From Hymenobacter busanensis (GTDB lineage Bacteria > Bacteroidota > Bacteroidia > Cytophagales > Hymenobacteraceae): DNA of 64,000 bases. Positions 1-64,000 of this stretch are shown here, in pieces. The DNA lies in the NCBI RefSeq assembly GCF_008727865.1, contig NZ_VTWU01000002.1, forward strand, positions 434,001 through 498,000. Reading direction: 5' to 3'. A program made the position numbers and the translations under genes. A model generated the notes under the pieces. The model saw nothing but the letters and a program-made list of their open reading frames with translations. It made no database searches and had not been told where the DNA came from. Position 1 is the stretch's first letter. Each line of letters starts with the position of its first letter.

Positions 1-1
1 C

Positions 2-220
2 TTAGACCTAGAAGGCATTCACTGGGTCATTGTGGGGGGCGAATCTGGGCGCAAGCCGCGCCCCATGCAGCAAGAATGGGTGGAAGACATCCGCCAGCAA
101 TGCTTGCGGGCGGGGGTAGCTTTCTTCTTCAAGCAGTGGGGCGGCATTAACAAGAAAGCGGCAGGAAGAACCTTGAACGGCAGGACCTACGACGCGATGC
201 CGTTGGTAGCCTGCCATTAA
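2..220 (+). CDS. DUF5131 (phage Gp37/Gp68-like) protein, C-terminal fragment
   Basis: The gene enters from the left edge and its last 72 codons are visible, ending in TAA. The tail reads W-V-I-V-G-G-E-S-G, then a region with PRPM, EWV, IRxQC, FFFKQWGG and a final LNGRTYDAMP, which is the characteristic C-terminal signature of DUF5131 proteins (phage Gp37/Gp68 family). No biochemical role is firmly established for this family; members are common on phages and genomic islands. It runs convergently into hsdM with only 7 nt between the stops, so it sits where an hsdS gene might be expected. Family assignment is confident; function is not. Confidence 0.8.
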   Translation, partial: LDLEGIHWVIVGGESGRKPRPMQQEWVEDIRQQCLRAGVAFFFKQWGGINKKAAGRTLNGRTYDAMPLVACH

Positions 221-227
221 GATTCCT

Positions 228-1712
228 CTACAGCAACTCGAACTCCCCGAGCAGCTTACGAAACCGGTCTTCCGCTTGCCATGCCGCCTGTGCCGCCGTT
301 TCGAGCTGCGTCAGTGCTTCGTCAAGGCTGGGCAACGCGTCGCCGGCAGCTTTCTCGATGTACAGTGGGATGTTCAGGTTGAAATCCTTTTGAGCAACCT
401 CTGCTGCATCCACGAGGCGGGCATGGTGCGGCACGTCTTCGCCAGCAGCGTACCACCCGTAGATGGTATCCACGTGCTCCGACTCCAAGAAGTTCTGGGC
501 TCTGCCCACGCGTACTTGGTTCGACGCGTCGATGAACAAGATTTTACCACGTCGTTCGGCAGGCTTCTGCGCCCGGAACACCAGCAAGCAAGCTGCCAGC
601 GTAGTGCCGTAAAAGATATTCGCGCCCAAGCCAATTACGGCGTCCAGCTTATCCTGCTCAATCAGCGCCTGTCGGATACGCCCTTCGGCGCCCTTACGGA
701 ACAGCGCACCGTGTGGCAATACCACCGCCATACGCCCCCGGTCGGGCTTCATGGACGAAATCATGTGCTGAACCCATGCCATATCGCCGTTTGATTTTGG
801 CGGCACCCCAGCGAAGTTGCGTCCGAAGGGGTCGGCGCTCCATTCATCCACGCCCCATTCTTTAAGCGAGAAAGGCGGATTGGCTACCACGCAGTCGAAC
901 TGACGGAGTTGGTCATGCTGAACGAATGCCGGGTAGCGTAAGGTGTCGCCCCGCGCAATCTGGAAGTCCTCGATGCCGTGCAGGAACAGGTTCATGCGGG
1001 CGATGGTCGAGGTGGTCAGGTTCTTCTCCTGCCCGAACATGCGCAAGGTGCGGTAGTCGCGCCCTGCTTGGCGCAGATGCTCAGTGCACTCAAGCAACAT
1101 GCCCCCCGTCCCCGCTGCCGGGTCGTATATCGATTCCCCCTCCTGTGCATCCAGAATGAGCCCGATTAGGTGCACCACCGAGCGCGGAGTGTAGAACTCG
1201 CCCGCTTTTTTGTTGGTCAGGTCGGCGAAGTGCTTGATGAGGTACTCGTAGCTCTGCCCTAGAATATCGGGCTCTACGGCGTCGTTTGAGAGGTTATACT
1301 GAGAGAAATGCTCAATCAAATTGATGAGCAAGCCATCGGGCAGCTTCTCGCGGTTGGTCCACGGCGCGTCGCCGAAGATGCCGTAGAGCTGCTTAGGGTT
1401 AGCGGACTCGATGCCTCGGAATGCCGCTTGCAGCGCCTCGCCCACATTGGTGGACACCTCGCGTACATCGCGCCAGTGGCAGCCATCGGGAATGACGAAC
1501 CGGTGCAGTTCCGCCAACGCCGCGTAATCCGCGTCTCCCTCCGATTCCGCCAGCGCCTGCGCAAACTCCTCGTCGTACACGTCGCTGATGCGCTTGAAGA
1601 ACAGCAGCGGGAAGATGTACGCCTTAAAGTCCGCTGCATCCACTGGACCTTTCAATATCCATGCGGCGTGGGATAAATGCTGTTCGAGCTGGGATAGGGA
1701 GAGCTTTTTCAT
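228..1712 (-). CDS. hsdM: type I restriction-modification DNA methyltransferase, M subunit
   Basis: This 494-residue protein has the usual length and order of HsdM: an N-terminal helical HsdM_N domain (residues about 5-140, with FLLFFKRISD-like spacing), then an N6-adenine methyltransferase domain. Motif I (SAM binding) is DPAAGTGG near residue 196 and the catalytic motif IV is NPPF near residue 278. It would transfer a methyl group from S-adenosylmethionine to adenine in a bipartite target chosen by an HsdS subunit. No hsdS or hsdR is present: a DUF5131 gene converges on its 3' end and an integrase diverges from its 5' end. It is therefore either an orphan or works with a distant S subunit. 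The ATG at 1712 is preceded by a good -7 element at 1750-1757. Confidence 0.93.
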   Translation of the reverse strand: MKKLSLSQLEQHLSHAAWILKGPVDAADFKAYIFPLLFFKRISDVYDEEFAQALAESEGDADYAALAELHRFVIPDGCHWRDVREVSTNVGEALQAAFRGIESANPKQLYGIFGDAPWTNREKLPDGLLINLIEHFSQYNLSNDAVEPDILGQSYEYLIKHFADLTNKKAGEFYTPRSVVHLIGLILDAQEGESIYDPAAGTGGMLLECTEHLRQAGRDYRTLRMFGQEKNLTTSTIARMNLFLHGIEDFQIARGDTLRYPAFVQHDQLRQFDCVVANPPFSLKEWGVDEWSADPFGRNFAGVPPKSNGDMAWVQHMISSMKPDRGRMAVVLPHGALFRKGAEGRIRQALIEQDKLDAVIGLGANIFYGTTLAACLLVFRAQKPAERRGKILFIDASNQVRVGRAQNFLESEHVDTIYGWYAAGEDVPHHARLVDAAEVAQKDFNLNIPLYIEKAAGDALPSLDEALTQLETAAQAAWQAEDRFRKLLGEFELL

Positions 1713-1723
1713 GCGAATAGATT

Positions 1724-1781
1724 GGTCATGCCTGACACATGACCGATTGCAAATGTACCCCCCTGCCCGATGGTAACCAAT
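1724..1781 (-). promoter_or_regulatory. hsdM promoter with a palindrome in the start region
   Basis: On the minus strand the sequence reads TACATTTG (plus 1757-1750), a match to the Bacteroidota TAnnTTTG -7 box, with TTGG about 20 nt upstream (plus 1778-1781). A short inverted repeat (GGTCATG at 1724-1730 and CATGACC at 1738-1744) lies over the predicted transcription start and leader. The promoter reading is an inference from consensus and position. The palindrome might be an operator, but no controller gene is seen. Confidence 0.5.
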
Positions 1782-1993
1782 GTGTATTTCTCCTTCTACC
1801 GGGCAATCAAGGCACCGTATTCTTCGTTTAGAGTGCAGCTATGAGCTTTTTAAAAATATTTTTTACCGCTACTACCCCCATTTTAAAACTTTCCGATTTC
1901 GAGACTCTATAACGCCGGATTCTGTGAGAAACCTACCCCAAACTGGGCGTGGTCACGGCTCTATTCATCAACAACTTCTTTCTCTTTCCACTC

Positions 1994-3388
1994 ATGGCAA
2001 AGAAATGCTATCTGGCGGCGCGGAACCTCAGCGGAGGTCACGTTACCATCTACGCCGAGTATTCACATGCTCGCAAAATCAAGCGCCTTCCTACGGAGGT
2101 GCGCATCCCCCAAGCTCAGTGGGACAACCACAGCCGCACCGTAATCGGCACGGGAGCTAAATCGCATAACAAGAAAGCACTCGATGTGCTGGAAACGCTC
2201 AGTGCCAAGGTTCAGGAGCTGTATCTCGCTAATGGATGTGTATATCCGACCTGCGCCCAGCTTACCAAGTCCTTGGAGATGCGGTCAATTGAATTACAAG
2301 TCGAGGCAGACGAGTTGCCTCTGACGGAAGTGCTGACTAATTGGATGAAGACGAAGGAAGACTGGGCGGCAAGCACCCGTCGCAACTTCAACACAGTGCT
2401 GCACAACATCGAAGACTTCGAGAAGGCACACAAAACCACATGGTACCTGTCTTCGCTCCAAACTGAAGACATACGCCTTTGGCAGCAATGGTTGAAAACT
2501 GCTAAACGAGGCAAGGAGCAACAGGGCTACAATGACCAGACGCTACATAAGCGCGTGCGTCTATTACGGCAATTCCTACGCCAGCATCCTGCTCCCGGTG
2601 TCAACCTCGCTGATGAAGGGGCAAAAGCACTACACGCCGTAATGCAGACCACGCCTTTCGTTCTAGCTCAAGACGATTTGGACGCCATCGAGGCGCTGCC
2701 ATTCGGATTACACTCGCGCCTAGACAAGATTCGGGACCTGCTGGTACTGCAAGCATTCTGCGGCTTGAGGTGGAGCGACCTACGACGCCTCAACAGCCGC
2801 TTCGTCACGGGCAATTTCATCAACATGCCGATGAAGAAAAGCGGGGCGAAAGCATCCAGAGTCCACATCCCAATATTTCATCAGGCTCGGGCTGTTTTAA
2901 ACAAATACACCATCAACGGCGTGCTCAGCTTACCGGCAATCAGTGAGCAAAAGTTCAACGACGGTATAAAGGAAGTTTGCCAACAGGTAGAAAGTTTGCA
3001 CGAGGAGCACACGCAGGATTACCGCCTACGCGGGCAGGCGTTGGAGCGTACGAAGCTCAAATGGGAGTTCGTCACTTCACACACCTTGCGGCGCACTTTC
3101 ATCACGGAATGCCTGAACAAGGGCTTCGCCTTAAAAGAGGTGATGAGTTGGTCGGGGCACCGCACGTTTCTTGCATTCCAGAAATACGTGGGCATTACCG
3201 AACAGCGGGAGGACAGCATTGCCGAGCATCACGAACGTTGGAAAGCTGGTAAACAAAAATCCGCGCCCTCTTCGTCCGCCCCCGTGCTAGCGGCGGTTGA
3301 AGCCATGCTGAATGGTAATTCGTCCTTTGAGGTCAGGCAGGGTTTAGAGCACCTCTTGAAGCAGTATGCAGGCAGTATGCAACCCTAG
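1994..3388 (+). CDS. tyrosine recombinase/integrase (Bacteroidota island type)
   Basis: This is a site-specific recombinase that would integrate and excise the genetic island at this end of the window. The 464-residue protein has an N-terminal Arm-like domain, a core-binding SAM-like helical domain (about 105-215) and a C-terminal catalytic domain. Visible catalytic residues are Arg259 in CGLRWSDL, a Lys in MKKSGAK, His-x-x-Arg in SHTLRRTF, His in SGHRTF, and the nucleophile Tyr398 in FQKYVGI. The reading frame is open from a GTG at 1949, but the ATG at 1994 (MAKKCYLAARN) matches the usual N-terminus of these integrases and is preferred. Its base composition is less GC-rich than the arabinose genes to the right, consistent with acquisition. 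Confidence 0.93.
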   Translation: MAKKCYLAARNLSGGHVTIYAEYSHARKIKRLPTEVRIPQAQWDNHSRTVIGTGAKSHNKKALDVLETLSAKVQELYLANGCVYPTCAQLTKSLEMRSIELQVEADELPLTEVLTNWMKTKEDWAASTRRNFNTVLHNIEDFEKAHKTTWYLSSLQTEDIRLWQQWLKTAKRGKEQQGYNDQTLHKRVRLLRQFLRQHPAPGVNLADEGAKALHAVMQTTPFVLAQDDLDAIEALPFGLHSRLDKIRDLLVLQAFCGLRWSDLRRLNSRFVTGNFINMPMKKSGAKASRVHIPIFHQARAVLNKYTINGVLSLPAISEQKFNDGIKEVCQQVESLHEEHTQDYRLRGQALERTKLKWEFVTSHTLRRTFITECLNKGFALKEVMSWSGHRTFLAFQKYVGITEQREDSIAEHHERWKAGKQKSAPSSSAPVLAAVEAMLNGNSSFEVRQGLEHLLKQYAGSMQP

Positions 3389-3823
3389 CAAATCCTAGCG
3401 GAACCTAGCTCCCATGTATTGGCTGCGAGGTTAGAAAAGCCCCAAAAGCGAGTGTACTGCAGAGTTCAGCAGACGCTAGCAGAAGCCCGGCACCTCCCTA
3501 CGTGACCACACAAAACGCCCTCAGCACCGCGCTGAGGGCGTTTTTGTTTTATATCTATTGCCTTTAGCTCTTTGTGGCTAGAGACTCAGCACAAATCAGA
3601 GCCCTTGTACCCTGGCTGCAATTGCCCGCTTTGCTGAGGCTGACTACTATTTTATCTGCCTTGCCCAAAGCCTGCGTGTGAGCTTTTGCGAGAGACGACA
3701 CCCGGGCTTCACGCATCTTCGACAGCAGCAATTGCTTTTGGGTGCCTCACCGGAATGGCCTTTCTGCTCTCAGCTGCTGCACCCTTGCATTTTACCTAAC
3801 TCCTCGAGATGCTTTTAAACATC
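3389..3823. other. island-chromosome junction, no gene seen
   Basis: Apart from the terminator at 3512-3544, no convincing reading frame or RNA gene is visible here. The integrase is the last island gene and the arabinose genes begin at 3968, so the right attachment site probably lies in this stretch. No tRNA or tmRNA 3' end or direct repeat could be identified to place it, and the left end of the island is outside the window. Confidence 0.4.
3512..3545. terminator. strong intrinsic terminator after the integrase
   Basis: A perfect 14-bp stem (3512-3525 pairs with 3531-3544) closes a 5-nt loop and has a run of T on the right and of A on the left, so it could work in both directions. It isolates the island from the arabinose operon. 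Confidence 0.85.
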
Positions 3824-3868
3824 GTTTACACAAACGATTGTGTAAACCAAGAACCTTTTCTACTTTAG
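3824..3868 (+). promoter_or_regulatory. arabinose operon promoter with overlapping LacI-type operator
   Basis: A perfect inverted repeat has arms GTTTACACAA (3824-3833) and TTGTGTAAAC (3838-3847) around a 4-nt centre. Its TTG at 3838-3840 is placed about 20 nt before a -7-like TACTTTAG (3861-3868), so a bound repressor would cover the -33 region. The same core (TACACAA, 4 nt, TTGTGTA) recurs at 12107-12124, just before the LacI-family gene. Operator and regulator are matched by this repeat; regulation itself is inferred. Confidence 0.75.
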
Positions 3869-3967
3869 GAGCCTGAATAGGGCCGCATTCCCGCATTTCA
3901 GAGGTAGTAGCCGCGCAAGTCGTCCGGTGCCAACCCCTACTGCTTTCATCCTTCTTTCCCCTCGCTC

Positions 3968-5173
3968 ATGCTGTATTCTTCCCGCATTGGTGCTGCCACG
4001 AGTTGTGTGGCCGGATTGGCAGGCTTGCTTGCCGTAACTGCCTGCAATCAGTCGCCTTCCAACGAGCAGGCGGCCTCGCAATCTGCCTCAGCAGCCGACT
4101 CTACGCAGACGATTTCTGGCAGTGCTGCGCCGGCCGTTGCTGATTTTGGCACGACCAAGGCCGGCGAGCAAGCCAAGCTCTATACGCTCACCAACGCCCA
4201 CGGCTTGCAAGTGAGCATCAGCAACTACGGCGGCACGGTAACCAAGCTGCTGGTGCCCGACAAGAACGGCCAGTTGGGCGACGTGGTGCTGGGTTTCGAC
4301 GACGTGAGCGGTTACCAAAGCCCGGAATTCGCCAAATCCAACCCCTACTTCGGGGCCCTGATTGGGCGCTACGGCAACCGCATCCGCGGCGGAAAATTCA
4401 CGCTGAACGGCAAAAATTACACGCTGGCGAAAAACAACGGCGCCAACACCCTGCACGGCGGCAACCAAGGCTACGACCGGGTGATGTGGCAGGCCGAACC
4501 CGGCACCTCGCCCGCGGGCCAAACCCTCACGCTTAGCTACCTGAGCAAAGACGGCGAAGAAGGCTACCCCGGCAACCTGCGCGTGACCGTGGTGTACACG
4601 CTCACCAACGAAGACGCGCTAAAAATCGACTACTCGGCTACCACCGACAAGGCCACGCCCGTCAACCTGACCAACCACGCCTACTTCAACCTGAGCGGGG
4701 GCCAAGACGTGCTCGGCCACGAGGTAACCATTCCGGCCGACCGCTACACGGTGGTGGACGCGGGTCTGATTCCGACCGGCGAGCTACGCCCGGTGAAGGG
4801 CACGCCGTTCGACTTCACCACGCCCCACACCATTGGGGAGCGAATTGCGCAGGTGCCCGGCGGCTACGACCACAACTGGGTGCTGAACCAGCCCAGCGGC
4901 ATGCACGCCGCGGCCACGGTGTACGAGCCCACGTCGGGCCGCACCATGGAGGTGACGACTTCGGAGCCCGGCCTGCAGTTCTACACCGGCAACTTCCTCG
5001 ACGGTACGCTGAAAGGCAAAGGCGGCGCGGTGTACGGCAAGCACGCGGGCTTCTGCATGGAAACCCAGCATTTCCCCGACTCGCCCAACCAGCCCAAATT
5101 CCCGAGCACCATACTGGAGCCCGGCCAAACGCTGCACTCCTCGTCGATTTACCGCTTTAGCGTGCACAAATAA
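3968..5173 (+). CDS. galM: aldose 1-epimerase (mutarotase), lipoprotein
   Basis: It interconverts alpha and beta anomers of aldoses and would supply the anomer used by transport or isomerisation of L-arabinose. The 401-residue product begins with a lipoprotein signal ending in LLAVTAC (Cys about 26), then a Ser/Ala/Gln-rich linker, then the mutarotase beta-sandwich (about 58-400). Active-site landmarks are NTLHGG, the conserved His in NLTNHAYFNLSG and the Glu of CMETQHFPDSPN. The lipid anchor puts it in the periplasm or outer membrane rather than the cytoplasm, a common arrangement in Bacteroidota. It is the first gene of the arabinose operon, about 100 nt downstream of the operator-covered promoter. 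Sugar specificity is inferred from context. Confidence 0.92.
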   Translation: MLYSSRIGAATSCVAGLAGLLAVTACNQSPSNEQAASQSASAADSTQTISGSAAPAVADFGTTKAGEQAKLYTLTNAHGLQVSISNYGGTVTKLLVPDKNGQLGDVVLGFDDVSGYQSPEFAKSNPYFGALIGRYGNRIRGGKFTLNGKNYTLAKNNGANTLHGGNQGYDRVMWQAEPGTSPAGQTLTLSYLSKDGEEGYPGNLRVTVVYTLTNEDALKIDYSATTDKATPVNLTNHAYFNLSGGQDVLGHEVTIPADRYTVVDAGLIPTGELRPVKGTPFDFTTPHTIGERIAQVPGGYDHNWVLNQPSGMHAAATVYEPTSGRTMEVTTSEPGLQFYTGNFLDGTLKGKGGAVYGKHAGFCMETQHFPDSPNQPKFPSTILEPGQTLHSSSIYRFSVHK

Positions 5174-5268
5174 GCGCAGTGCTGCGGGGCCCATACGCGC
5201 CCTCAACGCTTGTTGACGTCCCGTTTTAGCCCGCACTAACTCCTCGTTCCACCCGTTTCACCCACCCA

Positions 5269-6975
5269 ATGACCCAAGCTTACGTCATCGGCATCGACTA
5301 CGGCACCGACTCCGTGCGGGCCGTGCTGGTCGATGCGGGCACCGGCGCCGAAGTGGCCCAGGCCGTACACCCTTATGCCCGCTGGAGCCAGCAACGCTAC
5401 TGCAACGCCGCCCAAAACCAGTTCCGCCAGCACCCGCTCGACCACCTGGAGGGCCTGGAAGCCACCGTGCGCCAGGTAGCGCAGAAAGTGCCCGCCGAAC
5501 AGATTGTGGGCTTGGCCGTGGACACCACCGGCTCGACGCCCGGCCCGGTGAACGAGCACGGGCAGAGCTTGGCCCTGACGCCCGGTTTTGAGGAGAATCC
5601 GAACGCCATGTTCGTGCTCTGGAAAGACCACACGGCCCTGGCCGAGGCGGCCGAAATCAACCAGAAAGCCAAAACCTGGGGCGGCACCGACTTCACCCAG
5701 TTCGAGGGCGGCATCTATTCGTCGGAGTGGTTTTGGGCCAAGATCATGCACGTCACCCGCCAGGACGCCGCCGTGGCCCAAGCCGCGTACTCCTGGATGG
5801 AGCACTGCGACTGGCTCACGCTGCAGCTGACCGGCGGCGAGCTGACCACCTTCAAACGCAGCCGCTGCGCCGCCGGCCACAAGGCCATGTGGCACGAAAG
5901 CTGGGGCGGGCTGCCGAGCGAAGACTTCGTGCGGCATCTCGAACCCAAGCTGGCGGGCCTGCGTGAGCGGCTGTTCAGCGCCACCTACACCGCCGACGAA
6001 GTAGCCGGCACGCTCTCCCGGGAGTGGGCCGAGCGCCTGGGGCTGACGACTAACACAGTAGTGGCCGTGGGTTCCTTCGACGCCCATGCCGGCGCCGTGG
6101 CGGGCGAAATCGAGGCTTACTCGATGGTGAAAGTAATGGGCACTAGCACCTGCGACATTGTGGTGGCTCCCATGGACGCGGTGGGCACCAAGCTCGTGCC
6201 CGGCATCTGCGGGCAAGTCGATGGCTCGGTGATTCCCGGCATGCTGGGGTTGGAAGCCGGCCAATCGGCTGTGGGCGACTTGCTGGCTTGGTTCCGGCAG
6301 GTGATTGAGTGGCCGTTGCGGGCCCTGGTGCCGCAGTCGGCGGTGCTGACGGCCGAACAGCAGCAGGCCCTGCGCCAGGAGCTGAGCGACCGAATGATGG
6401 TGGAACTGAACAAGGCCGCCGCGGCCGTGAACCCCGACGAATCGGCGGTGCTGGCCCTGGACTGGGTGAACGGCCGCCGCACGCCCGACGCCAACCAAGC
6501 CCTGAAAGGCGCCCTGATGAACCTGACCATGGGCACCGACGCCCCACATATTTTTCGGGCGTTGGTGGAGGCCATCTGTTACGGCTCGCGCCAGATTGTG
6601 GAGCGTTTCGAGCAGGAAGGCATTGCCATTAAGCAGGTGATTGGCTTGGGCGGCGTGGCCAAAAAATCGGCCTTTATGATGCAAACGCTGGCCGATGTGC
6701 TCAACCGCCCCATCAAGGTAGCCGAGTCGGATCAGGCACCGGCGCTGGGCGCGGCCATGTACGCGGCCGTAGCCGCCGGTATCCACCCCGACGTGACGAC
6801 GGCCCAGCGGGCCATGGGCAACGGTTTTGCCGACACCTACACGCCCAATCCCGACCGCGTGGCCGACTACGAGCGACGCTACCAGCAGTACCAAGCGTTC
6901 GGTCGGTTTGTGGAACAGAACAGCCAGCGCATGGCTGGCCAGGCCGCCGAAACAGCACTGGCGGCCCAAGCCTAG
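5269..6975 (+). CDS. araB: L-ribulokinase
   Basis: It phosphorylates L-ribulose to L-ribulose 5-phosphate, the second step of L-arabinose catabolism. The 568-residue FGGY-family kinase starts with the phosphate-binding loop GIDYGTDSVRAVLVD and has the ribulokinase hallmark VDTTGSTPGPV. The C-terminal domain contains VIGLGGVAKKSAFMMQ and DQAPALGAAMYAA, the ATP-binding region. Length matches known AraB enzymes (about 560-570). It lies between galM and araD with gaps of 95 and 28 nt, in the order of a single operon. Assignment as ribulokinase rather than xylulokinase rests on these motifs and on the adjacent araD and araA. Confidence 0.95.
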   Translation: MTQAYVIGIDYGTDSVRAVLVDAGTGAEVAQAVHPYARWSQQRYCNAAQNQFRQHPLDHLEGLEATVRQVAQKVPAEQIVGLAVDTTGSTPGPVNEHGQSLALTPGFEENPNAMFVLWKDHTALAEAAEINQKAKTWGGTDFTQFEGGIYSSEWFWAKIMHVTRQDAAVAQAAYSWMEHCDWLTLQLTGGELTTFKRSRCAAGHKAMWHESWGGLPSEDFVRHLEPKLAGLRERLFSATYTADEVAGTLSREWAERLGLTTNTVVAVGSFDAHAGAVAGEIEAYSMVKVMGTSTCDIVVAPMDAVGTKLVPGICGQVDGSVIPGMLGLEAGQSAVGDLLAWFRQVIEWPLRALVPQSAVLTAEQQQALRQELSDRMMVELNKAAAAVNPDESAVLALDWVNGRRTPDANQALKGALMNLTMGTDAPHIFRALVEAICYGSRQIVERFEQEGIAIKQVIGLGGVAKKSAFMMQTLADVLNRPIKVAESDQAPALGAAMYAAVAAGIHPDVTTAQRAMGNGFADTYTPNPDRVADYERRYQQYQAFGRFVEQNSQRMAGQAAETALAAQA

Positions 6976-7003
6976 CCCAGTCCTCACGATCAGCCAAACC
7001 CAG

Positions 7004-7699
7004 ATGTATCAAGAGTTGAAGCAGGCCTGCTACGAGGCCAACATGCAGTTGCCCAAGCTGGGGCTGGTGCTTTTCACGTTCGGCAACGCCAGCGTGGTCG
7101 ACCGGGAGCGGCGGGTTTTCGCCATCAAGCCCAGCGGCGTGCCCTACGAAACGCTGCGGCCCGAAGACATCGTCATCGTGGATTTCCAGAACAACATCGT
7201 GGAAGGCACCAAGCGGCCGTCATCGGATACCAAAACCCACGCGCTGCTGTATTCGCACTGGGATTCCATCGGTGGCATTGTGCACACCCACAGCACCTAC
7301 GCCACGGCCTGGGCCCAGACGCAGCTCGATATTCCCATTTTGGGTACCACCCACGCCGACCACCTCACGGTGGACGTGCCCTGCGCCCCGCCCATGGACG
7401 ACGCCTCTATTCAGGGCGACTACGAACACCAAACGGGCTGGCAGATCATCAACGAGTTTCAGCAGCGCGGCCTCACGCCCGAGGAAGTGGAAATGGTGCT
7501 GGTGAGCAACCACGCACCTTTTACCTGGGGCAAAACGGTGGAAAAAGCCGTGTACAACAGCGCCGTGCTCGAAGAAGTAGCCCGCATGGCCTACCTCAGC
7601 TGCACGCTGCGCCCCGGCTTGCCGCGCCTCAAAGACGCGCTCATTCGCAAGCACTACGAGCGGAAGCACGGCGCCAATTCTTACTACGGCCAAAGCTGA
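7004..7699 (+). CDS. araD: L-ribulose-5-phosphate 4-epimerase
   Basis: It converts L-ribulose 5-phosphate to D-xylulose 5-phosphate, the last step before the pentose phosphate pathway. The 231-residue class II aldolase-fold protein carries the metal-binding HTHSTYATAWAQ, the conserved SGVPYE substrate region, NHAPFTWG with another metal-ligand His, and the C-terminal KHGANSYYGQ with the catalytic Tyr known from E. coli AraD. The frame is open upstream into araB, but the ATG at 7004 (MYQELKQACYEANMQLPKLG) gives the family's usual N-terminus. It follows araB by 28 nt. Confidence 0.95.
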   Translation: MYQELKQACYEANMQLPKLGLVLFTFGNASVVDRERRVFAIKPSGVPYETLRPEDIVIVDFQNNIVEGTKRPSSDTKTHALLYSHWDSIGGIVHTHSTYATAWAQTQLDIPILGTTHADHLTVDVPCAPPMDDASIQGDYEHQTGWQIINEFQQRGLTPEEVEMVLVSNHAPFTWGKTVEKAVYNSAVLEEVARMAYLSCTLRPGLPRLKDALIRKHYERKHGANSYYGQS

Positions 7700-7827
7700 T
7701 TTGCCTTTCTGCGGCAGCCCAACACGCAAGCATGCCAGGGCTGCACAATCGATAAACTAACAACGTCTTTCACCACTGCGGTGGCTTTCGTCTTTCCGGC
7801 GCAACCGCACCTTGCCCGTTTCTTTCC

Positions 7828-9318
7828 ATGATTGACCTCTCCCGCTACGAAGCCTGGTTTATCACCGGCAGCCAGCACCTTTACGGTCCCGAAACCCTCA
7901 AGCAGGTGGCCGAACACTCGCAGCAGATTGCGCAGGCCCTCGGTTCGGCTCTGCCTATCAAGATTGTATACAAGCCGGTGCTGACCGGGCCCGACGAGAT
8001 TTACCAGCTGGTGCAGGAAGCCAACACCAACTCCAACTGCGTGGGGCTGGTGGCGTGGATGCACACCTTCTCGCCGGCCAAAATGTGGATCAACGGCCTG
8101 AAGATCCTGCAGAAGCCGCTGGCCCACCTGCACACGCAGTTCAACCGCGACATTCCGTGGGCTGACATCGACATGGACTTCATGAACACCAACCAATCGG
8201 CGCACGGCGACCGGGAGTTTGGCTTCATTGGGACCCGCATGCGGCTGAAACGCAAAGTGGTGGTGGGCCACTGGCAGAGCGCCGACGTGCACGAGCGGCT
8301 GAGCATCTGGGCCCGCGCCGCCTGCGCCTGGGCCGACTGGCAGGGCGGCCGCGTCGTGCGCTTCGGCGACAACATGCGCTACGTGGCCGTAACCGAGGGC
8401 GACAAAGTGGAGGCCGAAATCCAGTTTGGTTACAGCGTCAACACCTACGGCATCGGCGACCTGGTGGCCGTCATCAACGAGGGCACCGACGCGGAAATCG
8501 ACGCGCTGCTGAGCACCTACGAGCAGGAATACCAGCTGGCCGATACGCTGCTGGCCGGCGGCAGCCAGCGGGAGTCGTTGCGCGAGGCGGCCCGGATTGA
8601 AGTGGGGATGCGCAAGTTTTTGCAGAACACCAAGGCCATCGGCTTTACCGACACCTTCGAGGATTTGCACGGCATGGCCCAGCTGCCCGGCATTGCCACC
8701 CAGCGCCTGATGGCCGAGGGCTACGGCTTCGGTGGCGAGGGCGACTGGAAAACCTCGGCCCTGGTGCGCGCCATGAAAGTGATGGGCAGCGGCCTGCCCG
8801 GCGGCAACTCTTTTATGGAAGACTACACCTACCACTTCCAGCCCGGCAACGAGCAGGTGCTCGGCTCCCACATGCTGGAAATATGCCCCTCGATTGCAGA
8901 AGGCAAGGCCAAGGTGGAAGTGCACCCGCTGGGCATCGGCGGCAAGGCCGACCCGGCCCGCCTGGTGTTCAACTGCCCCGCCGGCCCGGCCCTGAACGCC
9001 ACCATCGTCGACCTCGGCCACCGCTTCCGGTTGGTGGTGAACGAGGTGGAGGCCGTAGCGCCCGAGCAGGAGCTGCCCAAGCTGCCCGTGGCCCGGGTGC
9101 TGTGGAAAGTGCAGCCCGACCTGGCCACCGGCGCCGCTGCCTGGATTTACGCCGGCGGGGCCCACCATACCGGCTACAGCCAAAACCTGACCACCGAATA
9201 CCTCGAAGATTTCGCCGAAATGGCCGGCATCGAGTGCGTGGTCATCGACGAAGCCACCAAGCTGCGCACTTTCAAAAACGAGCTGCGCTACAACGAGGTG
9301 GCTTTCGGCCAGCGCTAG
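7828..9318 (+). CDS. araA: L-arabinose isomerase
   Basis: It isomerises L-arabinose to L-ribulose in the cytoplasm using a divalent metal. At 496 residues it matches bacterial AraA (about 500). Family landmarks include [11 protein letters not shown] at the N-terminus, [23 protein letters not shown], the [10 protein letters not shown] region and MEDYTYHF. The metal-binding segment follows with [10 protein letters not shown] and [11 protein letters not shown], and the C-terminal His lies in [10 protein letters not shown]. It sits 128 nt after araD in the same direction and is probably part of the same transcript. The spacer shows no convincing independent promoter. Confidence 0.96.
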
Positions 9319-9510
9319 GCTGCGGGCTTTTGCTTTCTGCGGCTTAGCTTGCCGGGGTATTGTGCTATGGCCGCTGCGTGCCGAACCTAACGCGCGGCGT
9401 GCTTCCCAGTGCAGTACCCCGGCAGCACGCCGCCACCGCAGCCGTGCCGGTTTAACCTCTTTACCAACCCTCCTTTTTGCCGTCCACCATTTGCTTTTCC
9501 CACAACCCGT

Positions 9511-11214
9511 ATGAACGCTTTTAACTCGCTGGATATAGCGGTTTTCCTGTTTTACCTCGTGGGCGTATCGGCCTACGGCTACTACGTGTACCGGCGCAAG
9601 CAAAAGGCGCAGATGGACACCAAGGACTATTTCCTGGCCGAGGGTTCGTTGACGTGGTGGGCCATCGGGGCCTCGATGATTGCCTCGAACATCTCGGCCG
9701 AGCAGTTCATCGGCATGTCGGGCAACGGCTTTACGGTGGGCGTGGCCGTGGCGGCCTACGAGTGGGTGGCGGCCATTATCCTCATCATCGTGGCGGTGTT
9801 CTTCATGCCCATTTACCTGAAGCAGAAGATTTACACCATGCCGCAGTTTCTGGAGCAGCGCTACAACGCGGCCCTGAGCCTAATCATGAGCATTTTCTGG
9901 CTGTTCCTCTACATTCTGGTCAACCTCACGTCCATCCTCTACCTCGGGGCGCTGGCCATCAGCAACCTGGTGGGCGGCGGCGGCAACAGCTTCCACCTGA
10001 TTATGGTGGCCCTGGCCGTGTTTGCCCTCGTCATCACCCTCGGCGGCATGAAGGTGGTGGGCTACACCGACGTTATTCAGGTGGTGGTGCTCATCGTGGG
10101 TGGTTTGGCCACCACCTACCTCGCCCTGACGCTGGTGAGTGAGAAGTTCGGAATGGGCCACAGCGCGCTGGCGGGTTTCAACATGATGATGAAGGACGCG
10201 GGGGATCATTTCCACATGATCTTCGAGAAACCCTCGCCCAACTCCCCACAAGTCGAAATCAACAAGTACCTGATGCTGCCCGGCATTGCCATGTACCTGG
10301 CCGGCCAGTGGATTGTGAACCTGAACTACTGGGGCTGCAACCAGTACATTACGCAGCGCGCCCTGGGCGCCGACCTCAAGACGGCCCGCACCGGCATTCT
10401 GTTTGCCGGCATGCTCAAGCTGCTGATGCCCGTGATTGTGATGCTGCCCGGCATTGCGGCCTACGTGCTGCACAAAAACGGCAGCCTGCAGGCCGAAATG
10501 GCCTCCACCGGCTCGTTCAACCCCGACAACGCTTACTCGGCCATTCTCACCTTCCTGCCCAACGGCCTGAAAGGTCTCTCGCTGGCGGCCCTCACAGCGG
10601 CCATTGTGGCCTCGTTGGCCGGCAAAGCCAACTCCATTTCCACCATCTTCACCCTCGACATCTACAAGCGTTACCTGCGCCCCGAGTCGGATGAGAAGAA
10701 GCTGGTGTGGGTGGGCCGCGTAACGGTGTTTGTGGCCATGCTGCTGGCCATCATGCTCACCTGGCAGGACTTGCTGGGCATCGGCGGGGCGGGTGGCTTC
10801 ACCTACATCCAGAAATACACGGGCTTCATTTCGCCGGGTATTGTGGCGGTGTTCGTGCTGGGCTTGTTCTGGAAGCGCACCACGGCTCCGGCGGCCATTG
10901 CGGGTATGCTGGCCGGCTTCTGGCTGTCGGTGTTTTTCAACAACTACGCTCCGGCCGTATTCGGCAACGAAACGCTGTTTTACACCGCCTTCCCCAACGG
11001 CAAGGGCGGCTACGAAATTCCGTTCCTCATCTGCATGGGCCTCTCGTTTGCCTTCACCTTTGTGCTGATGGTGGGCATGAGCCTGGCCGGGCCGGTCATC
11101 AACGCCCGCGCCATTCAGTTCGATGCGCGCATGTTCCGCGTCAGCCCGCAAATCATGTCGCTCATCGTGGTAACGATGCTCATGATTACGGCGCTGTACG
11201 TGAAGTTCTGGTAG
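9511..11214 (+). CDS. sodium:sugar symporter (SSS family), probable L-arabinose uptake
   Basis: This is an inner-membrane solute:sodium symporter of the vSGLT-like type. The 567-residue protein has about 14 predicted membrane helices. The first is IAVFLFYLVGVSAYGYYVY, and the family motif ASNISAEQFIGMSGNGF follows in helix 2-3. Other landmarks are NLNYWGCNQYITQRALGA and the A-S-L-A-G-K-A-N-S-I-S-T-I-F segment that lies near the sodium site in this family. The frame is open upstream from 9409, but the ATG at 9511 (MNAFNSLDIAV) gives the normal N-terminus. Its place after araA makes arabinose the likely substrate, an inference from context. Confidence 0.92.
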   Translation: MNAFNSLDIAVFLFYLVGVSAYGYYVYRRKQKAQMDTKDYFLAEGSLTWWAIGASMIASNISAEQFIGMSGNGFTVGVAVAAYEWVAAIILIIVAVFFMPIYLKQKIYTMPQFLEQRYNAALSLIMSIFWLFLYILVNLTSILYLGALAISNLVGGGGNSFHLIMVALAVFALVITLGGMKVVGYTDVIQVVVLIVGGLATTYLALTLVSEKFGMGHSALAGFNMMMKDAGDHFHMIFEKPSPNSPQVEINKYLMLPGIAMYLAGQWIVNLNYWGCNQYITQRALGADLKTARTGILFAGMLKLLMPVIVMLPGIAAYVLHKNGSLQAEMASTGSFNPDNAYSAILTFLPNGLKGLSLAALTAAIVASLAGKANSISTIFTLDIYKRYLRPESDEKKLVWVGRVTVFVAMLLAIMLTWQDLLGIGGAGGFTYIQKYTGFISPGIVAVFVLGLFWKRTTAPAAIAGMLAGFWLSVFFNNYAPAVFGNETLFYTAFPNGKGGYEIPFLICMGLSFAFTFVLMVGMSLAGPVINARAIQFDARMFRVSPQIMSLIVVTMLMITALYVKFW

Positions 11215-11225
11215 ACTTTGGGCCC

Positions 11226-11274
11226 TCCTGCGACGGCGGCCGGCTTCTCACGCTGCCGTGCCGCCGTCGCAGGA
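11226..11274. terminator. bidirectional terminator-like hairpin between symporter and HAD gene
   Basis: A perfect 15-bp GC-rich stem (11226-11240 with 11260-11274) closes a 19-nt loop in the short gap between two convergent genes. There is no strong T-run, so its efficiency is uncertain. Confidence 0.6.
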
Positions 11275-11278
11275 AAGG

Positions 11279-11929
11279 CTACAGCAGGCTCTTGAAAAAC
11301 GGGTCGGTGAAGTCGGGGGCGAAGTGCAGCACGTTGGGTAGCGCGGCAAACTCGGCCTCCTCGTGGGTGGTGGTCAGCACCACGGCGGGCATGCCGGCGC
11401 GGTGCGCCGCTTCGGCTCCTTTGGGCACATCTTCGAACACCACGCAATTGGCGGGGGCCACGCCCAGCAGCGCGGCGGCTTTCAGAAACGTCTCGGGGTC
11501 GGGCTTGCTCAGCGTTACATCGTCGGCACTCACCACGGCCGCAAAGTAGGGTCGGATGCCGAGGTTATCGAGCACGAAGTCGATGTTGAAAGGAATGGCC
11601 GCCGAGCCAATGGCCATGAGAATGCCGCGCTGCTGGGCCTGCTGCAGGAAGTCGGATAGCCCCGGCAACAGCTGCAGGTGCGGCCGAAAAGCCTGCTGAT
11701 AGCGCCGCTCCTTCTTCTCGGCCAGGCGCTCCATTTCCGCCGCGCTGAACCGGTCGGGCCCGAACAGGCGCACCAGCACCTCCTGGTTTTTGCCGTACAT
11801 CTGGGGCTTCACTTCGTCCCACGTCAGGCCGGCACCCAGGTCTTCGTTGAGCAATTCCTGCCAGGCCTGGGTATGAAAGGCCATATCGTGAATCATGGTC
11901 CCGTTGAGGTCGAAAATGAAGGCTTTCAT
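11279..11929 (-). CDS. HAD-superfamily hydrolase (beta-phosphoglucomutase/phosphatase-like)
   Basis: This 216-residue HAD hydrolase of the phosphatase/phosphoglucomutase-like subfamily starts MKAFIFDLNGTMI. The usual DxDGT motif is DLNGT here: the nucleophile Asp8 is kept but the acid/base Asp is Asn. The helical cap contains AWQELL and GLTWDEV. Motif II is AIGSAA, motif III is the Lys in LSKPDPETF, and motif IV is VVFEDVPKGAEAAHRAGMP. The start at 11929 was chosen over an upstream in-frame ATG because it gives the standard N-terminus. It converges on the arabinose operon and diverges from the LacI gene, so the operator at 12107-12124 may also affect it. The substrate is unknown. Confidence 0.85.
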   Translation of the reverse strand: MKAFIFDLNGTMIHDMAFHTQAWQELLNEDLGAGLTWDEVKPQMYGKNQEVLVRLFGPDRFSAAEMERLAEKKERRYQQAFRPHLQLLPGLSDFLQQAQQRGILMAIGSAAIPFNIDFVLDNLGIRPYFAAVVSADDVTLSKPDPETFLKAAALLGVAPANCVVFEDVPKGAEAAHRAGMPAVVLTTTHEEAEFAALPNVLHFAPDFTDPFFKSLL

Positions 11930-12106
11930 TGAGTGGAGCGAAGCAGAAACAGGTGGAGCCGGCTGCAAGCGGGGCACCAGGGAGTGTTTCCGGCCCACCG
12001 CTTGCGCAGGGCAATATTAAGCTGCCGGGCACGCAAGCGTTTGGGCAAACGCAAGGTTTTCCCTTTCGCCTGAACGAACGTCTGCTGCCCGTCTCGCAGT
12101 TACTTG

Positions 12107-12124
12107 TACACAACGCATTGTGTA
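12107..12124 (+). promoter_or_regulatory. LacI-type operator in front of the regulator gene
   Basis: An inverted repeat with arms TACACAA (12107-12113) and TTGTGTA (12118-12124) ends 9 nt before the regulator's ATG. It has the same arm sequence and the same 4-nt spacing as the operator at the head of the arabinose operon (3824-3847). This suggests autoregulation and a shared regulator. It lies in the 204-nt divergent region that also feeds the HAD gene. Confidence 0.75.
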
Positions 12125-12133
12125 GCACGCTTT

Positions 12134-13219
12134 ATGGCTCCTAGAAAGAAGTCCGTTTCCGCCGCCCACGCTCCTGTTTCAATGGCCGACCTGGCCCGCG
12201 AGCTGGGCGTGAGCATGACCACTATTTCGCGGGCCCTGAGCGACCATTACAGCATTGGGCCGGAGATGAAGCAGAAGGTGCTGAAGCTGGCCAAGAAGTA
12301 CAACTACCAGCCCAACCGTATGGCCTCGGCTCTGCGCAAAGGCAAAAGCAAGCTGCTGGGCATCATCGTGCCCTACATTGAAGGGCATTTTTTCCCCAAA
12401 GTGGTGCACGGCATTGAAACCGCCGCCCGCCACGCCGGCTACAACGTCATCATTTGCCAATCGAGCGAGGATGTGGCCCAGGAGCGCCGCAACATCGAGT
12501 TGCTGCTGAGCGCCCAGGTGGCCGGCGTGCTGGTTTCGGTGTCGCGCACCACCACCGACTCGGCCCACTTCGACAAGGTGCGCAGCCGGGGGCTGCCGCT
12601 AGTGTTTTTCGACCGCCTCATAGCCGGCGACGACGTAAACGCAGTGGTGCTGAATGACTATGAAGGCGGCTACCTCTCTACGCGTCATTTGCTGGCCCAG
12701 GGCTGCCGCCGCGTGGCGCACGTGGCCGGCCCGCAAAACCTGAGCATTTACAAAAACCGCCGCCAGGGCTACCTCGATGCCCTGCGCTATGCCGGCCTGC
12801 CCGCCGACGAAGCCCTGATTGGCTACACCGACATGACCCAGGCCGCCGGTGCCGAACTGGCCCAGCAGTGGCTGGCCCTGCCCCACCCGCCCGACGGCGT
12901 GTTTGCCGCCGGCGACTACAGTGCCCTGGGCGTGCTGCAGGAAGCCGAACGCCAGGGCCGCCGCGTGCCCGCCGACTTGGCCATCGGCGGGTTCAGCAAC
13001 GAAACCTTCACCGTCATTACCAAGCCCACCATCACCACCGTCGACCAGCGCTGCGAGGAAATGGGCCAAGCCGCCGTGCGTTTGTTGCTGGAGCTAATCG
13101 AGGCAAACGGGGCACCGTTTACGCCCCGGCAGATCGTACTCGGGCCCGAGCTGCTGGTGCGCGGCTCGTCGCTGCGCCTGCAGCAGCCTGCCGACAAGCC
13201 CAAGTCGGCCGCGAAATAG
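12134..13219 (+). CDS. LacI-family transcriptional regulator, probable arabinose repressor
   Basis: This 361-residue regulator has an N-terminal LacI helix-turn-helix (MADLARELGVSMTTISRALS, about residues 17-36) and the hinge segment YQPNRMASALRKGKS. A periplasmic-binding-protein-like effector domain follows (about 75-345), with FFDRLIAGDD and GFSNETFTVITKPTITTVDQ. The frame is open from a TTG at 12104, but the operator covers that part. The ATG at 12134 is the natural start. A matching inverted repeat lies immediately upstream and at the promoter of galM-araBDA-symporter, which makes this the likely local repressor of that operon. The effector (arabinose or a derivative) is inferred. Its closest relative in the window is the regulator at 14239-15300. 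Confidence 0.92.
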   Translation: MAPRKKSVSAAHAPVSMADLARELGVSMTTISRALSDHYSIGPEMKQKVLKLAKKYNYQPNRMASALRKGKSKLLGIIVPYIEGHFFPKVVHGIETAARHAGYNVIICQSSEDVAQERRNIELLLSAQVAGVLVSVSRTTTDSAHFDKVRSRGLPLVFFDRLIAGDDVNAVVLNDYEGGYLSTRHLLAQGCRRVAHVAGPQNLSIYKNRRQGYLDALRYAGLPADEALIGYTDMTQAAGAELAQQWLALPHPPDGVFAAGDYSALGVLQEAERQGRRVPADLAIGGFSNETFTVITKPTITTVDQRCEEMGQAAVRLLLELIEANGAPFTPRQIVLGPELLVRGSSLRLQQPADKPKSAAK

Positions 13220-13246
13220 CCGGGCGCCAGCGGCGCGAAACCGGGA

Positions 13247-13915
13247 CTAGCCTTCCACGGCGCGGTTCAGAAACGCCACCAGCGGATGCAGGCTGCGAAA
13301 TGCGTCGGCCACCTGGGCGCGTAGCGTGGGCGCCAGCACCTCGGCATCCGGCAGCGGGCGGACGGCGGTGAAGCTGCGCAGCTTCAGGTACGGCAGCGCG
13401 GGATTGGCCGCGTCGTAGCCTTTGGGCGGGCGCTGCAACGACGTTTCTGGGCTCAGCCCGTTGAAATACCGCCGAAAATCGGGCGCAGCCAGCAGCTGTT
13501 CGAGAACCGGCAAGTCGTAGTCGATTTCCTGCCGAATGGCCGCCAGCAGTTTGGCGTCGGGCATGTAGAGGCCGCCGGCCACAAACGAGCCGCCGGGCTG
13601 AATGTTGAGGTAGTAGCCGGCCGTGGGGGCCTGGCGGCCGCCGGCGTTCAGCCACGCCCCGAAGTTGGTTTTGTAGGGCGACTTATCGGCCGAAAAACGC
13701 ACGTCGCGGTTGATGCGGAACACCGCCTTTTTCGCCTGCAGGTTGGAAGCCGCAATGGCTGGGTCGGCTGCCTGCAAATCGGCAAGCACATCGGTAACCA
13801 GGGCCACGAAATCGGCGCGGGCGGCCTCGTAGGGCTTGCGGTGCGCGTCGAACCACGGTTTGGCGTTGTTGGCTTGCAAGTCGGCCAGAAAGGCCAGGGT
13901 AGCGGGCTGGAGCAT
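13247..13915 (-). CDS. DUF2461 family protein
   Basis: The 222-residue protein shows the DUF2461 (TIGR02453) pattern: an N-terminal FLADLQANNAKPWFDAHRKPYEAARADF, then VFRINRDVRFSADKSPYKTNFG and GGLYMPDAKLLAAIRQEI. The family is widespread and its biochemical role is not established. It lies convergent to the first LacI gene (27-nt gap) and divergent from the second. No signal peptide or membrane segment is seen, so it is probably cytoplasmic. Its start at 13915 gives the family-typical N-terminus. Confidence 0.9.
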   Translation of the reverse strand: MLQPATLAFLADLQANNAKPWFDAHRKPYEAARADFVALVTDVLADLQAADPAIAASNLQAKKAVFRINRDVRFSADKSPYKTNFGAWLNAGGRQAPTAGYYLNIQPGGSFVAGGLYMPDAKLLAAIRQEIDYDLPVLEQLLAAPDFRRYFNGLSPETSLQRPPKGYDAANPALPYLKLRSFTAVRPLPDAEVLAPTLRAQVADAFRSLHPLVAFLNRAVEG

Positions 13916-14238
13916 GCGGCGAAGTGACTAGGCTGGGTTGGCGCCCCAAATTAGGACCACGCCGCCGGATGCAGCGCGTCGGGCGGTGCGGCAGCGGCGC
14001 CGTTGCGCCCGACTCCGGTCGCCGGTGTATCTTGCTTCCGTACTTGAGCGGTTTGCCCATGATTCTGATTGCCCATCGACGACCTTGCCAATTTTCACGC
14101 GGAGCTGTTGGGTCAGGCGCAGAACCCGGCTTCGGTCCCGCAATAAAAAGTAACGCGCAACGGCCCCGACCTTTTTCCGTTGGTTCGCGGTAATTGCACG
14201 AAGCTCGCCCGAGCTTCCGTAGATTGGCACCTGAGAGT
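13916..14238. promoter_or_regulatory. divergent intergenic region with an 18-bp palindrome
   Basis: This 323-nt region separates the DUF2461 gene from the second LacI gene. It contains a perfect palindrome with arms GAAGCTCG (14200-14207) and CGAGCTTC (14210-14217), ending 21 nt before the ATG at 14239. By position it may be an autoregulatory operator of the downstream LacI protein. No second copy was found in the window, and no small gene is visible in the rest of the region. Confidence 0.45.
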
Positions 14239-15300
14239 ATGGCTAAACAGAATCCCAAAGCAAACCGACGCACCTCCATCACGGACCTGGCCCGCACCCT
14301 GGGCATGTCCATTTCCACCGTTTCGCGGGCGTTGGCGGGCCACGCCGAGGTGAGCGAGGCCACCAAGCAGCGGGTGCGGCAACTGGCCGAGGAGCTGCAC
14401 TACCAGCCCAACCAGCTGGCGGCGGCCCTGCGCCGCGGGCGCAGCAACACGCTGGGCGTGCTCGTGCCGCACATCACCGGGCACTTCTTCCCCGAAGTCG
14501 TCAACGGCATTGCCGTGGAAGCCAGCAAGGCCGGCTACAACGTGATGATCTGCCAGTCGAACGAGGACGTGGAACAAGAGAAAAAGAACTTGGAGCTGCT
14601 CATGAACGCCCAGGTCGAGGGCATCCTCGTGTCGCACGCCAATACCACGCTGGATTTCGCCCACTTCGACGCCGTCAACAAGCTCGATATTCCGCTAGTG
14701 TTTTTCGACCGCGTGGTGGAAGGCATGCAGGGCCACCACGTCGGCTCGGTGGTGCTCGACGATTACGCCGGGGCTTATGCGGTGGTGTCGCACCTCATCG
14801 AGCAAGGCTGCCGGCGCATCGCGCACTTTTCGGGGCCGCTGCACGTCAACATCAACCGCAACCGCCACCAAGGCTACCTCGACGCGCTGACGGACCACCA
14901 CGTGCCCGTTATCGAAGACCTGACCTGCTTTTTCGACCTGAACCTAGAAACCGGTGCCGTGGCCATGCGCGAGCTGCTGCAATCAGCGGAGCTGCCCGAC
15001 GCGGTATTTGCGTCCAACGACCTGGCCGCTGCCGGCGCCATGCAGGTGCTCAAGGAACGCGGCCTGCGCGTGCCGCAGGACATTGCCGTGGCCGGGTTCA
15101 GCAACGAAACCTTCACCATTCTCACCGAGCCTACCCTGACCACGGTGGACCAGTGCTGCCACGAAATGGGCCAGACCGCCGTGCAGCAGCTCGTGCGCAT
15201 GATTCCCGACGACTCGGATAAAACGCCCGACCCCATTGTGCTGAAACCCCGGCTCATCGTGCGCAACTCCTCGCGCCGCCTGCCCGACGAGGCGCAGTAG
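14239..15300 (+). CDS. LacI-family transcriptional regulator (second paralogue)
   Basis: This 353-residue regulator has a LacI-type helix-turn-helix near the N-terminus (TDLARTLGMSISTVSRALAG) and a hinge region YQPNQLAAALRRGRS. Its effector domain closely resembles that of the regulator at 12134-13219 (shared GHFFPxVVxGI, QGYLDAL, GFSNETFT and TTVDQ). The start at 14239 (MAKQNPKANRR) is chosen over an upstream in-frame TTG because it lies after a candidate operator palindrome. The gene immediately downstream is a dead outer-membrane receptor, so its former target may have been lost. The ligand is unknown. Confidence 0.9.
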   Translation: MAKQNPKANRRTSITDLARTLGMSISTVSRALAGHAEVSEATKQRVRQLAEELHYQPNQLAAALRRGRSNTLGVLVPHITGHFFPEVVNGIAVEASKAGYNVMICQSNEDVEQEKKNLELLMNAQVEGILVSHANTTLDFAHFDAVNKLDIPLVFFDRVVEGMQGHHVGSVVLDDYAGAYAVVSHLIEQGCRRIAHFSGPLHVNINRNRHQGYLDALTDHHVPVIEDLTCFFDLNLETGAVAMRELLQSAELPDAVFASNDLAAAGAMQVLKERGLRVPQDIAVAGFSNETFTILTEPTLTTVDQCCHEMGQTAVQQLVRMIPDDSDKTPDPIVLKPRLIVRNSSRRLPDEAQ

Positions 15301-15302
15301 CT

Positions 15303-15902
15303 TTGCCCCACCCCGCCAGCTTGCAGCCCACGCCCCAAAGGTTCGTCCCTTCGTTGAAGCCTCTGTCGCGCCCGCTGCATACCTGCTCCTTTCCACTTTC
15401 GTTTTTTCCGGCGGCGCCGGTGGCAGGTGGTTGCTGCGGTGCTGCTGACTGCCAACTCCCGCACTTGGGCGCAGTAGCCGGTGTCGGGCTGGCTCCTAAA
15501 GGCGCGGCTGTGGAGCTGGCTACCGTCACGCTGCACCGCGCCGCCGATTCGGTAGTGGTGAAAAACGAATTCAGCGACCCGTCGTGCCGGTTCCGTTTCG
15601 AGGAGGTAGGCATCGGGCGCTACCTAGTGCCGGCGGCGCAGCTCGGCTTCGGGCGTGCCTGGTGTACGCCGCTTGAGGCGCAAGTGCAAGCCCGCAACGA
15701 AACCAGTACGTTGCGGCGGGCGGCCAGCGCGGCCATGTTCAAGCTCAGCGCCACCTCTACCTACGACAACTGCGTGGAGAGCCTGTAGCAGCGCGGCGAC
15801 TCCCGCGTAGTTTCCTTTAGCTGCCGCCTCGGCAGCGACACCGTGGCGCCCACCCGCAAACGCCTTGGCGGTGCCGAAGACGAAAAACGCCGCGCCGGGT
15901 AG
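15303..15902 (+). pseudogene. remnant of an outer-membrane beta-barrel receptor with carboxypeptidase-like regulatory domain
   Basis: Three separate pieces of one gene family are recognisable in order. A signal-peptide-like piece ending ANSRTWAQ lies in one frame at about 15421-15474 and is followed by a stop. A carboxypeptidase-regulatory-like domain (VELATVTLHRAADSVVVKNE and FEEVGIGRYLV) lies in a second frame at about 15500-15660. The barrel's C-terminal end (SRVVSFSCRLGSDT, then GGAEDEKRRAG) lies after an in-frame stop at 15786-15788 and ends at 15902. Several hundred residues of the barrel between these are missing. The gene has thus suffered a frameshift, a large internal deletion and a nonsense change. 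It starts 2 nt after the LacI gene. Confidence 0.75.
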
Positions 15903-16031
15903 GGTGCGGTGGTCGGTGCAGCAAGGCGAATTCGCGTCTTCGGTATTGAAAGCCCAGTTTGACACCGCCAGCAACGATTGGCGGGCAGTTGTGCAGCTCT
16001 TCAGGCCGTTGAGGTGTATCTTCGGGGTTCC

Positions 16032-16676
16032 ATGAACGACCCCGAGATTCGCGCCCTGCTTTATCCGCTGCTCACCGAGGGCGTATACATCGACGAGCTG
16101 CCGACGGGAACGACGCGCGCCGATGTGGTGCACATCACGCCGCAGTTTATGCACGGCTACGAAGTGAAGGGCGACGGCGACACGCTGCTGCGCGTGGCCA
16201 AGCAACTCCCCTGCTACACCCGCGCCTACGATTTCGTGACGTTTGTGGTGACGGAAAAGCACCTGCCCAAGCTCCTGCCGCTGTTGCCCGAATGGGTGGG
16301 CATCCTGGTAGCCTCGCCCGAAGGCCTGCGCCCGCACCGCCCGGCCAGCTACAACGCCACCGTGGAGCGGGCCGCCGTGGCCGGCCTGCTGCGCCTAAGC
16401 GAAGTCAAAGCCTACCTCTTCGACCGCGGCCTGCACCACGTGGGCCTGCTGCGCCGCCGCGACCTGAGCCACCTGCTGGCCACCGCCCACAGCATTCCGC
16501 TTTCCGGCCTCGCCCAGTTTGTGCGCGACCGGCTGATGGCCCGCCTGCCGCAGCGCCTGCAGGCCCGCGCCGAACGCAAAGCCGAGCGGCAGCAACGCCC
16601 GGCGCGGGCGCGCAAACGCAGCCGTAAACCAACGGTGAAACGGAAACGCGCAGCCGTGACTTCACCACGCAAATAA
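16032..16676 (+). CDS. sce7726-family protein (PD-(D/E)XK nuclease-like fold)
   Basis: The 214-residue protein begins MNDPEIRALLYPLL and contains the pattern DELPTGTTRADVVHI followed by MHGYEVKGDGDTLLR. The Asp of ADVV and the E-x-K of YEVK fit the active-site spacing of a PD-(D/E)XK-type nuclease fold as described for the sce7726 family. The C-terminal 40 residues are very rich in Arg and Lys, suggesting nucleic-acid contact. Its function is unproven. A stop-free extension upstream of 16032 is ignored because the family begins at this ATG. TATCTTCG about 15 nt upstream may be a -7 element. Confidence 0.72.
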   Translation: MNDPEIRALLYPLLTEGVYIDELPTGTTRADVVHITPQFMHGYEVKGDGDTLLRVAKQLPCYTRAYDFVTFVVTEKHLPKLLPLLPEWVGILVASPEGLRPHRPASYNATVERAAVAGLLRLSEVKAYLFDRGLHHVGLLRRRDLSHLLATAHSIPLSGLAQFVRDRLMARLPQRLQARAERKAERQQRPARARKRSRKPTVKRKRAAVTSPRK

Positions 16677-16718
16677 CAACCTGATGGATAGCTCGGGGCT
16701 ACTCAAGGGAATGTTTAC

Positions 16719-16748
16719 TTTGCAATTCAAAGTACTTTATTACATTTG
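16719..16748 (+). promoter_or_regulatory. Bacteroidota-type promoter before the DUF2236 gene
   Basis: TTTG at 16719-16722 and TACATTTG at 16741-16748 are separated by 18 nt, fitting the TTTG/TAnnTTTG consensus. The downstream ATG at 16820 would have a leader of roughly 65 nt. Confidence 0.65.
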
Positions 16749-16819
16749 TAGATGTTACCTTCTACTGGCAATGCCCGTTGCTTGGTGGATGTCGGGAAAT
16801 ACCTTTCTGCTGCTGGATT

Positions 16820-17617
16820 ATGTCGCAACACTCGGAATACTTTGTGGCCCCGAACTCGGTGGTGCGCACCATTTGGGGCAAGGCCGATACGGTCCTGTTC
16901 ATTTTTGCCGGCGCTGCTGCTGAGTTTGCCCTCAACAAGGCCGTGGACTGGCTCTACTTCACCGGCCGCTTGCCCGCCGACCCGCTGGCCCGCTTGTTTT
17001 CGACGGTGGAATACGCCCGGCAAATCGTGTTTGCCGAGCGCGCCGCGGCCGAGCGTGCCATCGACACCATTGCCGCCATTCACGCGGCCGTGGAGGCCAA
17101 ACGCGGGATGGCCATTCCCGATTGGGCCTACCGCGACGTGCTTTTCATGCTCATCGACTACTCCATTCGGGCATTTGAAGCCCTGGAGCGCCCGATGACC
17201 TTGGCCGAACGGGCAGAAGTATTTCAGGTTTTTACCCGCGTGGGCCAGCGCATGGGCATTCCTGAACTGCCGGCCTCGTACGCCAACTGGGAGCAAACGC
17301 GGCAGGAGCACTTGGCCGAGCACTTGGAGTACAGCCGGTTTACGGCCGATTTATACCGGCAGTACGCCAAGCATTTGGGCCTCTTCCGGTACCGGTTGTT
17401 GCTGCAGGCGCAGCGGGTAGTAGTGCCCGAGCCGGTAAGCCAGTTATTGCGGCTTGGCCGGGTGCGCTGGCTGCTACCGGCGCTGTTTGCGTACCGCTAC
17501 ACCCAGCACCTGCCGTTCAGCAAATGGGCCCGGGAAAGCCTGCTCCCCGACGGCTACAAGGAGAAAATCCTCCGGCTCGACGTAGCGCCAACAACCGAGC
17601 TGCGCGCCGCCGGCTGA
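16820..17617 (+). CDS. DUF2236 (oxygenase MpaB-like) family protein
   Basis: The 265-residue protein matches the DUF2236/MpaB-like pattern: an N-terminal SVVRTIWGKADTVLFIFAGAAAEF, then VEYARQIVFAERAAAERAIDTIAAIH, which includes the conserved helical segment where these proteins place His and Arg residues. Relatives include proteins linked to oxygenation reactions, but most bacterial members are uncharacterised. The frame is open from 16778; the ATG at 16820 (MSQHSEYFVAPNSVVR) is preferred by position relative to the promoter. No signal peptide is clear. It stands alone on the plus strand before a long inverted repeat. Confidence 0.7.
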   Translation: MSQHSEYFVAPNSVVRTIWGKADTVLFIFAGAAAEFALNKAVDWLYFTGRLPADPLARLFSTVEYARQIVFAERAAAERAIDTIAAIHAAVEAKRGMAIPDWAYRDVLFMLIDYSIRAFEALERPMTLAERAEVFQVFTRVGQRMGIPELPASYANWEQTRQEHLAEHLEYSRFTADLYRQYAKHLGLFRYRLLLQAQRVVVPEPVSQLLRLGRVRWLLPALFAYRYTQHLPFSKWARESLLPDGYKEKILRLDVAPTTELRAAG

Positions 17618-17653
17618 CGCGTTAAGATCTGGCTTATTAAAATTGTTTGTCAT

Positions 17654-17728
17654 CCCGAGCAACGCGAAGGACCTTACCCCGCGTGAGCAAGTCAATCTAG
17701 CGGGGTAAGGTCCTTCGCGTTGCTCGGG
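17654..17728. repeat. 29-bp perfect inverted repeat
   Basis: Two perfect 29-nt arms (17654-17682 and 17700-17728) flank a 17-nt loop. The unit starts CCCGAGCAACGCGAAGGACC and ends in CCCCGC. It lies between the convergent DUF2236 and argF' genes and resembles dispersed REP-like repeats. It can also form a hairpin that stops transcription, although it has no T-run. Confidence 0.8.
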
Positions 17729-17737
17729 CTAACCGGC

Positions 17738-18682
17738 TTACTTGAGCATCTCGTGCAGCACCGTCTGCATGGAAAACACGCGGTTGCCGGCTTCCTGCAC
17801 CACCAGCGAGTTGGGCGAGTCCAGCACCGCGTCGGCCACTTCCACGTTGCGGCGCACCGGCAGGCAGTGGATGAACTTGCCGTTGTTGGTGAGGGCCATG
17901 TGGTGGGCGTCCACCATCCAGCTCGGGTCCTGGGTGATGACCTGCCCGTAGTTGCGGTAGGAGCTCCAGTTTTTGGCGTACACGTAGTCGGCACCTTCCA
18001 GGGCCTTCTGCTGGTCGTACTCGATGCGGGCGCCCTTGGTGAACTGCTCGGCCAGCTCGTAGCCCTCGGGGTGGGTGATGACGAAGTCCACCCAGTCGAC
18101 TTCCGAGAACCAGTCGGCGAAGGAATTGGGCACGCACTGGGGCAGGGCGCGCACGTGCGGGGCCCAGGTCAGCACCACTTTCACGCGCTCGGTTTTCTTC
18201 GTCTCGGCCACGGTGATGAGGTCGGCGAAGCTTTGCAGCGGGTGCAGGGTGGCGCTTTCCAGGCTGATGACGGGCACGGTGGCGTACTGCAGAATCTTGT
18301 TGAAGACCACCTCGTTGTAGTCCTCGTCGCGGTCCTTGAGGCCGGGGAAGGTGCGCACGCCCAGCACGTCGCAGTACTGGCTCATCACGGCAATGGCTTC
18401 CTTGATGTGCTCCTGCGTGCTGCCGTTCATCACCGTGCCGTCGGCCATTTCCAGGGTCCAGGAATCGGCGCCGGCGTTGAGCACCCAGGCTTGCGCCCCG
18501 AGGTTGTAGGCCGCCTTGATGGAGCTGAGGCGGGTGCGCAGGCTGGGGTTGAAGAAAATCAGCCCGACGGTTTTGTTGCGGCCCAGGTGCTGGTAGCCGA
18601 AGGGGTTCTGCTTAATCTCCAGCGCCTGTTGCAGCAGGGCGCGGTAGTCGGGTACGTCAGCGAACGAGGTGAATTTTTTCAT
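17738..18682 (-). CDS. argF': N-succinyl/N-acetyl-L-ornithine carbamoyltransferase
   Basis: It carbamoylates an N-acylated ornithine to N-acyl-citrulline, the route used by Bacteroidota instead of ordinary ornithine carbamoyltransferase. The 314-residue protein has the carbamoyl-phosphate loop FFNPSLRTRLS and strong similarity along its length to the Bacteroides fragilis succinylornithine enzyme (HPLQSFADLIT, WAPH-PLPQ-VPNSFA, THPEGYEL). The C-terminal catalytic HCLPVRRN is present. Residue 90, which is Pro in the B. fragilis succinyl enzyme and Glu at the matching site of the Xanthomonas acetyl enzyme, is Gln here, so the acyl group cannot be read with certainty. ATG at 18682 is chosen over an adjacent TTG. 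It is the last gene of the minus-strand arg cluster. Confidence 0.92.
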   Translation of the reverse strand: MKKFTSFADVPDYRALLQQALEIKQNPFGYQHLGRNKTVGLIFFNPSLRTRLSSIKAAYNLGAQAWVLNAGADSWTLEMADGTVMNGSTQEHIKEAIAVMSQYCDVLGVRTFPGLKDRDEDYNEVVFNKILQYATVPVISLESATLHPLQSFADLITVAETKKTERVKVVLTWAPHVRALPQCVPNSFADWFSEVDWVDFVITHPEGYELAEQFTKGARIEYDQQKALEGADYVYAKNWSSYRNYGQVITQDPSWMVDAHHMALTNNGKFIHCLPVRRNVEVADAVLDSPNSLVVQEAGNRVFSMQTVLHEMLK

Positions 18683-18705
18683 CAAGAGAGTCTGAAGGAA
18701 AGATG

Positions 18706-19164
18706 TTAATGCTCTTCAACCCAATAATCAGCCACTTTACCGTGACCGGTCATTTTTACTGCCAAAAACATAGGGTCGATTATAGACCAGCCAATCGGGT
18801 ATAGAAGTAAGGTGTCAGGATGGCCATGCAAGCGGTAAAACTCATTGATTCTATCAGCTCGCTCCTGAGAACTTAGGTTGGAGTTTGTGGTGTAAACCAG
18901 AGAATCAGGATACGAAAGCCCCTTCGGCAAACGAGTTTCTACTCCTTCATGGCTGGGCAAGCCAAGGAGACCCACTACCGAATCGTGCGGCATACCTTTT
19001 CTAAGGTGATGGTCCATTAAATCCTGCACCATTCTAGCTCTAGGATTACTCTTTTCATTTTCGTCGTTATGCTTTAGCCAAGCTGCTTGATCAAAGTAGC
19101 CTAGATAGTTACAAGCGCATGGAAGGAATAGCATTCCAAGAAGGATGATTTTTTTTCGTAGCAT
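18706..19164 (-). CDS. small lipoprotein with a BamE/SmpA-like segment, unknown function
   Basis: The 152-residue product starts MLRKKIILLGMLFLPCACNY, a lipoprotein signal with its Cys near position 18. The middle contains LRKGMPHDSVVGLLGLPSHE, which resembles the conserved turn of SmpA/BamE-like domains (G-M...S-V...L-G-x-P), but the similarity is limited. An upstream in-frame ATG exists, but 19164 gives the correct lipoprotein signal. It sits between argF' and carB on the same strand and is less GC-rich than either, so it looks inserted into the arginine cluster. Its role is unknown. Confidence 0.7.
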   Translation of the reverse strand: MLRKKIILLGMLFLPCACNYLGYFDQAAWLKHNDENEKSNPRARMVQDLMDHHLRKGMPHDSVVGLLGLPSHEGVETRLPKGLSYPDSLVYTTNSNLSSQERADRINEFYRLHGHPDTLLLYPIGWSIIDPMFLAVKMTGHGKVADYWVEEH

Positions 19165-19196
19165 AAAATGTTGTTGAGTGAGCTGTTCTGCATTCA

Positions 19197-19304
19197 AGAC
19201 CGTCCTGCTGAGCTTGCCGAAGCATCTCTCCCGCTTCGTTGGATAGTGACTTTACTATCTGGGAAAGCGGGAGAGATGCTTCGACAAGCTCAGCAGGACG
19301 GTCT
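19197..19304. repeat. long REP-like hairpin element, copy 1
   Basis: A nearly perfect long hairpin: 19197-19216 pairs exactly with 19285-19304, 19217-19236 pairs with 19265-19283 with one irregularity, and a short 6-bp stem lies at the tip. The outer unit CGTCCTGCTGAGC, then a short variable stretch, then GAAGCATCTCT recurs at 22666-22695 and 23171-23199. It lies just upstream of the lipoprotein gene, between it and carB. Confidence 0.85.
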
Positions 19305-19322
19305 GACAACCTCCGCCACTTC

Positions 19323-22300
19323 CTACAGCACCGGCTCGGTCTGCGCCTTGAACTCCTTCCAGCTCTTGATGCTCAAATCCTGCAGCTTCAGCGTGGTGAA
19401 GGCCTTGATGAAGGCTTTGGCCAGGCGGGCGTTGGTGATGAGCGGGATGTTGAAGTCGACGGCCGTGCGGCGGATTTTGTAGTCGTTGTCCAGCTCGCCC
19501 TTGGTCAGGTTCTTCGGAATGTTGATGACCAGGTCGATTTTCCGCTCGCGCAGGTAGGTCAGGGCGTTGGGCTCCTGCAGCTCGTCGGGCCAGTAGACCA
19601 GGGTGCTGGCGACGCCGTTTTCGGTCAGGAACAGGTGCGTGCCGTGGGTGGCGTAGATGGTGTAGTTCTTCTGTACCAGCAGCTTGGCGGCGCTGAGCAG
19701 GGCCACCTTGGAGAGCAGCGGACCGCTGGACATCAGCACCGTCTTCTCCGGAATGCGGTAGCCCACCGACAGCAAGGACTTCAGCAGCGCTTCCTCGGCC
19801 GTGTCGCCCAGGCAGCCCACTTCGCCGGTGCTCGTCATGTCCACGCGCAGCACCGGGTCGGCGCCCTGCAGGCGGGTAAAGGAGAACTGCGAGGCTTTCA
19901 CGCCCACGAAGGGCAGGTCGTACACCAGCTCGCTCGCGTCGCGCTCCACGTGCTGACCCAGCAGCACCTTCGTGGCCTTCTTGATCAGGTTGTGGCCCGA
20001 TACCTTGCTCACGAACGGGAAGCTACGGGAGGCGCGCAGGTTGCACTCGATGACGCGGATGGCGCCGTTTTTCTCCAGGAACTGGATGTTGAACGGCCCG
20101 CTGATTTCGAAGCGCTTGGCAATCTTCTCGGCAATGACCTTGAGCTTGCGCACCGTGCCCACGTACACGCGCTGCGGCGGGTAGTACATGGTGGCGTCGC
20201 CGGAGTGGACGCCGGCAAACTCCACGTGCTCCGATATGGCGTACGATACGATTTCGCCCTTGTCGGCCACCGCGTCCAGCTCGATTTCCTTGGCTTCCTG
20301 GATGAACTCCGACACCACCACCGGGTACTCGGCGCTGACCTCGGCGGCCAGTTTCAGGTACTCCTCCAGCTCCTGCGGGTTCGACACCACGTTCATGGCC
20401 GCGCCCGACAGCACGTAGCTCGGGCGGATCAGCACCGGGAAGCCCACCTGCTTCACGAAGTCGTAGATGGCCTCCATGGTGGTCAGCTCGCTCCAGCGCG
20501 GCTGGGCAATGCCCAGCTCGTCCATGATGCTGCTGAACTTGTGGCGGTTTTCGGCCTCGTCGATGCGGGCGGCGGCGGTGCCCAGGATGGGCGCGCCGGC
20601 CGCTTCGAGGCGGGTGGCAATGTTGTTCGGAATCTGCCCGCCGGTGCTCAGAATCACGCCCTGCGGCGCCTCGAAGTCCAGAATATCCATCACCCGCTCG
20701 TAGCTCAATTCCTCGAAGTACAGGCGGTCCGATACGTCGTAGTCGGTGCTTACGGTTTCGGGGTTGTAGTTGATGATGATGGACTTGTAGCCCTCCTCGT
20801 TCACCGTCTGGGCCGCATTCACGCCGCACCAGTCAAATTCCACCGACGAGCCGATGCGGTACACGCCCGAGCCCAGCACCACCACCGACTTGTCGGTTTC
20901 GGGCGCCAGGTCGTTTTCGGTGCCGTGGTAGGTCAGGTACAGGTAGTTGGTCTGGGCCGGGAATTCGGCCGCCAGCGTGTCGATTTGCTTGACCACCGGC
21001 AGCACGCCCAGGGCCTTGCGGCGGGCGCGCACCAGCATTTCGTTGGCCTTCACCTCGGCCGGGCCCAGGAGTTGCACGGCCAGCTGCTGGTCCGAGAAGC
21101 CCGACTTTTTGGCCTGGCGCAGCAGGTCGGTGTCGAGGGCGTCGAGGCCGCCCTGCTGGCGCTTTTCGCCCAGCTCCAGGCTCAGCTGGTAGATGCCGTA
21201 GAGGCGCTGCAAAAACCACCGGTCGATGCGCGTCAGCTCGTACACGCGCTCCACGTCGTAGCCGGCCTGGAAGGCCTCGTTGATGGCGAAGATGCGCTCC
21301 TCGTTCGGCTCGCTCAGCAGCCGGTCGAGGTCGGCCAGGTCAATGGGCTCGGGCTTGTTGGCCACGAAGCCGCGCCGGCCGGTGTCAAGCATGCGCAGGC
21401 CCTTCTGCACGGCTTCCTCGAAGGTTTTGCCGATGGCCATAACCTCGCCCACGCTCTTCATGGCCGAGCCAATCTGGCGCTGCACGCCGGAGAATTTGCT
21501 CAGGTCCCAGCGCGGCAGCTTCACCACCAGGTAGTCGAGCGAGGGCTCGAAGAAGGCCGAGGTGGTCTGCGTCACGCTGTTTTTCAGCTCGGCCAGGGAG
21601 TAGCCCAGGCTCAGCTTGGCGGCCACGAAAGCCAGCGGGTAGCCCGTAGCCTTGGACGCCAGGGCCGAGGAGCGCGACAAACGGGCATTTACCTCAATCA
21701 CGCGGTACTCCTCCGAGTGCGGGTCGAGGGCGTACTGAATGTTGCACTCGCCCACGATGCCCAGGTGGCGGATGGTCTTGATGCCGATGCTGCGCAGCTT
21801 GTGGTACTCGCGGTTGCTCAGGGTCTGCGACGGGGCCACCACGATGCTCTCCCCGGTGTGGATACCGATGGGGTCGAAGTTCTCCATGTTGCAGACGGTG
21901 ATGCAGTTGTCGAACTGGTCGCGCACCACCTCGTACTCCACCTCTTTCCAGCCTTTCAGCGACTCTTCCACCAGAATCTGGTCGGAGGTCGAGAAGGATT
22001 TCTGGGCCAGGGTGCGCAGCTCCTCCATGTTGTTGGCGAAGCCGCTGCCCAGGCCGCCCAGCGCGAAGGCGGCGCGCACGATGATGGGGAAGCCAATCCG
22101 CTCAGCCGCGGCCAGCGCGTCTTCCATCGTCGTCACGGCTTCGCTGCGGGCCGTGAGCACGCCGATCTGGTCGAGCTTTTCCTTGAAGATGTCGCGGTCC
22201 TCGGTGTCGATGATGCTCTGCACGGGCGTACCGAGCACGCGCACGTTGTACTTCTCGAACACGCCGGCGCGGTACAGGGCCACGGCGCAGTTCAGGGCCG

Positions 22301-22571
22301 TCTGGCCGCCGAAGGCCACCAGAATGCCGTCGGGCTGCTCCTTCTTGATGACTTCCTCCACGAAGTAGGGCGTCACGGGCAGGAAGTACACGTCGTCGGC
22401 AATGTCGTCCGACGTCTGCACGGTGGCAATGTTGGGGTTGATGAGGATGGTGCGGATGCCTTCCTCTTTCAGCGCCTTGAGGGCCTGCGAACCGGAGTAA
22501 TCGAACTCACCGGCCTCCCCGATTTTGAGGGCGCCGGAACCGAGGATGAGGACTTTCTGCGGTTTTTCCAT
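19323..22571 (-). CDS. carB: carbamoyl-phosphate synthase, large subunit
   Basis: With CarA it makes carbamoyl phosphate from bicarbonate, glutamine-derived ammonia and two ATP, feeding arginine and pyrimidine synthesis. The 1082-residue protein is full length. Two homologous halves each contain an ATP-grasp domain; the first opens with KVLILGSGALKIGEAGEFDYS and the second with VVVLGSGVYRIGSSVEFDWC. Substrate-binding NARLSRSSALASKATGYPLA and NLRASRSFPFVSKVSG are visible, followed by the C-terminal MGS-like allosteric domain with YATHGTHLFL. It lies in the minus-strand arg cluster, separated from carA by one small gene and repeats. Confidence 0.97.
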   Translation of the reverse strand: MEKPQKVLILGSGALKIGEAGEFDYSGSQALKALKEEGIRTILINPNIATVQTSDDIADDVYFLPVTPYFVEEVIKKEQPDGILVAFGGQTALNCAVALYRAGVFEKYNVRVLGTPVQSIIDTEDRDIFKEKLDQIGVLTARSEAVTTMEDALAAAERIGFPIIVRAAFALGGLGSGFANNMEELRTLAQKSFSTSDQILVEESLKGWKEVEYEVVRDQFDNCITVCNMENFDPIGIHTGESIVVAPSQTLSNREYHKLRSIGIKTIRHLGIVGECNIQYALDPHSEEYRVIEVNARLSRSSALASKATGYPLAFVAAKLSLGYSLAELKNSVTQTTSAFFEPSLDYLVVKLPRWDLSKFSGVQRQIGSAMKSVGEVMAIGKTFEEAVQKGLRMLDTGRRGFVANKPEPIDLADLDRLLSEPNEERIFAINEAFQAGYDVERVYELTRIDRWFLQRLYGIYQLSLELGEKRQQGGLDALDTDLLRQAKKSGFSDQQLAVQLLGPAEVKANEMLVRARRKALGVLPVVKQIDTLAAEFPAQTNYLYLTYHGTENDLAPETDKSVVVLGSGVYRIGSSVEFDWCGVNAAQTVNEEGYKSIIINYNPETVSTDYDVSDRLYFEELSYERVMDILDFEAPQGVILSTGGQIPNNIATRLEAAGAPILGTAAARIDEAENRHKFSSIMDELGIAQPRWSELTTMEAIYDFVKQVGFPVLIRPSYVLSGAAMNVVSNPQELEEYLKLAAEVSAEYPVVVSEFIQEAKEIELDAVADKGEIVSYAISEHVEFAGVHSGDATMYYPPQRVYVGTVRKLKVIAEKIAKRFEISGPFNIQFLEKNGAIRVIECNLRASRSFPFVSKVSGHNLIKKATKVLLGQHVERDASELVYDLPFVGVKASQFSFTRLQGADPVLRVDMTSTGEVGCLGDTAEEALLKSLLSVGYRIPEKTVLMSSGPLLSKVALLSAAKLLVQKNYTIYATHGTHLFLTENGVASTLVYWPDELQEPNALTYLRERKIDLVINIPKNLTKGELDNDYKIRRTAVDFNIPLITNARLAKAFIKAFTTLKLQDLSIKSWKEFKAQTEPVL

Positions 22572-22665
22572 CTATGTAGGTGCGGTGGTGGGAGCGGGGC
22601 TCCCGGCTTAGCCCGGCGGATGCCGGCGTGAGGGGGTGTGGTTTGTTAGAATGACGTCGTTAGCA

Positions 22666-22695
22666 CGTCCTGCTGAGCGAAGTCGAAGCATCTCT
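22666..22695 (+). repeat. REP-like element, copy 2
   Basis: The unit CGTCCTGCTGAGC, then GAAGTC, then GAAGCATCTCT is the same family as the hairpin at 19197-19304. It lies just after the stop of the small gene at 22720-23121, and an inverted copy lies just before that gene's start. Confidence 0.75.
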
Positions 22696-22719
22696 ACTGA
22701 ACTGCTTCCTGCGCTTCGA

Positions 22720-23121
22720 CTATACTGACTCGGGATACTTTTGCCATACCCCGGCACAGACGTGAACCTTGTCATTCATATCCACCAGTTCTGGTCGACA
22801 GCAGATGTCTATAACATCAACTCTGTCTCCTAGGCGCTCAACGACAAGTTTGTAAGACTTTACAGCCTCAACAGAAATGTCTTCATGCTGAAGCAAGTCA
22901 AAGAATTGCTGTCGGAAATTTGAGAGAGAAGCTTCAACTTCTGTGCTTCGGAGCGGATGCATTTCTGCTTTCAGCACATCTAATTCAAGCTGCGACAAAT
23001 CGTTGTGCAGAGCAAACCGATGTAACACTGTACAGGTGTATTGCTGACCAATATGACTCATCGTGCTGAAGTACGAATGAGCAGCGTTGTGGCCTATCGA
23101 TTTGAGCTTCTTAAGTTTCAT
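22720..23121 (-). CDS. hypothetical protein flanked by inverted REP-like repeats
   Basis: This 133-residue protein is not recognised. It begins MKLKKLKSIGHNAAHSYFST and is mostly helical in appearance, with a His/Ser-rich start, an acidic middle and a C-terminal VHVCAGVWQKYPESV. No signal peptide or membrane segment is visible. It is AT-richer than carA and carB, between which it lies on the same strand. Inverted copies of one repeat family flank it (22666-22695 and 23171-23199), so it may have arrived as a small cassette. An upstream in-frame start at 23151 is possible, but the ATG at 23121 is preferred. Confidence 0.6.
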   Translation of the reverse strand: MKLKKLKSIGHNAAHSYFSTMSHIGQQYTCTVLHRFALHNDLSQLELDVLKAEMHPLRSTEVEASLSNFRQQFFDLLQHEDISVEAVKSYKLVVERLGDRVDVIDICCRPELVDMNDKVHVCAGVWQKYPESV

Positions 23122-23170
23122 CGTGGCCGAACTCAGGAAAACACTATCCAAATGCTTGAAACGAAGCGGT

Positions 23171-23226
23171 AGAGATGCTTCGACCAGCTCAGCAGGACGT
23201 TCTTTTCCGTCGTGCTGAGCTTGGTC
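23171..23226 (-). repeat. REP-like element, copy 3 (inverted), with partial copy
   Basis: AGAGATGCTTCG, then ACCA, then GCTCAGCAGGACG (23171-23199) is the reverse complement of the unit at 22666-22695. A further half unit, CGTGCTGAGCTTGGTCG, follows at about 23210-23226, just before the carA stop region. Confidence 0.72.
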
Positions 23227-23232
23227 GTTCGG

Positions 23233-24309
23233 CTACTTACCAGCCTTGTGCTTCTCTACCTCGTCCAGGAACTGGTCGAAGAGAAACTCCGTGTCCTGGG
23301 GGCCGCCGGCGGCTTCCGGGTGAAACTGGGTGGAGAAGAAGGGCTTGGTTTTGTGCTTGATGCCTTCGCAGGTGCCGTCGTTCAGGTTCTCAAACAGCAT
23401 GTCCCAGTCGGCGGGCAGCGTGGCGGTGTCCACCGCGAAGCCGTGGTTCTGGCTGGTGATGTAGCTGCGCTGGGTGCCGGTGAGCTTCACAGGCTGGTTG
23501 TGGCTGCGGTGGCCGTACTTGAGCTTGAACGTGTCGCCGCCGGCCGCCAGGCCCATGAGCTGGGAGCCCAGGCAAATGCCGAAGATGGGCTTGTCCTGCT
23601 GCAGGGCTTTCTGCAGGTGCTCGATGGTGGGCACGCACATTTTCGGGTCGCCGGGGCCGTTGCTCAGGAACAAGCCGTCGTAGTCGAGCTGGGTGAAGTC
23701 GTAGTCCCAGGGCACGCGGATCAGCTCCACGTCGCGCTCCAGGAAGCAGCGGATGATGTTGGTCTTGGTGCCGCAGTCCACCAGCACGATTTTGTTTTTG
23801 CCGGTGCCGTAGTGCTGCACGCCCTCGGGGCTCACCTGGGCCACCAGGTTGTCCTGGTTGGGGTCGTGCAGGGGCACGTCCTCCGCGGCCACGATTTTGC
23901 CGAGCATGGCGCCCTTCTCGCGCAGCTTCTTGGTGAGCATGCGCGTATCCACCCCGCAGATGCCGGGGATGTTGTACTCGGCCAGCCAGTCGCCGAGGCT
24001 CTTGGCGGCGTTCCAGTGGCTGTGCTCCTCGGAGTAGTAGTTGACCACCAGGCCGGCCACGTGAATCTTGTCCGATTCGAAAATCTTGGAAATCGACTCG
24101 TACAGCTCCTCGCCCGGCACGCCGTAGTTGCCCACGATGGGGTAGGTCAGCACCAGAATCTGCCCGGCAAAGGACGGGTCGGTGAGGTTTTCGGGGTAGC
24201 CGGTCATGGCCGTGCTGAACACCACCTCGCCCGCAGCGGAGGTGAAGGCGCCGAAAGATTGGCCCTGGATTTCGGTGCCATCTTCGAGGACGAGTTTTAC
24301 TTGCTTCAT
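23233..24309 (-). CDS. carA: carbamoyl-phosphate synthase, small (glutaminase) subunit
   Basis: It hydrolyses glutamine and channels ammonia to CarB. The 358-residue protein has the N-terminal CarA domain (MKQVKLVLEDGTEIQGQSFG) and a class I glutamine amidotransferase domain with nucleophile Cys in GICLGSQLMGLAAGG and the His/Glu pair in STQFHPEAAGGPQD. Length is normal. The ATG at 24309 is chosen over an upstream in-frame start at 24369 because it gives the family N-terminus and lies 1 nt after the stop of the preceding small gene, suggesting co-transcription. Confidence 0.96.
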   Translation of the reverse strand: MKQVKLVLEDGTEIQGQSFGAFTSAAGEVVFSTAMTGYPENLTDPSFAGQILVLTYPIVGNYGVPGEELYESISKIFESDKIHVAGLVVNYYSEEHSHWNAAKSLGDWLAEYNIPGICGVDTRMLTKKLREKGAMLGKIVAAEDVPLHDPNQDNLVAQVSPEGVQHYGTGKNKIVLVDCGTKTNIIRCFLERDVELIRVPWDYDFTQLDYDGLFLSNGPGDPKMCVPTIEHLQKALQQDKPIFGICLGSQLMGLAAGGDTFKLKYGHRSHNQPVKLTGTQRSYITSQNHGFAVDTATLPADWDMLFENLNDGTCEGIKHKTKPFFSTQFHPEAAGGPQDTEFLFDQFLDEVEKHKAGK

Positions 24310-24310
24310 G

Positions 24311-24559
24311 TTATTTACCCTGCGTGTCGGTTTCTTTTGAGTAACAAGTAGGTTCTGACTGAAAGCCATTCCAGTAAACCCAGAGTCTTTCGCACTGGTC
24401 GCAAACCAGTATGTGTTTCATTTTATCGTAAAGCTCGTCCGGCTCAATCTTGTCTGTAAAAGCGTCGTACTCGACATCAGAAATGAAGAGCAATTCGGCT
24501 GGGTTGGGAATGGGACTGTAGCTAATCCAATTGCCGCACTTACAGACAATTTTCGGCAT
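24311..24559 (-). CDS. small zinc-ribbon-like protein, unknown function
   Basis: The 82-residue protein has CKC near the N-terminus (MPKIVCKCGNWISY) and CDQC near residue 55 (ILVCDQCERLWVYWNGF), spacing that could bind one zinc ion. The middle is acidic and contains ISDVEYDAF. Similar small cysteine-pair proteins occur in many Bacteroidota without assigned function. It is on the minus strand immediately upstream of carA (1 nt between stop and start) and 2 nt after another small gene, so the three are probably on one transcript. Confidence 0.65.
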   Translation of the reverse strand: MPKIVCKCGNWISYSPIPNPAELLFISDVEYDAFTDKIEPDELYDKMKHILVCDQCERLWVYWNGFQSEPTCYSKETDTQGK

Positions 24560-24561
24560 GG

Positions 24562-24945
24562 CTATTTCGGAGCTAGATGCGTGGCGATTCTAAAACGCTC
24601 TACATCGGACGTCTGACGAATGCGAGGCGTCACCTCAACCCTATTTAGGAACCGGCCGGAAACAATTTCGGCTGGAACAGAACCAAACATCAGAGGTCTA
24701 TTCCAGCCGAACGAGGACTTAAGCCAAACGGGAGCGAAAGAAAGTAGATCAATCGGTCCCGCACCCGGCCGCTCCCAGATGTCAGGCATCGGGAAATCGG
24801 GCGGGCAGGCCTGCTGGAAGAAAGGGGCTTGGGTGGCCGTGCTTTCGGGGAAAGAACCGGCCAGAGGCTGCGCAGTTATGGGAAACGGCAGCGTGCAGCT
24901 TATCGGAAGGAGCGTGATGCTCGTGAACTTCGTCGGGCCACTCAT
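24562..24945 (-). CDS. hypothetical protein, possible lipoprotein
   Basis: This 127-residue frame is not recognised. The N-terminus contains SITLLPISCTLPFP, which could be a short lipoprotein signal if a downstream start is used, although a basic n-region is poor. It ends 2 nt before the zinc-ribbon-like gene and lies between argD and carA on the same strand, which favours it over the overlapping plus-strand frame at 24620-24961. Confidence is limited because no family is visible. Confidence 0.45.
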   Translation of the reverse strand: MSGPTKFTSITLLPISCTLPFPITAQPLAGSFPESTATQAPFFQQACPPDFPMPDIWERPGAGPIDLLSFAPVWLKSSFGWNRPLMFGSVPAEIVSGRFLNRVEVTPRIRQTSDVERFRIATHLAPK

Positions 24946-24973
24946 TAAGGCCGCAAGTTAGACCACAAGTCGC

Positions 24974-26113
24974 TTAACTCCTTACCTCCGCCGGAATAAT
25001 TGCGTACAGCGCCCGCAGAAACTGGTCTACCTCTTCGCGTTTGATGTTCAAGGGCGGCAGCAGGCGCAGCACCCCGGGGTCGGAGGCGTTGCCCACGAAG
25101 ATGTGGTACTCCGTCAGCAGCTTGTCGCGCAGGTCCTTGATGGGAAAGTCGTACTTGATGCCCACCATCAGGCCGCGGCCGCGCACCTGCTGGGCGCCGG
25201 CGTTGGTCAGCAGCTCCTGGCGCAGGTACTCCCCCATTTTCGTAGCATGGGCCAGCAGATTTTCCTGCTCGATGACTTCCAGCACGGCCAGCGCGGCGGC
25301 GCAGGCCAGGTGGTTGCCGCCAAACGTGGTGCCCAGCAGCCCGTACGAAGCCTGAAACTCCGGCGAAATCAGGATGCCGCCGATGGGAAAGCCGTTGCCC
25401 ATGCCCTTGGCCACCGAAATGATGCCCGGACATACGCCGGCATGCTGGTGCGCGAAGAACTTGCCGCTGCGGCCGTAACCGCTTTGCACTTCGTCGGCGA
25501 TGAGAACGGCGCCGTACTGCTGGCACAGCTGCTCCAGCCCCTGCAGAAACTCGTCGGAAGGCATGATGATGCCGCCCACGCCCTGAATCGGCTCGATGAT
25601 GACGGCGCAGGTCTGGCCCGCCTGCAGCACCCGCTCCACGTCCGCCAGCTCGTAGGGCAGGAAGCTGATCTGGTGCCCGGCATTAAAGGGCGCCACGATT
25701 TTCTGGTTGTCGGTGGCAGCTACCGCGCCCGAGGTGCGGCCGTGAAAAGCGCCCTTGAACGCAATGACGTGGCTTTTGCCGGTGTGAAAAGACGCCAGCT
25801 TCAGCGCATTCTCGTTGGCCTCGGCGCCCGAGTTGCACAGGAACAGCGCGTAATCCTGGTAGCCCGACACCTCGCCCAGCTTCCGCGCCAACTCGCGCTG
25901 AATCGGGATGTGCACCGAGTTGGAGTAGAAGCCGATTTTCTGCACCTGCTCGGTGATGCGCCGCACGTAGTGCGGGTGGCTGTGGCCGATGCTGATGACC
26001 GCGTGGCCGCCGTAGAAGTCGAGGTACTGCTCGCCCTTATCGTCCCAGAGCTGCGCCCCAAGGGCGCGCACCGGCGTGATGTCGTTGAGCGGATAGACGT
26101 TGAAAAGCTCCAT
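24974..26113 (-). CDS. argD: acetylornithine/succinylornithine aminotransferase
   Basis: This PLP-dependent class III aminotransferase forms N-acylornithine from N-acylglutamate semialdehyde using glutamate. The 379-residue protein shows LWDDKGEQYLDFYGGHAV at the N-terminus, LFLCNSGAEANENALKLA, the FHGRTSGAVAAT turn, the PLP-facing VQSGYGRSGKFFAHQHAG region and the Schiff-base Lys in ISVAKGMGNGFPIGG. Length and start are typical. It follows argC in the cluster, separated by a 120-nt inverted repeat. Whether it prefers acetyl or succinyl substrates follows whatever the pathway uses. Confidence 0.94.
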   Translation of the reverse strand: MELFNVYPLNDITPVRALGAQLWDDKGEQYLDFYGGHAVISIGHSHPHYVRRITEQVQKIGFYSNSVHIPIQRELARKLGEVSGYQDYALFLCNSGAEANENALKLASFHTGKSHVIAFKGAFHGRTSGAVAATDNQKIVAPFNAGHQISFLPYELADVERVLQAGQTCAVIIEPIQGVGGIIMPSDEFLQGLEQLCQQYGAVLIADEVQSGYGRSGKFFAHQHAGVCPGIISVAKGMGNGFPIGGILISPEFQASYGLLGTTFGGNHLACAAALAVLEVIEQENLLAHATKMGEYLRQELLTNAGAQQVRGRGLMVGIKYDFPIKDLRDKLLTEYHIFVGNASDPGVLRLLPPLNIKREEVDQFLRALYAIIPAEVRS

Positions 26114-26129
26114 TTCTTCAGAGTCTTAA

Positions 26130-26251
26130 CCTCACCCCCGGCCCGTCTCCAAAAGAGAGGGGTGCGTTCTGGCAAGGCGCGTTTTTCAGGTGAATCAAAG
26201 AAAGACGTCCGGCTCCCCCTCTCTTTTGGAGAGGGGGTCGGGGGGTGAGGT
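26130..26251. repeat. inverted repeat between argC and argD
   Basis: CCTCACCCCCGG near 26131 with CTCCAAAAGAGAGGGG (to 26162) faces the complementary run CCCCCTCTCTTTTGGAGAG to GGGGGGTGAGG (26215-26250), with about 50 nt between. This resembles a REP-like or miniature repeat found in many genomes. Its right arm ends at the argC stop codon. Confidence 0.75.
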
Positions 26252-27309
26252 CAGAACAGCACCGACTTGAGATTCAAACCCGTCGTCTCCGGCAGGCCGA
26301 AAAGCAGGTTCATGTTCTGAATGGCCTGGCCCGAAGCGCCCTTCACCAGGTTGTCGATAACTGAGGTGATGAGCAGCTGCTTGCCCAGTTTCTGCACGTG
26401 CAGCAGGCACTTGTTGGTGTTGACCACCTGCTTGAGGTGCACTTCCGCGTCCGACACTGTGGTAAAGGCAGCCTCGGCGTAGAACTCCTTATACAGCGCC
26501 CGCGCCTCGTCCTGCGTCAGCTCCGACGGCGTGTAGACCGTGGCGAAGATGCCGCGGGTGAAGTTGCCGCGGTACGGAATGAAGTGCATCTCGCTTGTCA
26601 GCTCCGGCTGCAGCTGCGCCAGGCTCTCCCCTATCTCGCCCAAATGCTGGTGCGTGAAGGGCTTGTAGATGGACACGTTGCCCGTGCGCCACGAGAAATG
26701 CACCGTTTCCGACAAACTCTGCCCCGCGCCCGTCGAGCCGGTAATGGCCGATACGTGTACGTCGTCGGTGAGCCGGCCGGCCTGGGCCAGCGGCAGCAGC
26801 GCCAGCTGAATGGCGGTGGCAAAGCAGCCGGGGTTGGCAATGCTCTGCGCCTGCTGAATGCGCGTGCGGTTCAGTTCCGGCAGCCCGTACACGAATTCGC
26901 GGTCCTGAAACTCCCGGTCGGCGCTCAGGCGGAAATCGTTGCTGAGGTCGATAACGTGGACGGTTTCCGGCAGCGGGTGCTTTTCCAGAAACGCCCGCGA
27001 GTTGCCGTGGCCCAGGCACAGGAACACCACGTCTTCGTCGCCGCGGAGCTTGTCGGTAAAAATCAGATCCGTGTCGCCTACCAGGTCGTCGTGCACGCTG
27101 CTCACGTCGTTGCCGGCGTTAGAGGAGCTGACGATGCTGGCAAACTCCACGAACTCGTGGTGCAGCAGAATGCGGATCAGTTCGCCCGCCGTGTAGCCGG
27201 CCCCGCCGACGATGCCCACCTTAATTTTCAGCCCTTCCGGCGCGGGCGCAGTGGTACTACGACTCGAAGTCGTAGTACCACTATCGTTGAACGAGTCGTT
27301 GCTATTCAT
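26251..27309 (-). CDS. argC: N-acetyl(succinyl)-gamma-glutamyl-phosphate reductase
   Basis: It reduces N-acyl-glutamyl phosphate to the semialdehyde with NADPH. The 352-residue protein contains the dinucleotide-binding KVGIVGGAGYTAGELIRILL and the catalytic Cys in SIANPGCFATAIQLALLPL. It carries about 26 extra residues before the usual start, rich in Ser and Thr, and part of this extension is encoded by a perfect 31-nt hairpin (27251-27281). The ATG at 27309 overlaps the last codons of argG by 8 nt, which supports it as the true start. The catalytic domain is complete. Confidence 0.94.
   Translation of the reverse strand: MNSNDSFNDSGTTTSSRSTTAPAPEGLKIKVGIVGGAGYTAGELIRILLHHEFVEFASIVSSSNAGNDVSSVHDDLVGDTDLIFTDKLRGDEDVVFLCLGHGNSRAFLEKHPLPETVHVIDLSNDFRLSADREFQDREFVYGLPELNRTRIQQAQSIANPGCFATAIQLALLPLAQAGRLTDDVHVSAITGSTGAGQSLSETVHFSWRTGNVSIYKPFTHQHLGEIGESLAQLQPELTSEMHFIPYRGNFTRGIFATVYTPSELTQDEARALYKEFYAEAAFTTVSDAEVHLKQVVNTNKCLLHVQKLGKQLLITSVIDNLVKGASGQAIQNMNLLFGLPETTGLNLKSVLF
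27251..27281. repeat. palindrome inside the argC coding start
   Basis: Perfect 14-nt arms (27251-27264 and 27268-27281, starting GTGGTACTACGACT) surround a 3-nt loop. In frame the element encodes a Thr/Ser/Arg stretch of the ArgC N-terminal extension. Confidence 0.85.
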
Positions 27310-28483
27310 TGAAGGAGGAATGAATACGCAGCTGGTTGCTGAAAATCTTGATAAAGCCCTTCGCGTCGCGCGAATCCCAGGCGTTGTTTTCCTCGCCGTA
27401 GGTGGCCACCTTCGACTGCATCATGTCGAATTTCGACTCGATACCCAGCAGCTCGAACTGGTAGGGTTTCAAGGTCACGTACACCGTGCCCGACACCCGC
27501 TCCTGTGACGACTCCAGGAAAGCTTCCATGTCGCGCATCACCGGGTCGAGGTACTGCGCCTCGTGCAGCAGCGTGCCGTACCAGTTGGCGATGTAGTCCT
27601 TGTGCAGCAGCTGCCAGCGCGACGACGTGTGCTTTTCCAGCAGGTGGTGGCCCTTGATCAGAATCAGCGGCGCCGGCGCCTCGAAGCCCACGCGGCCCTT
27701 GATGCCCAGAATGGTGTCGCCCACGTGGGTGTCGCGGCCGATGGCGTACTGCCCGGCCAGCTCGTTCAGCGCCACGATGAGGTCGACGGGTTTCATGGCT
27801 TCGCCGTTCAGGGCTACTGGCTCCCCTTTCTCAAAGGTGATGCTGATTTCCTGCGGCTCGGTCTTCGTCAGCTGGGTCGGCCAGGCCGATTCGGGCAGGC
27901 CCTGCCGCGAGGTCAGCGTCTCGACGCCGCCTACGCTGGTGCCCCAGATGCCCTTGTTGATGGAGTACTTGGCTTTTTCCCAGCTCATCTCCACCCCGTT
28001 GGCCTGCAGGTAGTCGATTTCCTGCTGGCGCGAGAGGCCCAGGTCGCGGATGGGCGTGATGATTTCGGTGTTCGGCGAAATCACCGAGAAGGCCACATCG
28101 AAGCGCACCTGGTCGTTGCCGGCGCCGGTGCTGCCGTGGGCAATGTAGTCGGCCTGGTTTTCGCGGGCGTACTCGGCCAGCGCCAGCGACTGAAACATTC
28201 GCTCCGCGCTGACGCTCAGCGGGTAGGTGTCATTCTTCAGCACATTTCCCGCCAGCAGGTAGCGCAGGCACTGCTGGTAGAACCGCTCGGTTACATCAAT
28301 GACCTCGTGGCGCTTGGAGCCCATTTCGTAGGCGCGCTTTTCGATGCCGGCCAGCTCCTCCTGGGAGAAGCCGCCCGAGTTGACGATGACCGTGTGGACT
28401 TCCAGGCCCAGTTCGCGCGTCAGGTACACGACGCAGTAGGACGTATCCAAGCCGCCGCTATAGGCGAGAACTACCTTTTTCAT
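27302..28483 (-). CDS. argG: argininosuccinate synthase
   Basis: It joins citrulline and aspartate using ATP. The 393-residue protein begins with the ATP pyrophosphatase P-loop VVLAYSGGLDTSYCVVYL and carries the substrate region DYIAHGSTGAGNDQVRFD. The C-terminal tetramerisation arm is present. The start at 28483 lies 1 nt after the stop of the GNAT gene (28484), and its end overlaps argC, so GNAT, argG and argC are translationally packed in one operon. Confidence 0.96.
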   Translation of the reverse strand: MKKVVLAYSGGLDTSYCVVYLTRELGLEVHTVIVNSGGFSQEELAGIEKRAYEMGSKRHEVIDVTERFYQQCLRYLLAGNVLKNDTYPLSVSAERMFQSLALAEYARENQADYIAHGSTGAGNDQVRFDVAFSVISPNTEIITPIRDLGLSRQQEIDYLQANGVEMSWEKAKYSINKGIWGTSVGGVETLTSRQGLPESAWPTQLTKTEPQEISITFEKGEPVALNGEAMKPVDLIVALNELAGQYAIGRDTHVGDTILGIKGRVGFEAPAPLILIKGHHLLEKHTSSRWQLLHKDYIANWYGTLLHEAQYLDPVMRDMEAFLESSQERVSGTVYVTLKPYQFELLGIESKFDMMQSKVATYGEENNAWDSRDAKGFIKIFSNQLRIHSSFNE

Positions 28484-29059
28484 TTAGTGCTGGTGGGGTT
28501 GTTCGATGATGTCGATGGAAGCCTGGCTGAATTGGTCGTCGAGTTTGTCGTAGACCATGCCGGTGCACAGGCACATTTTGCGCTGGTTTTCCTGCAGGAT
28601 GGGGTAGTTCTTGCAGGCCGAGCAGCCCTTCCAGAAGTCATCGGACTGGGTCAGCTCGGGGAACGTAACGGGGCGGTAGCCCAACTCGGTGTTGATTTTC
28701 ATGACCGCCGCCGAGGTGGTGATGCCGAAAATCTTGGCCTGCGGGTACTTGGTGCGCGACAACTCAAACACGCGGTGCTTGATGGCGCGGCCCAGACCTT
28801 CCTTGCGCAGCTCGGTATTCACAATCAGGCCCGAGTTGACGACGAATTTGGCGTCCTCAAACGTCTCGATGTAGCAGAAGCCGGCCAGCTGGTCGTCGAT
28901 GAAGGCAATGATGGCGTCGCCGCGCTCCATCTTCTTTTTCAGGTAGTTGGGGTCGCGCTTGGCAATGCCCACGCCGCGCTGCCGGGCCGATTCCTCGTAC
29001 CACAGGCAAAGGGTGTCTACGTACTGCGCGTCGGCAGCATCAGCAACTCGTAAAATCAT
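28484..29059 (-). CDS. GNAT acyltransferase, probable N-acyl-glutamate synthase of arginine synthesis
   Basis: This 191-residue GNAT protein is the first gene of the minus-strand arg operon and probably makes the N-acylglutamate that enters the pathway, since no classical argA or argJ is present in the window. The acetyl-CoA-binding segment is NTELRKEGLGRAIKHRVFEL (RxxGxG/A type). The C-terminal 40 residues hold four Cys in WKGCSACKNY and KMCLCTGM, which could form a metal site, unusual for GNAT enzymes. The start at 29059 (MILRVADAADAQYV) was chosen over an upstream in-frame start at 29101. Substrate (acetyl- or succinyl-CoA) is not determinable from sequence alone. Confidence 0.78.
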   Translation of the reverse strand: MILRVADAADAQYVDTLCLWYEESARQRGVGIAKRDPNYLKKKMERGDAIIAFIDDQLAGFCYIETFEDAKFVVNSGLIVNTELRKEGLGRAIKHRVFELSRTKYPQAKIFGITTSAAVMKINTELGYRPVTFPELTQSDDFWKGCSACKNYPILQENQRKMCLCTGMVYDKLDDQFSQASIDIIEQPHQH

Positions 29060-29892
29060 GGGGAAGGAGACGATGGTACCGGCCGGTGCGGGGCGCGGCA
29101 AAAAGTCAGGGGTTCAGCGAAAACAGCAGCTGTACGCTCAGGTACACGGCGCGAACCGCCCGGTGGCGGCGTCGCAACGACCAGCCTGCTCGGGAGCGGC
29201 CGGTATCCGGGAAAAGTGCCAGTTGGGGAGGGTTGGCTGGGGGCGGGCAACGGGGGGTATTCGTTGCTCAGGCGGGGCGCTTGCGTCTACCCACCATCAG
29301 TACATGTACCGCGTCCTACACTCGTGCAGCCAGTTTTTGTCGTTAGAGTCCTCTCCGCTTGTGGGCGTCGTCGGCTTCGACAACGGCTACCACTCCTGAA
29401 ATTTTTCGCAAACATACTCTTCAGTCTTTACAATGCAAACGTACTTTTGCGCCGCAGGCGGCAGAGCACGAAGACTGGCCGGGCAACCTAAGCCGCGGAT
29501 CTGGCTAACTTCTACGGTTGCGGGCGTTTGGCGACTGAAAACCGGCTTTGAAAAAAGCAGCGACTCAGAGAAAAAAAGTCGTCTGCGCGCCGGCATGTTG
29601 CAGATCAAATGCGAGTAGAGGACCGCAACGGCTCCGCCCCGGGCTGGCCTGCCCGCGTGGGGCTGGAAAGCAGCAAGGGGAAAGAAAATCGTCGAAGCAT
29701 GGCGGGGGCCGTGAGGCAGGTGGTCAATTTGCTGCCATAACGTAGAACCCGTAAAAAATCGTTTCAAAAACGCGGCGTTATCGCGGCTTCCTTCGCAAGC
29801 CATTGGGCAGCGCAGGCTCTTCGCGTTGAACAGCCTGACCGCAATCGGCCCAACCCACGATTACGACGCGAATACGCGCTGCTACAACCGAT
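29060..29892. other. long divergent control region of the arginine regulon
   Basis: This 833-nt region separates the minus-strand arg operon from argB. Apart from the promoter pair near 29409-29449 no convincing gene is seen; several short frames overlap on both strands without family features. The minus-strand leader would be about 340 nt and the plus-strand leader up to 440 nt, long enough for RNA-based or operator-based control, but no known riboswitch or ARG-box-like palindrome was recognised. Confidence 0.5.
29409..29449. promoter_or_regulatory. back-to-back promoters of the arginine regulon
   Basis: Minus strand: TATGTTTG (plus 29416-29409) with TTTG 19 nt upstream (plus 29439-29436), a good match to the Bacteroidota consensus, directed at the GNAT-argG operon. 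Plus strand: TACTTTTG at 29442-29449 fits the -7 box for argB but lacks a clear -33 partner. The two overlap, so the arms may compete. Confidence 0.6.
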
Positions 29893-30675
29893 ATGAAAAA
29901 CGTACTCAAGGTATTCAAGATTGGGGGCGGCGTGCTCGATGATGACGCGCAGCTGCACCAGTTTGTGCGCGAATTCAGCCAAGTGCGCGGCCGGAAAATT
30001 CTGGTGCACGGCGGCGGAAAAGGCGCCAGCCAGCTACTGCAGGGACTGGGCATTGAGCCGCGCATGGTGCAGGGCCGCCGCATTACCGACGCCGCCACGC
30101 TGGACGTGGTAACGATGTTTTACGCCGGCAAAACCAACAAGCAATTGGTAGCGCTGCTGCAGCAGGCCGGCACCAATGCCCTCGGCCTTTCCGGCGCCGA
30201 CGGCAACGTAATTCGGGCCGTGAAGCGCCCGGTAACGGATATCGACTACGGCTTTGTGGGCGACCTGCCGGCCGACAGCGTGGATGCCCGCCTGCTCGGC
30301 ACGCTGCTGGAAGCCGGCCTTACGCCGGTGCTCTGCGCCATCACCCACGACGGCCAGGGCCAGTTGCTGAACACCAACGCCGACACCATTGCCAGCACTG
30401 TGGCGCGGGCCCTGGCCGCGAGTTACGAGGTGGAGCTACATTTCTGCTTCGAGAAGGACGGCGTGCTGGCCGACATCACCGACGACGCCTCGGTGATTCC
30501 TCAGATTCAGCCGGCGCAGTACCAGCAGTTGAAAGCCGAGGGCGTCATTGCCGCCGGTATGATTCCGAAGCTTGACAACGCCTTTGCGGCCCTCGCAGCG
30601 GGCGTGGAGAAAGTGGTTATTGAAAACGCGCTCAAGATCAACGAACCCGTGAAAACCGTGCTATGCCGCAGCTAA
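29893..30675 (+). CDS. argB: acetylglutamate (N-acylglutamate) kinase
   Basis: It phosphorylates the gamma-carboxylate of N-acylglutamate. The 260-residue amino-acid-kinase-fold protein has the nucleotide and substrate loops FKIGGGVLDD and ILVHGGGKGAS, the RxxD-like RRITDAATLDVV, and LLNTNADTIASTVARAL. The terminal GMIPKLDNAFAALAAGVEKV is the conserved ATP-binding segment. Length is typical of the non-extended, single-domain form. It overlaps the next gene by 13 nt. Confidence 0.95.
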   Translation: MKNVLKVFKIGGGVLDDDAQLHQFVREFSQVRGRKILVHGGGKGASQLLQGLGIEPRMVQGRRITDAATLDVVTMFYAGKTNKQLVALLQQAGTNALGLSGADGNVIRAVKRPVTDIDYGFVGDLPADSVDARLLGTLLEAGLTPVLCAITHDGQGQLLNTNADTIASTVARALAASYEVELHFCFEKDGVLADITDDASVIPQIQPAQYQQLKAEGVIAAGMIPKLDNAFAALAAGVEKVVIENALKINEPVKTVLCRS

Positions 30676-31733
30676 TCGAGCCGCTGGAAGAGGCGGCCAT
30701 TCGGCTGCTGATGGCGCTGATTCAAACACCTTCCTTCTCGCGGGAAGAAGGCCCGACGGCCGACCTGCTCGTGGATTTTCTGCGGCAGCACGATGTGGAG
30801 CCGCAACGCGCGGGCCACAACGTATGGGCCCAAAACCAGCACTTCGACCCGGCCAAGCCTACTGTTCTGCTCAACTCGCACCACGATACGGTGAAACCCG
30901 GCGCCTCCTGGACCTACGACCCGTTTGGCGCGGCACTGGAAGGCGACCGGCTCACCGGCCTCGGCAGCAACGACGCGGGCGCTTCGGCGGTGAGCTTGCT
31001 GGCTACGTTTCTGTACTTCTACCCACGCACCGACCTGACCTTTAATCTCGTTTGCGCCATTACGGCCGAGGAAGAAATTTCCGGCGCGGGCGGCATTCGT
31101 AGTGTGCTGCCGCTGCTGCCGCCCATGGCGCTGGGCATTGTGGGCGAGCCGACGCAGATGGACCTGGCCATTGCCGAAAAAGGCTTGGTGGTACTCGACT
31201 GCGTAGCGCACGGCCGCACCGGCCACGCGGCCCGCAACGAAGGCGAAAACGCGCTTTACAAAGCCCTGGACGACATTAGTTGGATTCGGCAGTACCAGTT
31301 TCCGGAGGTGTCGCTGCTGCTTGGGCCGGTGAAGATGACGGTAACGCAGATCAGCGCCGGCACGCAGCACAACGTAGTGCCCGACCGCTGCCCGTTTGTG
31401 GTGGACGTGCGCACCAACGAATGCTACACCAACGCCGCGGTAGTGCGCACGGTGCAGGAACACGTGCAGGCCGAAGTCACGCCGCGCTCCACCCACCTGA
31501 ATTCTTCGCGCATCAGCCCCGACCACCCGCTGGTGCGCCGCGGGCTGGCGCTGGGCCACAAAACGTTTGGCTCGGCCACGCTGTCGGACCAATCGATGAT
31601 GCCGTTTGATACCGTGAAAATCGGCCCCGGCGACTCGGCCCGCTCGCACACCCCCGACGAGTACATTCTGCTCAGCGAAATCCGCGGCGGCATTCGAGGG
31701 TACGTGGCCTTACTCGACGGGCTGGTGCTGTAA
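30663..31733 (+). CDS. argE: M20-family N-acyl-ornithine/citrulline deacylase
   Basis: It would remove the acyl group from N-acetyl- or N-succinyl-citrulline to give citrulline for ArgG. The 356-residue M20 metallohydrolase shows the metal-binding LLNSHHDTVKPG, the bridging Asp in GSNDAGASAV, the catalytic Glu pair in ITAEEEISGAGG, and a GEPTQMDLAIAEKG dimerisation region. His in GRTGHAARNEG completes the site. It overlaps argB by 13 nt, so the two are translationally coupled. Because the pathway goes through an N-acyl-citrulline, the natural substrate is probably N-acyl-citrulline rather than N-acetylornithine; this is an inference. Confidence 0.9.
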   Translation: MPQLIEPLEEAAIRLLMALIQTPSFSREEGPTADLLVDFLRQHDVEPQRAGHNVWAQNQHFDPAKPTVLLNSHHDTVKPGASWTYDPFGAALEGDRLTGLGSNDAGASAVSLLATFLYFYPRTDLTFNLVCAITAEEEISGAGGIRSVLPLLPPMALGIVGEPTQMDLAIAEKGLVVLDCVAHGRTGHAARNEGENALYKALDDISWIRQYQFPEVSLLLGPVKMTVTQISAGTQHNVVPDRCPFVVDVRTNECYTNAAVVRTVQEHVQAEVTPRSTHLNSSRISPDHPLVRRGLALGHKTFGSATLSDQSMMPFDTVKIGPGDSARSHTPDEYILLSEIRGGIRGYVALLDGLVL

Positions 31734-31771
31734 AAACGCTAGTCGTACTGCCCGTCGTTGCCCGACTGGCC

Positions 31772-32236
31772 TTAAGCGTTTTCGAGCGCGGCAATGTCAA
31801 TCTTTTGCATTTGCAGCATGGCGGCCATTTTGCGCTGTGCGCGGGCCGGCTCGGGGCTTTGCAGCAACTGGCCCAGGTTGGCCGGCGTCACCTGCCACGA
31901 CACGCCAAACGGGTCTTTCAGCCAGCCGCACCGGCCCGGTTGGCCCCCGTTGGCGGTCAGCTTGACCCACAATTCGTCGATTTCGGCCTGGTTGGCGCAA
32001 CTCACCTGCAGGGAAATGCCGTCGGTGAAAGTGAAGTGCGGGCCGCCGTTCATTGCAATGTATTTTTGGCCGGCCAACTCGAATTCCACCGTCATGGCGC
32101 TGCCCGCGGGCATGGGCATACCTTGGCCGTAGCGCGTTACGTTGATGATTCTGGAGTCTTTGAACAGGCTGGTATACAAGGTAGCCGCCTCCTCGGCCTG
32201 ATCCTTAAACGTGAGAAACGTGGTGATTTTCTGCAT
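31772..32236 (-). CDS. VOC-superfamily protein (PhnB/3-demethylubiquinone-type glyoxalase fold)
   Basis: The 154-residue protein begins MQKITTFLTFKDQAEEAATL, typical of PhnB-like members of the vicinal-oxygen-chelate fold, and contains FTFTDGISLQVSCANQAE and WLKDPFGVSWQVTP. Family members bind small ligands; most have no known reaction. It is inserted on the minus strand between argE and argH, with no visible link to arginine metabolism. No signal peptide is present. Confidence 0.88.
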   Translation of the reverse strand: MQKITTFLTFKDQAEEAATLYTSLFKDSRIINVTRYGQGMPMPAGSAMTVEFELAGQKYIAMNGGPHFTFTDGISLQVSCANQAEIDELWVKLTANGGQPGRCGWLKDPFGVSWQVTPANLGQLLQSPEPARAQRKMAAMLQMQKIDIAALENA

Positions 32237-32413
32237 GGCCGTAGCGCTTGGTGGGGTACAACGTAAAGGTATCCGCTACCAGCCGGGCAGGTGAAGGAAA
32301 AGCCGACAAAAACAGGGCCGTTTGCGACAGGACCGAGAAATGCCCGTATGCGGCCGCATCCGTTCAACACCGTACCAGGAAGCCCGACCAGCGGCTTCTG
32401 CAGCACCAACAAC

Positions 32414-33715
32414 ATGAAAATCTGGGACAAAGGCATTGCCGTCGACAAGAAAATCGAGCAGTTCACCGTGGGCCGCGACCGGGAATTGGACCTGTACTTG
32501 GCCCGCTTCGACGTGCAGGCCTCCAAGGCGCAGGCCAATATGCTGGCGCGGGTCGGGCTGCTGGCGGCAGAGGAAAACGAGCAGTTGCAGCGGGGCCTCA
32601 CGGAGCTGGCCGCCCAACTTGAGGACGGCACGTTCACCATCGACGACAGCTTTGAGGACGTGCACTCCAAAATCGAGTACTTCCTGACGGAGAAGTTTGG
32701 CGACGCGGGCAAGAAAATCCACACAGCCCGCTCGCGCAACGACCAGGTACTAACGGCCATTCAGCTGTTTTTGAAGGACTATTCCGAACGCGCCGCCGCC
32801 AAAACACTGCAACTCGTAACGGTGCTGCTGCAGAAAGCCAAACAGCACCAGGCCGATTTGATGCCCGGCTACACGCACTTTCAGGCGGCCATGCCCAGCT
32901 CGTTCGGGCTGTGGTTTTCCGCTTATGCCGAGCATTTGCTGCTCGATCTGGCCCTGTTTGAAGCCGCCCACACCGTGGCCGACCAGAACCCGCTCGGCTC
33001 GGGGGCCGGCTTCGGCAGCTCCTTCCCCATCGACCGGCAAATGACCACCCGGGAGCTACAGTTCGGCAGCCTGGCCGTGAGCAGCGTGGGCGCCCAGATG
33101 CTGCGCGGCAAAACGGAAAAAACGGTGGCTTTTGCCCTGGCCGGCATGGCCGCCACGCTGGCCAAGATGGCCTACGACCTGGTGCTCTACAACTCCCAGG
33201 ATTTGGCCTTCGTGGAGTTGCCCGCCGCCTTTACGACAGGCTCCAGCATCATGCCGCACAAGAAAAACCCCGACGTATTTGAGCTGATTCGGGCCCGCTG
33301 CAATGCGCTGCAGGCGCTGCCGAACACGCTCATGCTGGCCACCAGCAACCTGCCCTCGGGCTACCACCGCGACTTCCAGATTCTGAAGGAAATTCTGTTT
33401 GAGCCGCTCACGCAGTTTCTGGACATCCTCGACATCGTGCTCTTCGCCTTGCCCGAGCTGAAAATCAAGCCGAACCTGGTGGAGCAGGCCAAATACGACG
33501 CCATTTTCACCGTCGAAAACATCAACCAGCTCATTCAGGCCGGTGCGCCGTTCCGCGAAGCTTACAAGCAAGTGGGCCATGCCGTGGAAGACGGTAGCTA
33601 CGTGGCGCATCGCGAGTTTCACACCACGCACCTGGGCAGCGTGCACAACCTTGGGCTGGCCGAAATTCAGGCGAAGGTCGACGCGTTCCGCAGCCGCAGC
33701 CGCTTGTTCCGCTAG
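32414..33715 (+). CDS. argH: argininosuccinate lyase
   Basis: It splits argininosuccinate to arginine and fumarate, the last pathway step. The 433-residue fumarase-superfamily protein carries DVHSKIEYFLTE, the HTARSRNDQVLT motif, the MPGYTHFQAAMPSSFG region and the signature GSSIMPHKKNPDVFELIRA. The frame is open upstream to 32291, but the ATG at 32414 (MKIWDKG) is the standard start. The intervening minus-strand VOC gene means argH may have its own promoter. Confidence 0.95.
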   Translation: MKIWDKGIAVDKKIEQFTVGRDRELDLYLARFDVQASKAQANMLARVGLLAAEENEQLQRGLTELAAQLEDGTFTIDDSFEDVHSKIEYFLTEKFGDAGKKIHTARSRNDQVLTAIQLFLKDYSERAAAKTLQLVTVLLQKAKQHQADLMPGYTHFQAAMPSSFGLWFSAYAEHLLLDLALFEAAHTVADQNPLGSGAGFGSSFPIDRQMTTRELQFGSLAVSSVGAQMLRGKTEKTVAFALAGMAATLAKMAYDLVLYNSQDLAFVELPAAFTTGSSIMPHKKNPDVFELIRARCNALQALPNTLMLATSNLPSGYHRDFQILKEILFEPLTQFLDILDIVLFALPELKIKPNLVEQAKYDAIFTVENINQLIQAGAPFREAYKQVGHAVEDGSYVAHREFHTTHLGSVHNLGLAEIQAKVDAFRSRSRLFR

Positions 33716-33828
33716 CTGAGGCAGTCGGCGGGCTAGCACTCAACCCGCCGAATGGCCTACCCACAGATGTGCACGCATTTTCCGCGGCAGCGCTTACTTT
33801 GGCCGGCTCAACACCAAACCCTGTTTCC

Positions 33829-34461
33829 ATGGCACTCCGTTTAGGCGACACCGCCCCCGATTTCACGGCCGACTCGACCCAAGGCCGCATCAACTTCTAC
33901 GAGTACCTCGGCACCAGCTGGGGCATTCTGTTCTCGCATCCCGCCGACTTCACGCCCGTGTGCACCACCGAGTTGGGCCGCGCCGCCAACCTCTCGGCCG
34001 AATTTGCGCGCCGCAACACCAAGATGATGGCCCTGAGCGTGGACGCTCTCGACAACCACCACCAGTGGACGCAGGACATCGAGGAAACCCAGGGCGCCGC
34101 CGTTGATTACCCCATTGTGGCCGACCACGACCGGCGCGTGGCCGAGCTCTACGACATGATTCACCCGAATGCCTCCGAGAAGTTTACGGTGCGTTCGGTT
34201 TTCATCATCGACCCCGCCAAGAAGGTGCGCCTCACCCTCACCTACCCCGCCGCCGTGGGCCGCAACTTCGATGAGCTGCTGCGCGTGATTGACGCCTTGC
34301 AGCTCGGTGACCAGCATCCCGTAGCCACGCCCGTCGACTGGCGACCCGGCGACGACGTGATTATCGGCCTGGGTGTGAAAGACGAGGACATCGAGAGCAA
34401 ATTTCCGCAAGGCCACCGCCGCGTGAAGCCGTACCTGCGCTACACCACGCTACCGGCCTAA
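33829..34461 (+). CDS. 1-Cys peroxiredoxin (Prx6 type)
   Basis: It reduces peroxides with a peroxidatic cysteine. The 210-residue protein contains LFSHPADFTPVCTTELG, the peroxidatic motif, and this is the only Cys in the protein, placing it among 1-Cys (Prx6-like) enzymes. The C-terminal extension with DWRPGDDVIIGLGVKDEDI and the SKFPQG segment is also typical of that class. The ATG at 33829 (MALRLGDTAPDF) is preferred over the upstream in-frame ATG at 33769. A hairpin at 34488-34522 follows. Confidence 0.95.
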   Translation: MALRLGDTAPDFTADSTQGRINFYEYLGTSWGILFSHPADFTPVCTTELGRAANLSAEFARRNTKMMALSVDALDNHHQWTQDIEETQGAAVDYPIVADHDRRVAELYDMIHPNASEKFTVRSVFIIDPAKKVRLTLTYPAAVGRNFDELLRVIDALQLGDQHPVATPVDWRPGDDVIIGLGVKDEDIESKFPQGHRRVKPYLRYTTLPA

Positions 34462-34858
34462 CGGCGCTTTGCTTGTTTTGCTTTTCTGTTGGTCCGGTTG
34501 CGGTTGATGCGGCCGGACCAACACGTTTATTGGCGGCCACCTTATCGTCGGCCGGGTTAGCGGAATAATCCTAGCACCTGTCTAGCTCGACATTTCAGCC
34601 CAGCGCAAATAGACAGCATTGCGTTTGAATTCAACGCCTATGCACTTATTACCAGACGTTTATTGCAATATGTACCACTACACACCCTGAAGTGTCAAGG
34701 GCTTTGCACAAGCCCATGCACTGGGTAGAATGCCCATTCGCAGGCAAAACAAGAGGAATTAATAGCATAATCGACCATTAATTGCACTTATAATTTAATA
34801 TATATTACTTTTTTAATAAAAGCCATACATTCAGGCTCCAACAAGCCCGCACCTGAAT
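34462..34858. other. AT-rich intergenic region before the M36 protease
   Basis: This 397-nt region begins with a 10-bp hairpin (34488-34497 with 34513-34522) that may end the peroxiredoxin transcript. It becomes strongly AT-rich from about 34740 to 34840. No gene is seen. The AT-rich end presumably carries the promoter of the protease, but no consensus match was found. Confidence 0.5.
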
Positions 34859-37800
34859 ATGGCACACCCACTACTTTCCCTGCATCGGCCGCTGCTATTG
34901 GCCGCTCTGCTGCTGAGCACGCCCGTTGTGATGGGGCAAACCCAGCCCGTTCCGCCCGCCAAGGCTGTTCCGCAAGCCGCTTTGGACCACTTGCAGCGCA
35001 ACAAGCAAACGCTCCAGCTAGCCGAGGCCGACATAGCCGACCTAACCCTGAGCAGCGAAACGCGCACTGCTCACAACGGTTTGCGGCACGTGTATGTGCA
35101 GCAGCGCTACCGGGGCATCCCCATTCACGGCGCCGTTACCACCGTCAACATGCTCGGCGACGAGCGGGTGCTGAGTGTGGGCAATCGGTTTCACAAGGAT
35201 CTGAGCCGCAACGTGAAGGCGGCTTCCAGCGTGATGCCGGCCGAAAATGCTGTAGCCGCTGCTGCCCGCCACCTGGGCCTGAGCCCACGCGAGTCGCTGG
35301 CCGCCCGCAGCCGGAGTACCGAGCCCGAGCGGGCCACGCAGTTTGGCACCGCGGGCATTTCGCTGGAGCCCATTACGGCCAAGCTGGTGTATCAGCCCAT
35401 GCCCGACGGCAGCCTGAAGCTGGCCTGGGAGGTCTTTATCTACGAGCTCGATGCGCTGAACGCGTGGAACATTCGCCTCGATGCCAGCACCGGACAGGTG
35501 CTGGAGAAAGACAACTTGGTGACGCATTGCGAATTTGACAACCAAGGTGCCGGTGGCACTTTCATCGACGGCAAGCGCCAGCTGATGACCCCGCTGGTGG
35601 CCCCGGCAGTAGCCCTGGTGCCGTATGCCAACCCCACCGAAAACGCTTACAACGTCTTCACCCTGCCCTCCGAAAGCCCCAGCCACGGGCCGCGGGCGTT
35701 TGCGGCTACCTCCACCATCGACCCGGTAGCTTCGCCCTACGGCTGGCACGATACCAACGGGGCCGCGGGGGCAGAGTTTACCATCGCCCGGGGCAACAAC
35801 GTGCACGCGTACGAAGACCCATCCAACAACAACAGCGGCGCGAACTACAGCCCCGACGCCGGCGCCGCGCTGCTGTTCGACTACCCCATCGACTTCACGC
35901 AGCAACCGGTAGCCTACCGCAATGCGGCCATCACCAACTTGTTCTACCTCAACAACATCATGCACGATGTATGGTACAAGTATGGGTTTGACGAGGCCAG
36001 CGGCAACTTCCAGGTCAACAATTACGGCCGCGGGCCCGTTGTGGCTCCGCTTGGGGCCAACGACGATGTGCGCGCCGAGGCGCAGGACAGCCGCAACATT
36101 GCCGCTACCCGCAACAACGCCAACTTCTTCACGCCCATCGACGGCCAGCGGCCACGCATGCAGATGTACCTGTGGACGGGTATACCCGGCCCCGAGACAT
36201 TCAGCATTACGGCTCCGTCGTCGTTGGCCGGCTTCTACATCTCCCGGCTGGCCTCGTTTGCCGCGCCTTTGCCCGCCACGCCCATCACCGGCAAGCTGGT
36301 GCTGGCCAGCACCGCCACCGGCGTGGGGCAGGAAGGCTGTTCGGCCCTCAACAATGCCGCAGCCATGAGCGGCAACATTGCGCTGGTGTACCGCGGCAGC
36401 TGCGACTTCTACGTGAAGGCGTACTACGCCCAGCAGGCCGGCGCCACGGCCGTGGTCATGATCAACAACCTGCCCGGCGAGCCAAGCTCGATGGGCGGCT
36501 CGTCGCCGGTACCCATCACCATACCCATGCTGATGATCAGCCAGGAAATCGGTACGAGCATCCGGACCGCCATGAACGCGGGGCAGGAAGTGCAGGTGTC
36601 GCTCAAGAATGACGGCATCGGGCCCGAACTCGACGGCGACTTCGACAACGGCATCATTGCCCACGAGTACGGCCACGGCATCAGCACCCGCCTGACGGGT
36701 GGCCGCCTGAATTCCAACTGCCTTAACAACGCCGAGCAGGGCGGCGAAGGGTGGAGTGACTGGTTTGGGCTGATGCTCACCATGAAGCCCGGCGACACGG
36801 GCGCCAAGAAGCGCGGCATTGGTACCTACGCCCTGGGCTACCCCACCACCGGCCGGGGCATTCGTCCGGCCCCGTACAGCACCGACTTTGCCGTCAACGA
36901 TTATACGTATGACGACACCAACAACCCGGCCGTAGCCGAACCCCATGGCATCGGGTTTGTGTGGGCCACGATGCTCTGGGACTTGAACTGGGCCTTCATT
37001 GGCCGGTACGGCTTCAACCAGGACCTATACAACGGCACCGGCGGCAACAACATGGCCATGCAGCTCGTCATCGACGGGCTGAAGATGCAACCCTGTAGCC
37101 CCGGTTTCGTGAATGCCCGCGACGCCATCCTGCTGGCCGATGAAGCAAACTACGGCGGCCAAAACCAGAAGCTGATCTGGCAGGTATTCGCCCGCCGCGG
37201 CTTGGGCTACAGCGCTACGCAAGGCTCCTCCAACAACCGTTTCGACCAACACGAAGCCTATGATTTGCCGCCCAAATACGCCTGCGTGCCGCCCACCATT
37301 GCGGTGGTTCCGGCTTCCAATGTGTACACCGGTGCCGGCCCCGGCACCATCTTCCTGGGGTATGGCGCGCAGAGCGTAACCCTGCAGGCCAGCGGCGTCA
37401 ACATCACCACGTATAGCTGGTCGCCCGCCGCCGGGCTGAGCAACCCCAACATTGCCAACCCTGTGTTTACGCCGACTGCAGCCGGCACCTACACGTTCAC
37501 CGTAACGGCTACCGACGTCAACTCGTGCGTGGAAACAGCTCAGGTGACCATCAACGTGCTTGACGTGCGCTGCGGCAACGGCAACCGCAAGGTGCTGGTG
37601 TGCCACAAAGGCAATGATCTGTGCGTGGACGCAACGGGCGCCGCCAGTCACCTGGCCCACGGCGACCGGCTGGGTAGCTGCAATGCTACCCCGAGCGTCC
37701 GTGCCGTGTCGGAAATGGTCCTCACCGCTGCGCCCAATCCCACTGCCGACCGCACCACCCTCTCGTTTGAGCTACCGCGCGACGGCCACTTCCGTCTCGA

Positions 37801-37972
37801 AATCGTGGATATGCGCGGCCAGGTAGCCTCGATGCTGGCCGAGGGCGAAGGACGCACCGGGCAGGTGTACCAGTACGAATTGAGGAAGGGCCTCCTCCGC
37901 AACGGCCTGTACATCGCCCGCCTGGTTACCGACAAGGAGTACAAGTTTACGCGCCTCGAACTACGGGATTAG
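34859..37972 (+). CDS. secreted M36 (fungalysin-type) metalloprotease with PA domain and T9SS sorting tail
   Basis: This is a 1037-residue secreted zinc protease. Domains in order: signal peptide (about 1-27), fungalysin/thermolysin propeptide (about 50-190, with YVQQRYRGIPIHGA), M36 catalytic domain interrupted by a protease-associated domain (about 470-580), and the zinc site HEYGHGIS near residue 602 with the third-ligand Glu in GGEGWSDWFG. Then comes an Ig/PKD-like repeat (about 800-900) and a short Cys-containing segment with VLVCHKGND. The C-terminal 80 residues (AAPNPTADRTTLSFELP to the end) match a type IX secretion sorting domain. It is expected to be exported and anchored or released at the cell surface. 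Confidence 0.93.
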   Translation: MAHPLLSLHRPLLLAALLLSTPVVMGQTQPVPPAKAVPQAALDHLQRNKQTLQLAEADIADLTLSSETRTAHNGLRHVYVQQRYRGIPIHGAVTTVNMLGDERVLSVGNRFHKDLSRNVKAASSVMPAENAVAAAARHLGLSPRESLAARSRSTEPERATQFGTAGISLEPITAKLVYQPMPDGSLKLAWEVFIYELDALNAWNIRLDASTGQVLEKDNLVTHCEFDNQGAGGTFIDGKRQLMTPLVAPAVALVPYANPTENAYNVFTLPSESPSHGPRAFAATSTIDPVASPYGWHDTNGAAGAEFTIARGNNVHAYEDPSNNNSGANYSPDAGAALLFDYPIDFTQQPVAYRNAAITNLFYLNNIMHDVWYKYGFDEASGNFQVNNYGRGPVVAPLGANDDVRAEAQDSRNIAATRNNANFFTPIDGQRPRMQMYLWTGIPGPETFSITAPSSLAGFYISRLASFAAPLPATPITGKLVLASTATGVGQEGCSALNNAAAMSGNIALVYRGSCDFYVKAYYAQQAGATAVVMINNLPGEPSSMGGSSPVPITIPMLMISQEIGTSIRTAMNAGQEVQVSLKNDGIGPELDGDFDNGIIAHEYGHGISTRLTGGRLNSNCLNNAEQGGEGWSDWFGLMLTMKPGDTGAKKRGIGTYALGYPTTGRGIRPAPYSTDFAVNDYTYDDTNNPAVAEPHGIGFVWATMLWDLNWAFIGRYGFNQDLYNGTGGNNMAMQLVIDGLKMQPCSPGFVNARDAILLADEANYGGQNQKLIWQVFARRGLGYSATQGSSNNRFDQHEAYDLPPKYACVPPTIAVVPASNVYTGAGPGTIFLGYGAQSVTLQASGVNITTYSWSPAAGLSNPNIANPVFTPTAAGTYTFTVTATDVNSCVETAQVTINVLDVRCGNGNRKVLVCHKGNDLCVDATGAASHLAHGDRLGSCNATPSVRAVSEMVLTAAPNPTADRTTLSFELPRDGHFRLEIVDMRGQVASMLAEGEGRTGQVYQYELRKGLLRNGLYIARLVTDKEYKFTRLELRD

Positions 37973-37997
37973 GGGCGCCCCGGGTTCCTTCCCGACC

Positions 37998-38035
37998 AAC
38001 GGGCGGACGCAGCTGGTGCGTCCGCCCGTTTTTTT
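37998..38035 (+). terminator. intrinsic terminator after the M36 protease gene
   Basis: A perfect 14-bp GC-rich stem (37998-38011 with 38017-38030), 5-nt loop and a run of seven T follow the stop codon by 26 nt. Confidence 0.9.
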
Positions 38036-38074
38036 GCTACGTCGCGCCAGTCAGCTTCTTTCTTTTCGGTGGCC

Positions 38075-38103
38075 TTTGGTTTAAGCGAAGCACTGTACCT
38101 TTG
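38075..38103 (+). promoter_or_regulatory. promoter of the ferredoxin reductase-ferredoxin pair
   Basis: TTTG (38075-38078) and TACCTTTG (38096-38103) are separated by 17 nt, matching the Bacteroidota consensus. The leader to the ATG at 38214 is about 105 nt. Confidence 0.6.
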
Positions 38104-38213
38104 CGCCCGATTTTCACGCCCAAGGCAACCGCCTGCCCTGCTTGGTGGTTACTTACCTGATCTGATTGAGCACAAGCCCGCTGTGGCCCCGCTCCCGACT
38201 GTTTTCACCCTCA

Positions 38214-39230
38214 ATGCACTCCACCATTTCCACCGATATCTGCATCATCGGCGCCGGCCCCGTGGGCTTGTTCGCCGTTTTCGAAGCCGGTCTGCTGAAG
38301 CTCCGCTGCCACGTGGTCGACGCCCTGCCCCAGGTGGGCGGGCAGCTGTCGGAAATCTACCCCAAAAAGCCCATCTACGATATTCCGGGCTTCCCCGAAG
38401 TGCTGGCCGGCGACCTGGTGCAAAACCTGATGCGCCAGATTGAGCCTTTCCACCCCACGTTCACGCTGGGCGAGCGGGTGGAAAAGTTTGAAAAGCTGGA
38501 AGATGGCTCGTTCTCGCTCCTCACCACCGACGGCACCGACATCCGCTGCAAAGCCATTGCCATTGCCGGCGGTCTGGGTTCGTTTGAGCCCCGCAAGCCC
38601 GCCATCGACAGCCTCGAAGCCTACGAAGGCGGTAAGGGGGTGTACTACATGGTGCGCGACCCGGAGCACTTCCGCGACAAGCGCCTCGTTATTGCCGGCG
38701 GCGGCGACTCGGCCCTCGACTGGACCATTTTCCTCTCCAACGTGGCCAGCGAAGTAACGCTGGTGCACCGCGGCACCACCTTCCGCGGCGCCGCCGACTC
38801 GGCCGAGAAGGTGAAGGCCTTGCACGAGGCCGGCAAAGTGAACTTGGTGCTGAGCAGCAACGTGACCCACGTGCACGGCGACGACGTGCTCGATGCCGTT
38901 ACCATCACGGCCAACGACGGCACCGAGCGCCGCCACGCCGTCGACAGCTTCATTCCACTCTTCGGCCTCACGCCCAAACTGGGCCCGATTGGCGAGTGGG
39001 GGCTGGAAATCGAAGACGACGCGGTGAAGGTGAACACGCTGGACTACTCCACGTCCATGCCCGGCGTGTACGCCATCGGCGACATCAACACCTACCCCGG
39101 CAAGCTGAAGCTGATTTTGTGCGGCTTCCACGAGGCCGCGCTCATGGCCCAGGGCGCTTACAAGCACATCTACCCCGACAAGCGCTACGTGCTGAAGTAC
39201 ACCACCGTCAACGGCGTGCCGACTTTGTAA
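38214..39230 (+). CDS. thioredoxin-reductase-like ferredoxin-NADP+ reductase
   Basis: The 338-residue FAD enzyme has the FAD loop ICIIGAGPVGLFAVFEAG, the NADPH loop VIAGGGDSALDW and the C-terminal GVYAIGDINTYPGKLKLI. It lacks the redox CxxC of thioredoxin reductases, which marks the YumC-like ferredoxin-NADP+ reductase class. It would move electrons between NADPH and ferredoxin. A [2Fe-2S] ferredoxin gene lies 92 nt downstream and is the likely partner. ATG at 38214 was chosen over an upstream in-frame GTG. Confidence 0.92.
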   Translation: MHSTISTDICIIGAGPVGLFAVFEAGLLKLRCHVVDALPQVGGQLSEIYPKKPIYDIPGFPEVLAGDLVQNLMRQIEPFHPTFTLGERVEKFEKLEDGSFSLLTTDGTDIRCKAIAIAGGLGSFEPRKPAIDSLEAYEGGKGVYYMVRDPEHFRDKRLVIAGGGDSALDWTIFLSNVASEVTLVHRGTTFRGAADSAEKVKALHEAGKVNLVLSSNVTHVHGDDVLDAVTITANDGTERRHAVDSFIPLFGLTPKLGPIGEWGLEIEDDAVKVNTLDYSTSMPGVYAIGDINTYPGKLKLILCGFHEAALMAQGAYKHIYPDKRYVLKYTTVNGVPTL

Positions 39231-39234
39231 AAGC

Positions 39235-39317
39235 GCTGTTGGCTATTAGCCGTTGGCCGTTAGCCTGCCGTTTTGGGCACATACCGCCACCAGCTAATAG
39301 CCAGCAGCCAACAGCTA
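39235..39317. repeat. imperfect inverted repeat between reductase and ferredoxin
   Basis: GCTGTTGGCTATTAGC on the left faces GCTAATAGCC, a 7-nt insertion, then AACAGC on the right. Internal variants (GTTGGCC, TTAGCC) are tandem-like. It resembles simple dispersed repeats of the TTGGCTATTAGC kind. Confidence 0.6.
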
Positions 39318-39322
39318 CTACT

Positions 39323-39649
39323 ATGACCGACGAAGTACGCGTATACATCGAAGAAGCTCCCGGCCAGCGCACCGAGCTGGTTGCGCCCACCGATATGGGC
39401 CTGAGTTTGATGGAAGTGATGAAGGCCTCGGGCTACGACATTCAGGCCACCTGCGGCGGCATGGCCCTGTGCGGCACCTGCCACGTGGAAGTGCTGGCCG
39501 GTCCCGAGCTGCCCGAGCCCTCCGACGACGAAATGGCCATGCTCGAATCGTTGCCCATCATGAGCCAAGGCAGCCGCCTCTCGTGTCAGATTCGCATCAC
39601 CGAACGCCTCGACGGGCTGGTGGTGCGCCTGATGCCGCAGAACGCGTAG
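39323..39649 (+). CDS. [2Fe-2S] ferredoxin
   Basis: This 108-residue electron carrier has the adrenodoxin/ISC-like cluster ligands CGGMALCGTCH and a distal Cys in RLSCQIRI, four Cys in the C-x5-C-x2-C...C pattern. It begins MTDEVRVYIEEAPGQRTELV, with the substrate-like DMGLSLMEVMKASG that precedes the cluster loop. It follows the ferredoxin reductase gene and probably forms a pair with it. An intrinsic terminator follows and overlaps the start of the next gene. Confidence 0.93.
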   Translation: MTDEVRVYIEEAPGQRTELVAPTDMGLSLMEVMKASGYDIQATCGGMALCGTCHVEVLAGPELPEPSDDEMAMLESLPIMSQGSRLSCQIRITERLDGLVVRLMPQNA

Positions 39650-39673
39650 GCCCAGCCCCAACACAAGAAACCG

Positions 39674-39734
39674 AATCGGTCGGACGTTGGCCGCACCACT
39701 ACCCGGTGCTCCATGTCCGACCGATTTCTTTTTT
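39674..39734 (+). terminator. terminator after ferredoxin that overlaps the next start codon
   Basis: A perfect 12-bp stem (AATCGGTCGGAC 39674-39685 with 39715-39726) is followed by a T-rich tract to 39734. The right arm contains codons 1-5 of the next gene (ATG at 39713). Confidence 0.7.
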
Positions 39735-40465
39735 GCCGCCCGCCAGCGTCTGCGCTGCTGGGTTTGGCCACGCTGGCCGCCTCCATTCACGCCGCGCCGG
39801 CCCAAAGCCTGCCCCAGCCGGCGGTATCGTTTAGCAGCGGGCTCAACCTCATGGCTGCGCCGAAGTGGATTTTCGACGGCAACACGCTCGTTGAGGAAGT
39901 CACCCCGGCCGCAAAGCTGCAGGTCAGTTGGCCGCTTACTTCCCACCTAGAAGCGGCGGGCTACGCGCGCACCGGCGCCTGGACCGATTGCGCCACCAGC
40001 CGCTTCGGCAGCAGCTACGGCTTTGCCGGCTACTTGTACCAGCTAGGCGGCGGGCTGCGCTACACCGATTTCCTGAACCTAGGGCCTTGGCTGGAGTCGT
40101 TCGTGGGCCTGAATGCATCCGCTGGCTACGTCGACCGGAGCGGCTACAGCCCACCTGCGCCGCCCGCCGTGCGCTGGACTCCCTTGGTGGGCGCCGAAGC
40201 AGGCCTGCAAGCCTGGCTCACCCCGACGAGCGGCCCCGTGGTTACGTTCGAGCTGCAGCGCAGCCTGCGGCCCTTCTACGCCCCCTTCACCCGCACCGAT
40301 TACCTCGCGAGGCCCGCCCCGCAGCCGCCCGAATTATACGACGTGCATTTCCGCTCTTCGCCGGGACACGCCGCGCTGCTGCTGGGCTGGCACTGGCTGC
40401 TGCCCGAACGCCGCCCGCGCTGGCACACGCCGCGCTACAGCCACGAAACCGAACCCGAGGAATAG
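39713..40465 (+). CDS. secreted beta-barrel-like protein, unknown function
   Basis: The 250-residue product has a plausible signal peptide (ALLGLATLAASIHAAPAQS, cleavage near 31). It is followed by alternating hydrophobic/aromatic stretches (LNLMAAPKWIF, GFAGYLYQLGGGLRYTDFLNL, ALLLGWHWLL) like those of outer-membrane beta-barrels. No family was recognised. Its start codon lies inside the right arm of a terminator hairpin, so most transcripts from the ferredoxin promoter should not reach it intact. It must have low expression, its own promoter, or a later start. Confidence 0.6.
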   Translation: MSDRFLFCRPPASALLGLATLAASIHAAPAQSLPQPAVSFSSGLNLMAAPKWIFDGNTLVEEVTPAAKLQVSWPLTSHLEAAGYARTGAWTDCATSRFGSSYGFAGYLYQLGGGLRYTDFLNLGPWLESFVGLNASAGYVDRSGYSPPAPPAVRWTPLVGAEAGLQAWLTPTSGPVVTFELQRSLRPFYAPFTRTDYLARPAPQPPELYDVHFRSSPGHAALLLGWHWLLPERRPRWHTPRYSHETEPEE

Positions 40466-40500
40466 CAAAGCGGCGCCCCGTTTCCGGAGCGCCGCTTTGC
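40465..40500. terminator. bidirectional terminator between convergent genes
   Basis: A perfect 12-bp stem (GCAAAGCGGCGC 40465-40476 with 40489-40500) closes a 12-nt loop between a plus-strand gene ending at 40465 and a minus-strand gene ending at 40515. Confidence 0.75.
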
Positions 40501-40514
40501 ATTCGGGTGGTGGC

Positions 40515-40952
40515 TTAGCGCCGCCGCTTGGTGGTTTTCTTCCGGCCCGATGAAGTGGAGCGGTGCGCCGACGAGCGGCGGCGCGTGGACGTGCGGTGGT
40601 AGGTGCGCTTGGGTGCGGCGGCCTTTACGGCGGCGGCGTTTTCTTCCGCCATTTCCTCTACCGTGGGCGGGCCAATGGCCAGCGCGTCGGCGCTGCTGGG
40701 GTCGAGTTGCGGGCGGGGCGCGACGGCCCGCACCGACGGCATTTTCTTGCGCGGCGGCATCAGAAACGTGCGTTCGGCGCGCTCCTGCGCCGAGAGTTTT
40801 TCCTCGCCGGGCAGCGTGGGGCCCACCGGTACCGCTACTTTTCCGGCTACCGGCGCGGCATCGTGCTGCGCCGGGCCTTCCTGGGCATGCACGGCAACCG
40901 AGAGCAGAACTGCGGCCGCCGTCGACAGAGCGTATTTAAACATGGTCATCAT
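40515..40952 (-). CDS. small secreted protein with basic C-terminal tail
   Basis: The 145-residue product has a signal peptide (FKYALSTAAAVLLSVAVHAQ) and then a mostly disordered, Pro/Ala/Glu-rich chain ending in a strongly basic Arg/Ser/Thr/Lys tail (RTYHRTSTRRRSSAHRSTSS and beyond). No family was recognised. The basic tail could bind nucleic acid, polysaccharide or an envelope component. Of three nearby in-frame ATGs, the one at 40952 is taken as the start. It lies downstream of the alpha-2-macroglobulin gene on the same strand. Confidence 0.6.
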   Translation of the reverse strand: MMTMFKYALSTAAAVLLSVAVHAQEGPAQHDAAPVAGKVAVPVGPTLPGEEKLSAQERAERTFLMPPRKKMPSVRAVAPRPQLDPSSADALAIGPPTVEEMAEENAAAVKAAAPKRTYHRTSTRRRSSAHRSTSSGRKKTTKRRR

Positions 40953-41124
40953 CCGGCTGATTCAACAGGACCGCGAAAGTACCAGTCGCCTCCGGAAAAG
41001 ACAAACCACCAATAATCCTATCTGCTACTTAACCATGCAGACAGTCAGCCCATAAGCACCACACGAATCGGCAACGCTCAACCGAAAGCCAGCTCACCAG
41101 CATTTCAGGCCGGCACAGGCCGCT

Positions 41125-44100
41125 CTATTGTTGAGGGCCGATTTTCAGGCGTTGCCCGGCCGAGTGGTTGGTGAATTCGGGCGCGTAGAGGCACTGCACC
41201 TGGCTGATGCCCGAACTGAAGTCGCCGGCCTGGGCGGCCCGCAGGCGGTACTCGAATACGTGCGTGCCACGCGGCAATACGTCCATGAAAAAGTTGGTAG
41301 CCGCGTCGCGGGGGCTTTCGTAGTAGCCCAGGCCCTGCTGGTAGCGGTAGCCCGAGGTCTGGTCGATCAGCTCGAGGCCGGCGGCGCGGGTGTCTTTCAG
41401 GTGCACGTATTCCAGTTCCCGGTCGGTTTTCAGCACCAGCCGCACTACCAGCACCTCCCCAACCCGCAGCGGCGCGCCCACCGTCATGGGGCTGAGCACC
41501 GGGCCGCTGGCGCCGGGCGTTTCGCGGAACAGCTGCCGGGCGAGCGTGAGCGGCGCGTTGTCGGCCAGGGTAACCTTGTCGAGCTGCTCGAAGTACTGCC
41601 AGTACAGGCCGCCCCAAGCCACGCCGGGGTTCTGGTTCTGCACATTCACTTTGCCCATGCCGGCCTGCACCTGCGCGGCCGGGAAGCTGCGCTTTACATA
41701 GCCGGTGCCGGCCTCGGCCCCCTCGGTGGTGTTGATGGTTTGGGAGCCGAGCGTGACCTGCAGCGGTTTGGTGGGTTCCAGCCAGTTGCGCGACCCTTGC
41801 AGGAGCAGGGCGTAGCAGGCATCGGCGGTGGCGCGGGTGCTTTCCCAATTGTGGGTGCGCTTTTGCGTTAGCAGCCACAGCTTCATTTCCTCCACGGCTT
41901 TCTGGTCGGCGGCTACTTCGTGGAAGGCTTCGATGAGCTGCGTCTGGGTTTCGGTGGGGGCTTGCTGCCAGTAGAAGCCGGGGCGTACGTCTTTCCAATA
42001 CATGCCCAGCTCGTCGGACTGCAGCGCGTTCTGGCGCAGCGCCTCCATAATGTCGCGGGCGGGTTTGGGCTGGGCGGCGCGGTGCAGCGTGAGGGCGGCC
42101 AGGGCCTGCAGGTAGCGGTTGCGCTTGGGCCAGTAGGTAGCCGCTTGGGTGCGGTAGTAGTCGTAGGCGGTTTTGGCGGCGGCGGGCAAGGGCACATCGG
42201 CGGCCCAGAACGAGCGGGCGTAGAGTGCGTGCAGCGTAGCGTCGCCGAGGTGGTCGTCGGCGAGCTTCACGCCTTTCTGCTTACGCAGCAGCTCGTATTC
42301 TTTCACCACGGCCCGGTCGATGAAGCCCACGGCGCGACGCAGCAGCTCGGCGGTGCGCGCGTCCTGCAGCGCATCAAACGCCCCGAGGCGGCGCGAACGG
42401 CCCAGCCCGGCCACAATCAGCTGGGTGATGTAGGGGTTGTCGGGCATCTGCTTGAACCACGGGAAAGCGCCGCTAGGGCTTTGCAGCTCCACCAGCTTCT
42501 GCACGGCGCGCTGGGTTTCGGCTTGCAGCCGCTCCTGGTCGAAGAGGTCGGCGAGGCGACGCATGCGTTCCGTGTCCGATTGCCCTTCGCGCACCCACGG
42601 CGTTTCCTGCAGCAGCAGCATTTTCAGCTCCTGGTTTTGCTCCAGCTTGCTCCGCAGCGCATTTTTGTCGCCGCTGGCCACGGCCTTCTTCCACTCCTCA
42701 AGCACCGGCCGGATGCGCGGATTCTGCTGCACGATGCGGGCGGCGAGGGTATTGGCGTAGAGACGCGAGAAAACCTGCTCCGAGCACTCATAAGGATACT
42801 CCATCAGGTAGGGCAAGGCCTGCACGGCGTACCACGCGGGGTTAGCGGTCAGCTCCAGCGTCAGGCTCTGGTTTTGGCGCGTGGCCGAGGTGGTGCTGGT
42901 AAGTTTCTTCAACTCGAAGGCGCGGGTGGTGTTGCCACGCACCGTGAGCGGCAAGGCTTCGGTTACCAGCAGGCGGTTGGGCAGCACCGGCAGCGTGTTT
43001 TCCTCGCCGTCTTGGAAAGTTGTCCGTTGCGAGTTGTCCGTTGCCTGTTTGTTTTGCCGACGCCTTTTCTTCTCTTTCCCTGGCAATTCGGAACCGGCAA
43101 CGGGCACTTGCCCCGACGCCACCACGCGGTAGGTCACGGCTTCGAGGCCGGCGGGAATGGCGAGGTCCCAGCCGACGGTAGTACTCTGGCTGGCAGCTAC
43201 CTGAAACTGGGTTTGGGCGGCGCTTTTCAGCAGCTGCTGGTCGATGGGCTGGTTGGTACGGGCGTCGAAAAGCAGCAGCTGGGCCGTGCCGCCGAGGGCC
43301 AGGCCGCTGAGGTTGCTGATTTTGGCGGTGAGGCGCAGCTGGTCGCCTTCGCGGAAAAAGCGCGGCGCGTTGGGCGTCACCATCAGCTCTTTCTGGGTGA
43401 CGAGCTGCCGCGCCAGCAGCCCCGTTTGCAGGTCAGACGTGTGAGCCAGCGTCAGCAGCTGCCAGCGCGTCACGGCTTCGGGCATCTGAAATTCGAGCAC
43501 GGTTTCGCCCTGGCTGTTGGTGCGCACGGCCGGCATCCAGAAGGCCGTTTCGCGGAAGTCGGAGCGCGCCGCTACCATCGATAGGTTGTTTTGCCCTTTC
43601 GGCGCGCCGTAGCCCACGGCCACTTTCTGCTCGACGACTTCCTCTACTGCCGCGTTGGATGCCGAGGCATCGGCGGCCATTTCCATTGCCATCGGCGCGG
43701 GCGCACTCATCCCCCGAATTTGCACCCCGGCGGCTTTGCCCATTACCGCGCGTGACACGGTTACTTCGCTCAACTGCCGCGTTTCCCTATCGGCCTTGGT
43801 TCCTGGTCGTGTGAGCCGGGCTTTATCGGCCCACTGCCATGCCCACATATCCAGCCGTAGGCGGGGGTATTCGGGCTGAAAGTTGCCCGTGGGCTTGCCA
43901 TCGAAGCGGTTCAACCACGTGTCCCACGCTTTCGAGTTGAACTGCGCCGACCACGCAAACCGCGCCGGGAAATACGGCGCCGGCAGCTCGGGCCGACGGA
44001 AGGAATGCGGCCGAAAATAGTCGAGTGACTGGTCGTAGAGCGAGGCCAGCAGCTCGGCCGCGGCAGGCTGGTTCTGGCTGTTTTTGATGGTTACGCGCCA

Positions 44101-47100
44101 GGTTTCCTTCTGGCCCGGCTGCAGCTTGTCGCGAAACGTGCTAATGTCGAGGTGCAGCGGCCGCTCGGGCTCGGCTACCTGAATGGTGATGTCGCGTTGG
44201 TAGAAACGGCCGGCGTACACAAATACCAGCCGCACGTACAGCGGGCCGCTTTGGCCGGCCGTGGTGGGCAGCGTCAGCAGGCGTTGCTCGTTGCGCAGCG
44301 TCAGCCACTCGGCGCGCAGCAGCTGGCCGCGGCTTTCCACTTCCAGCCGCGCCTGCACTTCGCCAAAGCCGGTACCGAGGAGCACTTGCGCCGGTTGGCC
44401 GGGCGCTACGCTGTCTTGCCCGGCCGTCAGCCACGCGGGCAGTGGCAGGGGCAGCTGCTTGGCCGCAGAGTTGTAGAGTGTGAAGCCGAGCTGGGCCACG
44501 GCCGTGTCGCGGCCGGCGGCGCGGGCTTCCAGCAGGTAGGCGCCGGGCGTTTGGCTGGCCAAGGCGCGCTGCACTTCGGGCAAGTCGGTGCGCTGTTTGG
44601 TGTCGAATGTCCACTCGCCCACCGCGGTGCGCGGCCAGGTTTGCGGGTCGTCCTCGCGCATCCAGGCATCGAGCGGAAACAGCTGCTGGTGCTGCTCGCG
44701 ACTGAGGCCGGGCTGGTTGGGCCGCGGACCCAGGCGCGGCTGGAGCGTGCGACTGGACGGCGTGAGGCGGTACAGGCGCAGGGTGCCGGTAGCGGGCGTT
44801 GGCTCGCCGGTGGCATTCTGGCTGCGCAGCGCCAAGGGCTCTATGGGCTGCTGCTGGTCGATTTGCTGCGGGCCAGTCAGGCTCAGGTTCAGCGCCGCCC
44901 CGCCGAGCGAGATGCCGCGCTGCTGGGAGCGGGTTTCGCCGTTGGGGTCGGTTACGTCGGCGGTTACTTCGAACACGTACGTCGGGCGCCACGGGCCGGG
45001 GGGACGGTAGCCTTCGTCGTCCTCGGGGTTGCGCGGCGCGTCTTCGTTCAGCGCCTCATCAGGTGGCGTAGCCGTAAAGCCGACGCGGAAACGGCCGGCC
45101 GCGTCGGTTTTTGCGGTGCCGGTGGCAATCTGCTGCTCGCCGCCCCCGCCGGGGGAATACGGGCGCGGCAAGCCTATGCGCCCGCCACCAAAGCCAAAGT
45201 CACCGTCGAACCGACCCAACATGGGCCAGATGGTGCGACGCACAACGCGGTATTGCACCGTGGCCCCATCGATGGCTTGGCCGGCGTAGGCTGTGGCTGT
45301 GCCGCGCACCGAAAGCGTGTCGCCCAGTTTGGGCGTACCCGGCACCGGGTCGAGCGTCACGAAAAAGGTCGGGCGCTTGTAGTCTTCCACCGAGAAGCCG
45401 GTGCCGCCCAGGTGCTGCTCGCCGGTGGGCGTGCCGGTGCTGAAGGTGACGACCTGCAGCTGCATCTGCCCGTTGAGCAAGCCGCCGGGCAGCGTCAACG
45501 AGCCGTGAAACGAGCCAAAATCGGACGTGGTAAAGGCGAGGTCCTGCACTTTCTGGCCGTTGACATCGTGCAGGCGCACCTGCACTTTCAGGTTTTTCAC
45601 CACTTCGCTGCGGCCGTTGCGCGGCTGCACCGCAATGCCTTTGAAATAGAGCGTCTGGCCCGGCCGGTAAATGGCGCGGTCGGTGTATACGAAAGCCACG
45701 GGCCGCTCCTGGGGCTGTTCGTTGCGGCCCACGCCCCGGTTGTAGTTCAGCTGCCCGGTCACCACCAAGGAATCGGCGCCTTTGCGCAGCAGCAAGCCCG
45801 CCGTGTAGCGTTCCGAAGGCTCCAATGCCGGGTACAAAGCGTGTCCATCAGCCGCCGTAACGACTTCCTGCCCGGCCTTGACGGCCGTTTGGGTAGCGTT
45901 GTAGCTGTAGTACAGCGGCTGCACGGTTACGCCGGGTGTGGGCTGCCCGCTGCGGCGGTTCAGCGTCCACAAATCGGTGCCGCCCGCCGGAGCGGTGCGC
46001 TGCATCAGGCCCAGCTCGCTCACCGACACAAAGGCGTAGGTAGTGGCTACGTCCTTCCGCTGCTGGGTGGGTTGCTCGGCGGCGGTGCTCAACACCACCA
46101 AATAGTGCCCGGGGGGCAGCGTGGGGCCGGCCAGCTCGGTGCGGTGCTCCCGGTAGTCGGCGGGGCCGGGCAGAGCGAGGCGCCAGGTGGCGGCGGGCTT
46201 GGTGGTGAGCAGCTTGGCGTAGGCCTTTTCCAGCTCGGTGTGGCGCTGGCCGGTGGTTTCGCGCAGAATGGCGCGGGCCGGCACTTTCCAGGCGAAGCCG
46301 TGGGCCTGCGTAAGGTTGCGGTAGCGCAGGTTCAGCAGTAGCGGCTCGTTGGGCAGTTGCACTTCCATGGTCTGCACCTGCAGGTCCACGCTTTCCAGTG
46401 CGTTCAGCAAGGCTTGCGCCTGTTGTGCCCCGGTCGATTTAGGGTAACGCGCCACGGCTTCGCGGGCCAGTGCCACTACTTCGGCGGCGGGGCGCTGCAT
46501 GCGGTTGGCTAGCTCCGCCAATTCGGCCTGAAACTCCGACCACATGGGCAGCGCGGTGTACTGCGCGGCGGCGCGGCGCAAGGCAGTTTCGTAGGCGGCG
46601 TTTTTGCCCGGAAAAGCAGCGCGCTGGTGCACGAAGGCGAGGCGGCCTTTTTCCACGTCGGCCAGCGCAGCCGGGTTCTTGGCGTCGGCGAGGCGGAAGG
46701 CGGTGAGTTGCTGCCAGGTGCGCAGCGCGTGCAGCGGGCCGTTGAGCGAATCGGCGGCGGGCGCGTTCAGCGGCAGGCGGGCAAACTCCGCGTTCGGGCC
46801 CAGCAGGCGCAGGTCGGTAAAGCGAAACTGCTCGGCGGGCTTGGTCAGGTACAGCTCTTCGTCATTCAGCGCCTCGATGGCGCGGTGGGCCAGCAAATCG
46901 TAGAGCGTGGGGCGCAGTTGCTGGCCGGTGGCATCGGCCAAGGTTACCAGCTGGCCCAGGTCGCGCAGGGTGGTTTGCTGCTGACGCCGGGCGTCGGTTT
47001 CCACCGAGGCGCGGTAGTGGCGCACCACTTGGGCGGCGAGGCGGGCGGCGTCCCAGGTTTGCAGGTCGTCGGGGCCAAGCGAATCGGCGGCGGGCTGCAC

Positions 47101-47502
47101 CTGGGTGCGGTCGTAGAGGCGGTAGCGGTTTTGGCGCAGGTAGTTGTGGTAGTGCTCGGCCAGCAGGCTGTGCAGCAGCGGCCGGGCCGGAAACGTGGCC
47201 GTGCGCAAATCCGCTTCGAGCAGCCCGATGCCTTTCACGTCGGCATCCTGCTGCTTGCGCTCCAGCAGGTGCAGCCGGTACACCAAGGCCCGCACGTAGT
47301 CGGCCGACTGCTGCTTAGTGCGGGCTTGCCGGTAGATGTCGAGCACCAGTTTTTCGGCCGAAGCAGTCTGGTCTTTGGCCAGCAGGGCATCAATTTTCTT
47401 CCACTGGGCGGCGTAGGGGCCGCCGGCCGCCGGGGCCGAGGCATTGGAAGGAACCACCATACACAACAGCCACAGGGCCAGAATCAGCAGGGAGAAACGC
47501 AT
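41125..47502 (-). CDS. bacterial alpha-2-macroglobulin with thioester motif
   Basis: This 2125-residue envelope protein is expected to trap attacking proteases through a bait region and a reactive thioester. A signal peptide or anchor occupies the first 20 residues. The MG2 hallmark FVYTDRAIYRPGQTLYFKGI lies near residue 600, and the A2M core near 1320-1350 has FWMPAVRTNSQGETVLEFQM. The thioester motif CSEQ in YPYECSEQVFSRLYANTLAA lies near residue 1573, followed by the alpha-helical thioester domain. Near residues 1240-1300 is an insertion with TonB-plug-like strings (LSEVTVSRA, GKAAGVQIRGM, VAVGYGAPKGQ), and near 1490 a Lys/Arg/Gln/Asn-rich linker made by a DNA repeat. ATG at 47502 is preferred over a more upstream in-frame start. 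Confidence 0.93.
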   Translation of the reverse strand: MRFSLLILALWLLCMVVPSNASAPAAGGPYAAQWKKIDALLAKDQTASAEKLVLDIYRQARTKQQSADYVRALVYRLHLLERKQQDADVKGIGLLEADLRTATFPARPLLHSLLAEHYHNYLRQNRYRLYDRTQVQPAADSLGPDDLQTWDAARLAAQVVRHYRASVETDARRQQQTTLRDLGQLVTLADATGQQLRPTLYDLLAHRAIEALNDEELYLTKPAEQFRFTDLRLLGPNAEFARLPLNAPAADSLNGPLHALRTWQQLTAFRLADAKNPAALADVEKGRLAFVHQRAAFPGKNAAYETALRRAAAQYTALPMWSEFQAELAELANRMQRPAAEVVALAREAVARYPKSTGAQQAQALLNALESVDLQVQTMEVQLPNEPLLLNLRYRNLTQAHGFAWKVPARAILRETTGQRHTELEKAYAKLLTTKPAATWRLALPGPADYREHRTELAGPTLPPGHYLVVLSTAAEQPTQQRKDVATTYAFVSVSELGLMQRTAPAGGTDLWTLNRRSGQPTPGVTVQPLYYSYNATQTAVKAGQEVVTAADGHALYPALEPSERYTAGLLLRKGADSLVVTGQLNYNRGVGRNEQPQERPVAFVYTDRAIYRPGQTLYFKGIAVQPRNGRSEVVKNLKVQVRLHDVNGQKVQDLAFTTSDFGSFHGSLTLPGGLLNGQMQLQVVTFSTGTPTGEQHLGGTGFSVEDYKRPTFFVTLDPVPGTPKLGDTLSVRGTATAYAGQAIDGATVQYRVVRRTIWPMLGRFDGDFGFGGGRIGLPRPYSPGGGGEQQIATGTAKTDAAGRFRVGFTATPPDEALNEDAPRNPEDDEGYRPPGPWRPTYVFEVTADVTDPNGETRSQQRGISLGGAALNLSLTGPQQIDQQQPIEPLALRSQNATGEPTPATGTLRLYRLTPSSRTLQPRLGPRPNQPGLSREQHQQLFPLDAWMREDDPQTWPRTAVGEWTFDTKQRTDLPEVQRALASQTPGAYLLEARAAGRDTAVAQLGFTLYNSAAKQLPLPLPAWLTAGQDSVAPGQPAQVLLGTGFGEVQARLEVESRGQLLRAEWLTLRNEQRLLTLPTTAGQSGPLYVRLVFVYAGRFYQRDITIQVAEPERPLHLDISTFRDKLQPGQKETWRVTIKNSQNQPAAAELLASLYDQSLDYFRPHSFRRPELPAPYFPARFAWSAQFNSKAWDTWLNRFDGKPTGNFQPEYPRLRLDMWAWQWADKARLTRPGTKADRETRQLSEVTVSRAVMGKAAGVQIRGMSAPAPMAMEMAADASASNAAVEEVVEQKVAVGYGAPKGQNNLSMVAARSDFRETAFWMPAVRTNSQGETVLEFQMPEAVTRWQLLTLAHTSDLQTGLLARQLVTQKELMVTPNAPRFFREGDQLRLTAKISNLSGLALGGTAQLLLFDARTNQPIDQQLLKSAAQTQFQVAASQSTTVGWDLAIPAGLEAVTYRVVASGQVPVAGSELPGKEKKRRRQNKQATDNSQRTTFQDGEENTLPVLPNRLLVTEALPLTVRGNTTRAFELKKLTSTTSATRQNQSLTLELTANPAWYAVQALPYLMEYPYECSEQVFSRLYANTLAARIVQQNPRIRPVLEEWKKAVASGDKNALRSKLEQNQELKMLLLQETPWVREGQSDTERMRRLADLFDQERLQAETQRAVQKLVELQSPSGAFPWFKQMPDNPYITQLIVAGLGRSRRLGAFDALQDARTAELLRRAVGFIDRAVVKEYELLRKQKGVKLADDHLGDATLHALYARSFWAADVPLPAAAKTAYDYYRTQAATYWPKRNRYLQALAALTLHRAAQPKPARDIMEALRQNALQSDELGMYWKDVRPGFYWQQAPTETQTQLIEAFHEVAADQKAVEEMKLWLLTQKRTHNWESTRATADACYALLLQGSRNWLEPTKPLQVTLGSQTINTTEGAEAGTGYVKRSFPAAQVQAGMGKVNVQNQNPGVAWGGLYWQYFEQLDKVTLADNAPLTLARQLFRETPGASGPVLSPMTVGAPLRVGEVLVVRLVLKTDRELEYVHLKDTRAAGLELIDQTSGYRYQQGLGYYESPRDAATNFFMDVLPRGTHVFEYRLRAAQAGDFSSGISQVQCLYAPEFTNHSAGQRLKIGPQQ
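43018..43044. repeat. direct repeat inside the alpha-2-macroglobulin gene
   Basis: Two copies of AGTTGTCCGTTGC (43018-43030 and 43032-43044) with a 14-nt period are read in frame as part of a Gln/Asn/Thr/Lys-rich linker. The unit resembles the short GTTGTCCGTTGC-type repeats usually found between genes. Confidence 0.7.
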
Positions 47503-47728
47503 AAGCAAAGCAAGACAATTACGGCTAAGAGATGCCCGCCGGCGCCGGTTTCCACACGCCACCGCACTCTTTTTATTGCGCAAGCATCCGGCCAAACCAC
47601 TGTTGCACGCTCCATCACCCGATTATGTGAGGCGGTAAATGGCTGATTCTGAACTCTGCGGCACTGGCTTTGATAGACGCGCTGCCGCCGGTCCGCAAGC
47701 AGCGGCCAGTGTGTTTTTCGCTCTTGCC

Positions 47729-48439
47729 ATGATTCGTTACTTGTTTGCGGCTGCCGTGGCCGCGTTCCTCTTCGCCGCCCAACCCACCCAAGCGCAGTTC
47801 AGCCTCGGCCCGCGGGTGGGCCTGAATGCGGCAACGTTTCGCGTTAGCCCCGACCCCATCGGGGAAAACCCACGCCGGCTGCCGGGCTACCAGGTGGGCG
47901 CAGCCGCGCAGTGGCGCCTTGGGGCTGTGGCCATTCAGCCGGCGGTGCTCTACACCCAGCAGGGCGCTCGGCACCACGCGCAGCAGCACGTGCTACTCAA
48001 ATCGGGGGAGTTGGCGCCCTATCGCACCCGCAACACCACGCGCCTCAACTACCTCGAGCTGCCGTTGCACGTGGCCTACGCCCCGGCGTGGGCCCGCCAC
48101 GCGCAGGTATTCGCCGGGCCCTACTTCGGCATGGGCGTAGGCGGCTACCTCGAAGCCGAGCCGGAAGTCAGCGAAGTACAGGGCATTCCGGTATCCCCCA
48201 GTCGCGAAAAAGCCCAGTTTCCCCGGTTGCTTGGCTCGCGGGAAGACGCCCGGCTGTTCGACTGGGGCCTGCAGGCGGGCGTAGGCTACCAGCGCGGCCC
48301 GGTGCTGGTGCAACTGCAGCAAAGCGGGGGCACCCGCGACGTGTGGCCCGACTACTACCAAGGCCGTAACGGCCGGCGTTATCATCGCGTCACGTCCTTC
48401 ACACTTACCTACCTTTTCGGGTCGAAATCTGCAGACTAA
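47729..48439 (+). CDS. outer-membrane beta-barrel (PorT-like) protein
   Basis: The 236-residue product has a signal peptide ending TQAQ (about residue 23) and continues FSLGPRVGLNAATF, the start of a typical Bacteroidota OMP_b-brl/PorT-type barrel. Further strands include YQVGAAAQWRLGAVAIQPAVLY, LNYLELPLHVAYA and the aromatic C-terminal end VTSFTLTYLFG. Its role is unknown; members of this fold are often envelope or T9SS-associated. An upstream in-frame extension is rejected because 47729 gives the signal peptide. It diverges from the alpha-2-macroglobulin gene. Confidence 0.85.
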   Translation: MIRYLFAAAVAAFLFAAQPTQAQFSLGPRVGLNAATFRVSPDPIGENPRRLPGYQVGAAAQWRLGAVAIQPAVLYTQQGARHHAQQHVLLKSGELAPYRTRNTTRLNYLELPLHVAYAPAWARHAQVFAGPYFGMGVGGYLEAEPEVSEVQGIPVSPSREKAQFPRLLGSREDARLFDWGLQAGVGYQRGPVLVQLQQSGGTRDVWPDYYQGRNGRRYHRVTSFTLTYLFGSKSAD

Positions 48440-48582
48440 CGCGCCTAAATTGGCTTGAAAGCGAGGTTTTCCGGTGCAGCTTCGCTTTTCCCTGCTGGCG
48501 TCGCGTGTAGCCCCACCTCCCGGCCATTTCCTGCCGTAGGCGTACGGTCTGCGCGTCGTATCTTCGGTTTCTGCCCCACCCC

Positions 48583-49344
48583 ATGAACCCGACTGCTGCT
48601 TCCGCTCATTTGCGCCTCACCCCTCGCCAACGCATCGTGGAACTCGCGCGGCCTTGGGCGCTACTGGCTTTCTACATCGGCGCGGCCGCGGCGGGCTGGT
48701 GGTGGCTGGCCGTACCGTTGGCCGTGGCCGTGTGCCTGGCCACGTTCGTGCAGATGCACGACGCCATGCACAACGCGCTCGGTTTCTCGAAACCGGCCAA
48801 TGCCCGTCTGCTCACGCTTAGCGGCTTGTTGTTGCTCAAAAGCGGCCACGCGCTGCAAGTCACGCACCTGCGCCACCACGCCCGCTGCCTCACCCCCGAC
48901 GACCCCGAGGGTGCCCCGGCTACCTGGAGCTTCGGCCGCGTGCTTTGGCAAGGCCCCTACCACATTCTGATGCTGCGGCGCGAATCGTTGCGCATGGCGC
49001 CGCACACGCGTCGCATTCAGCTCCTCGAAACCAGCCTTACGCTGGTGCTGCTGGCGGCTTTTGTGGCGCTGTACCTAGCTACAGGTTCGCTGATTGGCTT
49101 GGTGTATTGGGCGGTGGCTTTCGTGATGAGTGCCACGCTGCCGATTTGGGCGGCCTACGTTCCGCATCATTTGGCCGAAGAGCATCCGGCGGCCCGCGCC
49201 GCTTCGGCGGTGGCCCAAATCTGGACGCCGGTGGTATCGTCGTTTGCCTTTCACCACGTGCACCACCACTACCCGCGGGTGCCCACGGCCTTGCTGCCCC
49301 GTGCCGCGGCCGAGCTACCGCCTCCGCCGCCTCACAACCACTAA
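48583..49344 (+). CDS. fatty-acid desaturase-family membrane protein
   Basis: A 253-residue membrane di-iron enzyme with about four hydrophobic spans and the three His boxes HDAMH, HLRHH and HHVHHH, arranged as in fatty-acid desaturases and carotenoid hydroxylases/ketolases of the same superfamily. Its short length and a neighbourhood without a carotenoid cluster leave the substrate open. A TATCTTCG sequence about 30 nt upstream may act as -7 element. It is convergent with the DinB-like gene that follows. Confidence 0.9.
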   Translation: MNPTAASAHLRLTPRQRIVELARPWALLAFYIGAAAAGWWWLAVPLAVAVCLATFVQMHDAMHNALGFSKPANARLLTLSGLLLLKSGHALQVTHLRHHARCLTPDDPEGAPATWSFGRVLWQGPYHILMLRRESLRMAPHTRRIQLLETSLTLVLLAAFVALYLATGSLIGLVYWAVAFVMSATLPIWAAYVPHHLAEEHPAARAASAVAQIWTPVVSSFAFHHVHHHYPRVPTALLPRAAAELPPPPPHNH

Positions 49345-49374
49345 AGCCGGCGCAACACGGGCCCGCCGAATAAA

Positions 49375-49947
49375 CTAGCGGCGGCCGTCTAGCACGCGTT
49401 CGGCCTGGGCGGTGTGGCGCTGCAGGTGCGCAATCAGGAACGCAAACTGGTCGGTGAGGCGCAGACGCACCAGCGGAATGATGGCGTTGGGTATGCGCAC
49501 AGCGTTGGCGTTGACTTCGCGGGCCGTGCGCAGCAGGTGCAGCAGTTCATCGAGCTGGCGCAGAAACACCTCGACCACGGTGCGCGGCAGGCGCGAACCG
49601 CTGGGCGCAAACTGCTGCGGCGACTTGAGCGGCTTTTCGCGGGCCGGCACCAGCATGGAGGCCACCAACCGCTTTCCGATGGGGCCCGATTTGACCGTGT
49701 CGACCGGGCGGCTACCGCGCTCCTGGGCACGGCGCAGGCGCTGGTTTATCACCGGCAAATACAGCCCGCCGATGATGTTGAGGTGCTCCAGGCACTGGCC
49801 CACGCTCCACTTGTCGGGGGCCGGACGCCGGTTCAGTTCGTCTTCACTCAGGCTCCGAAACCGCCGCAGGGCCAGTTCCCGAGCTTCTTCCACGGTGCGG
49901 GTCAGGTGGTCGAAAAAGTCGGTGGTGCGGGTGGGAAACGGGGCCAT
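49375..49947 (-). CDS. DinB/YfiT-like four-helix protein
   Basis: The 190-residue protein has the DinB_2 pattern: DFFDHLTRTVEEAREL, PAPDKWSVGQCLEHLNIIGGLYLPVI, and the C-terminal metal-binding AHLQRHTAQAERVL. Such proteins bind metal via three His and are often thiol transferases or of unknown function; a bacillithiol/thiol transferase role cannot be claimed here. The stop-free frame extends far upstream to 51846 but is only a shadow of the genes there; the ATG at 49947 gives the family start. Confidence 0.85.
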   Translation of the reverse strand: MAPFPTRTTDFFDHLTRTVEEARELALRRFRSLSEDELNRRPAPDKWSVGQCLEHLNIIGGLYLPVINQRLRRAQERGSRPVDTVKSGPIGKRLVASMLVPAREKPLKSPQQFAPSGSRLPRTVVEVFLRQLDELLHLLRTAREVNANAVRIPNAIIPLVRLRLTDQFAFLIAHLQRHTAQAERVLDGRR

Positions 49948-50052
49948 AGAAGCGACGAAAAAAGCCGGCTGGGCGTTCGGCCGGGCCAAAATACGCCAGT
50001 CGCCGCGTTTCGGCAACGCCAAAGCCGGCTCAGGTTTGATAAATTGCCTTCT

Positions 50053-51027
50053 ATGCCGCGCTTCCTTCTGCTCGTTTTCGCCTGTGCCAGCCTGCTCGCC
50101 ACGATTCCGGCGCGCCCGGCCGCGGCTCAGGCCGTGCCCAGCCCCGTCGAAAATATCGACTACATCGTCACCTTCGGCGCGCAGGCCGACAAAAGCTGGG
50201 GCGACGACGACTTCACACAGACGTTTTTCTTTCTGGTGCCCAAGGCCCGGCGCGAACCGCTCTACATCCGCGTGTTCGACCCCGACTGCGGCGGCAAGCT
50301 CGACGAAGCGAAGTTCGGCTGGAACACCCAAACCGCCTTCAGCCTTTACGGCGGCGCGGGCGCCCACTCCGGCCCCGATGCCCGCAGCACCGAGCCCCGC
50401 GGTAACTTCCGTTCGGGCACGCTGCTCAAAACCCAAACGTTCGGCGCCGAGGCAGCCTACGACGGCAAGTGGTTCACGTTCGGCCCGCTCAATCCGCTGG
50501 AAGGTGAGCTGGTGCCGGAGTTCGACGGCTACGTGTTCAAGCTGGTGGCGCAGGGCCTGAAAGGCGACGACGGCAACCTTTACCGCTATTTCCTGAGCAG
50601 CAGCCCCACCCAAAACGTGGCGGTGGAAGGCGGCAACGCGTTTACCTACGAGTACTCCTTCCGCCTTGCCTCGAAGCCCGGCGCCAAAACGCACCTCTAC
50701 CCGTTCGTGAACAACCGCGTGGTGAGCATCAAGCAGAGCAATTTCGACCTCGACGACGACGCCACCATCACCATTTTTTCGGTGGCGAAAAACGGCCACC
50801 CGGCCGCCGTATCGGGCGATGAGCAGTGGCGCAGCAGCACCCATCCCATTTCCGAAAAAGAGCACGGCCTGTCGGTGGACCTGCAACTCGTCAACCGCTC
50901 GAAAGTCTCCAACGACCTTGTGTTCTACGTCACCGACCAGTACGACACGGCCCTGCCCTTTTTCGCCGTGCCCCTGGGCGGCCCGCCGAAGTACCGCTAC
51001 GAGGTCGACGTAAAAATCCGGAAGTAG
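50053..51027 (+). CDS. secreted protein of unknown function
   Basis: The 324-residue product has a signal peptide (MPRFLLLVFACASLLATIPARPAAA, cleavage near 28-30). The mature part contains DYIVTFGAQADKSWGDDDFT, FFFLVPKARREPLYIRVFDP and YEVDVKIRK at the end, with a beta-rich composition. Related proteins are found in Bacteroidota, but no function is recognised. A long stop-free extension upstream is ignored. It lies between the DinB-like gene (divergent) and the hybrid kinase gene. Confidence 0.7.
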   Translation: MPRFLLLVFACASLLATIPARPAAAQAVPSPVENIDYIVTFGAQADKSWGDDDFTQTFFFLVPKARREPLYIRVFDPDCGGKLDEAKFGWNTQTAFSLYGGAGAHSGPDARSTEPRGNFRSGTLLKTQTFGAEAAYDGKWFTFGPLNPLEGELVPEFDGYVFKLVAQGLKGDDGNLYRYFLSSSPTQNVAVEGGNAFTYEYSFRLASKPGAKTHLYPFVNNRVVSIKQSNFDLDDDATITIFSVAKNGHPAAVSGDEQWRSSTHPISEKEHGLSVDLQLVNRSKVSNDLVFYVTDQYDTALPFFAVPLGGPPKYRYEVDVKIRK

Positions 51028-51129
51028 CGCGCCGGGGCTGGGCGGGCCACTGCACGCGTTCAACTGCGGCGGGGCTTCGTTCGCCGGAAATGCCGCTTCT
51101 GGTTTCCTGGCCTGCAGTACCTTCCGTTG

Positions 51130-54729
<3,600 letters not shown>

Positions 54730-54761
54730 AATCTGCCTACCGATTTTTTCCGCCCGGCTTC

Positions 54762-54769
54762 TATATTTG
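54762..54769 (+). promoter_or_regulatory. -7 element 5 nt before the LytTR start codon
   Basis: TATATTTG at 54762-54769 matches TAnnTTTG and ends 5 nt before the ATG at 54775, so transcription would begin at or near the A of ATG (leaderless or nearly so). A -33 partner is weak. Confidence 0.4.
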
Positions 54770-54774
54770 ATACC

Positions 54775-55503
54775 ATGCCGCATTCCCCCGTTTCCCCGCT
54801 TCGCTGCCTCGTTGTCGATGATGACCCCATGGCCGTGCAGGTCGTGCAAAACTGCATTGCCAACACCAGCTTTCTAGAAGCCGCGGGCAGTTGCACCAGC
54901 GCCGTGGAAGCCGCCGATGTGCTGCGCTCTACGCCCATCGACCTGCTGTTTCTCGACGTGGAAATGCCGCAAATGTCAGGCATCGACCTGCTCGGCACCT
55001 TGCAGAATCCGCCGTTGGTCGTGCTCATCACCAGCAGCACCGAGTACGCGGTACAGGCCTTTGAGCACAGCGTGGTCGATTACTTGGTGAAGCCTGTTCG
55101 GTATGCACGGTTCCTGCAAGCCGCTCAAAAAGCGCTGGATGCGGTAGAAGCCCGCAGCGCGTCCGACAAAGAACCCACCACGCCCTCCGGCGCCGATTTC
55201 ACGTTCGTGAAAGTCGATAACAAGCTGGTGCGGGTGCTCTTCGACGAGGTGCGCTACGTGGAGGCCCTCGGCGACTACGTGCATGTGGTAACGGGCCAGC
55301 AAAAACTGATTGTGTACAGTACCATGCGGGCAGTGGAAGAGAAATTTCCGGCCCAACAGTTTGTGCGGGTTCACCGCTCGTTTATCGTCAACCTGCGTCA
55401 TATCCAGGCCATCGAAGACAACGCGGTGGTTATCGAAGGCAAGCATATTTCCATCGGCCAAACCTACTTACGCGAGGTGCTGCAACGGCTGAACAAGTTT
55501 TAG
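54775..55503 (+). CDS. LytTR-family response regulator
   Basis: The 242-residue regulator has a receiver domain (about 9-125) with acidic residues in LVVDDDP, phospho-acceptor Asp61 in LLFLDVEMPQMSGIDLL, the Thr/Ser and Lys positions in LITSSTEYAV and YLVKPV. A LytTR DNA-binding domain follows (about 145-240) with VRYVEALGDYVHVVTG and FVRVHRSFIVNLRHI. It lies 45 nt after the hybrid kinase and is the probable output of that sensor. A -7 element close to its start suggests it can also be made alone. Confidence 0.95.
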   Translation: MPHSPVSPLRCLVVDDDPMAVQVVQNCIANTSFLEAAGSCTSAVEAADVLRSTPIDLLFLDVEMPQMSGIDLLGTLQNPPLVVLITSSTEYAVQAFEHSVVDYLVKPVRYARFLQAAQKALDAVEARSASDKEPTTPSGADFTFVKVDNKLVRVLFDEVRYVEALGDYVHVVTGQQKLIVYSTMRAVEEKFPAQQFVRVHRSFIVNLRHIQAIEDNAVVIEGKHISIGQTYLREVLQRLNKF

Positions 55504-55534
55504 GAGCCGGAACTTGCTTGCCTTTTTACTGCCT

Positions 55535-56167
55535 ATGAACCTGCTTCTGAGCCGCCCCACGAGCGGATTGCTTTTCCGGCTCCCTCCGCTCGTCGTGCTG
55601 ACGCTGGCAGGCTCAGTTGCTCATGCCCAACAAGCTGGCGACACCCTCAGCGTAGCCTGTCCGGCTCCTCGCGTGCCCGCTCCCTGCTTGGAACTCAATG
55701 CCCAGCGTTCCGTCGACCCCGCCGCTGGGCCGCTCACGTATCGTTGGCTAATGGGCGACGGCACTATCCTCACGGGGGCGGTGGTTTCGCACTGTTACGC
55801 TACCCGCAAACGCTACACCGTGCAACTCGATGTGGTCGATGAGCGCACTGGGGAGGTGCGGCAGGCAGAAAAGACCCTCGTGGTCGATTTCACTTTGGAG
55901 CCATTGCTGGATTTCACCATCAGCTCCGATACCGTGCGCATCGGGCAGGCCGTGACGTTCGATGCGAGTGTCGCTCAGAACCCGCCCTGCTACAACGAAG
56001 TTGCGCTGTGGGATTTTCGCGACGGCACCGTTGCCAATGGGCGGCGTGTTACGCACTCTTTCCGCAAAGCAGGTCGATTTGAGGTGCGCATGAGTCTTCG
56101 CGGCAACGGCCCCGGCTCTTGCCCCGACAGCCATTGTGTGAGCCGAACGGTGGTAGTTCGGCCTTAA
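55535..56167 (+). CDS. secreted PKD-domain protein
   Basis: The 210-residue product has a signal peptide ending VAHAQQ (about residue 33) and two PKD-like modules: the first around LTYRWLMGDGTILTGAVVSHCYATRKRYTV, the second around EVALWDFRDGTVANGRRVTHSFRKAGRFEV. PKD domains mediate protein or polysaccharide contacts in extracellular proteins. It starts 32 nt after the LytTR gene, so it may be a target or partner of that two-component system. ATG at 55535 is chosen over a TTG at 55514 because it leaves a clean signal peptide. Confidence 0.75.
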   Translation: MNLLLSRPTSGLLFRLPPLVVLTLAGSVAHAQQAGDTLSVACPAPRVPAPCLELNAQRSVDPAAGPLTYRWLMGDGTILTGAVVSHCYATRKRYTVQLDVVDERTGEVRQAEKTLVVDFTLEPLLDFTISSDTVRIGQAVTFDASVAQNPPCYNEVALWDFRDGTVANGRRVTHSFRKAGRFEVRMSLRGNGPGSCPDSHCVSRTVVVRP

Positions 56168-56351
56168 ACAGTTGCATTCAGCTTATTTTTTTATGGCTCC
56201 AAAAAAGCCCTTTTGGGCCGCTGTGCCCTGATTTTAGACCGGAAAGGATCGGGTGGGCAGTAAAATTTTAGTATTGGTGTATTTTTCCGCTAAATATTTG
56301 TTTTTATTTGCATCAGCATAATCATCCAGCCTCCTTTAAATACCACACCGT

Positions 56352-56729
56352 ATGAAACGCTTCGTTTTTGCTCTTGCTCTTGGTTTTAGTGTTGCCGGTA
56401 TTGCGCAAGCGCAAAGCGGCTCGGATGCTCCTCGCCAGCGTGCTGTTGAAATGACCCGCCAGCTTGCGCCGCAGCTAGGCTTGGACGAAGGCCGCCAGAT
56501 GCAGGTTCGTCGGTTGCTGGTTGAGCGCCTGCAGCAGGAGGAAGAGGTGAACAAAATGTACGCCGGCGACCAAACCATTCACGCTGCCAAGCTGCGCGAA
56601 ATCCTGAACGGCTACGAAACCCAGCTGCAGCAAGTCCTCACGCCCGCGCAGCTGCACCGCTATCAGCAGCTGGCTGCCAATAGCAACGCCACCCAGACCA
56701 GCGTGCAAACTGCCGCTGCTCAGCGCTAG
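56352..56729 (+). CDS. small secreted Spy/CpxP-like protein
   Basis: The 125-residue product has a signal peptide (MKRFVFALALGFSVAGIAQA) and a helical mature part with repeated Gln/Leu/Arg heptads. It ends its core with QVLTPAQLHRYQQLA, an LTxxQ-type motif as in Spy/CpxP-like periplasmic proteins. These often act as chaperones or sensors, but the similarity is short and the role here is uncertain. The 185-nt region before it is AT-rich and contains TATTTG-like elements. Confidence 0.7.
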   Translation: MKRFVFALALGFSVAGIAQAQSGSDAPRQRAVEMTRQLAPQLGLDEGRQMQVRRLLVERLQQEEEVNKMYAGDQTIHAAKLREILNGYETQLQQVLTPAQLHRYQQLAANSNATQTSVQTAAAQR

Positions 56730-56750
56730 CCTAGGCCTGCTTTACAACCA

Positions 56751-58259
56751 TTAGGTATGGATAGCTCCCTGGCGCAATAAGCCCAGCGTGATTACCCATA
56801 GATTCTCGTAGGGAATAATTTCAATATCGGAAAATGCTTCGCCAGGCGGTGGTGTTTCGCGCAAGCGGTCTACCAACGCCTGGCCTTTTTCCTCACACAA
56901 TACCGGGTTATAGTCTACTTTAACGGTCAGTTGCAGCAGCCGGAAAAACAACCGGCTGCGCAGCGTCGACGCATCGCGCAGGTGCGCGGTTTCGTACTTC
57001 CGCAAGCTTTCCAGTCGGAGCAGCAAGGCTTCGGCGTTGTTCTGCCGCAGGTAGTAGAGGAACTGAAGGATCAGAATTGCCACGTTGTACCCGCGCTTGT
57101 CGCGGCTATGGTCGGGGATGCTCTGTACCAATTGTGCGAAGTGCACCGGCCGCAACCCGGCCTCTTCCGGACGAATGAAGTATAGGTAAGCCCGCATCAG
57201 TTCCCAGCGCTGCACCGCTGGCCGGGTGAGCTTGGTTACGAAAGGATTCTGCTGCATTCGTTTCAGCAGTTTGCCAGCTTGGTCGTATTCGCCGCTGTGC
57301 ATGGCCAGCAAAAAGTAGTTCTCCAGCATACTGAACCAGTTGTTGGTCGATCGGCTGAAGGCTTTGAGGTAATCCTCTGCCAGCGCAAGGCCCTCTTCGA
57401 GCCGGCGTGCCCGCAAGTGAGCATAAAGACTATAGTACTTGGTGAAGCGGCTATCAAAACGCTTGCGGTTTAGTTTGCCCTTGGCAAATTCTTGCTCTGC
57501 TTCGGTTGTAATTCGAATAATCTCGTCGAAGTTGCCTGGCAGTTCCTGCTGCATCAACCTCAGCTTGAGCAGGATGTCGTAAATGGTGAACGAACGCGTT
57601 TTCCGGTACAACTCCGTCAGCCGGGTAATTACGTCGGGCAGGTACTGTAGCAAACGCCGGCGCGCGTGTACTGTGCGCATCAAGTCCATTTTTGCCCCCC
57701 AGTACAGCCGCATTGCTTCCCGCTCGGCCATCAGCACTTCCTGCAGGCGTTCTAGTTGCCGCACCGTTTGGCGGTACTGCGAATAGTTATTGGTTTCGAC
57801 GTAGAGCCGACGCAACAACTCCAAACTGCTGACTGCATGTTGGGTGAACTCACCATCCAATGCCAGCCGCAGAACTTTCCGCAGAATTTGGGCAATAATG
57901 GTTCGTTCGCTTTCCCACCACAGTACATGCGCCTGGTGCAACAGGTCAACGCATTGCTGCTCGTGCCGCAGAAACACGGGATGGCGCGGGTCGGAGTAGT
58001 CTAGAAAATACAGGTGGTTGAGCAACTTCTCTTGGAGTCGCTGCTTGATTTTCCGTACTGCCGCCTGGTTTTTAGCCGAGGCGCTGCCATAAAGAGTTTT
58101 TGCAACCTGCAAACTGGTTACATTGGCATCCGTTGCCAGCAAGTCGAGTAATTCTTCTTCTCGGTTGCGGCTGCCTTTCGCCCTTCCCACGCCCAATAGC
58201 GGCAACGTAGTCAACCGGCGCTTCGTCACAATTTTAGCTAGATTGTTCAGCTCGTGCAT
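56751..58259 (-). CDS. helical (TPR-like) protein with possible N-terminal winged helix
   Basis: This 502-residue protein is not a recognised family. Residues about 33-90 (EEELLDLLATDANVTSLQVA, then QAAVRKIKQRLQEKLLNHLYF) read like a winged-helix domain. From about 100 to 480 the sequence is a long series of amphipathic helices with alternating Leu/Tyr/Arg, as in tetratricopeptide-type repeats (for example LRRLYVETNNYSQYRQTVRQL and YSLYAHLRARRLEEGLALAE). It has no signal peptide, so it is probably cytoplasmic. It diverges from the small repeat-peptide gene and from a peptide ABC transporter. Resemblance in layout to peptide-binding RRNPP-type regulators is an inference only. Confidence 0.65.
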   Translation of the reverse strand: MHELNNLAKIVTKRRLTTLPLLGVGRAKGSRNREEELLDLLATDANVTSLQVAKTLYGSASAKNQAAVRKIKQRLQEKLLNHLYFLDYSDPRHPVFLRHEQQCVDLLHQAHVLWWESERTIIAQILRKVLRLALDGEFTQHAVSSLELLRRLYVETNNYSQYRQTVRQLERLQEVLMAEREAMRLYWGAKMDLMRTVHARRRLLQYLPDVITRLTELYRKTRSFTIYDILLKLRLMQQELPGNFDEIIRITTEAEQEFAKGKLNRKRFDSRFTKYYSLYAHLRARRLEEGLALAEDYLKAFSRSTNNWFSMLENYFLLAMHSGEYDQAGKLLKRMQQNPFVTKLTRPAVQRWELMRAYLYFIRPEEAGLRPVHFAQLVQSIPDHSRDKRGYNVAILILQFLYYLRQNNAEALLLRLESLRKYETAHLRDASTLRSRLFFRLLQLTVKVDYNPVLCEEKGQALVDRLRETPPPGEAFSDIEIIPYENLWVITLGLLRQGAIHT

Positions 58260-58613
58260 GGCTAATTCTGCATTATATGCGTGCTAGGGCATTTTTTTCT
58301 ATTTCTCTCTTGCCAGCAAGAACGTCACAAAAACTCAACAACCTTCCTTTCTCCTGCAAATTGCTGCGCTCATCTTTGCTACGTGAATACATGGGTGGTA
58401 GGCAAGCATTTTGTCACATTCGCACACAAAATGAAAAGCTCAGCAATTTGAAAAATGTATTCCAAACGCCAAATTGCACTATTCTATAATTTAAGTTAAA
58501 TAATTTTTTTTTATAGTGATAGTCACACAGCCTAGCTAACCTTCCTTTATTTCGGCATAAAAACGCAGGAAGTTTGTGTCAGTCAAACAGTTGACCCACC
58601 CACCTGTACTACT
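58260..58613. promoter_or_regulatory. AT-rich divergent control region with two copies of a bipartite motif
   Basis: This 354-nt region separates the helical protein gene from the repeat-peptide gene. It holds two copies of GTCAC-N13-CCTTCCTTT (58324-58350 and 58522-58548). The second has the longer form ATAGTCAC (58519-58526) and CCTTCCTTTAT (58540-58550), and it ends 63 nt before the peptide's ATG. A third copy lies after the downstream permease genes at 62766-62797. A T-tract at 58501-58512 lies between the copies and may end a short transcript from the first one. Whether the motif is a promoter or a regulator site cannot be told. Confidence 0.65.
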
Positions 58614-58844
58614 ATGCTGGAGCTCCTTACCCTCGCCCTCCTACAGTTTCAAATCCTTGGCTTTTCCCCTGAAGCTGCTTCGTTGGACGCTTCTGTCCGG
58701 GTTGAGCAGACGTCGAGTGCCGATAGCGGCGGTACCGGCTGGGGTGACGGCACGACGTGTGAATCGGGCGGTACGGGCTGGGGCGACGGCACCACGGCCA
58801 ACGACTCGGGCGGAACCGGCTGGGGCGACGGCACCAAGAACTAA
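58614..58844 (+). CDS. 76-residue peptide with three SGGTGWGDGT repeats
   Basis: The frame starts with ATG 63 nt after a bipartite motif. The N-terminal 20 residues are hydrophobic (LLTLALLQFQILGF) and could be a membrane-targeting or leader segment, but have no basic n-region. A spacer follows to about residue 37, then three near-identical units SGGTGWGDGT at 38-47, 51-60 and 65-74. The units differ at synonymous positions in DNA, so the protein repeat is probably selected. One Cys (49) is present. No peptidase or modifying enzyme was recognised nearby. It lies between a divergent helical protein and a peptide ABC transporter; it may be a precursor or signalling peptide, but that is a hypothesis. 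Confidence 0.6.
   Translation: MLELLTLALLQFQILGFSPEAASLDASVRVEQTSSADSGGTGWGDGTTCESGGTGWGDGTTANDSGGTGWGDGTKN
58725..58835 (+). repeat. tandem coding repeat of the small peptide
   Basis: Three 30-nt units at 58725-58754, 58764-58793 and 58806-58835 encode SGGTGWGDGT each time. Codon choices differ (for example GGT/GGA for Gly, ACC/ACG for Thr), so this is not a recent exact duplication. Confidence 0.8.
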
Positions 58845-58901
58845 GGCGCTTCTATCTTGGGGCAGGTTGGGTACCTTGCATGCCGCAACTTCTGCCGCCT
58901 T

Positions 58902-60647
58902 ATGATTCGATTGCTCCTGCGTGGTGTTCTTGCACTACTCACGGTTGGACTTATAGCTTGTTCTTCGCCTGCCCCATTGCAGGATGCGCCGACTACCGTA
59001 CGGGTCAGTTGGCCGCGGGACCCGGAGTCGCTCAACCCGGTTGTGCTGCCCAACGCTTTTGCGGTGCAAATCAACAATCTGCTCTACCAAAGTTTACTGG
59101 TAGTTGATGGCCCACGGAGGCGCTATGTCCCGTGGCTTGCTACCGCCCTGCCCGAAACCCGCCGGGCGGGCCCTATAACTTACCTGACGTATACTATCCG
59201 CCCTGAAGCTACCTGGGACAACGGCCAGCCGATAACGGGGCACGATGTGTTGTTTTCGTTACGTGTTCTGTTCTGCCCTGGCGTGCCCAACGAGCGAATC
59301 AGCAGCGGGCTATCCTTCGTCCGCAATCTGGAAATTGACCCAGCGGATGCCCGACGGTTCACCTTCGTATGCGCTGGCTTTGCTCCCGAGTACGGCATTA
59401 CCAGCGGCGACTTCCCTATTCTACCGGAATACTTACTCGACCCGCAACACGCATTGCGGCCCGTACCGCTGGCGGAACTTACCGCCGACTCGTTGACTTC
59501 GGCCAGCAAGACCGCCTGCGCCGCGTTTGCTGCGCAATTCAACCTCGCGGAAAAGTGGCGCGACCCGCAGCAGGTTCGTGGCAGTGGCCCTTACGAATTG
59601 GTAAGCTGGCAGAGTGGTCAGCGGCTGGTGTTGCGGCGCAAAAGCAAGTGGTGGGCCGATAAGATGGCGGCTGCTTCGCCCATGCTCGCGGCCCGCCCCT
59701 CTCGCTTGGAGTTCCACATCATTCCCGATCCGACAACGGCCCTGCTTGCCTTGCGCCGCGGCGACGTTGATGTGTATCCGAACATGCCTGCAGCCGATTT
59801 TGAGCGGCTGCGCACGTCGTCGGACGCGGCGCGCTTTCATTTGTACACGCCTGCCTCCTACCGCATGGTGGCGCTGGAAATGAATACACGCCAGCCTATG
59901 TTGCGGGAATCGGCCACCCGGCAGGCGCTGTTGCACCTGCTCGATGTGCCGCAACTCATGCGCGCCACGCAATATGGCCTGGGGCAGCTCAGCGTAGGAT
60001 TGGTCAGTCCGCGTGAGCGGTGGGCATACCACGACAGCTTGCCGTTGCGGAGCTACAATCCGCAGAAAGCAAAAGCCCTGTTGCGCGCTGCCGGCTGGCA
60101 ATTTACAGGCACCCGCTGGCAACGCCACGCAAGTGCGCAAGGTTCTCAGCCGCTTGCTCTGCAACTGCATTACCGTGCTGGTGACCGAACTTTTGAAACG
60201 GCCGCGCTCCTATTCCAACAAGCAGCGAAGGAACTGAAAATCCCGGTGTCTCTTCGCCCCACCGAGGCGTCGCTGCTGTCGGAGGTGCGGCGCAACGGCC
60301 AGTACGATATGGTGTTTCGCTCGTTCTACGGCAACCCCTTCTCCTATGATTTGCGGCCGATTCTGCACACCGCCAGCATTGGGCTGACCGGGGGCAACAC
60401 CTCAGGATTTGGTACGCCCAGCTCCGACCGCCTCCTCGAACAGCTAGCCGCGGCAGAAGACTCAACGCAAAAGAAACGTCTGCTGCATCGGCTGCAGCTC
60501 ATGCTCTACGAGCAAGCACCGCTAGGTGTGCTATTCTACGAACCCAACCGGCTGGCAGTGGCTAGGCGGTTTGCTGACGTGCGCCCAGCGGGCCCCGAGC
60601 CCGGTTATAACCTGGCGTCGTTTGCCCTGAAGGCTTCGGCGAACTAA
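58902..60647 (+). CDS. peptide/solute-binding lipoprotein (ABC transporter family 5)
   Basis: A 581-residue family 5 (DppA/OppA-like) binding protein. The lipoprotein signal is LLRGVLALLTVGLIACSSPAP with Cys near 20. The family core shows RVSWPRDPESLNPV, WDNGQPITGHDVLFSLRVLF, then VRGSGPYELVSW and the C-terminal GVLFYEPNRLAVARRF. It would bind a peptide or similar solute in the periplasm and deliver it to the two permeases encoded next. ATG at 58902 is preferred over an upstream in-frame start at 58857. It lies 57 nt after the repeat-peptide gene, so that peptide or a fragment of it is a candidate ligand. The substrate is unknown. Confidence 0.9.
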   Translation: MIRLLLRGVLALLTVGLIACSSPAPLQDAPTTVRVSWPRDPESLNPVVLPNAFAVQINNLLYQSLLVVDGPRRRYVPWLATALPETRRAGPITYLTYTIRPEATWDNGQPITGHDVLFSLRVLFCPGVPNERISSGLSFVRNLEIDPADARRFTFVCAGFAPEYGITSGDFPILPEYLLDPQHALRPVPLAELTADSLTSASKTACAAFAAQFNLAEKWRDPQQVRGSGPYELVSWQSGQRLVLRRKSKWWADKMAAASPMLAARPSRLEFHIIPDPTTALLALRRGDVDVYPNMPAADFERLRTSSDAARFHLYTPASYRMVALEMNTRQPMLRESATRQALLHLLDVPQLMRATQYGLGQLSVGLVSPRERWAYHDSLPLRSYNPQKAKALLRAAGWQFTGTRWQRHASAQGSQPLALQLHYRAGDRTFETAALLFQQAAKELKIPVSLRPTEASLLSEVRRNGQYDMVFRSFYGNPFSYDLRPILHTASIGLTGGNTSGFGTPSSDRLLEQLAAAEDSTQKKRLLHRLQLMLYEQAPLGVLFYEPNRLAVARRFADVRPAGPEPGYNLASFALKASAN

Positions 60648-60657
60648 GGTGGCGGTG

Positions 60658-61671
60658 ATGGGGCACGCGCTATGGCTTCGCCTGAGTCGGGCTCTGCTGG
60701 CGTTGTGGCTGGTCATATCCATCATCTTTCTATTGAGCCATAGCCTTCCTCGGGTAGCCTTACAGTCCGAAGACACCGGACTGAGGACCGGTTTTTTGCC
60801 CGAAAGAGCGGCGGCTGAATTGCGTTACCAACGACGCTTGGGGCTGGATCAGCCGGTTTTTTATTTCCGACTGGCACCCTGGCACTGGCATGGGACGACC
60901 AATCAGTACCACCGCTGGCTTACAGACCTGTTGCGAGGTGACTTGGGGGCTTCCTACCGCGACGGGCGCCCCAGCACGGCAGTGCTGCGCGAAACAGTAG
61001 GGGTAACCTTGCCCTTGGTGAGCCTGGCTTTTATCGGATGCACCTTCCTTTCCATAAACCTCGCATTGGCAATGGCCATGTGGCCCAGGGTACGGTCGGG
61101 TATGCTCGTGCTGTTGCACGGACTGGAGGCGTTGCCCTTGTTTGTGCTGGGTTTGCTGTTGCTGCTGCTGTTGGCCAACCCCGATGCGCTGGCGCTCTTC
61201 CCGGCCTACGGCTTAGGCTCGGCCGACCTTCAAGAACTTACGTGGCTGCAGCGTCTGCCTTATCTGGTACTTCCCGTCAGCAGTTTGGTACTGGTGAACC
61301 TGCCGGCGTTGGTATTGACATTAGATGCCGCGCTGCAACAAAGCCGCGTCCAACCTTACATGACTACAGCCCGGGCCAAAGGCGCTTCCATAGCTGGCGT
61401 GTGGATTCGTCATGCCCTTCCCAATGCCCTCCTGCCGTTTCTTACGCGCCTAACCGATTTACTACCGGCTTTGGTCGGTGGCGCGGTTGTAATAGAGGTG
61501 CTGTTTGCGCTGCCTGGGCTGGGGCGGCTGTTGCTTGCAGCCGGAGCTACACGAGACTATCCGGTATTGCTAGGCGGCGTATTGATGGCGGCAGTGGTTC
61601 GGCTGGTTTCGTGGCTGCTGGCCGACCTTCTTCAGGCAGTAGCTGACCCTCGCACCCGAACCAGCAAATGA
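60658..61671 (+). CDS. peptide ABC transporter permease (DppB-like)
   Basis: A 337-residue inner-membrane permease with about six hydrophobic spans, beginning near LLALWLVISIIFLLSHSLP as in DppB/OppB proteins. The EAA-like cytoplasmic loop (TTARAKGASIAGVWIRHALP) that contacts the ATPase is present. It starts 10 nt after the binding-protein gene; an earlier GTG at 60649 is possible. The stop TGA overlaps the next ATG (ATGA), a mark of translational coupling. Confidence 0.88.
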   Translation: MGHALWLRLSRALLALWLVISIIFLLSHSLPRVALQSEDTGLRTGFLPERAAAELRYQRRLGLDQPVFYFRLAPWHWHGTTNQYHRWLTDLLRGDLGASYRDGRPSTAVLRETVGVTLPLVSLAFIGCTFLSINLALAMAMWPRVRSGMLVLLHGLEALPLFVLGLLLLLLLANPDALALFPAYGLGSADLQELTWLQRLPYLVLPVSSLVLVNLPALVLTLDAALQQSRVQPYMTTARAKGASIAGVWIRHALPNALLPFLTRLTDLLPALVGGAVVIEVLFALPGLGRLLLAAGATRDYPVLLGGVLMAAVVRLVSWLLADLLQAVADPRTRTSK

Positions 61672-62639
61672 GAGTATCCGGCAAGACAGGTTGGTTGCAG
61701 AATGCAGCGTACGCTTGGCTTATGGCCTTGCTCCTGCTGGCTTTTTTTGCGCCGTGCCTTCCGTTGCAGTGGGCATTTGGCAGGCTCGATGTACTGCGCA
61801 TAGCAGCCCCTCCCTCCGCAATCCACTACCTGGGCACCGACCCATACGGCCGCGACGTGCTGGCCGATCTACTGCTTGGGGCCCGTACGCTGCTCGCTGT
61901 TGGATTACCTGCTGCGCTGCTCACGTCTCTCATCGGAATATTACTTGGAGCCAGCGCGGGCTTTTGGGGCAACCAACAGCTCCGCATACCTAGTGTTTAC
62001 TTCGTAGGTGTACTTCCAGGCATTCTGGCCGTTTGCGTTTTTGGTGTTTCCTGGCCAGTTGTTCCGGCGGCGTTATTAGGCCTGATTGCGTCTTGGGCAC
62101 TTCACTACTTCCGGTCAAGCCAATACAAGATTGTGTTTCCTGTCGACTCCATCGTTCTGGCAGCAATGCTGTGGCTTGGCGCAATTCCGCGGATAATACT
62201 GATCCTAGTCCTTTGTGCCGCCATAGACCTCACGCCCCCCGCACTGGTAGCCCTGCTTGCCCTGACCAGCTGGCCGGCGACAGCGCGGCTGGCCCGCGCA
62301 GAGGTGCAACGCCTGCGTATGTTGCCATTCATAGAAGCGGCAAAGGTCAGCGGGTTACCTCCTATCCGCATAGTATGGCATCACATCTTGCCCAATGCCT
62401 GGCCCGTATTGCGCGCTGCCATACCGCTCAACCTGAGTGCGTGCCTAACCTTCCAAACCACGCTAGCCTTCTTGGGACTTGGGCTGCCCGATGGTGCAAC
62501 CGATTGGGGACGTATGTTGAGCCTTGCTAAGCTTGAGCCAACCGCTTGGTGGTTAATTGTATTCCCATGCGTGGCCCTGGCCACAACCTTTCTGGCCCTG
62601 CGTGTCGCCACACCTACCCATTCCCGCACTAGCGCTTAG
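61668..62639 (+). CDS. peptide ABC transporter permease (DppC-like)
   Basis: A 323-residue permease partner of the DppB-like protein. The N-terminal span LMALLLLAFFAPCLPLQWAF is followed by a DppC-type periplasmic segment with YLGTDPYGRDVLADLLLGAR. The EAA-like loop RMLPFIEAAKVSGLPPIRIV precedes the last spans. It overlaps the previous gene by 4 nt (ATGA). No ATPase (DppD/DppF-type) gene follows; the next gene is ftsH on the other strand, so the ATPase must come from elsewhere. Confidence 0.88.
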   Translation: MRVSGKTGWLQNAAYAWLMALLLLAFFAPCLPLQWAFGRLDVLRIAAPPSAIHYLGTDPYGRDVLADLLLGARTLLAVGLPAALLTSLIGILLGASAGFWGNQQLRIPSVYFVGVLPGILAVCVFGVSWPVVPAALLGLIASWALHYFRSSQYKIVFPVDSIVLAAMLWLGAIPRIILILVLCAAIDLTPPALVALLALTSWPATARLARAEVQRLRMLPFIEAAKVSGLPPIRIVWHHILPNAWPVLRAAIPLNLSACLTFQTTLAFLGLGLPDGATDWGRMLSLAKLEPTAWWLIVFPCVALATTFLALRVATPTHSRTSA

Positions 62640-63010
62640 GGTCGTAACCAACGCATTTCGTCACAAACTAGCCAAATATGTAGTCCAATTCCGCCGAGTG
62701 AAGTTATAGAGCAACCTAATATAGCCGCGTAGCATTTTATAGTATCAATTCCACCATCAATAATTATAGTCACGCTACTTGAGTATCCTTCCTTTATCCT
62801 GCATGCGAGGCGCCGTAATATTGTTTCTACAATGGCGCTGACAGTTACCGCTTCGGTGTTTAACCGCCTCCGCTTGTTGTACGGTAATGGAGTATGCTAG
62901 TGACTAATTAAGCGGGCAGGTGGGCAACTGAAAAAAGGTCCTGAACCGCTGTGAGTTTTTTGCAACTTAAAAGGTGTGGGAAAAACCGCTGGTTGTGCTA
63001 GCGGTTTTTC
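62640..63010 (+). promoter_or_regulatory. bipartite motif followed by a terminator: possible short transcript
   Basis: The region after the permeases contains a third copy of the motif (ATAGTCAC 62766-62773, 13 nt, CCTTCCTTTAT 62787-62797). A strong terminator lies about 185 nt downstream (62981-63009). Between them is a 22-codon frame (62832-62900, starting MALTVTASV) that could be a peptide, or the transcript may be non-coding. Neither is proven. The rest is AT-rich without visible genes. Confidence 0.45.
62981..63009 (+). terminator. intrinsic terminator
   Basis: A 10-bp stem (AAAAACCGCT 62981-62990 with AGCGGTTTTT 63000-63009) with 9-nt loop and a T-run. It would end a plus-strand transcript from the motif at 62766-62797, or read-through from the permeases. 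Confidence 0.8.
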
Positions 63011-63034
63011 TGCGTTTAAGGCTTCTCTTACCAC

Positions 63035-63072
63035 AAAAAAGCGCCGCTTCTGATCTAGAAGCGGCGCTTTTT
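63035..63072. terminator. bidirectional terminator after ftsH
   Basis: A 16-bp GC-rich stem (63036-63051 with 63057-63072) closes a 5-nt loop, with A and T runs on either side. It lies 20 nt past the ftsH stop codon on the minus strand and faces the preceding terminator. Confidence 0.88.
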
Positions 63073-63091
63073 ACAGCAGTTGCATTAGCTG

Positions 63092-64000
63092 CTATACATC
63101 AAACGAAACCGTACTACCCGTTGGTACACTAGGCGTCGGATTGTTGTCCGTAGCTGGCTGGCCCGGCAGGTTCAGGTCGGGCAGGTCGTTGCTGAGGGGC
63201 GTACCGTTGGGGTGTTCCTGCTTTCGCTCACTTAGGGTTTCGCTGCGGTCGGTGCCGGCAGTGTGGGCCTGGTAAGTGGTTTGCGTATCGAAAGGGCGGC
63301 GGCCGACGAGGCGCTCCAAATCGTCTTGGAGAAGGATTTCCTTTTCCAGCAGTTCCTGCGCCACCACTTCCAGTTCACGGCTGCGCTCGGTGAGCAACTG
63401 CTTGGTACGGATGTAGGCGTTTTCGATGATGGTGCGCACCTCCTCGTCAATCATCTGGGCCGTGGCTTCGGAGTACGGCTTGGTGAAACCGTATTCGTTG
63501 TTTCCCTTGGAATCGTAGAACGAAATGTTGCCGAGCTTGACGTTCATGCCGTACATGGTCACGATGGAGTACGCCATCTTGGTGATGCGCTCCAAGTCAG
63601 ACAAAGCACCGGTCGAAATCTTACCGAACACCAGTTCCTCAGCGGCGCGGCCACCCAGGGCCATGCACATTTCGTCGGTCAGTTGCTCAGTGTTGTAGAG
63701 AAACTGCTCTTTGGGCAGGTACTGCGCGTAGCCCAGAGCTGCTACGCCCCGGGGCACAATGCTCACTTTCACCAAGGGGTCGGCGTGCTCCAAGAACCAG
63801 CCCGCAATGGCGTGGCCGGCTTCGTGGTAGGCCACGATTTTCTTTTCCTCGGGGCTGATGATCTTGTTTTTCTTCTCCAAGCCGCCAATCACGCGGTCGA
63901 CGGCGTCGGTGAAGTCCTGCATGGTCACCATCTTCTTGTCGCGGCGGGCGGCAATGAGAGCGGCTTCGTTGCAGACGTTAGCAATTTCGGCGCCGGCAAA
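63092..64000 (-). CDS. ftsH: ATP-dependent zinc metalloprotease FtsH, C-terminal part
   Basis: A membrane-bound AAA+ protease that degrades misfolded and regulatory membrane proteins. The visible 302 residues begin within the AAA+ second region of homology (FAGAEIANVCNEAALIAARR) and contain the zinc site HEAGH in IVAYHEAGHAIAGWFLEH, then EMCMALGGRAAEELVFGKIS and ISFYDSKGNNEYGFTKPYSE. The C-terminal helix and a disordered Pro/Thr/Asn-rich tail of about 60 residues end the protein at 63092. The N-terminal membrane part and Walker motifs lie beyond 64000. Confidence 0.97.
   Translation of the reverse strand, partial: FAGAEIANVCNEAALIAARRDKKMVTMQDFTDAVDRVIGGLEKKNKIISPEEKKIVAYHEAGHAIAGWFLEHADPLVKVSIVPRGVAALGYAQYLPKEQFLYNTEQLTDEMCMALGGRAAEELVFGKISTGALSDLERITKMAYSIVTMYGMNVKLGNISFYDSKGNNEYGFTKPYSEATAQMIDEEVRTIIENAYIRTKQLLTERSRELEVVAQELLEKEILLQDDLERLVGRRPFDTQTTYQAHTAGTDRSETLSERKQEHPNGTPLSNDLPDLNLPGQPATDNNPTPSVPTGSTVSFDV

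Follow-up and report, generated by a model that had tools for sequence, protein, structure and literature searches.

The window analysed here, 64,000 nucleotides of the Hymenobacter busanensis genome, carries a small peptide gene between the gene for a 502-residue helical protein and the genes of a family 5 peptide importer (SBP5 and two permeases). This linkage of the peptide gene to a helical gene and an importer suggests a cell-to-cell peptide signal, and we consider it somewhat probable that the locus is a peptide-signalling module, in which the C-terminal unit of the precursor would serve as the signal, to be imported and received by the helical solenoid. The best reading that our analysis offers is a peptide-pheromone system of Bacteroidota that would act like the RRNPP systems, from which it departs in one membership test, the detection of TPRs by sequence. 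As membership tests we used the five RRNPP criteria printed in PMC10075063.

An ORF check recovered every gene named in the original prediction at its position, and the gene order, whose loss in relatives had been set as a refutation, is kept in every one of 36 genomes examined from the window's family. In each, a small peptide gene is flanked by the helical-protein gene and the SBP5 gene, with SBP5 divergent from the helical gene (36/36). The synteny count combines 34 genomes identified by a fixed rule with two (L022 and L028) assigned by eye, and the same division (34/36 by rule, L022 and L028 by eye) holds for the adjacency of receptor-candidate and precursor genes, an RRNPP criterion (PMC10075063). 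In the window, the helical gene occupies 56751–58259 on the minus strand, and the precursor (58614–58844), SBP5 (58902–60647) and the two ABC permeases (60649–61671 and 61668–62639) lie on the plus strand. A small hydrophobic ORF divergent from the gene of a cytoplasmic protein could also be half of a toxin–antitoxin pair, encoding a hydrophobic peptide whose toxicity the helical protein would neutralise. We regard this as very improbable, since every family genome sampled keeps the pair together with SBP5, 28 of the 36 family genomes hold a single match to the helical protein, conservation of the peptide is strongest at its hydrophilic C-terminus, and a PADLOC search of the helical protein gave no convincing match.

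The precursor, recognised from its ORF, the family alignment and synteny, has 76 residues, within the 10–100 of the RRNPP criterion (PMC10075063). It opens with a hydrophobic segment, MLELLTLALLQFQILGFS (58614–58667, plus strand), that contains neither K nor R. As had been predicted, it holds three SGGTGWGDGT units, at residues 38–47, 51–60 and 65–74 (58725–58754, 58764–58793 and 58806–58835, plus strand), the proposed signal units, which were examined by repeat search and codon comparison. The repeat search placed the tandem array at 58728–58836 (score 139), and the three nine-codon units differ at only four nucleotides, all in third positions. The unit is not a chance occurrence, because a degenerate DNA pattern describing it matches three times in its own genome, always inside the peptide ORF, and in 0/57 other genomes; a search rule modelled on the peptide likewise returned the peptide ORF itself as its sole match in the 64-kb window. 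Family precursors share one plan, a hydrophobic start followed by a variable Thr/Ser-rich middle and a conserved C-terminal Trp motif, with endings that include WDDRN, WDTRD and WGETH and with the Trp fifth from the C-terminus in 20/29. The Trp motif is the only part that is multiplied: 8 of the 29 precursors carry 2–17 units (three in the window peptide, 17 in L021), and L013 has three tandem peptide genes. Precursor length is 50–88 residues in 26 of the 29 aligned members, repeats extending the others to 118 (L010), 120 (L012) and 249 (L021).

Codon comparisons were made in nine within-genus groups, to which 25 of the 29 aligned peptides belong; these groups represent 25 of the 36 family genomes and leave the window's own peptide outside. 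They gave pS 0.54 and pN 0.18 for codons 2–18, and pS 0.56 and pN 0.09 for the last seven codons. The original prediction was to fall if no peptide were translated; the synonymous excess, a mark of purifying selection, indicates indirectly that it is. Among the repeat units of 11 loci, variable codon columns were synonymous in 49 cases versus 2 others, a count that is biased because the units were picked by their amino-acid pattern. With its position shortly before SBP5 and in the same orientation, the ORF could be an attenuation leader peptide for the importer operon, a reading to which we give very little weight: amino-acid selection acts at both of its ends, its units are multiplied, yielding an ORF of up to 249 residues, a locus from another family of the same order (L086) has the peptide without SBP5, and no Rfam match falls within 56200–59000.

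Upstream of the peptide gene lies a promoter-like module, often duplicated, which we scanned in 29 of the 36 family genomes with a pattern defined after these loci had been inspected. The proximal module (GTCACA-N13-CTTCCTTT-N23-GTTTG, 58522–58576, plus strand in the window) has its counterpart in 28/29 relatives, versus 0/29 in one shuffled set and a mean of 0.14 for a simpler pattern, and the distal one (GTCACA-N13-CTTCCTTT-N23-CTTTG, 58324–58378, plus strand) in 19/29, versus a mean of 0.28 of 29 in shuffles. A regulon scan of 33 genomes with two promoter patterns matched at 11 + 7 = 18 places, of which 10 belong to peptide loci, and its reversed-pattern control matched at 6 + 8 = 14. We claim no regulon because the 8 remaining places are at background, and no output is visible because none of the other genes in the 33 genomes carries the module above background.

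The helical protein, characterised through its ORF, homologues and models, is the proposed cytoplasmic peptide receptor. With 502 residues (499–519 in 12 homologues), it conforms, as a borderline case, to the ~250–500 residues of the RRNPP receptor criterion (PMC10075063). Compared, whole or by its N-terminus, with Pfam, NCBIfam, PADLOC and PDB sequences, it exceeded the cut-off for no family, and NNH6 and HTH_RNase_II, which gave sub-threshold matches, were rejected as its family. No HTH family was detected in it by sequence, nor any TPR family, HMM-detectable TPRs being a further RRNPP criterion (PMC10075063); TPR_8 was touched by one of 13 helical homologues (E 0.005). Modelling gave all-helical solenoids, whose fold matches are weak: the window protein resembles solenoids of many kinds, none reaching E 0.001, and of the 50 matches listed for the L039 homologue, 34 fall to LGN/Pins, kinesin light chain, NprR or Rap (with NprR, RapI and Rap-Phi3T among them), again without reaching E 0.001. 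A viral structure library gave no match at E ≤ 0.001, and neither Rap nor AimR was among the 50 matches listed. The lack of any TPR or winged-helix fold had been set as a refutation; the models show an alpha solenoid, and the L039 matches are largely peptide-binding TPR proteins, but no TPR appears by sequence, and the possible N-terminal winged helix is contradicted by both models, which show a three-helix N-terminal bundle with no beta wing. RRNPP receptors, except Rap, carry an N-terminal HTH DNA-binding domain.

Small peptide-like ORFs also adjoin the genes of distant homologues of the helical protein; in them the Trp motif is replaced by Trp-free endings such as VIIIDITGV and YIIDRGEEN. 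Such ORFs stand beside 19 of 40 copies, while control windows contain them in 4% of cases (123 of 2955); the patterns were chosen after the fact, when some of the loci had already been inspected. L055 and L115 are one place, making the non-redundant count 18/39, and at least two of the 19 matches (L034, at 5841, and L113) look accidental; the rule in turn misses the peptide-like ORFs of L105, L107 and L108. The other 21 of the 40 copies have no peptide under the patterns used, nor does one accompany L079 and L080, which are second helical copies. Two loci (L037 and L100) have forms of 16–19 residues with no hydrophobic start. Outside the family, an SBP5 homologue is adjacent to and convergent with the helical gene in 4 of 20 loci (L096, L097, L098 and L103), three of which (L097, L098 and L103) have no convincing peptide, and 16/20 show no SBP5. 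The system had been proposed for the Cytophagales; its order is kept within the family, but it seems to be wider than proposed and not always linked to an importer.

The SBP5 ORF opens at TTG 58857, but a lipoprotein start fits ATG 58902, and with the latter the predicted gap of 57 nt between peptide and SBP5 holds. SBP5, the proposed import receptor, matches PF00496 (E 1.6e-53), and the permeases match PF00528 (E 1.9e-23 and 5.9e-16). In the longer family regions, permease 1 lies behind SBP5 in 12/12 and permease 2 behind permease 1 in 11/12, the exception, L072, being a region that ends early. Family SBP5 genes encode family 5 peptide-binding lipoproteins; that of the window is one of two in its genome, which also contains one ORF that matches the Opp ATPase tail family twice. 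The best named model of SBP5 is NikA, and CntA is also matched, both below cut-off and NikA far below. These matches, and the resemblance of W-x-D motifs to cyclophane cores, would suit a peptide that is secreted as a natural product or to bind metal, in the manner of RiPPs, bacteriocins or metallophores, for which SBP5 would provide re-uptake or self-protection and the helical protein local regulation. We hold this to be improbable, given that none of the window genes flanking the peptide was recognised as a maturase, that endings beside distant helical genes lack Trp, and that SBP5 is missing from most loci outside the family. On the first two of these grounds, the original idea of a WGD cyclophane gained nothing. 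The RiPP, leader-peptide and toxin readings were all considered and ranked low.

A further alternative, unlikely in our view though less so than those above, is that the peptide is never released and works as a membrane-anchored small subunit or regulator, its C-terminal motif, on a low-complexity linker, binding the helical protein or the importer and controlling uptake from inside. The Thr/Ser linker and the hydrophobic N-terminus, mostly free of basic residues, agree with it, as do the constant linkage to SBP5 within the family and the exporter searches of the genome, where neither C39 peptidase (0 matches) nor AgrB (0 matches, with a weak control that was positive in 1/14 control genomes, below cut-off), the marks of double-glycine and Agr-type exported peptides, was found. 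Residues 1–20 contain no K/R in 26 of the 29 precursors, which argues against a canonical Sec signal; secretion by Sec, or an SHP-like precursor, is another RRNPP criterion (PMC10075063). The starts without K/R and the exporter searches weigh against the signalling reading too. However, the repetition of the terminal unit, up to 17-fold, and the tandem genes are better explained by a dosage of released units, and the short forms of L037 and L100 and the SBP5-free peptide of L086 also speak against the anchored peptide.

The peptide-signalling reading finds its closest parallel in the RRNPP(A) systems (Rap-Phr, Rgg-SHP, NprR-NprX, PlcR-PapR and AimR-AimP), which likewise place a small precursor gene by a protein of ~500 residues with helical repeats and share the candidate C-terminal signal, the peptide importer and, in a helical homologue, a fold weakly matching those of NprR and Rap. 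Unlike them, the window locus belongs to another phylum, shows no detectable sequence relation or TPR family, has family precursors mostly lacking a basic start, and has SBP5 genetically linked and, in the family, a divergent order. The prediction of an analogous peptide signalling or uptake system is partly supported: linkage, solenoid model and selection agree with it, and neither a TPR family by sequence nor a wing was found. Rap/Phr systems with tandemly duplicated pheromones, several signal units per precursor, are described in PMC11343458; here copies reach 17 (L021), and precursor genes are in tandem too (L013 and L100). The Rgg-SHP and leaderless communication peptides, as presented in PMC10075063 and PMC10518010, resemble ours in the hydrophobic-start precursor or leaderless peptide of 16–19 residues (L037 and L100) and in the aliphatic C-terminal code, e.g. 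VIIVDITGV here. PptAB-type precursors, by contrast, are described with basic N-terminal residues. The TPR groove of kinesin light chain, going by structure titles, reads Trp and then acidic residues, as in the endings of the family peptides, but it belongs to a eukaryotic cargo adaptor and is a resemblance only.

In the mechanism that we propose, the small gene would encode a precursor that carries the signal as its conserved C-terminal unit, SGGTGWGDGT in the window, where it is present three times; the hydrophobic N-terminus would direct the precursor to the inner membrane to be released, and proteases would free the units. SBP5 and the two permeases would re-import the unit, powered by an Opp-type ATPase encoded elsewhere, and the 502-residue solenoid would bind it in its groove and alter gene expression. 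Probably the peptide gene would be the first to respond, by way of its GTYACA/TTTCCTTT/CTTTG modules. The solenoids may form a receptor family of Bacteroidota, for which sequence comparison detected no relation to RRNPP. We see about an even chance that the locus represents a phylum-wide pheromone class, with a new solenoid receptor family, lineage-specific C-terminal codes (Trp-acidic, VIIIDITGV, YIIDRGEEN), dosage through tandem units or genes, and SBP5 in two gene orders in two classes.

Signalling by re-imported peptides with cytoplasmic receptors is described, in the literature consulted, mainly in Gram-positive Bacillota. In full-text searches, whose scope left aside most subscription papers and all bioRxiv preprints, none of the papers listed reported such signalling in Bacteroidota in its title or in the opening of its abstract. 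If our reading is true, the Bacteroidota, a large phylum, would gain a peptide language of their own, in which candidate receptor, signal sequence, importer and promoter are all named and which could be tested with synthetic decapeptides.

The helical protein (502 aa) is encoded at 56751-58259 on the reverse strand and the 76-aa peptide, divergent from it, at 58614-58844 on the forward strand (ORF listing). A tandem repeat search placed three SGGTGWGDGT units inside the peptide ORF (array score 139). The family 5 peptide-binding lipoprotein (SBP5) follows at 58902-60647, ATG 58902 being its best start, and a family search identified two ABC permeases behind it, at 60649-61671 and 61668-62639, all three on the forward strand. 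Since the next long ORF lies on the opposite strand, no ATPase gene stands behind the permeases. Elsewhere in the genome we detected one SBP5 match and, in a 730-aa open frame on another contig, two matches to the Opp ATPase tail. A 125-aa small protein (56352-56729), with homologues in 11 of 39 loci, own included, is convergent with the helical gene, and by-eye reading of translations indicated, at 51127-55503, a LytTR-type regulator behind a large ORF that resembles a hybrid sensor kinase.

The original prediction grouped peptide, helical protein and importer into one system, and their order is indeed kept in relatives: helical gene, peptide ORF and divergent SBP5 are found in all 36 genomes of the window's own family (f1; Hymenobacteraceae in the original prediction). 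The helical protein is present in 41 of 58 genomes, comprising 36/36 of the family and 5/22 others, and an SBP5 homologue is divergent from it in 36/36; the best SBP5 stretches are 36-62% identical across 35 relatives, several loci stopping within this gene. A fixed rule recovered the intervening small ORF in 34 of the 36, and inspection recognised it in the remaining two (L022 and L028); its start lies ~270-380 nt from that of the helical gene. All 12 longer family regions have permease 1 behind SBP5, and 11 of them continue with permease 2; the remaining region ends too early. A second helical gene stands directly behind the first at L028, L030, L073, L076 and L077, and a scan of the second copies at L076, L077 and L091 showed no peptide. 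A second locus of genome G003 (L079, 3121-6521) carries a helical paralogue with a divergent SBP5 ~230 nt off, and no peptide gene was seen between them.

An alignment of 29 family peptides shows an N-terminus of the MLELLIAALIQ type, a variable middle, often rich in Thr, Ser or Pro, and a C-terminus of the GGTGWGEG or GTSGWDDRN type. The third residue is acidic (E or D) in 25 peptides, basic residues are absent from the first 20 positions in 26, and Trp is fifth from the C-terminal end in 20. In nine within-genus groups, covering 25 of the 29 peptides and not the window's own, pS and pN were 0.54 and 0.18 for codons 2-18, and 0.56 and 0.09 for the last 7 codons. The window's three units differ at four nucleotides, all in third codon positions. 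Most precursors (21/29) contain a single unit; where it is multiplied, only the C-terminal unit is, with three copies in the window, L006 and L008, two in L007, five in L018, six in L010 and L012, and 17 in L021. At L013 the peptide gene itself occurs three times in tandem.

A module common to the 29 intergenic regions consists of GT(C/T)ACA, TTTCCTTT and CTTTG, with spacers of usually 13 nt before TTTCCTTT and 23-24 nt after it, and precedes the peptide; its pattern was defined after the loci had been seen. We take it to resemble a Bacteroidota-type promoter plus upstream site. A proximal module matching at least 16 of 19 positions is present in 28/29 regions, and a distal one ~200 nt farther upstream in 19/29; the corresponding counts in one shuffled set were 0 and 1. 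Fifty shuffles gave a mean of 0.28 distal modules per 29 regions, and a simpler proximal pattern was found in 28/29 versus a shuffle mean of 0.14. Outside the peptide loci, a pattern search of 33 genomes returned nothing above the reversed-pattern control. An extra promoter-like module (L121, G001:C28:421147-421201) shares its contig with a peptide locus, ~4 kb away.

AlphaFold models of the window protein (pLDDT 85.0, pTM 0.73, 25 helices) and of a distant homologue, L039 (pLDDT 86.1, pTM 0.79, 23 helices), are all-helical. A possible N-terminal winged helix had been proposed; both models predict a three-helix N-terminal bundle without beta wing. Foldseek gave no match at E 0.001 or better for either protein. 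Among the best 50 matches of the L039 homologue, 34 belong to LGN/Pins (13), kinesin light chain (11), NprR (8, the top one at rank 2, E 0.006) or Rap (2, RapI at rank 34, TM 0.60 by target length); those listed for the window protein cover diverse solenoid types and include phage AimR at rank 34. Because TPR-like solenoids readily match one another, the models support a helical repeat that could bind peptide, and nothing beyond. W308, F309, G390, N392, R434 and IEIIPY 479-484 are among the positions that do not vary across 13 sequences.

Helical matches occur in 25 of 395 sampled genomes of the phylum, and nine contigs carry homologues at 23-31% identity. Six helical genes (Saprospiraceae and other Bacteroidota MAGs) are preceded by same-strand short ORFs ending VI(I/V)(I/V)DITG(V/A), two of only 16 aa, and one further gene by an ORF ending VIIVVDITMP; these endings are reminiscent of streptococcal SHP pheromones. 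Such ORFs lie immediately upstream of the helical homologues at L034, L035, L037, L038, L039 and L040. Similar ~160-aa ORFs, both with VRADVVLGSPSANC, are found downstream of the second helical gene at L039 (8096-8569) and L040 (9181-9666), and are a possible partner or output of the system. In family f43, from another class, divergent ORFs start like MDLITALLIFFG and end IDRRED, IDRTED or IDRLED (L099, L100, L104); close to them are 17-53-aa ORFs with Y(I/L)IDRGE(E/N)N ends, single at L096 and L099, this ending being repeated three times within one ORF at L104 and L105. At L100 (G156, ~3005-3995) an array of six small peptide-like genes runs divergently from a single helical gene; two are long, with a hydrophobic start and IDRRED/IDRTED ends, and four are short and end TLPYIIDRGEEN. 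The L109 ORF, MMALLIALLIQLG...LLIVDLSVV, combines a hydrophobic start with an aliphatic-D ending. Scanning 700 nt upstream of 40 distant copies (39 places) with fixed patterns, defined with some loci already seen, yielded a peptide-like ORF at 19 copies (18 places), at least two of them apparently accidental, versus 123 of 2955 control windows; the other 21 copies had none. An SBP5 homologue (25-27% identical) is convergent with the helical gene in 4 of 20 non-family loci (L096, L097, L098, L103), of which L096 alone has a convincing peptide, and was not found within the region read in the other 16. L086, from another family of the same taxonomic order, has the peptide and no SBP5 within 11.5 kb.

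Linkage, selection and the models are observations, and the most likely course of traffic, binding and output given here is inferred. The precursor would reach the membrane via its hydrophobic start and its units would be freed; neither a C39 peptidase nor AgrB was found in the organism's own genome. The adjacent importer would carry the units back into the cell, where the solenoid protein would bind them, the first candidate target being the peptide gene's own upstream modules.

Tandem pheromones within one precursor are known from Rap/Phr (PMC11343458). Compared with the five RRNPP criteria of PMC10075063, the system agrees in precursor size, receptor size and gene adjacency but its putative receptor lacks HMM-detectable TPRs, and it is therefore not filed as an RRNPP member; on secretion, the fifth, the observation is that 26 of 29 precursors have no basic residue among their first 20. 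In the available main text of PMC9765709, neither Bacteroid nor Gram-negative nor Proteobacteria is mentioned. Literature searches, judged by title and start of abstract in a library with few subscription papers and no bioRxiv preprints, listed no Bacteroidota system of this kind. Although outside that membership, the system plausibly works like RRNPP.
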